Virus record (IMG/VR): IMGVR_UViG_3300037189_001027
Span: 1 to 31,268 of that record
DNA from: a virus
Length of the DNA: 31,268 nucleotides
Direction: 5' to 3' (one strand)
Position 1 is the first letter of the stretch, and each line of letters opens with the position of its first letter. Positions 1 through 31,268 of this stretch are shown here, piece by piece. The translations under genes were made by a program, and so were the position numbers. The notes beneath the pieces are model-generated. The model saw only the letters and a program-made list of their open reading frames with translations, ran no database searches and was not told the origin of the DNA.

Positions 1-687
1 AACGCTGCTTGGGTGGATCGCCGGTTCTGGGATAGCTCCGTATCCGCCAAACCAACTGATAAACCAGAGTCCACCTTTGTGGCTTTTGACTTGGCGCACT
101 CCCGAGACCTCAACGCAATTTGCACGTTACACAGGTATTCTGAAGAGAGGTTCTTTGCGGAGTTTCAGTTCTTCCTGCCGGAAGAGTCGCTTGACCTTGT
201 TCCAAATCACTACCGACCTACCTACCTACAGGCTGCGGCTAGTGGGATTCTCAAGTTCACTCCTGGTAATGTCACCGATCACGGGGAAATCGAGAAATAT
301 ATCCGCAACCTATGTGAGAAGTATGAGGTAAAGCAGATCAACTACGACCCGTACAACGCCGCTGCTTTGGTGGCTAACCTGTACGCGGACGGACTTCCGG
401 TGGTCAAGGTCGGCCAGGGCATGGCAATGCTGTCAAGCCCAAGTAAGGCCACAGAAGAGTTGATTATGAAAAAGGCAATAAACCACGATAACAATCCTTT
501 CGTAGGCTGGCAGTTAGGAAACTGCGAGGTTTACAAGGATGTCAACGACAACATCAAGGTTAGGAAAAACGAAGCAGACCCAAGTGCCAAGGTTGACGGC
601 ATTATTGCCATGATCATGGCGGTTCACGGCCACCTAGATAACGTATTTGTGTCAGAATCATTTGGATTTAGATCATTAGAGTGGTAA
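1..687 (+). CDS. Terminase large subunit, C-terminal part (5' end outside window)
   Basis: The frame is open from base 1, so the ATPase half lies upstream and only the nuclease half (about 229 residues) is visible. TerL cuts concatemeric DNA and drives it through the portal into the prohead. The RNase H-like nuclease pattern is present: FVAFDLAHSRD supplies a first metal-binding Asp, INYDPYNA a second, and KVDGIIAMIMA a third near the C terminus. The portal gene starts 24 bases downstream, the usual TerL-portal order. A GTG at base 13 is inside the gene and is not a credible start. Family assignment is from motifs and synteny. Confidence 0.9.
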   Translation, partial: NAAWVDRRFWDSSVSAKPTDKPESTFVAFDLAHSRDLNAICTLHRYSEERFFAEFQFFLPEESLDLVPNHYRPTYLQAAASGILKFTPGNVTDHGEIEKYIRNLCEKYEVKQINYDPYNAAALVANLYADGLPVVKVGQGMAMLSSPSKATEELIMKKAINHDNNPFVGWQLGNCEVYKDVNDNIKVRKNEADPSAKVDGIIAMIMAVHGHLDNVFVSESFGFRSLEW

Positions 688-710
688 AGTGACAGGAAAA
701 GGGGTCTGAC

Positions 711-2105
711 ATGGGCATTTTCGACGTATTTCGTAAGAAAACATCGGCAAAAGAAGCCAATACGTTGTTTGGGCAAACCGCCCTTGGCAACCAGATTACC
801 TATGGCGCGACTAAGCAAGGCTCCGTTCTAAACAGCCAACTGCTGTATGTAACGACAAGTTCTGTCAATGATGCTGGTCGGACTGTCGATGTGTCCATGC
901 TGTCGAGAAATTCGACGGTTATGTCATGTATTGGTGCTAAAGCGCGGTCCATTGCTCAACTTCCTCTGCGGGTTATGTGCCGCACTGAGGATGGCAAGTA
1001 CGTTGACGCTATTGAAGGCGAAGGCGTAACTGAGCGCAATAAGGCTAAAGCAATTCAGGTGATGAATCTGATTCAGAACCCTAATGCCTTCCAAAGCCAA
1101 TACGAGTTCTGGTATCAGTGGCTCATGTGGCATGAGTTGTCTGGCGAGTCTTTTACTATGTGGTGGAGGAAGGACCAGGGCAATCCTAGCCAGACCCCGA
1201 TTGAGATGTACATCCTGGATAGCACTCTGATTGCCGTTCAGGTAACTCCTACGCGGTATCCGTCCTACAGGTTGTCTACTCCTTCTTATGGATTCTCTAA
1301 GGACGAACCTTTGGCCTCGCATCAGGTCATGCACATCAAGGACATGGCATGGCAGGGCTCTGCGGGCTTTAACAAGGGCATCCTGGCGACGGAACTGGTC
1401 TCTCTTGATCAAGACATCGACCTGTACGCCAACTACGTCATGCTCAACGGGGCTAAACCCTCTGGCATGTTCGTAACCGAGTCGGTTATCCCTGATGGCA
1501 AGTACAAGGAAATCGCTGCTCGGTTGAAGGAGGCCTGGGCGAACATGACCGGAAGCCAGCGTACTGACGCTTCTAAACCCGGTCAGGGCATGCTGCTGGA
1601 CCAAGGCATGAAGTACATGCCGCTGGAGATGTTGACTCTTCAGGACGCTGATGCGCGAGAGTTGAAGCTGCAAACAATGAAGCGGATTTGCGGTGTATTT
1701 GGTGTTCCTCCTTCCATGATAGGAATCGGAGAGTCTAAGTACAACAATACTCAAACCATGCTGGATGAGTATTACAAGTCGGCCATTTACCCCATCATTG
1801 TCAACATCCAACAAAAGCTGAAGCAGCATCTGCTGTCTCAGTACCCTAGCCTTTGCATTGAGTTTGATACTCGGAACTTCCTGAAGGGCGCTCCGCTGGA
1901 TCAGATGAATTTTGCGAAGGCTGGCGTAACTGGTGGTATCCTTACGCCAAATGAAGCTCGAAACTACCTTGGAATGTCAGATATTGAAGGTGGTGATGAG
2001 TTGGTCGCAGATAAGAACGACACGGCAATCCCAGGTTCTAGCCCTCAAGACACGGGCGGCGGCGGTGGAAACCAGCGCACAAGGATGAACATTGGCACAA
2101 CGTGA
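711..2105 (+). CDS. Portal protein, HK97 family
   Basis: A 464-residue protein, normal length for HK97-family portals, which form the dodecameric DNA channel at one capsid vertex. Family features include the early MGIFDVFRKK segment, SCIGAKARSIAQLPLRV, LSGESFTMWWRKDQ, the FGVPPSMIG motif near residue 335 and MLDEYYKSAIYPI. The C-terminal tail is glycine-rich and low complexity. A good Shine-Dalgarno (aggaaaagggg) precedes the ATG. The gene lies between TerL and the protease, as expected for a head module. The 110 bases after it hold no convincing gene. Confidence 0.95.
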   Translation: MGIFDVFRKKTSAKEANTLFGQTALGNQITYGATKQGSVLNSQLLYVTTSSVNDAGRTVDVSMLSRNSTVMSCIGAKARSIAQLPLRVMCRTEDGKYVDAIEGEGVTERNKAKAIQVMNLIQNPNAFQSQYEFWYQWLMWHELSGESFTMWWRKDQGNPSQTPIEMYILDSTLIAVQVTPTRYPSYRLSTPSYGFSKDEPLASHQVMHIKDMAWQGSAGFNKGILATELVSLDQDIDLYANYVMLNGAKPSGMFVTESVIPDGKYKEIAARLKEAWANMTGSQRTDASKPGQGMLLDQGMKYMPLEMLTLQDADARELKLQTMKRICGVFGVPPSMIGIGESKYNNTQTMLDEYYKSAIYPIIVNIQQKLKQHLLSQYPSLCIEFDTRNFLKGAPLDQMNFAKAGVTGGILTPNEARNYLGMSDIEGGDELVADKNDTAIPGSSPQDTGGGGGNQRTRMNIGTT

Positions 2106-2215
2106 TATAAGAATTCTGGTAGCATTGGCAAATCAGGTGCGTAAGCCTATTGCTTTTGCTGCACCAGTTGCCCCTAAAATACAAGATAATGACCAAAGTA
2201 AACTAGGGGTCATCA

Positions 2216-2995
2216 ATGAAACTGAATCTGGTCTGCGAAGCGAAACTCAGCCTACCCGGAAAAGCCGAGGAAAGCGGAAAGATTGAAGCTCGCGTAACCA
2301 CCTGGGGTGCCCGAGAGGGTGCCGACGGTCGCAAGTTCTTCTATAAGCCCGAGGGTTTTGCTACCTGGGCCGAGCAATTCGGCAAGGCAGGCAAGCCTCT
2401 GCCCATGTTCCTCAATCACATGAGCGACTCCATGCCTGTAGGCGAATGGACTAGCTTTGAGTTTGATGATGAGGGCATGAACGCCAACGGGCGTCTTTAC
2501 CTGAACACCACTGCCGGGTCTGACCTGTATCAGATTATGACGGAAAGCCCCAATATGTTTGGTGGTGTTTCTGTCGGTGCCTATGCAGATGAATATTGCA
2601 TGGTGAAGGAAGACGGGTCCATGTGCGACCAAGACGACATGGACGAAGGCTACTTTCAGATCACCAACGGTGGCCTGCGGGAAGTGTCCGTAGTGATGTA
2701 TCCGAATAACCCGATGGCAGAAGTCAAAAAGTTGGAGTTCTTCCGGCCTGACGGTTCTGCTGATCTCAAGGTTCTGGAGTCGGCTCTGCGTGAGGCAGGG
2801 TTATCTAGGAAAGATGCGGTCACTGCCGCGTCTACGTTCAAGCAAGTCCTGGAACAGCGTGACGTTGTGAAGGATGAGCCAACTGCGCCGCAGCAGAGTG
2901 AGTCTGACGCGGAAGTGACCACTGAGGCGGAAATTCTCCAGGCTCTTGAAGAGCGCGAGTTGCTCCGTGTCCTGTCCCAAAAACTGAAAGGTTGA
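2216..2995 (+). CDS. Prohead maturation protease, HK97 type (peptidase S78)
   Basis: A 259-residue serine protease expected to act inside the prohead, removing the scaffold-like delta domain of the capsid protein before expansion. The likely catalytic His is H68 in FLNHMSDSMPVGEW and the likely Ser is S119 in GGVSVGAYADE, both typical of the family. The C-terminal third is charged and helical, which may serve as an internal scaffold or targeting tail. AGGGG lies upstream of the ATG. Its stop overlaps the ribosome-binding region of the next gene, so protease and capsid protein are probably translated from one message. Confidence 0.92.
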   Translation: MKLNLVCEAKLSLPGKAEESGKIEARVTTWGAREGADGRKFFYKPEGFATWAEQFGKAGKPLPMFLNHMSDSMPVGEWTSFEFDDEGMNANGRLYLNTTAGSDLYQIMTESPNMFGGVSVGAYADEYCMVKEDGSMCDQDDMDEGYFQITNGGLREVSVVMYPNNPMAEVKKLEFFRPDGSADLKVLESALREAGLSRKDAVTAASTFKQVLEQRDVVKDEPTAPQQSESDAEVTTEAEILQALEERELLRVLSQKLKG

Positions 2996-2997
2996 AA

Positions 2998-4326
2998 ATG
3001 TCTACCGTGATCCTCGAAAAGCTGGACCAAATTGAAGCCCAGCAAACCGCCAAGATCGAATCCGCCGTTGAGTCGGTGAAGGCTGAAGTCAGCGAGAAGA
3101 TTGCTGCTCTGGAAGCCAAGGTTGCCAGCGTTCAAACGCCCGCGATCATCCGCCCGGTTGCCAAGTCTGTTCGCCAGGACGTTAACCGTCTGGCCCGCGA
3201 ACAACTGAAGAACATCGTCGGTGGCAAGAGCCAGTTCGAGCGTGAACTGAAGTTCTTTGCTGACGAATCTCAGTACGAGGCGTACCTGAAGGAAGCCAGC
3301 CAACTGACCGCTGGCGGCGACGGTAAGGGTGGCCGCACTGCCTATGACCCCGTGTTCGCTGCTCTGCGTTTGGCTAACCCGATGCGCGGTCTGTCGCGTA
3401 CCGTGGCTACCGATGGTTCTTCGTATCAGTTCCGCGTGAAGACCGGCGATGCTGGTCCGCAGTGGGGCTATGGCATTCAAAATAACGGTGCCGCTACCAC
3501 GGAAGACACCAGTATTTGGCAGCTTGTGCTAAAGGACATCAACGTGCAGTTCCCGATCCGCACTGCGGCTCTGGACGACATCGATGGTCTGGAAGCCAAC
3601 GTGGTTGACGACATGCTGGCCGAGTTCGCCCAGGCTGAAGCCCTGTCGATGATCCAGAACAACGACCAAAGCGGCACGGGCACCTCGGTGTCTACCGGTG
3701 GCGCTGACGGTCTGCGTGGCCTGGACCAGTACGCTGGCGCTAACGCTACCTACACGGGTGGTAAGGTCTCTACGGCATCGTTCGGCACCTCTGGCACGGG
3801 CTCTACCTCGGGTCTGCATAGTCTCGCTACCTACGACCAGTTGACCTCCAACGTCAACACCGTAGCTGCCAATTCCGTGACCTACAAGGACATGATCAAT
3901 TGGATTTACAGCCTGCCGCAGCAATACTGGACTCCGAATGCCAAGTTCATGTTGAACCCGGTGTTCCTGGCTGGCATTCGCGGCCTGACCGACACCAACG
4001 GCGCACCGATCTTCAATCGCAATGAAGGTCTGAGCGTTGACGGCATCGTGGGTCAGTTGCTGGGCTTTGACGTTATCGTCAACAAGTATGTGGACAACCC
4101 CAGCCAAGCCACCACCGGCACGGCAGGTACGAACAGCTACTACCCTGGCTTCTTCTGCGATTGGAGCCGTTTCCACACCATCGTGGACCGCCTGAGCATG
4201 GTGATGCGCCGCTACGATCAGACTGCTCCTGGCTTCATCACTTTCTACGGTGAGAAGCGTTTGGGTACGTCTGTGCGCGATCCTAACGCGGGGGTGCGTT
4301 ATCGCTCGACGGCCACCGCGACCTGA
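2998..4326 (+). CDS. Major capsid protein, HK97 fold, with N-terminal delta domain
   Basis: A 442-residue protein starting at ATG 2998. A TTG at 2992 is in frame but overlaps the protease stop and is less likely. Residues 1 to about 100 are charged and heptad-like (LEKLDQIEAQQTAKIESAV), as expected for a delta/scaffolding domain removed by the upstream protease. The shell-forming part begins near LTAGGDGKGGRTAYDPVF. It ends with TAPGFITFYGEKRLGTSVRD, a typical capsid C-terminal signature. Codon use is strongly biased toward C- and G-ending codons compared with neighbours, fitting very high expression. A rho-independent terminator follows directly. Confidence 0.95.
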   Translation: MSTVILEKLDQIEAQQTAKIESAVESVKAEVSEKIAALEAKVASVQTPAIIRPVAKSVRQDVNRLAREQLKNIVGGKSQFERELKFFADESQYEAYLKEASQLTAGGDGKGGRTAYDPVFAALRLANPMRGLSRTVATDGSSYQFRVKTGDAGPQWGYGIQNNGAATTEDTSIWQLVLKDINVQFPIRTAALDDIDGLEANVVDDMLAEFAQAEALSMIQNNDQSGTGTSVSTGGADGLRGLDQYAGANATYTGGKVSTASFGTSGTGSTSGLHSLATYDQLTSNVNTVAANSVTYKDMINWIYSLPQQYWTPNAKFMLNPVFLAGIRGLTDTNGAPIFNRNEGLSVDGIVGQLLGFDVIVNKYVDNPSQATTGTAGTNSYYPGFFCDWSRFHTIVDRLSMVMRRYDQTAPGFITFYGEKRLGTSVRDPNAGVRYRSTATAT

Positions 4327-4330
4327 TGAG

Positions 4331-4358
4331 AAAGGGGGGATGATCTCCCCCCTTTTTT
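4331..4358 (+). terminator. Rho-independent terminator between the two capsid genes
   Basis: There is a perfect 10-base-pair stem, AAAGGGGGGA with TCCCCCCTTT, around a 5-base TGATC loop, and the 3' arm runs into six T residues (4353-4358). It starts 5 bases after the major capsid stop and lies 20 bases before the start of the capsid paralogue. The structure is close to ideal. Transcription of later late genes must then depend on readthrough, antitermination or a further promoter. Confidence 0.93.
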
Positions 4359-4377
4359 CAATCAACAAGGAACAGCC

Positions 4378-5379
4378 ATGATCGAGAAAATCCTAGACGG
4401 AATCAAGCAATCTATCCATGAGGGTCGGCAAGTCAAGATTGATTTGTCGGAAGCATCGTCCCTAACGGGTTCCGGTCTGGGCAAAGGCGGTCGGACTGTT
4501 TTTGACGACTCGTTTGCAGCACTTCGCCAAGCAAACCCTTTCCGGTTGGGCGCTCGGCAGATTCCTGTAAGCGGGTCTGATGCTCTTTTTGTTGCCAAAA
4601 CTGGTAACGCAACGAATTCCACACCGTGGGGATATACGCCTGCCAACAACACCGGTAGCCCGAATATCGATACGGCAATCTGGCAACTCCCAGTTCGCGA
4701 CATCTCTGCCAGCTTTCCGGTTCGCTCCGCAGTCCTGTCTGATGTCAACGGACTTGAGGCGACTCTGGTAGAAGACCTGATGCTTGAGTTTGCTGCCCTT
4801 GAGGGCGCATCGATGGCAGTCAATAGCGACCAAGCAGGATCGACCACAACGGCCACAGGCGCGACATCTGGCCTGCGGGGCCTGGATATGTACCTTGACG
4901 GTGCTACGTCGGCCTACGGGACTTCTGGGACCGCTATCACCAATGGTATCCACACGATTGCTACGCAGACTGCAACAACTGCTGTTGCCTACGCTGACCT
5001 GACTGCTGCTGTTAGCAAGTTGCCTTCTCAGTATTGGGCACTGCCAGGAAATGCTTGGTACATCCGTCCCCCCACGATTCAGGCTCTGCGTGACCTGAAG
5101 GACTTGCAGGGTCTGCCGGTATTCCTCGAAATCGGTGATGAGGATGGTGCTGCTGTAGGGCGGATGTTTGGCTTCCCAGTGATTCCAAATCCGTATCTCA
5201 GCACTACCTACCCGATCTATCTGGCTAATTGGCCGCGCTTCCTGACCATCGGTGACACGATGGAAATGAACGTGCAAATGATGGAACAAACGGCACCCGG
5301 CTTTGTTACCATGTACGCAGAAAAGCGTGTGGTTTCATCCGTGCGCGATCCGTTTGCTGGAGTGCGAGTCAAGGTATGA
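4378..5379 (+). CDS. Second HK97-fold capsid protein, paralogue of the major capsid protein without the delta domain
   Basis: A 333-residue protein that aligns through its length with the shell domain of the preceding gene. Matched segments include LTGSGLGKGGRTVFDDSFAA against LTAGGDGKGGRTAYDPVFAA, DTAIWQLPVRDI against DTSIWQLVLKDI, GLRGLDMY against GLRGLDQY, and a shared TAPGF.T.Y.EKR...SVRDP.AGVR ending. Only about 33 residues precede the first block, against about 102 in the major protein, so the coiled delta domain is missing. An AAGGA site precedes the ATG. It may form pentamers or a special vertex (as T4 gp24 does beside gp23), assemble as a minor shell subunit, or be a diverging spare copy. 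Homology is clear; role is inference. Confidence 0.9.
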   Translation: MIEKILDGIKQSIHEGRQVKIDLSEASSLTGSGLGKGGRTVFDDSFAALRQANPFRLGARQIPVSGSDALFVAKTGNATNSTPWGYTPANNTGSPNIDTAIWQLPVRDISASFPVRSAVLSDVNGLEATLVEDLMLEFAALEGASMAVNSDQAGSTTTATGATSGLRGLDMYLDGATSAYGTSGTAITNGIHTIATQTATTAVAYADLTAAVSKLPSQYWALPGNAWYIRPPTIQALRDLKDLQGLPVFLEIGDEDGAAVGRMFGFPVIPNPYLSTTYPIYLANWPRFLTIGDTMEMNVQMMEQTAPGFVTMYAEKRVVSSVRDPFAGVRVKV

Positions 5380-6026
5380 CCATAGAAAACATCGTCATCG
5401 GGGCTAATCGCAATCCGTTCAACTATGAAAAGGTTGAACAGATCGACCGTGACGTTGTTACTCCTTGGTTGAACATTGATGAGATCAGAGATCAGATCAA
5501 CCTGTATGGGGATACGTCCCAGGATGATTACATCTCTGGTCTTGAGCTTGCAACAAGGAACTTCATCGAAGACTATCTCGGCATGACGATTTTCCCGGCT
5601 AGTTACCGGGTTTATTACAATGTTGGTAGTCTTTACGGAACACCATTAACGCTTGATTTGCCGATTGTTAGTCAGAACTTTTATCCGACTCAATCAGGCG
5701 TCAACGTCAACGCGGTGAAGTATTGGAATAGTTCCAATGTATTGACGACGGTTGCTCCGAGTGATTATTTCTACGATCAAAGCGGCAATAAGATCATCAT
5801 CAATAGTTTGTCAACCAGCATTAGCACCCAGAGAACTAGCCCGGTTTTCTGTGAGTACACAACGGCATCTAATCCTCTTTCGGCATACCCTGTGATTAAA
5901 CAAGCGGGTATGCTGTTGCTGACGCATTGGTATAACACTAGGGCATCAGCTACTGAAAAGATCATGCGTGAGATTCCGTTTGGATTCCACGTTATGCTGC
6001 GTCCTTATAAGCCTCTTGTTCTATGA
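5376..6026 (+). CDS. Head-tail connector (adaptor), phiE125 gp8 family
   Basis: A 216-residue protein overlapping the previous gene by ATGA. It has the head-tail adaptor layout: a helical N-terminal part (ISGLELATRNFIEDYLGM), a central beta-rich insertion, and a C-terminal helix leading to IPFGFHVMLRPYKPL, close to the conserved P-F-G...L-R-P-Y ending of phiE125 gp8-like proteins. Proteins of this family form a ring under the portal. Position directly after the capsid genes agrees. Confidence 0.82.
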   Translation: MTIENIVIGANRNPFNYEKVEQIDRDVVTPWLNIDEIRDQINLYGDTSQDDYISGLELATRNFIEDYLGMTIFPASYRVYYNVGSLYGTPLTLDLPIVSQNFYPTQSGVNVNAVKYWNSSNVLTTVAPSDYFYDQSGNKIIINSLSTSISTQRTSPVFCEYTTASNPLSAYPVIKQAGMLLLTHWYNTRASATEKIMREIPFGFHVMLRPYKPLVL

Positions 6027-6364
6027 TTACAAGGTTTGAAACCATCGGCATCAACAACTTGTCGTTCACCAAGTCTGCATTTGGTGAGCAAGGTGTTGTG
6101 CAGACCTTGTGGTTCAGGACTAGGGCAAAGGTGCATGAGGTCAACAGTTCAATCAAGATTTCAGACAAGTATCGTGACTATCACGACATCACTGAATTTG
6201 AGATTAACTACACCCCAAACGCCAGAACAATCGTTGAAGACCCAGGTAATTATTCCATTACATATGACGGGGATTCATGGCGGATTGAAGACGCAAAGTC
6301 AGACAACAATCGGCAGCATGTAAGGATCTTGTGCTTCCGCAATGATCCGCAAACGGCAGTCTGA
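6023..6364 (+). CDS. Probable head closure / head-tail joining protein
   Basis: A small, mostly beta 113-residue protein, overlapping its upstream neighbour by ATGA and sharing one base with its downstream neighbour. Size, beta content (NYSITYDGDSWRIEDAK) and position between adaptor and tail completion protein fit the SPP1 gp16 / HK97 head-closure class, which plugs the connector after packaging. No single diagnostic motif is visible, so this call rests mainly on synteny. Confidence 0.6.
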   Translation: MITRFETIGINNLSFTKSAFGEQGVVQTLWFRTRAKVHEVNSSIKISDKYRDYHDITEFEINYTPNARTIVEDPGNYSITYDGDSWRIEDAKSDNNRQHVRILCFRNDPQTAV

Positions 6365-6783
6365 TGGCAACACAGCAGAATCCAGTTGATTACGCTAGGG
6401 CTATTCAGGCTCAACTGGCATCTATTGTTTCGCCTGTGCCTGTGTATTCGGCTTTTAACCGGAACTTCGCTCTTGAGCCTAAGTTTGTCACTTGGCAGCT
6501 TAGGAATGTCCACCAAGAAGTGTATACAGGTGGGAACCAAGCAAACAAAGGCATTGATCGTCCCGTCTTTCAAATCTCTATTTTCACGCAGGGAATGGAA
6601 GACGGTTTCACAATCAGTAACCAGATACTACAATCCCTGCATGGCTACACCGGAGTTTTCGGTGGGCCGACTTATGGGTTTTGGATTGCCAAGGCAGATG
6701 TGTTTTGGCTCTACAATTCCTATGATGATAAAGAAAAGATGGCCCAGGTTTTTCTGGACTGCACACTAGACATCCCAACTTGA
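6364..6783 (+). CDS. Probable tail completion / tail terminator protein
   Basis: A 139-residue protein starting at the last base of the previous stop codon (TGATG-type overlap). It lies immediately before the tail tube genes, the usual place of tail terminator proteins (gpU / DUF3168 type) that cap the tube and join it to the head. An alpha/beta pattern with a central VFQISIFTQGMEDG strand and a C-terminal VFLDCTLDIP strand is compatible. No catalytic motif is expected. Function is by position and general fold pattern. Confidence 0.55.
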   Translation: MATQQNPVDYARAIQAQLASIVSPVPVYSAFNRNFALEPKFVTWQLRNVHQEVYTGGNQANKGIDRPVFQISIFTQGMEDGFTISNQILQSLHGYTGVFGGPTYGFWIAKADVFWLYNSYDDKEKMAQVFLDCTLDIPT

Positions 6784-6793
6784 AAGGAAAATC

Positions 6794-7288
6794 ATGGCCC
6801 TGCCAAATAAAGTTCTGCCTGGGTTTAGTGTCGCTATGTATGCGCAACCTGGGGCTACTCCGACTCCGTTGACAACGGCGCAGCTTGCTCTTGTTGCAAG
6901 CGTCAGCCCGCTGGCGGTTTCCGGTAACCTGATGAACATTGAAGCGGTCCCGGCTTTCGGCCAGGATGATGCTTCTGCCAACTTCGCGGTTGCTGGTGCG
7001 CGTCAATCGGACAAGATTCCGACGCAATCTGCTCCGACCTCGCTGACCATCACTGCCGCGTGGAATCCTACGGACTCGGTTCTGTTGCTGCTTCGCGCTG
7101 ATGCGTACAACGGCACGGTTGACCGCACGTTTGTGATCTCTGCAACTGAAGGCGCGAATATCGTGTATTACGCCTTCAACGGTCGCGTGTCTCAGTGGCA
7201 GATCGATGCTCAACCCGGCGCTGAAGCCAAGGTGATGCTGACGATCCACCCCCGTGGCAACCAATACGGTTGGTCTAACAACGCTTGA
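6794..7288 (+). CDS. Major tail tube protein, copy 1
   Basis: A 164-residue, beta-rich protein placed between tail completion protein and chaperones, where the tail tube subunit is expected. Recognisable segments are MALPNKVLPGF at the N terminus, SLTITAAWNP in the middle and IDAQPGAEAK near the C terminus. AGGAAA lies upstream of the ATG. The next gene is an evident tandem duplicate, sharing about three quarters of aligned residues over the last 115 positions by hand count. Tube identity is inferred from position, size and composition. Confidence 0.75.
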   Translation: MALPNKVLPGFSVAMYAQPGATPTPLTTAQLALVASVSPLAVSGNLMNIEAVPAFGQDDASANFAVAGARQSDKIPTQSAPTSLTITAAWNPTDSVLLLLRADAYNGTVDRTFVISATEGANIVYYAFNGRVSQWQIDAQPGAEAKVMLTIHPRGNQYGWSNNA

Positions 7289-7296
7289 GGTAAATC

Positions 7297-7815
7297 ATGG
7301 CACTCCCAAGTAAAGTTCTCCCTGGGTTTACCGCGACCCTATGGGCACAGAGTGCGGCGACGCCTACCACGCTGTCTACTGCTAACTTGTCTGTCTGGAC
7401 AGCACAAGTGCAGAACATCGTTGGTACTGTTGCTGGTGGTCTTGGCACTACTGGTATGGCTATCCCTGTTGAGGCTATTCCAGCTTTTGGGCAAGATGAT
7501 GCAGTGGTGAACTATTCGGTTGCCGGTTCTCGGCAGTCGGACAAGATTCCATCGCAAGCGGCCCCTACCTCGCTGACCATCACGGCAGCATGGAACCCGG
7601 CTGACACTGCGCTGCTTCAAATCCGTGCTGATGCCTACTCTGGGACTGTGGATCGCACCTATGTGATCTCTGCCTATGATGGCACTAACGTGGTGGCTTA
7701 TGCCTTCAACGGTCGCGCCGCACAGTGGCAGATCGATGCCCAGCCTGGGGCAGAGGCTAAGGCAACATTCTCCATCCATCCTCGCGGTGGTCAGTACGGT
7801 TGGAGCAACAACTGA
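7297..7815 (+). CDS. Major tail tube protein, copy 2 (tandem paralogue)
   Basis: A 172-residue paralogue of the preceding gene, 8 bases downstream. It keeps the same start (MALPSKVLPGF), core (SLTITAAWNP) and end (GGQYGWSNN). It carries an 8-residue net insertion of Gly/Thr-rich sequence near residues 35-55 and diverges most in that N-terminal third. The copies may co-assemble, form separate sections of the tail, or serve as major and minor tube proteins. Its stop overlaps the ATG of the next small gene. Confidence 0.75.
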   Translation: MALPSKVLPGFTATLWAQSAATPTTLSTANLSVWTAQVQNIVGTVAGGLGTTGMAIPVEAIPAFGQDDAVVNYSVAGSRQSDKIPSQAAPTSLTITAAWNPADTALLQIRADAYSGTVDRTYVISAYDGTNVVAYAFNGRAAQWQIDAQPGAEAKATFSIHPRGGQYGWSNN

Positions 7816-7970
7816 TGGATGAAATCCTCGCACAGATGGTTGAATACAGGGGCGACCTCCAGCTTTTTGCTCGGGGTCTCCATGTAGACCAAGAAGAAGT
7901 CGAGTTTCTGTTGGAAGAGACAGAGCCCGACACTGCGGAATACATCTGCCTTCAACTGCTCAAACAATGA
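7815..7970 (+). CDS. Small acidic protein, 51 residues, unknown function
   Basis: An ATG at 7815 overlaps the stop of the tail tube gene (TGATG), and its own stop overlaps the next ATG (ATGA). The frame fills the gap between tube and chaperone genes without stops. The product, beginning MDEILAQMVEYRGD, is rich in Asp and Glu (QEEVEFLLEETEPD). Tight coupling on both sides is good evidence that it is translated. It could be a tail-assembly accessory factor. No family is recognised. Confidence 0.7.
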   Translation: MDEILAQMVEYRGDLQLFARGLHVDQEEVEFLLEETEPDTAEYICLQLLKQ

Positions 7971-8188
7971 CCACAATACAAAATACGAATGACTTGCTTG
8001 GTTTCCTGATTAACCAAGCAGAGTCAAGAAAAGATTGGTTCGGTTTTACTCAGCAAAGGCTGACTGCGGTTAGCCTTGCTCATGATATTGCTAAGAACCA
8101 TGCCAATACGATGAGCCCTGAAGAAGTGGTGGACTTCGCGGTTCGGGTTAATGACGCAATCTACCAAAACATAATCAAGCCAAGATAA
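7967..8188 (+). CDS. Conserved-looking small protein in tail operon, unknown function
   Basis: A 73-residue, mainly helical protein (TNDLLGFLINQAESRKDWFG at the start, MSPEEVVDFAVRVNDAIYQ later). It overlaps the previous gene by 4 bases and ends 1 base before the G-like chaperone. Small helical proteins here often help tail assembly, but no family motif is recognised and the role is unknown. Confidence 0.7.
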   Translation: MTTIQNTNDLLGFLINQAESRKDWFGFTQQRLTAVSLAHDIAKNHANTMSPEEVVDFAVRVNDAIYQNIIKPR

Positions 8189-8189
8189 T

Positions 8190-8633
8190 ATGAAACTCTC
8201 TCAAGCCTTTGGGGATACCACATCCCTTCGCATCAAGCCGTTTGAACTTGGTGGCAAAACCTTCAAGGTTCGCATTCCTGTCGCAAAAGAAATTGCAGAC
8301 ATGGAAGAGAGGATTGAGAAGGTAGACGAAGCTAAGTTTACTGTCCGCTACGAGAAGGCTATTGCTGGCCTTGAGGGTGAAGGTGTAGAGAAGGTTGATG
8401 GTGATGTCCTGTTTGAGGGCAAGTCCACCAAAGAGTTGATCCGTACTGCCTTGCAGGTCGAGAGCCGGATCACTGAGTTGTTCAAGTTGCTGATCCCTGT
8501 TGATGGTGAAATCTCAGACTTGACGTATGAGGACATTGAGGCCGAGTTGCCTTTCAGTGTCCAAATTGAGATGATCCGGGCTATTCAATCTGTCATCCAG
8601 CCAGGATACGGAGAAGCCCGAAAAAACTCCTAA
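8190..8633 (+). CDS. Tail assembly chaperone, G-like
   Basis: A 147-residue acidic protein starting 1 base after its neighbour. Its place between tail tube and tape measure, its size, and an in-frame slippery heptamer four codons before the stop identify it as the lambda gpG-type chaperone that coats the tape measure during tail assembly. Seen: a beta N-terminal part (LRIKPFELGGKTFKVRIPV) followed by helical acidic segments. The last codons are CGA AAA AAC TCC TAA, where A AAA AAC permits minus-one slippage into the T-like frame. Confidence 0.85.
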   Translation: MKLSQAFGDTTSLRIKPFELGGKTFKVRIPVAKEIADMEERIEKVDEAKFTVRYEKAIAGLEGEGVEKVDGDVLFEGKSTKELIRTALQVESRITELFKLLIPVDGEISDLTYEDIEAELPFSVQIEMIRAIQSVIQPGYGEARKNS

Positions 8634-8686
8634 GGGACACTCACGCTCAGGCTCGGGCTTATGTCTGGGCTCACGGTGGGTGTCCT
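8621..8686 (+). promoter_or_regulatory. Programmed minus-one ribosomal frameshift signal
   Basis: The heptamer A AAA AAC (8621-8627) sits in the correct zero-frame phase (CGA AAA AAC). After a 5-base spacer comes a stem: AGGGACACTCAC (8633-8644) pairs with GTGGGTGTCCT (8676-8686), 11 pairs with one bulged G and one G-T wobble. A further inner pairing of GCTCAG with CTGGGC extends it. Heptamer, spacer length and stimulatory structure match classic frameshift sites. Confidence 0.9.
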
Positions 8687-8974
8687 GACCAGATACCGTC
8701 GGATGAAATGACCAACATTGAGATCATGATTCACGACGGAATTATCGGGAATAAGGCCACGCTTCTGGCTTTGAGCGGGTTCGCTACTGGCAACCTCAAT
8801 GCAAAGCTAAAGCAGGGGGCCAAGTCTTTTGGCATCTCTGACATTCTTCCTTCTACGCATGAGTACATAATTCCTCCGCTGACAGAGGAAGAGCAAAAAG
8901 CGCAGGCCAAGGAATCTCTTTTGAGGTTCATGGCGCAGGCCCCTGGAGCCGAAAGGATGTTCAGTGGAACGTAA
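8627..8974 (+). CDS. T-like extension of the tail assembly chaperone, made by minus-one frameshift (GT fusion)
   Basis: After slippage at 8621-8627, reading continues from CTC at 8627 with no stop to 8974, adding 115 residues to the first 146 of the G-like protein (261 in all). An ATG at 8708 in this frame gives an 88-residue reading, but it lacks a good ribosome-binding site and would leave an unexplained 74-base gap. The frameshift product explains the open frame from 8627 onward. In lambda the gpGT form recruits tail tube protein to the chaperoned tape measure. The reading overlaps the next gene's GTG start by 11 bases. Confidence 0.85.
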   Translation, partial: LLRDTHAQARAYVWAHGGCPDQIPSDEMTNIEIMIHDGIIGNKATLLALSGFATGNLNAKLKQGAKSFGISDILPSTHEYIIPPLTEEEQKAQAKESLLRFMAQAPGAERMFSGT

Positions 8975-9431
8975 AGTCTACAGGCTTGAGGGCTTTGAAG
9001 AGCTTGAGCAGCAGCTCATGCAACTCGGCAAAGCCTATCGTACTGACACGGTGGCGAGGCGGACCCTTGTCAAAGCTGCAGAAGCCGCTATGAAGCCTGT
9101 GGAGGATATGACTCGACAGACTGCTCCTTATGACTCAACCAGCAGCGGACCTATCCACCTGAGAGACACGGTTCGTCTGGATGCGCGTATTCCTAACGGT
9201 CGAGACAAGATGTCCGACTATGTGAGCGATGACGATGCGGCCATTGCGGTAGTTAGTGTGAAGAAGTCTGCTGTGTCTTTGGCGCAAGAGTTTGGGACCA
9301 AAAAACTCAATCCTCAACCGTTCCTTCGGCTTTCACTCAGCACGCAGGCCACTTCAGTTCTTTCCATCCTAAAGACTGAACTTGCAAGGATAATCCCGGA
9401 GTACGCAGCGAGTCTTAGAAGGAAGAAGTAA
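8964..9431 (+). CDS. HK97 gp10-like tail protein
   Basis: A 155-residue protein with a GTG start at 8964 behind GAAAGGA. The HK97 gp10 family layout is visible: a long N-terminal helix (FEELEQQLMQLGKAYRTDTV), APYDSTSSGPIHLRDTV in the middle, and a SLAQEFGTKKLNPQPFLR block matching the family's E-F-G-T...P-F-R signature. These proteins act in head-tail joining or tail completion. Here it follows the chaperones rather than preceding the tail tube, which is atypical. It ends with a TAATG overlap into the tape measure. Confidence 0.8.
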   Translation: MERKVYRLEGFEELEQQLMQLGKAYRTDTVARRTLVKAAEAAMKPVEDMTRQTAPYDSTSSGPIHLRDTVRLDARIPNGRDKMSDYVSDDDAAIAVVSVKKSAVSLAQEFGTKKLNPQPFLRLSLSTQATSVLSILKTELARIIPEYAASLRRKK

Positions 9432-12334
9432 TGGCATCAAATAATATCGCTCGACTTGGGGTTGTCCTCGGGATCGACACGGCGGTCTTTAGCGCAGATA
9501 TTGATAAAGCCATTTCTGAGAATCGGCGGTTTGGCCGGGAGATGAAGCGCGGCAGTGAAGCCGCAATGCAAGAGGCTCTGAACCTCAAGTACGCTACTGA
9601 AGATTACGGCAAGGAAGTATCAAGGCTCGCCCAGGTTGAGCGTCAGTTGGCGACGGGCCGCATGTCGATGGCCCATGATACGGTCAAGCAGGCACTCAGG
9701 GACCAAGCAAAGGCTTACGATGACGCTGTAGCGGCTGCCAAGCGTCTCCAGCAGGCCCAGGCTATAGACAAGGACGTCCAGGCTCTCAAGTACGCCACAG
9801 AGGACTACGGCAAGACCCTGACGAAGGTTCAGATCATTGAGCGTGAGATCGCCAATGGCAAATACCGCACTGCCACTGATGATCAGAAGAAGCGACTGCT
9901 TGATCAGGCTCGGGCCTATGACGCTGTTGCAGTCTCTGCTCAGAAGGTTGTAAACGTACAAGGCAAGTTGACAGACCAGCAGAGGATGGCACTGTCGTAT
10001 CAGACGACGGACATCGTTACCTCGTTGGTCAGCGGGCAAAACCCGTTCATGGTTTTGATGCAGCAAGGTGGTCAGCTTAAAGACCAGTTCGGTGGCGTTG
10101 GGAATGTATTTAGGGCTATTGGTCAGACACTGACGCCAATGCGGCTACTTATTGGTGGAGTGGCTACTGCGTTTGGAGCACTAGCTATTGCTGCTTACAA
10201 AGGCGCAGATGAATCTTCAAAGTTACGTGACTCGTTAATTTTGACGGGGAACTATGCAAACATATCTGCTGGTCAGTACAGGGATTTGGCTCTAAGCATT
10301 AGTAATGACTACAACGTGGCGATTGGAGATACAAAAGATATTCTTAACGCAGTTATTTCTTCAGGAAAGTTTACTGATACTTCTCTGTCTTCTGTTGCAA
10401 GAGCAATTTCAATTATTGCCAAGATTTCTGGAGAAAGCGCATCACAGGTCGCAAGCAAGCTGATTCCAAGCCTTGATGGAAGTGCCTCTTCTGCTAAGCG
10501 ACTTAATGACCAATACAATTTCCTTACGCTGGCTCAATACAAACAAATTGAGGCATTAGAAAAACAAGGCAAATTGCAAGATGCAATTAGGATCAAAGCC
10601 GACGCTTTGACTGCGGCAAAGGTCAGCCAACGTCGAGAACTTGGTGTTCTTGAGCGTTCTTGGGAAGCTCTGAAAAAAGCAGCATCTGATACTTGGGATG
10701 CGATGCTTGGTCTTGGAAGAAAAGAATCTACGGAAGCCGGGCTTAAAAGAGTTTCTGAGGCTCTTAAACTAAATACAGAAGACTTAGAAATACAGAAAAA
10801 AAATCCTGTAGCTACAGCTATATTGATGGAGGAAAGGATGAGACTGCTTGCGGAGCAGTCTTCATTGCAAGAAATTGAAAGGATGCGAAAGGCATCTGCT
10901 TCTAAGTCTGCTGAAGAAAGAGGCAAGATTGATCTATACGCCAATGCTGGAGGCTTATCTACTCAGCGATCTATTGATGACGCAGTAGCCAAGCAAAGGC
11001 TTGAGAACTTCAAGACCCAGCAAAGTCTTATGGCCGATGCTGAAGTTCTGGCTTTTGCCGAATCAAACTCCAAGATTGAAGCGGCAAGGCTTGAGAGAGA
11101 CAAAAAGAATAGAGATCAAAACTCAGTATTTGCTGCTCAGAACGAAGCTGAGTACCATCAGACTGTTATTGCTTCTCGCTTAGGTCTGTCTCAGAAACTC
11201 ATGGAGATTCAGCAAAAGCGCGATCTCATGGGTCTTGATCTTAGGAAGCAGCAGATCGAACAAGAGTTCAATATCCGCTTCAATCAAGAGACTGAGATTG
11301 GCAAGGTTGAGGCCGAGCGCGATAAGAAGATTGCGCTGGCTAGGCTTAATCTTCAGAAAAAGAACATCGAAGAGCGTAATCTGTACGCCAAGGAAAACGA
11401 TACTGCTTTGGCTGCGGAGATTGTCGGCATCGAAGCTGACGCAAATAGGCAGATTGAATCAATCCGTCTGAATAGGTTTATTAACCTTCAGAACGCAGTC
11501 CAAGAATTTAGAGACGAAACAGATAGAGATCGGGCGTCCGCTAGTGCGGCTGAAATGCAGGCAGCACAAGCATTGGCTTCTGAGATTGATCAGAAGTTCT
11601 TGTCTGTTGCTCAAGACCGTGCAAGTCTGCAAATTCAGATGGACATGGTTAACCTGTCTGAGAAGGATCGCAATCTTGCGCTAAACAGATTGCAGACAGA
11701 ACAAGAGATCGCCGCAATCAAGAGAAATCAAAACCTCACTGAAACGGACAAGCAAGCAGCTATTGAGCGGGTCAAGAATCTTGGCTTGCAAAGGGACAAC
11801 TTGATCCTGATGCAGGAAGAGATGAAGAAGGTTGGCGAAGTCAACAACGCTATCTTTGGCAACATGGAGAAAGCGTTGGAGAACTTTGTTCGCACTGGCA
11901 AGTTTTCGTTTAAGGATTTCGCTAGGTCAGTCATCCAAGACTTGATAATGATCCAGTTGAAGTCGGCGGCTACTTCAATCCTTCGCACGATTATTGGCGC
12001 GGCCACGGGCAATCCTATGATGATGCTGCCGTCATCTACTGGACAGTACGGAGTTGGGCCTACAGGATTTGCCAATGGTGGCGATCCACAACCTCATAGA
12101 GCAGCATTGGTCGGTGAGCGTGGGCCTGAATTGTTTGTCCCACAAACGGCAGGGACCATCATTCCAAATAATGCTCTTGGAAGCCTGGGCGGAACTCAAA
12201 TCATTAACAACTACAACATCCAAGCGATTGACGTAAAGAGCTTTGAGGATAGGATCATGGGCAGCAACAAGGCTGTCTGGGCTGCGAACTCTTATGCCAA
12301 TAAATCATTGGCTATTGGCCGGGGAAGAGCGTAA
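9431..12334 (+). CDS. Tail tape measure protein
   Basis: A 967-residue protein that sets tail length. At about 1.5 angstrom per residue it implies a tail near 145 nm (inference). Residues about 190-222 contain YQTTDIVTSLVSGQNPFMVL, followed by MQQGGQLKDQFGG, the conserved block of lambda gpH-like tape measures. A hydrophobic segment follows near 238-257 (LLIGGVATAFGALAIAAY). Residues 450-800 are mostly charged coiled coil. The C terminus has FKDFARSVIQDLIMIQLK and VGERGPELFVPQTAGTI, common to the family. Residues 52 and 119 begin two copies of a 67-residue repeat (LKYATEDYGK). Confidence 0.95.
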   Translation: MASNNIARLGVVLGIDTAVFSADIDKAISENRRFGREMKRGSEAAMQEALNLKYATEDYGKEVSRLAQVERQLATGRMSMAHDTVKQALRDQAKAYDDAVAAAKRLQQAQAIDKDVQALKYATEDYGKTLTKVQIIEREIANGKYRTATDDQKKRLLDQARAYDAVAVSAQKVVNVQGKLTDQQRMALSYQTTDIVTSLVSGQNPFMVLMQQGGQLKDQFGGVGNVFRAIGQTLTPMRLLIGGVATAFGALAIAAYKGADESSKLRDSLILTGNYANISAGQYRDLALSISNDYNVAIGDTKDILNAVISSGKFTDTSLSSVARAISIIAKISGESASQVASKLIPSLDGSASSAKRLNDQYNFLTLAQYKQIEALEKQGKLQDAIRIKADALTAAKVSQRRELGVLERSWEALKKAASDTWDAMLGLGRKESTEAGLKRVSEALKLNTEDLEIQKKNPVATAILMEERMRLLAEQSSLQEIERMRKASASKSAEERGKIDLYANAGGLSTQRSIDDAVAKQRLENFKTQQSLMADAEVLAFAESNSKIEAARLERDKKNRDQNSVFAAQNEAEYHQTVIASRLGLSQKLMEIQQKRDLMGLDLRKQQIEQEFNIRFNQETEIGKVEAERDKKIALARLNLQKKNIEERNLYAKENDTALAAEIVGIEADANRQIESIRLNRFINLQNAVQEFRDETDRDRASASAAEMQAAQALASEIDQKFLSVAQDRASLQIQMDMVNLSEKDRNLALNRLQTEQEIAAIKRNQNLTETDKQAAIERVKNLGLQRDNLILMQEEMKKVGEVNNAIFGNMEKALENFVRTGKFSFKDFARSVIQDLIMIQLKSAATSILRTIIGAATGNPMMMLPSSTGQYGVGPTGFANGGDPQPHRAALVGERGPELFVPQTAGTIIPNNALGSLGGTQIINNYNIQAIDVKSFEDRIMGSNKAVWAANSYANKSLAIGRGRA

Positions 12335-12966
12335 TGTCATTCCAAACCATATTTGAGATTCAACAGTCAATGACTGTGAACAACCGGCGTAACGTCGGCC
12401 AGCAGGTGTCTCGCTCTGGATACTTGCGGACTGCCCAGTACCTTACCACTGTTCCCTGGGTGTTCACGGTTACACCACACAATTTTCTATACTATCCGCA
12501 AGCAAGGTCAATTATTCAGACGATTGACAACCTCGACAGGCAACTTTCTGAGCGGGTAATTTTCACATCAACATCTAACGTATCTTGGTTTACAAAGTAT
12601 CAAGGGGATATTTCTTCTCCTGTGTTTACTTTGGCAGCGACTCCAGCCACTAATGCAACTACCATTTCCGTAAACGTAACTACAGGAACTGGTTTTGCGT
12701 TAAAGGCCGGTGATTTCATTATGATTGGTGGTTACACATATAAGGTAACGGCAGACGTTACTAGAGCGACAAGTCCAAAGTCTGTAACCATACATCGCCC
12801 CATTATTGGAAGCCCAACGTCTGGCGCTACTGTGTTTGTCGGAAATGATGTTTCATTTAACGTAAAAGCTGAGTCTTGCCCAACTTATACATTGACTCCG
12901 ATGACAAATGGAGCATTCGTAAACTGGGATGGTCCTTTCGTGTTTAGGGAAGATATAACACCATGA
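12334..12966 (+). CDS. Minor tail / distal tail protein, position of lambda gpM
   Basis: A 210-residue, beta-rich protein overlapping the tape measure stop (TAATG). Residues 1-85 hold an all-beta module with PWVFTVTPHNFLYYPQ. Residues about 100-170 form a Thr/Val-rich insertion ending near IIGSPTSGATVFVGND, resembling a small carbohydrate-binding-like beta domain. Its position between tape measure and tip hub suggests a distal tail ring protein. No decisive motif is recognised, so the role is inferred from order. Confidence 0.6.
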   Translation: MSFQTIFEIQQSMTVNNRRNVGQQVSRSGYLRTAQYLTTVPWVFTVTPHNFLYYPQARSIIQTIDNLDRQLSERVIFTSTSNVSWFTKYQGDISSPVFTLAATPATNATTISVNVTTGTGFALKAGDFIMIGGYTYKVTADVTRATSPKSVTIHRPIIGSPTSGATVFVGNDVSFNVKAESCPTYTLTPMTNGAFVNWDGPFVFREDITP

Positions 12967-13616
12967 CTACAACGATGGATGCGCTTTCTAGCGCAAGCAT
13001 TAGACATACCGAGTTTGTTCGCCTTACTACTGCAAGCGTAACGCTCAACTTCTGTAGTGCTGGTGGAAGTATTACTGTTGGAGGAATTACGTTTACTGGC
13101 GTTTATCAGCTATTGAACGTCAGCGACATTCCTCAAGATATCAAAAGCACATCGGACGATGTTTCTATTAGCCTTACAGGCTTAGACCCGGCAGATATTG
13201 TTTATGTCCTTGGCGCTGACGTAAAGGGAAGTAAGGTAGAAATCTGGCGCGGGTTCTTGGATTCCAATAATCAGGTCATAACGACACCGACTACGCAATT
13301 CTTTCGGCGTTATACGGGTTTTGTTAACAGCGTCAGTATCAATGAAGAATTTGATGAACAGAACAGAATGCGGATTGCGACGATTACGCTGGCCTGCACA
13401 TCGTTCAGAAGGATTCTAGAAACCAGAATTGCAAGCCTAAGAACCAATCAGAAATCCTGGCAGTTCTTTTATCCTAGCGACACATCCATGAATCGTGTGG
13501 CTCAGATCAGTAACCAATACTTTGACTTCGGCAAACCTCCTCAAACAGGAAGCGTGAGTGATCCAGATACTGGCGTTGGAAGCACATACAACCCGATTGA
13601 AAGTGCTGGCGCATGA
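12963..13616 (+). CDS. Tail tip / baseplate hub-like protein, position of lambda gpL
   Basis: A 217-residue protein overlapping the previous gene by ATGA. It has an N-terminal beta domain, VEIWRGFLDSNNQVI in the middle, and a C-terminal QFFYPSDTSMNRVAQISNQY segment followed by DFGKP. The pattern of a described substrate loop plus 'F.P.D..M..V....N....G' recalls DUF2163/BR0599-type hub proteins. Unlike lambda gpL, no C-terminal four-cysteine iron-sulphur site is visible. Probably part of the tail tip complex next to the gpJ-like protein. Confidence 0.6.
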   Translation: MTTTMDALSSASIRHTEFVRLTTASVTLNFCSAGGSITVGGITFTGVYQLLNVSDIPQDIKSTSDDVSISLTGLDPADIVYVLGADVKGSKVEIWRGFLDSNNQVITTPTTQFFRRYTGFVNSVSINEEFDEQNRMRIATITLACTSFRRILETRIASLRTNQKSWQFFYPSDTSMNRVAQISNQYFDFGKPPQTGSVSDPDTGVGSTYNPIESAGA

Positions 13617-14053
13617 TAAGACTAGCCAACAAGTTCGACATTGCCGCGTGTACTGAGATGATCAGGAATTATGCGGAAGAGTCTCCTGTTGAAATACTAA
13701 AAGACACAAAGCATCACAATGATAAATACATCCGTGAGATGCTGGAGAGTTTAATTATTGGTAGAGGATTTGTTTTAGTAGATGACCAGATGAGAGGCAT
13801 GTTGGCGGCAATCATCGCTCCTAACTTCTGGTGCCCAACCGTCTCAGAGGTCAAAGAGGTTGCTTGGTGGGTACATCCAGATCATAGGCAAGGAACAATA
13901 GGCGGAAGGTTGTTCTTTGAGTTTGTTAAGCATTCTGAGATGCTTGTCAAGCAAAAACGTGCGGAGATTGTATGCGCATCTCTTATGCACACAAGCCAAG
14001 TGCATGAACTGCCTGGGTTCAAGAAGATAGAAATGACGTTTGTTAAGGAATAA
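13613..14053 (+). CDS. GNAT-family N-acetyltransferase in tail operon
   Basis: A 146-residue protein with the GNAT acetyl-CoA binding motif A near residues 85-99 (VHPDHRQGTIGGRLF), preceded by the beta strand VKEVAWW, and a C-terminal VHELPGFKKIEMTFVK typical of the last strands. GNAT enzymes transfer an acetyl group from acetyl-CoA to an amine. The substrate is unknown. It overlaps the upstream gene by ATGA and lies directly before the gpJ-like gene, where lambda has the gpK peptidase and gpI. It may modify a tail tip or host protein (inference). Confidence 0.8.
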   Translation: MIRLANKFDIAACTEMIRNYAEESPVEILKDTKHHNDKYIREMLESLIIGRGFVLVDDQMRGMLAAIIAPNFWCPTVSEVKEVAWWVHPDHRQGTIGGRLFFEFVKHSEMLVKQKRAEIVCASLMHTSQVHELPGFKKIEMTFVKE

Positions 14054-14055
14054 AG

Positions 14056-16287
14056 ATGCCAGCAACCATTACCGCTGCGTTGATAATGTATGGAAATTTG
14101 GCATATGCGACTGCCGTATTTGTTACAAACGTCATTATTACTGCTGCATCCTCATTTGTGCTTGGAAGAATTGTCAGCACAATGGCCGATAAAGGTCAGG
14201 ATTCCGGCGTAAGACAACAGATTCCGCCATCGTCCACAAACTCCATTCCAGTAGTTTATGGTGAGGCTTGGCTAGGCGGTGCTTTTGTTGACGCAGTGCT
14301 TTCTACCGACCAGAAGACCATGTATTACGTCATGGTCATTTCCCATATCTCAACTAATGGACAATTTACATACGACAGGACAAAGTTTTATTACGGAGAC
14401 CGTTTAATTACTTTTGATACTACGGACACCACAAAAGTTGTGTCATTAACTGACGGTAGTGGTAACGTAGATACAAAGATCAACGGAAATATGTATGTAA
14501 ATCTTTACACATCAAACACTTCTGGCACTATCACAAACGTAACTGGTGCGGCCCCATCCACCGTTATGGGCGGCACTGACATTACTTCCACACTTCGCTG
14601 GCCTGCGTCCGGTCGGCAGATGAACGGACTTGCCTTTGCTATTGTCAAACTGATTTACAACCAAGAGGCAGGAACAACTGGACTACAACCTTTGACGTTT
14701 AAGGTTAGCCACAACCTCAACTCAACAGGCGCAGCAAAGCCTGGGGATGTACTGTATGACTACCTGACAAGTGTGAAGTACGGTGCTGCGGTTCCTGTTG
14801 CTAACGTCAACTCTACTGAGTGCGCTGCCCTCAATACCTACTCAGATCAAACGATCCCCTACACGCCTAGTGGAGGCGGTTCTGCTACGCAAGCGAGGTA
14901 CAGAATCAATGGAGTAATTGATACAGCCAAACCAGTTTTGGACAACATTGACAAAATCGTCAGTGCTTGCGATTCATGGTTGGCTTATCAAGCTACCACG
15001 GCGCAGTGGATGCCAATCATCAACAAGTCAGAAACTGCGGCATTTGCATTTAACGACACAAACATCATTGGCTCCATGAAGGTGTCGATGACAGACCTGT
15101 TGAGCAACATCAATCATATTGAACTTAGCTTCCCGTTTAAGAGCAACAAGGATCAACCCGAGTACGTATACCAAGAGTTGACTACTGGTCTTTATCCTAA
15201 TGAACCAGACAACAAGACAAACGTGACGCTTGATCTTGTAAATGACTCAGTACAGGCACAATACTTAGCCAACAGAATTTTGCTTCAGTCTAGAGATGAT
15301 ATTGCTGTGTCATTTAGTACGGCATATACAGGCATCCAAGTTAACGTCGGCGAGGTTGTTTCCGTAACGAATACAGACTATGGATGGTCAAGCAAGCTAT
15401 TCAGAGTGATGAAGGTCTCTGAGGCGTCTTTGCCTGATGGCAATCTGGGCGCTCAGTTTGATCTTTTGGAGTACAACGATTCCTTGTATGCCAATCCGTC
15501 TATCACTCAATACGCTGCGGTTTCAAACACTAATAATATTCCGGCACCAGACTTCTTCTCTGCTCTGTCTGCTCCTACAGTAGGGGATCAACTTCCTAAC
15601 AGTAGTCCTGCCACGTTCTCAGTATCTTGCACGATGCCAACTACAGGACGGGTCACGGCAGTCAAATTGTTCTACACAACTTCGGCATCTCCGTCATCTT
15701 CTGATTGGCAGGTCTGGACAGAACAAACAACCACAGACTCTGCTCCATTCACTAATGGCTCTGTCGTAAAGTTTACTAACGTGGTTCTTCCTATCGGGAA
15801 TTACTATTTCTCTTTCCAAGTGTCCAATGATATTGGAACAAGTGCTTTAAGCCCAGCAAGTTCTGTCCTCGCTTGGCAGCCTGGGTCAACTGCCGGTGTT
15901 GTTGCCAACTTCAGCGGATCAGCTTTTGATTCTCAGTTGTCTCCTACATCAGCGACTGCCACGTTACGTTTTGCGTCAGATGGGACTATTCAAGAATCAT
16001 CTGCTGGAGGGGCGTTCTCAACGATTGGCAACTGGTATCTGCCAACCACAACCAACATTGGATCGACTCCGGGTTATTGGTTGTACGCAACGCTTACCTC
16101 TGGAACTTTGACTTCTGGCACTACTGGCTCATGGATTAAGTTAGATGCGAACAGAGACTACACCTGCACAAGAGCGTCAACTGGCATGACCGCAGCATAT
16201 TTGAGTTTCCAAATTTCAAGCGCTTCTGGCGGAACTCCTGTTATTGGATACGGCACGGGAGAAGTGGTTGCTTTGGTGGAAGTGTGA
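14056..16287 (+). CDS. gpJ-like tail tip / host specificity protein
   Basis: A 743-residue protein with AAGG upstream of the ATG. A hydrophobic N-terminal segment (residues 15-40, AYATAVFVTNVIITAASSFV) resembles lambda gpI-type tail assembly tails and is followed by PPSSTNSIPVVYGEAWLGGA, typical of gpJ-like hubs. Residues about 160-500 contain the hub domains (DITSTLRWPASGRQMNGLAF, then VGEVVSVTNTDYGW). A fibronectin type III-like domain spans about 500-610, with a beta-rich C terminus after it. It probably forms the tail tip and carries or links the receptor-binding fibres encoded downstream. Confidence 0.85.
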   Translation: MPATITAALIMYGNLAYATAVFVTNVIITAASSFVLGRIVSTMADKGQDSGVRQQIPPSSTNSIPVVYGEAWLGGAFVDAVLSTDQKTMYYVMVISHISTNGQFTYDRTKFYYGDRLITFDTTDTTKVVSLTDGSGNVDTKINGNMYVNLYTSNTSGTITNVTGAAPSTVMGGTDITSTLRWPASGRQMNGLAFAIVKLIYNQEAGTTGLQPLTFKVSHNLNSTGAAKPGDVLYDYLTSVKYGAAVPVANVNSTECAALNTYSDQTIPYTPSGGGSATQARYRINGVIDTAKPVLDNIDKIVSACDSWLAYQATTAQWMPIINKSETAAFAFNDTNIIGSMKVSMTDLLSNINHIELSFPFKSNKDQPEYVYQELTTGLYPNEPDNKTNVTLDLVNDSVQAQYLANRILLQSRDDIAVSFSTAYTGIQVNVGEVVSVTNTDYGWSSKLFRVMKVSEASLPDGNLGAQFDLLEYNDSLYANPSITQYAAVSNTNNIPAPDFFSALSAPTVGDQLPNSSPATFSVSCTMPTTGRVTAVKLFYTTSASPSSSDWQVWTEQTTTDSAPFTNGSVVKFTNVVLPIGNYYFSFQVSNDIGTSALSPASSVLAWQPGSTAGVVANFSGSAFDSQLSPTSATATLRFASDGTIQESSAGGAFSTIGNWYLPTTTNIGSTPGYWLYATLTSGTLTSGTTGSWIKLDANRDYTCTRASTGMTAAYLSFQISSASGGTPVIGYGTGEVVALVEV

Positions 16288-16316
16288 TAGCATTTCCATA
16301 TAAGACACCATAGACC

Positions 16317-16334
16317 GTCCGCTAGTTAGTGGAC
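16317..16334 (+). other. Small hairpin in the gap between tail tip and fibre genes
   Basis: The 63-base gap 16288-16350 contains GTCCGCT AGTT AGTGGAC, a 7-base-pair stem with one G-T wobble. No T tract follows, so it is not a typical terminator. TATAAG at 16300-16305 resembles a minus-10 box, but no minus-35 at standard spacing is clear. It could be a weak regulatory or RNA-processing element. Confidence 0.3.
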
Positions 16335-16350
16335 ATCATCGGGAATCGAT

Positions 16351-20155
<3,805 letters not shown>

Positions 20156-20157
20156 GA

Positions 20158-23100
20158 ATGGCAACGAAATACTGGCGCGGTGGGGCCGGCACCTGGGATG
20201 CCACAACAGCCACAAACTGGTCCGACACTAGTGGCGGTGCTGGTGGCGCCATTGCGCCCTGTGCGTTGGATGATGTCATCTTTAACTCAGCGTCAAATGC
20301 CACTGCATACACGGTAACTATTGCTGCTGGGGCAGTATGTAGAAGTCTAAACATTGCTGGGCCTGCTGCGGGAAACGTCACGGTTGCTGGAACCGGAGCT
20401 TTTGGAATATTTGGCAGCTTAACTCTTGCGGCAACAGGTATTACTAGAACCTACACTGGAGCAATTACATTTAGATCAACCACAATTGGCAATACAATTA
20501 CAACTAATGGAATATCACTAGCGTCAGCAATTGTTTTTGATGGAGTTGGAGGCGCATGGACTCTTGGTTCTGCATTTACAACAAGTGGCAACTTTACTTT
20601 TAATAATGGAACATTTAGCACATCAAATTTTGCATTAAGTTTTAGCAGTTTTGTAGGAGCTACTGGAACAAAAACATTAAATCTTGGTTCAAGCACAGTA
20701 ACGGCGTCACAGATATCTAATATATCTGGGCTTACTTTAAACGCTGGAACTTCTACAATAAATATTACAAATTTAACCCCAACTTTAGGAGGCGCAGCGT
20801 TTTCGGGGGCTACATTTTATAATGTTGCATTTACAAATGCAAGCCCAGCTACTTCTATTGCAATTTACGGATCAAATACTTTTAATAATTTATCTTTTGT
20901 TACGACAACATTAGCTGGTTCGGTTGCAATATTTTTAACTGGAAATCAAACTATAAACGGCACGTTACAAATTTCTGGTTCTGGGGCAATTTCTAGATAT
21001 TTTCTTAGATCAGATATTTACGGCGTAACAAGAACAATAACATGCAACGCGATTTCTGCATTGACTGATATTGATTTCAGAGACATTACTGTTTTAGGCA
21101 CTTCATCTCCTTGGTCAGGCACAAGACTTGGCAATGGCTTAGGAAATACAAATATCACATTTAATGCTGGTGTAAATAAGTTTTGGAACCTTGCTGCCGG
21201 TGGGGCCTGGACTGCTGCAGCTTGGGCAACAACAAGCGGAGGAACTGCATCTGCACTTAACTTTCCTCTTCCTCAAGATACAGTAAATATTGTTGATACT
21301 GGTCTTAATTCAGGCGCAACAATATCTGCATTTAATAGCTTTGCCATAACTACTTTAAGTATTGGTTCTAGGACGTTGGCTTTTACATTAACAGGAACGA
21401 ACCCAGAAATACAAGGTAATGTTGTTTTGTGTTCAGCGATGACCGCAACGGGATTTAGTTTTAATGCAACAGGAAGAACTCAGCAGCTAATAACTACTGC
21501 AACAAGAACATTAGCTGCAATTGGAGTAATAAATATAGGAAATTCAGTTGTTTTTCAAGACAACGTAACTACTAGTGGATCTATTTCTGTATTTGCTGGA
21601 ACACTTGACACCAATGGCAAAACAGTATCATGCAATTCTCTTGCTGCAGGCGGAGGATATGATTTATTTACAAAAACATTTACTTTTGGCGCTAGTTCTA
21701 TTACTTGCGCAAATTTTGGTGGAAATGTTAATTTACCTGTTGTTATAAATGCAGGCACATCGACTATTACTTTAACTGCAGCAAATGCCAATTTGGGTTA
21801 TTTGGGTCAAACATTAACATTTAATAACGTCACATTTTCTACTGCCACAACATCTCCATCTATTTTTGCAACCAGTTCAACATTTAATAATTTAACTTTT
21901 ACTGCTTCAACTGCGTTAGGTGTGAATAGTATATTTTTATCTGGCAACGTAACAGTAACCGGAACTTTGGCTTTTGGTGGGGGCACTTCAGTTACGCAAA
22001 GATTAGGAGTTATTAGCGACACTATTGGGACAACAAGAACAATTAGCGCTGCAACGGTCACTGGACTTACTAACATTGACTTCAGAGATATTAATGCAAC
22101 TGGAGCCGCAAACTGGACTACAGGTACTAGACTTGGAGATTGTCAAGGCAATACTGGCATAACATTTCAGACAAAAACCGTGTATTGGAATTTAACTGGA
22201 GCGCAAAATTGGACAGCAACTGGTTGGGCGACAACAAGCGGAGGAACACCTGCTGTTAACAACTTTCCATTAGCTCAAGATCAAATAGTTTTTGACAATA
22301 CAGGTGCGGCAACAACTATAACTGTAAATGCGTTATATAACATAGGGTCTATTATTGCTGGCACAAGAACAACAGCATGGACTTTAGCGGGAACAATTGG
22401 ATTTAATATATATGGTAGTACTGTGACATACGGATCAGGTATTACTGCAAGTATTACCGGCACATATAATTTTTTATCAAATGGAACAACACAGACATTT
22501 ACAACTGCAGGCAAAACACTTAATCAAGTTATTTCAATACAAAAGCCAAGCGGGATATTTAATCATGGAGATGCGGCTACGTTTTCTGGCACAAACGGAG
22601 TAACCCTTTCCACTGGTAATTACACTTACAACACTCAAAATTTTAATATAACCGGCGTACATAGTATTGCTTCTACATTTGTTGGAACAATAAATTTTGG
22701 ATCAAGCACAATTACATGCGCTGGGTCTTTTAATAATTCATCAACAACTTGTACATTAAACGCTGGAACTTCCACAATAAATTTAACAGCTGCTTCAACT
22801 AAAACATTTACTGGTGGAGGGAAAACTTTTAATATTGTTTCTAACAATGGCGGCACAAACACAACCGCATTAACTATTGTTGGCAGCAATACATTTACTA
22901 CGCTACAAAATACCGCTAATCAAGACTTGACATTAACAAGCGGGACTACGCAAACTGTAACTAATTTTAATTACACTGGAGCAAGTGGAAACGTGGTTGA
23001 TATAAACACCACAACCCCAGGTTTGCAAGCTACTTTATTAAAAGCATCTGGCCCTTGGTATGCTGGAGCGAACTCTACTGATGGTGGAAATAACAGCGGA

Positions 23101-23208
23101 TGGACCTTCACTGCTGGAGGCTCTACCAACTTTGCGTACATCAAGGACATCATTGCAGCAGTCACTTCAGTAGCGCAAAATAGCAACTTCTTTTTCTTTT
23201 TGAGGTAG
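20158..23208 (+). CDS. Large repetitive beta-solenoid-like adhesin / second fibre protein
   Basis: A 1016-residue protein rich in Thr, Ser, Asn, Ala and Gly with alternating hydrophobic residues, expected to fold as a parallel beta solenoid. It contains three related modules about 335 residues apart, each opening with a Trp motif: YWRGGAGTWDATTATNWSD (residue 5), FWNLAAGGAWTAAAWAT (about 341) and YWNLTGAQNWTATGWAT (about 675). The second and third are preceded by IDFRDI and GTRLG.. motifs. The first 260 and last 120 bases resemble neighbouring genes, while the middle is clearly AT-rich. Probably a receptor-binding or surface-attachment protein; no catalytic motif is visible. Confidence 0.75.
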   Translation: MATKYWRGGAGTWDATTATNWSDTSGGAGGAIAPCALDDVIFNSASNATAYTVTIAAGAVCRSLNIAGPAAGNVTVAGTGAFGIFGSLTLAATGITRTYTGAITFRSTTIGNTITTNGISLASAIVFDGVGGAWTLGSAFTTSGNFTFNNGTFSTSNFALSFSSFVGATGTKTLNLGSSTVTASQISNISGLTLNAGTSTINITNLTPTLGGAAFSGATFYNVAFTNASPATSIAIYGSNTFNNLSFVTTTLAGSVAIFLTGNQTINGTLQISGSGAISRYFLRSDIYGVTRTITCNAISALTDIDFRDITVLGTSSPWSGTRLGNGLGNTNITFNAGVNKFWNLAAGGAWTAAAWATTSGGTASALNFPLPQDTVNIVDTGLNSGATISAFNSFAITTLSIGSRTLAFTLTGTNPEIQGNVVLCSAMTATGFSFNATGRTQQLITTATRTLAAIGVINIGNSVVFQDNVTTSGSISVFAGTLDTNGKTVSCNSLAAGGGYDLFTKTFTFGASSITCANFGGNVNLPVVINAGTSTITLTAANANLGYLGQTLTFNNVTFSTATTSPSIFATSSTFNNLTFTASTALGVNSIFLSGNVTVTGTLAFGGGTSVTQRLGVISDTIGTTRTISAATVTGLTNIDFRDINATGAANWTTGTRLGDCQGNTGITFQTKTVYWNLTGAQNWTATGWATTSGGTPAVNNFPLAQDQIVFDNTGAATTITVNALYNIGSIIAGTRTTAWTLAGTIGFNIYGSTVTYGSGITASITGTYNFLSNGTTQTFTTAGKTLNQVISIQKPSGIFNHGDAATFSGTNGVTLSTGNYTYNTQNFNITGVHSIASTFVGTINFGSSTITCAGSFNNSSTTCTLNAGTSTINLTAASTKTFTGGGKTFNIVSNNGGTNTTALTIVGSNTFTTLQNTANQDLTLTSGTTQTVTNFNYTGASGNVVDINTTTPGLQATLLKASGPWYAGANSTDGGNNSGWTFTAGGSTNFAYIKDIIAAVTSVAQNSNFFFFLR

Positions 23209-23209
23209 T

Positions 23210-23518
23210 ATGCAAGACCAAGATGTCCTAACGGTCAAACTCCAAGTCTTGCATGAAGACGTAGGGGAGATGAAGTCGGTTCTAAAGGACTTGACTGCTG
23301 CGATCACTAAGCTGGCCCTGATTGAAGAACGCCAGACTCAAGCGGCGGCGGCTCAAGAAAGAGCCTTTGGAGTCCTGGCAAAGCTAGAAGAACGTATTGC
23401 TACTTTAGAGGCTTATGTGCCTGCTAACAAACGCATGAATGTTTGGTTTGATCGTGCGCTTTGGAGTGCGATTGGCCTGCTCTGCATGTTCGTCGCTAAG
23501 AAGACGGGGCTTGTATGA
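23210..23518 (+). CDS. Holin-associated membrane protein, XhlA-like
   Basis: A 102-residue protein with an N-terminal coiled coil of about 70 residues (VLHEDVGEMKSVLKDLTAAI) and one C-terminal membrane segment near residues 83-98 (ALWSAIGLLCMFVA). This is the XhlA layout, found next to holins and lysozymes. It probably sits in the inner membrane with its coil in the cytoplasm and assists or times lysis. GAGG lies before the ATG, and its stop overlaps the holin start. Confidence 0.65.
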   Translation: MQDQDVLTVKLQVLHEDVGEMKSVLKDLTAAITKLALIEERQTQAAAAQERAFGVLAKLEERIATLEAYVPANKRMNVWFDRALWSAIGLLCMFVAKKTGLV

Positions 23519-23997
23519 TTGAAATTGTTGGCGGCGGCATCCTTGGGTCTATCTTTGGTGGACTATTTCGATTGGCCCCTGAAATCCTGAAGTTCCTAGA
23601 CAAGGGAAATGAACGCAAGCATGAACTTGCGATGTTCACGCTTCAGACTGATCTCGAAAAGGTCAAGGGCAACTTCCGAATGGAAGAGAAGTATGTGGAC
23701 TACTCAACTGAGCAACTGAAAGCTATTCAAGAGGCTTTCAAAGAGCAAACCACCACTGCGAAAGAAGCCGGATGGTTTGTTGCTGCGGTGTCTGCTTTGG
23801 TTCGACCTGGGATCACCTGGGCATTGTTTTTCATGTACGCGGCAGTCAAGGCAGCGGGCCTGACGATTGCCATCTCTTCTGGTGCTCCTTGGCAGGATGT
23901 CGTCCTTAAAGGATGGAACGGTGATGATTTCGCTATGCTCAATATGTGCATAACTTTCTGGTTTGTTGGAAGAAGCATTGAGAAATATCAAAAGTGA
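23515..23997 (+). CDS. Probable holin, GTA_holin_3TM-like
   Basis: A 160-residue membrane protein. An N-terminal Gly-rich hydrophobic segment (IVGGGILGSIFGGLFRLAPE) is followed by a charged helical stretch, then two membrane segments around residues 88-125 (GITWALFFMYAAVKAAGLTI) and 140-152 (LNMCITFWFVG). This layout matches the three-membrane-segment holins first named from gene transfer agents. Holins open the inner membrane so that lysozyme reaches the peptidoglycan. It sits between the XhlA-like gene and the lysozyme with 4-base overlaps on both sides. Confidence 0.75.
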   Translation: MIEIVGGGILGSIFGGLFRLAPEILKFLDKGNERKHELAMFTLQTDLEKVKGNFRMEEKYVDYSTEQLKAIQEAFKEQTTTAKEAGWFVAAVSALVRPGITWALFFMYAAVKAAGLTIAISSGAPWQDVVLKGWNGDDFAMLNMCITFWFVGRSIEKYQK

Positions 23998-24461
23998 AGG
24001 AAGCGATTGACTTAGCTACGGAAGGCTTAATCAAGCCTTTTGAGGGTTATCACAAGAAACTTTCTGATGGTGGATGTCTTGCATATCCTGACCCAGGAAC
24101 GAACGCAGAGCCCTGGACGATAGGTTGGGGCTCAACAGGTCCAGACATTCGTCCTGGGACCGTTTGGAGCCTTGAGGCGGCACAAGCAAGACTATCAGCA
24201 GAAGTGGCTCACTTTGCTGTTGGTGCGCTTAAACTTTCTCCGTCTCTTCGTAATGCAATGCCTCGCCAGTTCGCGGCTATCATTTCGTTTTGCTACAACT
24301 GTGGATTAGGCAACTACCGAATCAGCACTCTGAAGAAAAGAGTTGATGTTGGTGATTGGCCTGGAGCGCAGGAAGAGATACAAAAGTGGAACAAAGCAGC
24401 AGGCAGAGTTCTTCGCGGGCTTACGATTAGAAGACAAGCAGAGTCAAGATTTCTACGATAG
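23994..24461 (+). CDS. Endolysin, GH24 phage lysozyme
   Basis: A 155-residue lysozyme starting at GTG 23994, overlapping the holin stop. The GH24 catalytic arrangement is visible: E17 in LIKPFEGY, D33 in LAYPDPG and T42 in PWTIGWGSTG, with an 8-residue insertion after FEGY compared with short lysozymes. Later family landmarks are QFAAIISFCYNCGLGN and LRGLTIRRQAESRFL. It cleaves the glycan strands of peptidoglycan. No cleavable signal peptide or SAR membrane anchor is evident, so release should depend on the adjacent holin. Confidence 0.92.
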   Translation: MKEAIDLATEGLIKPFEGYHKKLSDGGCLAYPDPGTNAEPWTIGWGSTGPDIRPGTVWSLEAAQARLSAEVAHFAVGALKLSPSLRNAMPRQFAAIISFCYNCGLGNYRISTLKKRVDVGDWPGAQEEIQKWNKAAGRVLRGLTIRRQAESRFLR

Positions 24462-24469
24462 GACAAGAA

Positions 24470-26005
24470 ATGCCATTCAGCAGCAATAGCGGAAAAGACT
24501 TCATCAAATCACTTAACCTGCAAGCCAAGACAATCCTAGATGTCGGCGCGGGTAGTGGCACCTACAAAGACCTCCTGAATCTCAAAGGCAAGTGGACTGC
24601 TCTAGAGATTTGGGAGCCTTACGTTGACAAGTATTCTTTGCGAGACAAATACGAAGAAGTTATCGTCGGTGATGTCAGGTCAGTAAATTTTCAAAAGTAC
24701 GATGTCTGTTTCTTGGGTGATGTGCTTGAGCACATGACCGTTGAGGAAGCGGTTTCCGTAGTCAACAAAGCCAAACAGAACTGCACCACGGTCATCATCA
24801 GCATTCCTCTAGGTCACTACCCTCAAGACGAATACGACGGGAATCCTTACGAGAAGCATGTAGTCCCTGATTGGTCGCACCAGCAGGTTCTGGAGAACTT
24901 TGGCGAGCCATATCAGTTTCACATTGACAACGAGATCGGTGTCTACGTTTACAGGCGTCTGAAGATCGCTGTCTATGCCATCAGCAAGAACGAAGAGCAG
25001 TTCGTCCAGCGGTTCTGCGAGTCTGCTGCCCAGGCTGACCTGATCCTGATTGCCGACACCGGCTCGACAGATGGGACAGTCGAGACAGCCGAATTCTACG
25101 GAGCGGAAGTCCCGTCCATCTGCATCAGTCCGTGGCGTTTCGACAAAGCCCGAGATGCCGCCTTGGCGCTGATTCCGCGAGACTTTGATGTCTGCATCAG
25201 CTTGGACCTAGATGAGGTCATGGAGCCTGGGTGGCGCGAAGAGATCGAACGGGTCTGGAAGCACAACACAACCCGGCTTCGTTATAAGTTCGATTGGGGC
25301 CACAACATCCAGTTTTATTACGAGAAGATTCATCATCGTCACGGGTATCACTGGCACCACCCCGTGCATGAGTACCCGGTCCCTGATCAGCGGATCAAAG
25401 AGGTCTACGCTCAGACCGACAAGCTACTGGTCAGCCACCACCCCGATCCCACCAAAAGCCGGGGACAGTACCTCGACCTTCTCAGGATGGCCGTTAAGGA
25501 AGACCCGAGGTGCCCTAGAAACGCTTTCTACTTCTCTCGGGAGTTGACCTTCTACCGGCTCTGGGATGAGGCTCTGGAGGCTCTTAACGCTTACCTAGAG
25601 ATGCCAGAGGCTACTTGGCCTAATGAGCGTTGTTATGCGATGCGCCTGCTGGCTGACTGCTGGGAGGCTAAGAACGATCACTACCAAGCCCAACAGTGGG
25701 TCAGGAGGGCGGCGGCTGAAGCCCCATACACCAGGGAACCTTGGGTCCGCATGGCAGAACTAGCCTATACGCGAAAGGATTGGCAGGAGTGCTTCTATGC
25801 GGTGAATCAAGCACTTTCAATCAAAGACAAGGCACTTGTGTATACCTGCGACCCGTCCTGCTGGACAGAGAAACCTTATGACTTTGGTTCGATTGCTGCG
25901 TGGCATCTAGGCTACAAAGAGATTGCTGTCGATTGGTGCAAAAAAGCACTTGAGTTCAACCCTGCTGATGCTAGACTGCAATCCAATTTAGTCGCCATCT
26001 CCTGA
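24470..26005 (+). CDS. Three-domain protein: SAM methyltransferase, family 2 glycosyltransferase and TPR repeats
   Basis: A 511-residue protein with AGGA upstream of the ATG. Residues 20-160 form a class I SAM methyltransferase with motif I TILDVGAGSGTYKDLL and later VCFLGDVLEHMTVEEA. Residues about 165-330 form a GT-A glycosyltransferase with IAVYAISKNEEQF, IADTGSTDGTVETAEFYGAE and the metal-binding DLD in ISLDLDEVMEPGW. A HWHHPVHEYPV segment typical of this GT2 subgroup follows. Residues about 335-511 are helical TPR-like repeats (LWDEALEALNAYLEMPEA; IAVDWCKKALEFNPADARL). It may modify a fibre, capsid or host surface glycan. Target unknown; it is the last gene before the terminator. Confidence 0.85.
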   Translation: MPFSSNSGKDFIKSLNLQAKTILDVGAGSGTYKDLLNLKGKWTALEIWEPYVDKYSLRDKYEEVIVGDVRSVNFQKYDVCFLGDVLEHMTVEEAVSVVNKAKQNCTTVIISIPLGHYPQDEYDGNPYEKHVVPDWSHQQVLENFGEPYQFHIDNEIGVYVYRRLKIAVYAISKNEEQFVQRFCESAAQADLILIADTGSTDGTVETAEFYGAEVPSICISPWRFDKARDAALALIPRDFDVCISLDLDEVMEPGWREEIERVWKHNTTRLRYKFDWGHNIQFYYEKIHHRHGYHWHHPVHEYPVPDQRIKEVYAQTDKLLVSHHPDPTKSRGQYLDLLRMAVKEDPRCPRNAFYFSRELTFYRLWDEALEALNAYLEMPEATWPNERCYAMRLLADCWEAKNDHYQAQQWVRRAAAEAPYTREPWVRMAELAYTRKDWQECFYAVNQALSIKDKALVYTCDPSCWTEKPYDFGSIAAWHLGYKEIAVDWCKKALEFNPADARLQSNLVAIS

Positions 26006-26019
26006 AGGCTGCAAAGCCC

Positions 26020-26223
26020 TTAAAGCCTCTTCGGGGGCTTTTTTTTCGCCCACTCGGCCATGATGTACTTTTCTAGATACTCACGGCCACGTTTACCTCT
26101 AGCTTTTTCAATACTCTCAAGGTACGTTTTACGGTTGCCTTTTGGCATTGAAAGGACGAATCTGGCTTCACACTCTGCTCGGTGATGCTCTCTATCGTCG
26201 TAAACCTGTGCTGATTCGCGCAC
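26020..26223 (-). CDS. Small conserved-looking phage protein (AECEAR...RKTYLESIEKARG), unknown function
   Basis: A 67-residue basic protein with a GTG start at 26223, 5 bases after an excellent AGGAGG site that lies inside the upstream zinc-ribbon gene. The pattern HRAECEARFVLSMPKGNRKT and YLESIEKARGKRGREYLEK recalls a family of short phage proteins of unknown role (from memory, DUF7696-like). The frame is offset from the overlapping gene 26073-26291 and shares about 150 bases with it. It ends inside the convergent terminator. Confidence 0.65.
   Translation of the reverse strand: MRESAQVYDDREHHRAECEARFVLSMPKGNRKTYLESIEKARGKRGREYLEKYIMAEWAKKKPPKRL
26022..26046 (+). terminator. Rho-independent terminator at end of late operon
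   Basis: AAAGCCTC and GGGGCTTT form an 8-base-pair stem (one G-T wobble) closed by a TTCG tetraloop and followed by T residues through 26046. It lies 17 bases after the last rightward stop, between convergent operons. The last codons of the leftward gene ending at 26020 are encoded within it. Confidence 0.92.
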
Positions 26224-26291
26224 TCACGCCTCCTCTTTTCCCCTCGCGTTTCAAGTACAAACGTCCAGACTCCGCACGTTGGACAGCGCAT
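26073..26291 (-). CDS. Small zinc-ribbon protein, NrdR-like N terminus
   Basis: A 72-residue product whose first 34 residues have the form MRCPTCGVWTFVLETRGEKR, then RREC..QHRFTT. C3, C6, C24 and H28 could bind zinc, as in the NrdR-type ribbon and its many phage relatives. The rest lacks family features and overlaps the next gene in another frame, so only the N-terminal part is likely under selection. GAGGA lies about 12 bases before the ATG. It may bind nucleic acid; no ATP-cone domain is present, so it is not a full NrdR repressor. Confidence 0.55.
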   Translation of the reverse strand: MRCPTCGVWTFVLETRGEKRRRECANQHRFTTIESITEQSVKPDSSFQCQKATVKRTLRVLKKLEVNVAVSI

Positions 26292-26751
26292 GTTTTCTTC
26301 GATCCTCGTAAAAGATTCCCAAGTCCCAGACGCTAGATACAGTTTTCCGCATCTTTGCTTTTGAGCGTCGGTTGTACTCTTGCCTGCTCAGTTTCGGAGG
26401 CTTCTTAGCATCCTTTCCTGGGCCAAAAGCGTAGAGTGCGCGAGGATACAACCTCCCTCCATCTTCGTCACGCCGGTAGCCTGAGATGTGAAAGTGGTCA
26501 CATCCCTGAAGCGCGGCAGCTATCTGATTAACGTGCTTAATCTTTAGCTGTTCCGCCACTTCTCGGGCTGTCATGGGGCCAAGTTCTTGGAGGAGAGTCA
26601 GGATTTTCGATCTTATACGGACAGGGGCCGGAGCCTGTGAAAGGCGACATCCAAACTTGCCATTGCCCAGACGGAAAGGACCGTCTTTGGCAGCCAAAAC
26701 ATCTGTCGTCAAGCCACGATCCCCAGTTTTCATCATGGTATTTAATTCCAT
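26251..26751 (-). CDS. Winged-helix DNA-binding protein
   Basis: Up to 166 residues. Residues about 45-100 form a winged helix (RSKILTLLQELGPMTAREVA, then HVNQIAAALQGC, HFHISGYRRDEDGG, LYPRALYAFGPG), a layout common in small phage regulators. A basic tail follows (KLSRQEYNRRSKAKMRK). The true start is uncertain: ATG 26751 has no ribosome-binding site, and the pair at 26736/26733 has only a weak one. The first 45 residues overlap another likely gene (26537-26773) and look uninformative. The regulatory target is unknown. Confidence 0.65.
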   Translation of the reverse strand: MELNTMMKTGDRGLTTDVLAAKDGPFRLGNGKFGCRLSQAPAPVRIRSKILTLLQELGPMTAREVAEQLKIKHVNQIAAALQGCDHFHISGYRRDEDGGRLYPRALYAFGPGKDAKKPPKLSRQEYNRRSKAKMRKTVSSVWDLGIFYEDRRKHALSNVRSLDVCT

Positions 26752-26773
26752 CGCATCTTGCTACGTTACTCAT
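26537..26773 (-). CDS. Small cysteine-containing protein, possible zinc-binding, overlapping the winged-helix gene
   Basis: A 78-residue product starting at ATG 26773 with GGGGAAG 4 bases upstream and an 8-base overlap with the previous gene's stop. The first 55 residues read like a compact Cys protein: VARCDGIKYHDENWGSWLDD, RCFGCQRR, then WQVWMSPFTGSGPCPYKI. This resembles short phage proteins with an R-C-G...W...C..C.RR pattern. The last 23 residues look like noncoding overlap with the winged-helix frame. Start signals favour translation; conservation is unverified. Confidence 0.45.
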   Translation of the reverse strand: MSNVARCDGIKYHDENWGSWLDDRCFGCQRRSFPSGQWQVWMSPFTGSGPCPYKIENPDSPPRTWPHDSPRSGGTAKD

Positions 26774-26975
26774 CAATCTTCCCCAATGCGTCCTGGATAA
26801 GTTCTCTGATTTCGATCATTGCGTCTCGAAACTGCTCAGGGTCATCAAGGTGCTTTAGAGCGTTTCTAAGGCGATTGTCAGCAGACCAAAGTGCTGCCCA
26901 TGCAATACCTGCTTTGAAGGCTTGTTCGACCTGTAAAGCCTCATCTGGCAAGTTGAATTGCATGATCACCTTCAC
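26766..26975 (-). CDS. Small conserved-looking phage protein, unknown function
   Basis: A 69-residue acidic helical protein (MQFNLPDEALQVEQAFKAG, then WSADNRLRNALKHLDDPEQF). The pattern of LPDE...F..G..W......D..LR...K is common in small phage proteins located near recombination genes, for which I know no function. It overlaps the MazG-like gene by 4 bases, indicating translational coupling. An internal Met at residue 5 is a possible alternative start. Confidence 0.75.
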   Translation of the reverse strand: MKVIMQFNLPDEALQVEQAFKAGIAWAALWSADNRLRNALKHLDDPEQFRDAMIEIRELIQDALGKIDE

Positions 26976-27400
26976 AGGAACTGCTCCAGGTTAGGAGGCT
27001 TCCAGCCTTCAGGTTTCAGAACCTTCCCCGATGGTGCCTTCTGAAATCGTCCATCCACCTGCTTATCCGAAATGTTAGATCGATGAAGCTCTGCCCAGGC
27101 ATCACCAAGGCGAGGCCCAACAAGCGTATAAGCCAAACAAAGAGATACCCAAGCAAGATCAAGTGATGCGTCAAGTAACTCAACAGGGTTCGCATCAAGG
27201 TCAATCGGTTCTTTCCTAATGGAGAAAGACGCGCCATCTAGGACTCCTATTGCTCTGCGTAACTCTACGGACAGGGATGGACACTGAAGCGACTCCAGCA
27301 TCTCCTTAGCCTCTTCCAAGACAAGGGACGTATAAAGTTCTGTGTGGTAGTGATGACCTACACCCTCAACCCACTGCTCAACCGATTCGATTGGATTCAT
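26972..27400 (-). CDS. MazG-like nucleotide pyrophosphohydrolase
   Basis: A 142-residue, all-helical protein. Metal-binding acidic clusters typical of the MazG / phosphoribosyl-ATP pyrophosphohydrolase fold are visible: EEAKE at residues 29-33 and ELLDASLDLAW near 74-84. Then comes DAWAELHRSNISDK and the phage-type ending SGKVLKPEGWKPPNL. Such enzymes hydrolyse nucleoside triphosphates, and phage versions may adjust nucleotide or alarmone pools. The substrate cannot be read from sequence. GGAG precedes the ATG, and the gene overlaps its upstream neighbour by 23 bases. Confidence 0.82.
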   Translation of the reverse strand: MNPIESVEQWVEGVGHHYHTELYTSLVLEEAKEMLESLQCPSLSVELRRAIGVLDGASFSIRKEPIDLDANPVELLDASLDLAWVSLCLAYTLVGPRLGDAWAELHRSNISDKQVDGRFQKAPSGKVLKPEGWKPPNLEQFL

Positions 27401-27620
27401 CCAGCTTCTCCATGATTCGCCTCAGGTAGATCGCCTGATCCAATGCTTCCTCGTAGGCGTGTTGGACCCATTGGCGCAGCTTCAGAGGGTTATCGCTTAC
27501 AGTGGTGCCGTACTTAGCAATGCCCATCTGCTGCCGCCTAACGATGTCCACGCAGACCCGGCTTTCAGTTCCAGTTGCTGGCATGGGCGGGTACTTATAG
27601 ATGTGTGACGCGGTGAACAT
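27378..27620 (-). CDS. Small conserved phage protein (KYGTTVSDNPL...EEALDQAIYLRR)
   Basis: An 80-residue protein with IVRRQQMGIAKYGTTVSDNP and QWVQHAYEEALDQAIYLRRI, a pattern frequent in phages beside MazG-like genes. The function is unknown to me, though the helical EE..D pattern hints at a distant nucleotide pyrophosphatase-like helix pair. The start at 27620 lacks a clear ribosome-binding site; ATG 27584 is an alternative. It overlaps both neighbouring genes. Confidence 0.75.
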   Translation of the reverse strand: MFTASHIYKYPPMPATGTESRVCVDIVRRQQMGIAKYGTTVSDNPLKLRQWVQHAYEEALDQAIYLRRIMEKLDESNRIG

Positions 27621-27753
27621 GCTTTGCGAGAAGCCAGCGGTCCCCCAGGCGGATCACCGAGCGCACCCAGGCGCGTTGGTTGTGCCGATCCAAGTGAGGA
27701 ATGCCGCAGTGGAAAAGAGTCTTGGCGTGTCGGAGAAGTGCTTTAGTAGTCAT
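27595..27753 (-). CDS. Small basic phage protein (RHNQRAWVRSV...LGDRWLLA)
   Basis: A 52-residue product from ATG 27753. The frame is open further upstream, but that part overlaps the preceding gene. The core HLDRHNQRAWVRSVIRLGDR followed by WLLAKHV matches a short protein seen in many phages of proteobacteria, function unknown. Basic and probably DNA- or RNA-associated (inference). It overlaps the previous gene by 11 bases and the next by 26. Confidence 0.72.
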   Translation of the reverse strand: MTTKALLRHAKTLFHCGIPHLDRHNQRAWVRSVIRLGDRWLLAKHVHRVTHL

Positions 27754-27946
27754 AGAGTTCAACCCAATCAATAGCGAGGATGTCTTCACTACGCAGATTG
27801 CAATACGCAAGATGCGTAAGGAAGTTGATGTTGATGAAGTCTGATTTGTTCCAGGCTTTGCGACGAATCTTTTTGCCGTCTTTCATCGCCAGCAGAGCCA
27901 TGCTGAAGCACATCTCTCCTGTAGCTGCGTCATAAAAGTGCTTCAT
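27743..27946 (-). CDS. DUF2829 family protein (Tad2-like domain)
   Basis: A 67-residue protein with the DUF2829 pattern: FSMALLAMKDGKKIRRKAWN near residues 14-33, a short middle, and ILAIDWVELYD at the end. GAGGGA lies 6 bases before the ATG. Some DUF2829 proteins are Tad2, which sequesters the cyclic ADP-ribose signal of the Thoeris defence system. Many others have no tested function. It is at the short end of the family, lacking part of the usual central region, so anti-Thoeris activity is only a possibility. Confidence 0.65.
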   Translation of the reverse strand: MKHFYDAATGEMCFSMALLAMKDGKKIRRKAWNKSDFININFLTHLAYCNLRSEDILAIDWVELYDY

Positions 27947-28061
27947 CTGCTTCCCTCAGAATTTGGTCTTGCAGTTCTTTCTTGGTTGGTGGTTTGACCG
28001 TACCGAAAGGCCAGCAAGGCGGGGCGTTCTTGGATTTGGTTCCGTCAGGTTTAGTAAACAT
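27930..28061 (-). CDS. Small Pro/Lys-rich protein, 43 residues
   Basis: An open frame from ATG 28061, 2 bases after the SSB stop, running to TGA at 27930 and overlapping the DUF2829 start by 17 bases. The product begins MFTKPDGTKSKNAPPCWPFG and ends in a short charged helix (KKELQDQILREADEALL). It fills the only gap between SSB and DUF2829 and carries that gene's ribosome-binding site in its last codons. The ribosome-binding site is weak and no family is recognised. Confidence 0.6.
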   Translation of the reverse strand: MFTKPDGTKSKNAPPCWPFGTVKPPTKKELQDQILREADEALL

Positions 28062-28063
28062 AA

Positions 28064-28453
28064 TCAAAAAGGTACGTCAGATTCATCATCCCAATCATCA
28101 TCGCGGGCGCCCTTCTTAGCTCCAGCGGTCTTCTCGGCTTTGCCCACAAACTCCAGGGCGTCAATCGTGCCGCGCATGTTGTGGTAGGTCTTGCCGTCTT
28201 TGCCTTCGTAGACCTCAATGTGGATGTCTCGCATGTCCACAAAGATCAGCGTCCCTTTGCCGAGAAACGGAGCGAGAGAGTCAGCCCGCTCACCAAACAA
28301 CGAGGCTTGAATCCACTGCGAAGGCTTCTTACCGTCACGATCCTTCTGACCGTAGTTGTAAGCCAGCACCAAGTTTGCCACAGTCACGCCGCTACGGGTA
28401 GCGCGAATCTCGGCATCCTTACCCAAACGACAATTTCCAATCAATCGCATCAT
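28064..28453 (-). CDS. ssb: Single-stranded DNA-binding protein
   Basis: A 129-residue SSB with an OB fold at residues 1-105 (MMRLIGNCRLGKDAEIRATR, VTVANLVLAYNYG, SQWIQASLFGERADSLAPFL, GTLIFVDMRDIHIEVYEGKD) and an acidic tail DDDWDDESDVPF, ending in the partner-binding Asp-x-Pro-Phe motif. It coats single-stranded DNA in replication and recombination and recruits partners through the tail. It overlaps the upstream HTH gene by 4 bases. Together with ERF and YqaJ it forms a recombination module. Confidence 0.93.
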   Translation of the reverse strand: MMRLIGNCRLGKDAEIRATRSGVTVANLVLAYNYGQKDRDGKKPSQWIQASLFGERADSLAPFLGKGTLIFVDMRDIHIEVYEGKDGKTYHNMRGTIDALEFVGKAEKTAGAKKGARDDDWDDESDVPF

Positions 28454-28647
28454 TCTTCCTTCAAGTGATATTCGGCAAAGTGCTTGCCATTACGCTGTTT
28501 CATAACTTGTTTGATGTCGTAGCCTGCTTTGCGTAGTTCATGGATACGCGCAGCAAGACGAAAACACCCAACTTTTTGCAGGGCATCCTGTGGCGTGACA
28601 GGCCCCTGACGTAGAAGTTCAACTATTTGATGGCACTGTGATTCCAT
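28450..28647 (-). CDS. Small helix-turn-helix phage protein
   Basis: A 65-residue protein of helix-turn-helix type: CHQIVELLRQGPVTPQDALQ, then CFRLAARIHELRKAGYDI. The 'LL..GP.T..DAL...G..RLAARI.ELR..GY' pattern is a common phage DNA-binding domain. The short C-terminal strand pair (KHFAEYHLKEE) would be the wing. GGAG precedes the ATG, which lies within the end of the exonuclease gene. A regulator or DNA-processing partner; target unknown. Confidence 0.8.
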   Translation of the reverse strand: MESQCHQIVELLRQGPVTPQDALQKVGCFRLAARIHELRKAGYDIKQVMKQRNGKHFAEYHLKEE

Positions 28648-29236
28648 TTAGTTTCTCCACAATCAAATCAACCTCAGTCAAAAACTGAGAGACTTCATTC
28701 TCAAGTTCTTTGATCTTCTGGGCATCAGTGTTTACCCTATAGATCGCCAACTGGAGGTGTTCTGGAAACCTGGGATCAAACGATACGAAGTCGCACCAAG
28801 GCCGACCCGTCACGGCCATCTGCCAGTACATCTGAGGCAGGTAGTCGGGGTCCGCTGATCCGCGAAGCAGGTTGTCTAGGTGGGTCGCTGAGTTAGGGCA
28901 CTTGATCTCAATCAGACCATCACCTGGGAATCCATCAGGAGAAGCACCAGACATCGCAATTATTGGGTGGTCAATAAACCCTACGTCTTGAATCAGTTGA
29001 CCAGTGCGGTTTTCGTATGCAAGTTTTGCATAAGGTTCATGGTCGATCCCATGCTGCATGGCCGCGTTGGTGAAGCCTTCCTTTTTGGACCCGGTAAGCC
29101 TTTCCAAAGCAAGCTCAACAGCGTAGTTCTTACGCGAGGCCGAGGCTCCGGTTTTGGTCTTAGCAACGATGTCTTTGATCCGCGAAGCAGTAGCTTTGCC
29201 TACCCTTTGCTGAAACCACTCAGGCGTCTGCTGCAT
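28619..29236 (-). CDS. YqaJ-type exonuclease (lambda Exo-like)
   Basis: A 205-residue nuclease starting at ATG 29236 behind AAGG. An upstream in-frame start at 29287 lies inside the preceding gene. The N terminus TPEWFQQRVGKATASRIKDI is the usual YqaJ opening. The PD-(D/E)xK site is D101 in SGASPDGFPGDG with E110 and K112 in IEIKCP, and QMYWQMAVTGRPWCDFVSF follows. It degrades one strand of double-stranded ends to make tails for the annealing protein encoded upstream (ERF, 30136-30678). Confidence 0.92.
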   Translation of the reverse strand: MQQTPEWFQQRVGKATASRIKDIVAKTKTGASASRKNYAVELALERLTGSKKEGFTNAAMQHGIDHEPYAKLAYENRTGQLIQDVGFIDHPIIAMSGASPDGFPGDGLIEIKCPNSATHLDNLLRGSADPDYLPQMYWQMAVTGRPWCDFVSFDPRFPEHLQLAIYRVNTDAQKIKELENEVSQFLTEVDLIVEKLNGITVPSNS

Positions 29237-29237
29237 T

Positions 29238-29891
29238 TTAATTAACCTTGTAATCTTTGAAAACAACACCTTTTGAAGCGTCTCCAACTTTGCAAGACTT
29301 CACCCAAATAGATTTTCCTGACGGGTGTTTCCTCCAATGTCCTCTGCGGTCATGCAATCTAGGACTTGCATGAGTACCTCCTTGATGTTCTTTTTTGATT
29401 TCTTTGGGCCCAATTTCTACAGTATGCCAATCAAACAAAATTGCAGGCTTGCCCTTTGCTTTTCTTTTGCGATTTATTAAACTATTTTGTGCAACTGGCT
29501 TATATGATCTTGAAACAGAATCTTGCAGCTTGATTAGTGAAACACATGCGGTTCTAAAGATAGGCTCTACGTCCTTTTTTTGCACATTGCCATGTGTTGT
29601 GTATTTAATTCCATCTTCTTCGCACAAATAAGCAAAAGGATAAATATAGTGTTTAGTATTTATCACTACTCCACTAACAGTTACGCTATCTTGACCTTGA
29701 ATAAGCCACAAAGAAAATGGTTCTCCGCTTTCATCTTTGCCAACAATCGCTGTTTTTTCATACGGCAATTTAGAAACAATATCCCAATTAACTCTTCCTC
29801 CAGGCCATTTATCTAATTTATCCACATCGAACCACATAAACATTTCAGCATTTGGGTGTAATGCCGCTGCTTTTTGAATCAAAGGTGTCAT
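29238..29891 (-). CDS. Unknown protein within recombination module, AT-rich
   Basis: A 217-residue protein I cannot assign to a characterised function. The N-terminal part is acidic with aromatic residues (MFMWFDVDKLDKWPGGRVNW), the middle is beta-rich (GQDSVTVSGVVINTKHYIYP), and the C-terminal 60 residues are basic and conserved-looking (HQGGTHASPRLHDRRGHWRK, then SIWVKSCKVGD). That tail resembles a segment at the end of several phage proteins. About 470 bases of the gene are visibly AT-richer than flanking genes. It ends 1 base before the exonuclease start codon. Confidence 0.75.
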   Translation of the reverse strand: MTPLIQKAAALHPNAEMFMWFDVDKLDKWPGGRVNWDIVSKLPYEKTAIVGKDESGEPFSLWLIQGQDSVTVSGVVINTKHYIYPFAYLCEEDGIKYTTHGNVQKKDVEPIFRTACVSLIKLQDSVSRSYKPVAQNSLINRKRKAKGKPAILFDWHTVEIGPKEIKKEHQGGTHASPRLHDRRGHWRKHPSGKSIWVKSCKVGDASKGVVFKDYKVN

Positions 29892-29900
29892 AGATATTCC

Positions 29901-30152
29901 TTACGCAATTTCGTCCTTGATTGCAATTTCCCGTACAACACCCCTCCACGGAAGGTTCTGTGCAAGGGTGGGGCCGAGGTTGACTCTCAATGCTGCTTCG
30001 CCTGGAGTCTCGGCACCTAGATACCAATGTTCTCCATCCCAGTAGGAAAATCTCAGTAAAGGTGCGCTTCCTTTCCATGTCTGAAACTTCCTCTCGTAGA
30101 CCCCGACTCGGAAAGGATCAATACCCTCAAACCACTCAGTTCTTGTTTGCAT
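29901..30152 (-). CDS. Small Trp-rich conserved phage protein, unknown function
   Basis: An 83-residue protein with PFRVGVYERKFQTW, LLRFSYWDGEHWYLGAETPG and LPWRGVVREIA. The sequence reads like the short phage family with 'W....P.R.GVY.R......YS.WDG..W......A......S..QN.PWRG'. Function unknown. It overlaps the end of the ERF gene by 17 bases and lies 9 bases before the next gene, consistent with one recombination operon. Confidence 0.75.
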   Translation of the reverse strand: MQTRTEWFEGIDPFRVGVYERKFQTWKGSAPLLRFSYWDGEHWYLGAETPGEAALRVNLGPTLAQNLPWRGVVREIAIKDEIA

Positions 30153-30678
30153 TCTTCAGTGACTGACTATGAATCGCCCAGAGCTTCTCTTTCATTGGGC
30201 CTACAGGAACGGCCTTAAAAGCCTTCTGGAGGGCTTCCAGGCCTTCAACTGCAGCTTCCCTTAGCCTGGGCAGGTTTGCTTCCTCAAAAGCCTTGTAGGC
30301 CTCATCCACTGCGGTCGCGTGACCATCGTCATCTTCGGGAGCGATACCACAGGCTGCCATCAGGGCATAGCGTCGAGCGTAGGTGAGCGCGGAGCCGTAA
30401 CCTTGCGGGTCTTTCTTGCTGGCAGGTACATGTAGCTTTCCTGCCGAAACCTGTTCACCAGACTCATGGATAAAAAGAGTTTCAATAACGATCCCGTCAT
30501 CACACTCATGTGATGTCTGCATCAAGAAGATGCCGTTGTTGTTGAGACCATCAATGACCGCTTCAATACAAGCCGCAAGGTCTGCGTACTTTGATTTGAA
30601 ATGCGGATTGGAAGCAGTCTTAAGTGCAGGCCCAAATGCTTTTTGAGCCTTCACCAATGCACAAGCAATGTTCTTCAT
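30136..30678 (-). CDS. erf: ERF-family single-strand annealing protein
   Basis: A 180-residue recombinase-type annealing protein. ERF landmarks are NPHFKSKYADLAACIEAV near residue 23, then FIHESGEQVSAG and the signature QGYGSALTYARRYALMAACG followed by IAPEDDDG. It anneals complementary single strands, working with the YqaJ exonuclease and SSB encoded downstream, and can circularise or recombine phage DNA. The C-terminal 55 residues are helical and variable. It overlaps the HTH/H-NS gene by 4 bases (ATGA). Confidence 0.93.
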   Translation of the reverse strand: MKNIACALVKAQKAFGPALKTASNPHFKSKYADLAACIEAVIDGLNNNGIFLMQTSHECDDGIVIETLFIHESGEQVSAGKLHVPASKKDPQGYGSALTYARRYALMAACGIAPEDDDGHATAVDEAYKAFEEANLPRLREAAVEGLEALQKAFKAVPVGPMKEKLWAIHSQSLKNANKN

Positions 30679-30986
30679 ACCTTGAATTCATCAATAGAAC
30701 GGCCATTGGAAATGTGAGTCTTCAGCCACTTAGCCATAATGCCGCGACCAGACCAAGTGTTGTCGCCGTCACGGTACTTCACTGCAACAGGCTTGCGCTC
30801 GCCCTTGACTTTGACCTTGGGTTGCTTTTTGGGCTCTTCCCAGGTTGAGACATATTCCTTGTCCCAGAAGACCATTTTGGTGTCAGTCTGAACTGGAGCA
30901 GGGAACTGACCCAGTTTCATGTACTTGTTAACCTTGCCGCGAGTAATTCCCAGCAAAGCGCAAACACCATTGATCGACAAAAACAT
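30675..30986 (-). CDS. HTH protein fused to an H-NS-type C-terminal DNA-binding domain
   Basis: A 103-residue protein with AAGGA 8 bases before the ATG. Residues 5-50 form an AlpA/MerR-like helix-turn-helix (INGVCALLGITRGKVNKYMK, then FWDKEYVSTW). Residues 51-66 are a Lys/Pro linker. Residues 67-103 match the C-terminal DNA-binding domain of betaproteobacterial H-NS proteins (VAVKYRDGDNTWSGRG, then KWLKTHISNGRSIDEF). The usual minor-groove R-G-R core is R81-G82-I83 here, so one Arg is missing. The H-NS oligomerisation region is absent. Probably an operon regulator, perhaps autoregulatory through repeats just upstream. Confidence 0.82.
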   Translation of the reverse strand: MFLSINGVCALLGITRGKVNKYMKLGQFPAPVQTDTKMVFWDKEYVSTWEEPKKQPKVKVKGERKPVAVKYRDGDNTWSGRGIMAKWLKTHISNGRSIDEFKV

Positions 30987-31001
30987 ATCGTGTCCTTTCT
31001 T

Positions 31002-31034
31002 TGAACGTGTTTTGTGAACGTGTCGATTTTCGAC
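31002..31034 (-). promoter_or_regulatory. Candidate operator upstream of the HTH/H-NS gene
   Basis: In the 49-base gap, TGAACGTGT occurs twice in direct orientation (31002-31010 and 31015-31023, 13 bases apart). An adjoining perfect inverted repeat GTCGA TTT TCGAC spans 31022-31034. The repeats lie 16-48 bases before the start codon and could bind the fused regulator or another repressor. No convincing minus-10 and minus-35 pair is visible. Confidence 0.45.
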
Positions 31035-31035
31035 G

Positions 31036-31268
31036 CTAAATTTTAACGTGAGAGTAGGTGTTTTCCCTAAGTTGTTGAATCCATTTCAGGGCTTTGCCTG
31101 TGCAGATTTGTGAACCTGTGACTCTCAAGACTCTCCAGCCCAGGCACATTGCTTCCGCGTACTTCTCAGCGTCTTTCTCGAAGCCGGAACCTCGGTTGTG
31201 GCGACCGTTGATCCATGTCCCACCTTCTACCTCGACGGCCAGCATGTGATCAGGCCAAACCATGTCCA
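31036..31268 (-). CDS. PD-(D/E)xK-type endonuclease, partial (5' end outside window)
   Basis: The reading frame runs off the right edge: the codon before the first Met is Asp, so the Met at 31263 is probably internal. Visible are DMVWPDHMLAVEVEGGTW, with the Asp and E-x-E typical of this nuclease fold, then HNRGSGFEKDAEKYAEAMCL and GWRVLRVTGSQI. This matches a small phage endonuclease group related to very-short-patch-repair-like or resolvase-like nucleases. Substrate cannot be judged from the part seen. It probably heads or belongs to the leftward early operon. Confidence 0.75.
   Translation of the reverse strand, partial: DMVWPDHMLAVEVEGGTWINGRHNRGSGFEKDAEKYAEAMCLGWRVLRVTGSQICTGKALKWIQQLRENTYSHVKI

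Follow-up and report, generated by a model that had tools for sequence, protein, structure and literature searches.

A conserved tandem pair of HK97-fold capsid paralogues in small water phages, with the second protein as a candidate vertex subunit

T4 is the single virus described with a division of labour between hexon and vertex proteins (PMC12407261). The propeptides of its two shell proteins comprise 65 residues (gp23) and 10 residues (gp24), and some of the gp23 mutations that bypass the vertex protein gp24 are located in the A domain (PMC9958956). In RcGTA and HK97, one capsid protein occupies both pentamers and hexamers, unlike the split that is proposed below. Two major head proteins, gp086 and gp087, have also been reported for Ma-LMM01 (PMC5780444). 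These two do not align with each other and so are not detectable paralogues, and they were set aside as a similar pair.

The locus studied here lies in the virus record IMGVR_UViG_3300037189_001027. The window, i.e., the whole stretch of DNA that was analysed, is 31,268 bases long with its 5' edge within the terminase gene, and its gene order is terminase (partial), portal, S78 prohead protease, P1, P2, head-tail adaptor, and tail genes (Table 1). A DNA search at the scale of the whole window against phages gave zero matches. Elsewhere in the window, the tail module contains an acetyltransferase-like gene (phrog_1249, 13613–14053), and a collagen-like, repetitive tail fibre protein of 1039 aa is encoded at 16830–19949. 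The 1016-aa protein encoded at 20158–23208 has no PHROG match, and the composition of its gene is unlike that of its neighbours (GC3 0.24, ENC 40). A beta-1,4-glycosyltransferase-like gene (phrog_13126, 2e-97; 24470–26005) adjoins the endolysin.

Table 1 Positions of the head genes and associated features in the window.
Feature	Position	Strand	Evidence
Portal protein	711..2105	+	PF04860, 3.2e-58
Prohead protease (Peptidase_S78); propeptide removal presumed	2216..2995	+	PF04586, 2.8e-8
P1, major capsid protein, HK97 fold, 442 aa	2998..4326	+	PF05065, 8.8e-26; PHROG major head protein, 8e-29
N-terminal delta-like domain of P1 (residues 1 to ~102), mostly helical; presumed scaffold/propeptide	2998..3303	+	Segments found in the P1 family only
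Intrinsic terminator-like hairpin between P1 and P2	4328..4358	+	-20.6 kcal/mol
Shine-Dalgarno-like AAGGA of P2	4367..4371	+	
Second HK97-fold capsid protein P2 (333 aa), lacking the long delta domain; proposed as vertex (penton) protein	4378..5379	+	PF05065, 1.7e-21
P2 short conserved N-terminus, ~30 residues, one helix, ending in EAS-LTGSG; proposed short propeptide	4378..4467	+	Alignment
P2 E-loop tip; site of a ~70-aa insert in some relatives	4600..4671	+	DSSP strands 68–74 and 99–105
Head-tail adaptor; start overlaps the P2 stop codon	5376..6026	+	phrog_40, 2.1e-11
Tape measure	9431..12334		

P1 and P2 are tandem HK97-fold capsid paralogues. A preliminary description of the DNA had placed two such genes at 2998–5379, and both were found there, each running from an ATG to a stop codon at the ends given in Table 1, with 51 bases between them. 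The scores against PF05065 (Phage_capsid) are 91.4 bits for P1 and 77.3 bits for P2 (curated cut-off, 24.2), and both proteins match the PHROG major head protein. The common shell domain claimed earlier was borne out by an alignment with 41% identity and an E-value of 1e-72, extending from EAS.LT.GG.GKGGRT to SVRDP.AGVR. P2 is hence a paralogue of the major capsid protein encoded adjacent to it, as would be expected of a gp24-like protein, and no other capsid found is as close to either of them as they are to one another. The best fold match of the P2 model (mean pLDDT of 71.9) was the RcGTA capsid with a Z score of 21.0, and HK97 gp5 was matched with a Z score of 16.1. These matches support an HK97 fold of P2 consisting of the spine helix, E-loop, and P and A domains. 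How individual RcGTA subunits ranked among the fold matches was not counted toward any pentamer position. The P1 model was poor and was set aside, as its pLDDT of 52.9 was too low for use or for superposition on P2; the fold of P1 is assigned from Pfam and from a profile match to the RcGTA capsid (6tba).

Relatives were collected by searches starting from P2, P1, the P1 of Methylophilaceae phage P19250A, and one divergent representative each of P1 and P2, together with other fetches, and more than 300 loci were obtained. The pair is conserved: both genes are present in 73/73, 55/55, and 93/93 of the loci readable on both sides, although these counts are not independent, because the sets overlap and nearly all of the loci come from one collection. 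Complete P1–P2 pairs number 255, all with an intact P2 reading frame. No relative with P1 alone was found with three different P1 queries at loci readable downstream of P1. Azospirillum phage Cd, the closest outgroup with a name (22.6%), is annotated with a single capsid gene. Among annotated phages, the pair occurs only in P19250A (KX815270; complete genome of 38.7 kb), the single isolate found, whose P1 and P2 are 59% and 54% identical to the window proteins, respectively. In that record, gp5 is labelled "gene transfer agent capsid protein" and gp6 "hypothetical protein", a hairpin lies between them, and paralogy is not mentioned. Four MAG contigs, from which host assignment is unreliable, also have the pair. 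The family that carries the pair consists of small phages (~39 kb) from water.

According to the preliminary description, P2 begins about 70 residues later than P1 and is devoid of the N-terminal delta region. In the alignment, Glu99 of P1 falls on Glu25 of P2, i.e., 74 N-terminal residues are missing, and the segments of the delta region were found in the P1 family only. The helices of the P1 delta-like domain are predicted with low confidence in the P1 model, and the end of the domain was placed from the RcGTA chain, which starts at residue 100. Residue 31 of P2 corresponds to RcGTA residue 100 in the structural match, so the mature shell domain should begin at about this point, leaving extensions of ~100 residues in P1 and ~30 residues in P2. 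In the P2 extension, Leu6, Ile9, Lys10, Glu25, Ala26, and Ser27 are invariant or near-invariant in the alignment, and residues 2–15 form a helix in the P2 model. By analogy with HK97-type phages, both extensions would be cleaved propeptides. A hidden longer start of P2 was rejected because the frame opens just 16 codons upstream of the ATG and AAGGA precedes that ATG. An upstream open frame resembling a retained delta domain in L032–L042 was also rejected, as a start with a ribosome site is present near the usual place.

The core stem of the hairpin between P1 and P2 is formed by GGGGGGA (4334–4340) and TCCCCCC (4346–4352) and is followed by T6. Terminators of this kind were detected in 147 of the 166 distinct P1–P2 spacers, compared with 0/165 after P2, 2/168 before P1, and 0.7% of mononucleotide shuffles. 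GC-rich hairpins were present in 164 of the 166 spacers versus 6% of mononucleotide shuffles, and the pairing is kept by 55 different stem-loops in 75 spacers. The ENC value of P1 (36.9) corresponds to the strongest codon bias among the window genes tested, while that of P2 (53.8) is ordinary, and P1 is more codon-biased than P2 in 54 of the 58 genomes. The terminator and the contrast in codon bias suggest that P1 is probably made in excess of P2, and that P2 is grouped with the connector and tail genes, whose products are needed in low copy. A terminator after the major capsid protein gene is common in phages, and the hairpin may serve the whole downstream operon rather than P2 specifically.

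Some spacers have additional features. The hairpin is missing from the relative L137, whose P1 is lengthened to 461 aa and ends directly at the start of P2. L013 and L046 contain a 179-aa ORF located ~34 bases into the spacer, between the terminator and P2, and the spacer of L128 has the same length. This ORF starts with MYYTYIHFKK..FYIGKGRG and is similar to GIY-YIG homing endonucleases, with weak Pfam support. The spacers of L032, L038, and L084 contain a conserved 100-aa ORF ending with W.PGEKGYPSAGRIAWALWGGDPGK.WAEKEHAK that matched no Pfam family above the cut-off.

We propose that P2 is a dedicated pentameric vertex protein similar to T4 gp24 and that P1 forms the hexamers, with a probability of roughly 0.6. 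The preliminary description had suggested a specialised vertex, pentamers, or mixed hexamers for a phage with two shell proteins; the gp23/gp24 model gave the best fit, and mixed hexamers fared less well, as discussed below. The vertex role is favoured because P2 keeps the whole shell domain without the scaffold-like part, has a low expected dose, and resembles T4 gp24 in gene order and in its short N-terminus, and also because, among the possible roles of a minor HK97-fold subunit, only this role has a precedent in a phage. Pentamers of HK97 also have the delta domain, so that its absence from P2 is not in itself a sign of pentamers. The vertex reading is further weakened by the small number of positions, only six, that are fixed differently in the P1 and P2 families.

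With P2 as the vertex protein, transcripts would mostly stop at the hairpin after P1, yielding P1 in large excess, and read-through past the hairpin would supply P2 together with the connector and tail proteins. Assembly of the prohead would be directed by the ~100-residue delta domain of P1. P2, with only the ~30-residue extension, would be unable to direct assembly alone and would be recruited at five-fold positions. As a minor shell protein, it would most likely be located as pentamers at the eleven non-portal vertices, with the hexamers built from P1. The S78 protease would then trim both proteins before expansion of the shell. P2 would thus be present in virions at the pentamer position in a cleaved form, with a dose ratio of about 55:360 for a T=7 head.

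An unlikely alternative, but the strongest of the competing ones, is a mixed shell in which P2 would enter hexamers together with P1, at many sites or at random, to tune stability or to display surface features. Paralogous HK97-fold proteins mix randomly in two-component Family 2B encapsulins (PMC12407261), and 57 positions are conserved in common between the P1 and P2 families. An insert of ~70 extra residues in the E-loop, observed in P2 of 14 of the 255 pairs (L239–L252; P2 of 404–416 aa), resembles a stretch of phage tail-fibre families and could be a display domain. A domain at this loop would face the exterior of a shell, and P2 may accordingly contribute to the shell surface. The identity between P1 and P2, however, is only 43–45%, which may weigh against mixing, and the expected doses are unequal. 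In addition, the A-domain loops at the capsomer axis differ between the two proteins. Apart from the N-terminus and a few residues at the C-terminal end, the longer segments restricted to P1 are residues 247–254, 282–288, and 371–374, with shorter A-domain loops in P2. Judging from their position relative to the spine helix, these segments, which follow that helix and precede the C-terminal strands, are predicted to be in the A domain. The A domain lines the capsomer axis and also harbours some of the gp24-bypass mutations of T4 gp23, in keeping with the vertex role.

It is less likely still that P2 acts in a few copies at one special place or assembly step, such as a portal-vertex ring, prohead initiation, or size control. 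P2 lies beyond the terminator, where expression is expected to be low, and next to the head-tail adaptor gene; this location and its lack of a scaffold-like domain are consistent with such a role, but P2 has kept the HK97 shell domain in full, C-terminal strands included, which should be needless there. We regard it as very improbable that P2 serves as an alternative capsid protein for a separate small-headed, GTA-like, or encapsulin-like particle. Encapsulins, which have no delta domain, are among the fold matches of P2 but score below the best phage and GTA matches. Two-component encapsulins are characterised by a cargo enzyme beside the shell genes in a cellular genome, whereas P2 is always beside P1 in the head-tail operon of a phage with no cargo gene adjacent.

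When 58 P1 and 58 P2 proteins were placed in one tree (midpoint root, no outgroup), each set constituted one side of a single branch with an SH-aLRT value of 100. The tree points to one ancient duplication of the capsid gene, which would have given rise to P2 in the ancestor of the phage family. Gene conversion as a cause of the similarity of P1 and P2 was ruled out, as the identity within the same genome (43.1%) equals that between different genomes (43.4%). The distance matrices of P1 and P2 correlate with each other (r = 0.57, Mantel p = 0.001). Median dN/dS values, roughly estimated by the Nei-Gojobori method from 94 pairs with dS below 1.2, were 0.15 for P1 and 0.12 for P2. Relaxed selection on P2, of which a value near 1 would have been the sign, is contradicted by this strong purifying selection, and the end motifs, whose retention had been taken to argue against decay, are conserved across the P2 alignment. 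Despite the annotation of P2 in P19250A as only a "hypothetical protein", the possibility of P2 being a duplicate in decay, or one that is not produced, was rejected as hardly credible, given the low dN/dS, zero losses in readable relatives, its own Shine-Dalgarno sequence, and the reading frame intact in every complete pair.

Descent from the T4 gp23/gp24 duplication was not found; P1 and P2 match PF05065, and the closest solved sequence found is the RcGTA capsid (6tb9/6tba). Because P2 is nearest to P1 and the nearest solved relatives are RcGTA and HK97, the duplication is independent of that of gp23/gp24. With gp23/gp24 the pair has nothing but the fold in common, so that a vertex role, if true, arose separately. 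We consider the chance slightly better than even that a dedicated HK97-fold vertex protein evolved here independently and for a second time, in a family of ~39 kb phages for whose heads one capsid protein should suffice. The conserved pair would then be an independent replicate of the splitting of a capsid gene into hexon and penton genes. A partial search of the open literature found no paper describing the pair, and a description elsewhere is possible; neither virion proteomics nor a particle structure turned up for any member of the family. The 255 aligned pairs allow a comparative search for residues that choose five-fold versus six-fold packing, and the existence of the isolate P19250A opens the pair to direct virion proteomics.

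The closest folds found were those of RcGTA and HK97 gp5, and P1 resembles the latter in having an N-terminal extension of the HK97 style. We know of no delta-domain asymmetry in Family 2B encapsulins. Those of Streptomyces lydicus also have two paralogous HK97-fold shell proteins, which form one shell (PMC12407261), but they are of non-phage origin with random incorporation. T4 gp23 and gp24 are likewise paralogous HK97-fold shell proteins, and the second of them has the shorter N-terminal part, as does P2, in which its cleavage is presumed. The portal-protease-major capsid protein-P2 order matches the 20-21-(22)-23-24 order of T4, and the ~60-aa I domain in the E-loop of gp23 is comparable to the E-loop insert in some P2 members. 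The two systems differ in genome size (~170 kb in T4 versus ~39 kb), in the identity between the paralogues (~20% for gp23–gp24 versus 41–45% for P1–P2), and in the scaffold, which is a separate core in T4 and the delta domain of P1 itself in these phages.

Follow-up and report, generated by a model that had tools for sequence, protein, structure and literature searches.

The late operon in a DNA stretch of 31,268 nucleotides from an uncultured environmental phage (IMG/VR record IMGVR_UViG_3300037189_001027, in the following simply the window) ends with a gene that encodes a methyltransferase (MT), a glycosyltransferase (GT) and a TPR superhelix in one polypeptide. With about even confidence, we read this protein as a peptide or protein GT of the SunS family that has acquired an MT and modifies a tail or fibre protein of the phage. 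In this mechanism the TPR superhelix would capture a peptide segment of the acceptor, the GT2 domain would move a sugar from a host nucleotide-sugar onto a Ser, Thr or Cys side chain, after which the MT at the N-terminus would O-methylate the attached sugar. The acceptor would most likely be a tail or fibre protein from the same late operon, and the virion would end up bearing short, methyl-capped glycans. We infer catalysis, donor, acceptor and sugar methylation from the comparisons described here. The gene is composed as follows.

24470 to 26005, plus strand: fused methyltransferase-GT2-TPR gene, an intact open reading frame of 511 aa plus stop
24470 to 24955, plus strand: N-terminal class I SAM methyltransferase domain, residues 1-162 (Methyltransf_11, AF2 model)
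24539 to 24559, plus strand: SAM-binding motif I DVGAGSG, residues 24-30 (all 32 members of the MT family have D24, G26 and G30)
24956 to 25459, plus strand: GT2 domain of GT-A fold, about residues 163-330 (Glycos_transf_2; SunS and ThuS are the best structures)
25055 to 25075, plus strand: DTGSTDG motif, residues 196-202 (invariant residues in fused homologues)
25205 to 25213, plus strand: DXD motif DLD, residues 246-248 (D246 and D248 invariant)
25460 to 26002, plus strand: TPR superhelix, residues 331-511, the proposed acceptor-binding part (all-helical in the model)

A sequence-only reading had proposed three domains with intact key motifs within 511 residues, and this description holds by Pfam, by the model and by motif conservation. 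Methyltransf_11 (residues 23-96, E 2.7e-5) and Glycos_transf_2 (residues 171-266, E 7.3e-6) both pass the Pfam cut-off, and for the TPR part sequence alone gives weak matches (TPR_2 0.012, TPR_P4H 0.014). The structure prediction which that reading had suggested gave a confident model of the whole protein (AlphaFold with 49 homologues, mean pLDDT 94, pTM 0.84), in which residues 334-510 form an all-helical superhelix that is clear despite the weak sequence match. In structure comparison, TPR structures including O-GlcNAc transferase and designed TPR proteins match residues 297-511. The modelled protein combines a GT-A fold carrying the DXD motif with a SunS-like, TPR-type C-terminal domain. 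A likeness of the TPR part to the prolyl-4-hydroxylase substrate-binding domain PF23558 was rejected, as its E value of 0.014 (0.0021 in locus L109) lies below the cut-off and is ordinary for TPRs. Among 22 fused homologues D24, G26, G28 and G30 of MT motif I are invariant, as are D196, T197, G198, S199, D201, D246 and D248 of the GT motifs. Between the window and its relative L001 (96-97% identical) dN/dS amounts to 0.042 for the MT, 0.011 for the GT and 0.029 for the TPR part. The fused gene is thus under strong purifying selection, and all three domains appear to be in use.

In the case of the GT-TPR half, the nearest characterised relative by both profile and fold is SunS, which makes a GT acting on proteins or peptides the most likely reading of the enzyme. 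Firstly, PHROG 13126 matches residues 165-509 at 2.1e-97 (profile positions 2-353 of 394, TPR half included), and SunS, taken from the SPbeta genome record, matches the same PHROG at 3.3e-105. Secondly, when the SunS sequence alone was searched with a profile built from the environmental phage family, it was detected at 3.7e-11; the alignment is collinear over NE, STD, W..F..AR, DxD, H...HE and REL, with DSYSTDD of SunS aligned to DTGSTDG and DAD to DLD. Thirdly, SunS and ThuS are the best solved structures (Foldseek 2.5e-16; Z 22.4, 21.6 and 20.7, the first two for SunS). SunS glucosylates a Cys of sublancin, and ThuS glycosylates peptides through S as well as O (PMC6405829). The phage enzyme shares with them the GT2 domain followed by a TPR-like helical half, the PHROG and the motif order; SunS, in contrast, is without a methyltransferase, is 16% identical to the phage enzyme and shares the SPbeta locus with the precursor, transporter and Bdb genes of a bacteriocin cluster. 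Altogether these comparisons speak for glycosylation of peptides or proteins rather than of LPS or DNA, a shared fold or family not in itself establishing the reaction. The simplest reading of the TPR part is that it may bind the acceptor.

Closer relatives are known from other phages. Proteins of jumbo phages PaBG and Lu11 and of Erwinia and Dickeya phages, placed in PHROG 13126 under the annotation 'beta-1,4-glycosyltransferase', are 27-36% identical over the GT-TPR region and match only this half of the query. A0A6J5ND39 from an uncultured Caudovirales phage (790 aa, in BFVD) shows 55% identity in a structural alignment of 519 columns; it is annotated as a DXD glycosyltransferase, and its greater length probably reflects an additional GT domain like that of L109.

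Membership in the SunS family could also point to a glycocin (bacteriocin) cluster, a reading that is largely refuted by the gene surroundings. A conserved small precursor is absent near the gene in 45 loci, and a Gly-Cys-Gly-Gly/Ser peptide is absent beside it, the sole GCGS match in the window lying far off on the other strand. Unlike at the SPbeta locus, no adjacent transporter or thiol oxidoreductase was seen, the neighbours being tail and lysis genes.

Other matches of the GT-A half bear on two further alternatives. Its resemblance to the fucosyltransferase WrtF (Z about 18) and to TarS (Z 16) would fit an enzyme that places a methylated terminal sugar on LPS, capsule or teichoic acid of the host surface and so keeps progeny or competitors from re-adsorbing; such a role has been ascribed to fibre-adjacent GTs of pelagimyophages (PMC7029224). 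We consider this unlikely, as SunS and ThuS score clearly higher and have the TPR half in common with the phage enzyme. Moreover, the protein has no membrane segment, all DSSP helices of the model belonging to the three domains, and expression from the operon's last gene, next to the endolysin, would leave little time for surface remodelling. That a host protein such as flagellin or pilin is glycosylated instead of a virion protein is, in our estimate, distinctly unlikely. The best PDB sequence match is indeed a chain of GmaR, the flagellin O-GlcNAc transferase (E 4.5e-4), but this similarity is limited to the GT2 core (residues 166-252), and the genes occur with tail-fibre and lysis modules across many contigs.

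Regarding the MT domain, motif I and the Rossmann fold mark it as a class I SAM-dependent methyltransferase. Modelled alone, it reaches a pLDDT of 95.6 (AF2) and matches class I methyltransferase structures at Z 15-17, and 12 alignment columns are invariant across the 32 members of its family. The structural matches fit a sugar O-methyltransferase, a small-molecule O-methyltransferase and a protein N-terminal methyltransferase alike and hence do not indicate the acceptor; EvdMO1 with D-fucose is one of many tied matches. The best-scoring ones include human and yeast N-terminal protein methyltransferases (Z 15.6-17.2), which would suit methylation of the acceptor protein, for example at its N-terminus. 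O-methyltransferases and unrelated enzymes tie with them within about 1-2 Z units, however, and the genomic linkage of the MT family is to glycosyltransferases, which makes methylation of the protein improbable.

This linkage takes several forms. In L109 the MT is fused to a GT32-like domain that is followed by GT2-TPR. Family members in L110 and L112 adjoin GT4/GT9-type genes, and the MT relatives of L110, L112 and L115 as a set stand beside such genes or a Stealth-type protein. In mycobacteriophage Phrappuccino the family member gp145 comes after the GT-cluster genes gp142-144, in prophiGD91-2 gp78 lies among the GT-cluster genes gp73-75 and gp80, and in DSL-LC01 a member is found near GT and UDP-galactopyranose mutase genes. 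Family support was lacking for the C-terminal part of the L110 fusion, for GT-like neighbours in L113 and L117 and for the L104 context. The association is strong but not universal. It is this fusion to or placement beside GTs, not the fold, which suggests that the MT methylates a sugar or glycan. Positions 6001-9359 of L109 hold a 744-aa MT-GT32-like-GT2-TPR protein with a second GT2-TPR gene directly after it.

To place the enzyme within the late operon, the following features are relevant.

16830 to 19949, plus strand: collagen-like tail fibre with GPT repeats, a candidate acceptor (PF01391 E 5.3e-60, tail-fibre PHROGs)
20158 to 23208, plus strand: Thr-rich adhesin-like protein of 1016 aa, a candidate acceptor by position only
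23515 to 23997, plus strand: small lysis/tail-end protein (PHROG 6637 match)
23994 to 24461, plus strand: endolysin (phage lysozyme) immediately upstream of the fused gene (PF00959 E 1.3e-27)
26022 to 26041, plus strand: intrinsic-terminator-like hairpin with T run, closing the late operon

The fused gene starts 8 bp past the endolysin reading frame and ends 17 bases before the hairpin, in agreement with the initial placement of the gene after the lysis genes at the end of the late operon. Among homologous loci, the gene preceding the GT has its orientation in 43 of 46 cases, and the gap between the two is mostly no more than a few tens of bases; these neighbours come from simple ORF picking, and some may be miscalled. 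Where neighbours were recognised, they are mainly proteins of tail-fibre assembly, tail fibres, Gly-rich/laminin-G-type (LamG) proteins, collagen-like proteins and lysozyme. Linkage of homologues to unrelated contexts, which would have spoken against decoration of virion proteins, was thus not what we found. By association only, such neighbours favour a virion target over an early role in host takeover.

The same neighbourhood bears on modification of the phage DNA, by glycosylation or methylation of bases, against restriction. A DNA-protecting role has been proposed for phage GTs of freshwater actinophages (PMC10202952). For the present enzyme such a role is very unlikely, given its late, tail- and lysis-linked position and its SunS fold with a proposed peptide-binding TPR; base-modification genes were not recognised among the neighbours examined.

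Outside the late tail and lysis genes, the window carries an early module of SSB, YqaJ-type recombinase and ERF annealing protein (28064-30678, minus strand). Two tandem genes (2992-4326 and 4378-5379, plus strand) each have a match in the HK97-type major capsid family (PF05065, PHROG 10). A protein of 103 aa (30675-30986, minus strand) joins an AlpA-like HTH (PF05930, 2e-5) to an H-NS C-terminal DNA-binding domain (PF00816, 3.2e-10) and is possibly a phage regulator mimicking H-NS.

As for the acceptor within our preferred mechanism, the sequence-only reading had pointed to the Thr-rich collagen fibre or adhesin-like protein just upstream, and both do consist of Thr to 19%. The adhesin-like product has in addition 9% Ser and no family match, and is a candidate acceptor by its position only. 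For the collagen fibre, 130 G-X-Y triplets were counted in the window, with Thr at Y in 65%. Collagens of relatives without a detected GT are equally GPT-rich, so the fibre is not supported as the specific GT target. Collagen co-occurred with the GT in 7/10 records as compared to 5/18 records without it (p 0.05), a difference confounded by length, as records without a GT are often short contigs, and by near-copies among those with one. In contigs of 25 kb or more the figures were 5/7 and 2/6 (p 0.29), and in a smaller anchor-based set 3/8 and 2/6. Thus, of the original proposal that the enzyme decorates the fibre or adhesin, the protein or peptide GT is supported through the relation to SunS, and the collagen fibre as its specific substrate is not supported. 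What counts against our preferred mechanism is that the same TPR and GT residues are kept in phages whose fibres differ greatly, not a simple expectation if the acceptor were fibre-specific. Genes for 2OG-Fe(II) oxygenases (PF13759) adjoin the fused gene in a few phages (L002:7033-7632, L098:4455-5087 and L096:2428-3060); hydroxylation ahead of glycosylation by such neighbours is conceivable.

The GT-TPR unit occurs in IMG/VR both alone (mostly 350-370 aa) and fused to the MT (511-548 aa), the counts of the two forms not being frequencies because loci were retrieved by similarity to the fused query. Mapping the presence of the MT onto a tree of the GT part requires six changes, at least five of them forced by well supported branches, and the methyltransferase has accordingly been gained or lost at least five times. 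The sister pair formed by the window (fused) and L016 (unfused) illustrates this, with both genes placed between the endolysin and convergent SSB/YqaJ genes. As fused and stand-alone forms occupy the same genomic slots, the methyl step is dispensable; an MT relative was not detected in the loci of stand-alone forms. Between the window and L001 the GT is 97% identical, the preceding endolysin 43% and the protein before that 27%, implying that neighbours were exchanged around a conserved enzyme. No relatives in bacterial genomes were confirmed in one contig scan with short exact patterns only.

Glycosylation of virion proteins is experimentally known in few phages. In mycobacteriophages, phage-encoded GTs glycosylate the capsid or tail tube (Che8 and Rita; Freeman et al. 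2023, as cited in PMC11256854 and PMC10877033). The present system resembles theirs in its phage-encoded GT and through the occurrence of this MT family in GT clusters of other mycobacteriophages. More tentatively, a SunS-family enzyme may have been recruited from bacteriocin making to the decoration of virion tails, with one polypeptide in many phages attaching and methyl-capping the sugar and swapping of the MT diversifying tail glycans within a lineage.

The GT-TPR family as such is already catalogued, and similar long fusions are present, unannotated, in BFVD. What is new is that a large phage family linked to tail and lysis genes is explicitly connected with SunS, and that its proteins carry a methyltransferase domain in some phages and not in others, with repeated exchange between the two states. 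If our reading is true, many environmental phages would carry a compact SunS-type enzyme by their tail genes, with optional built-in methylation. Single-chain enzymes for glycosyl and methyl transfer would then be on offer, and the part of tail glycosylation in adsorption, stability and host defence could be put to the test.
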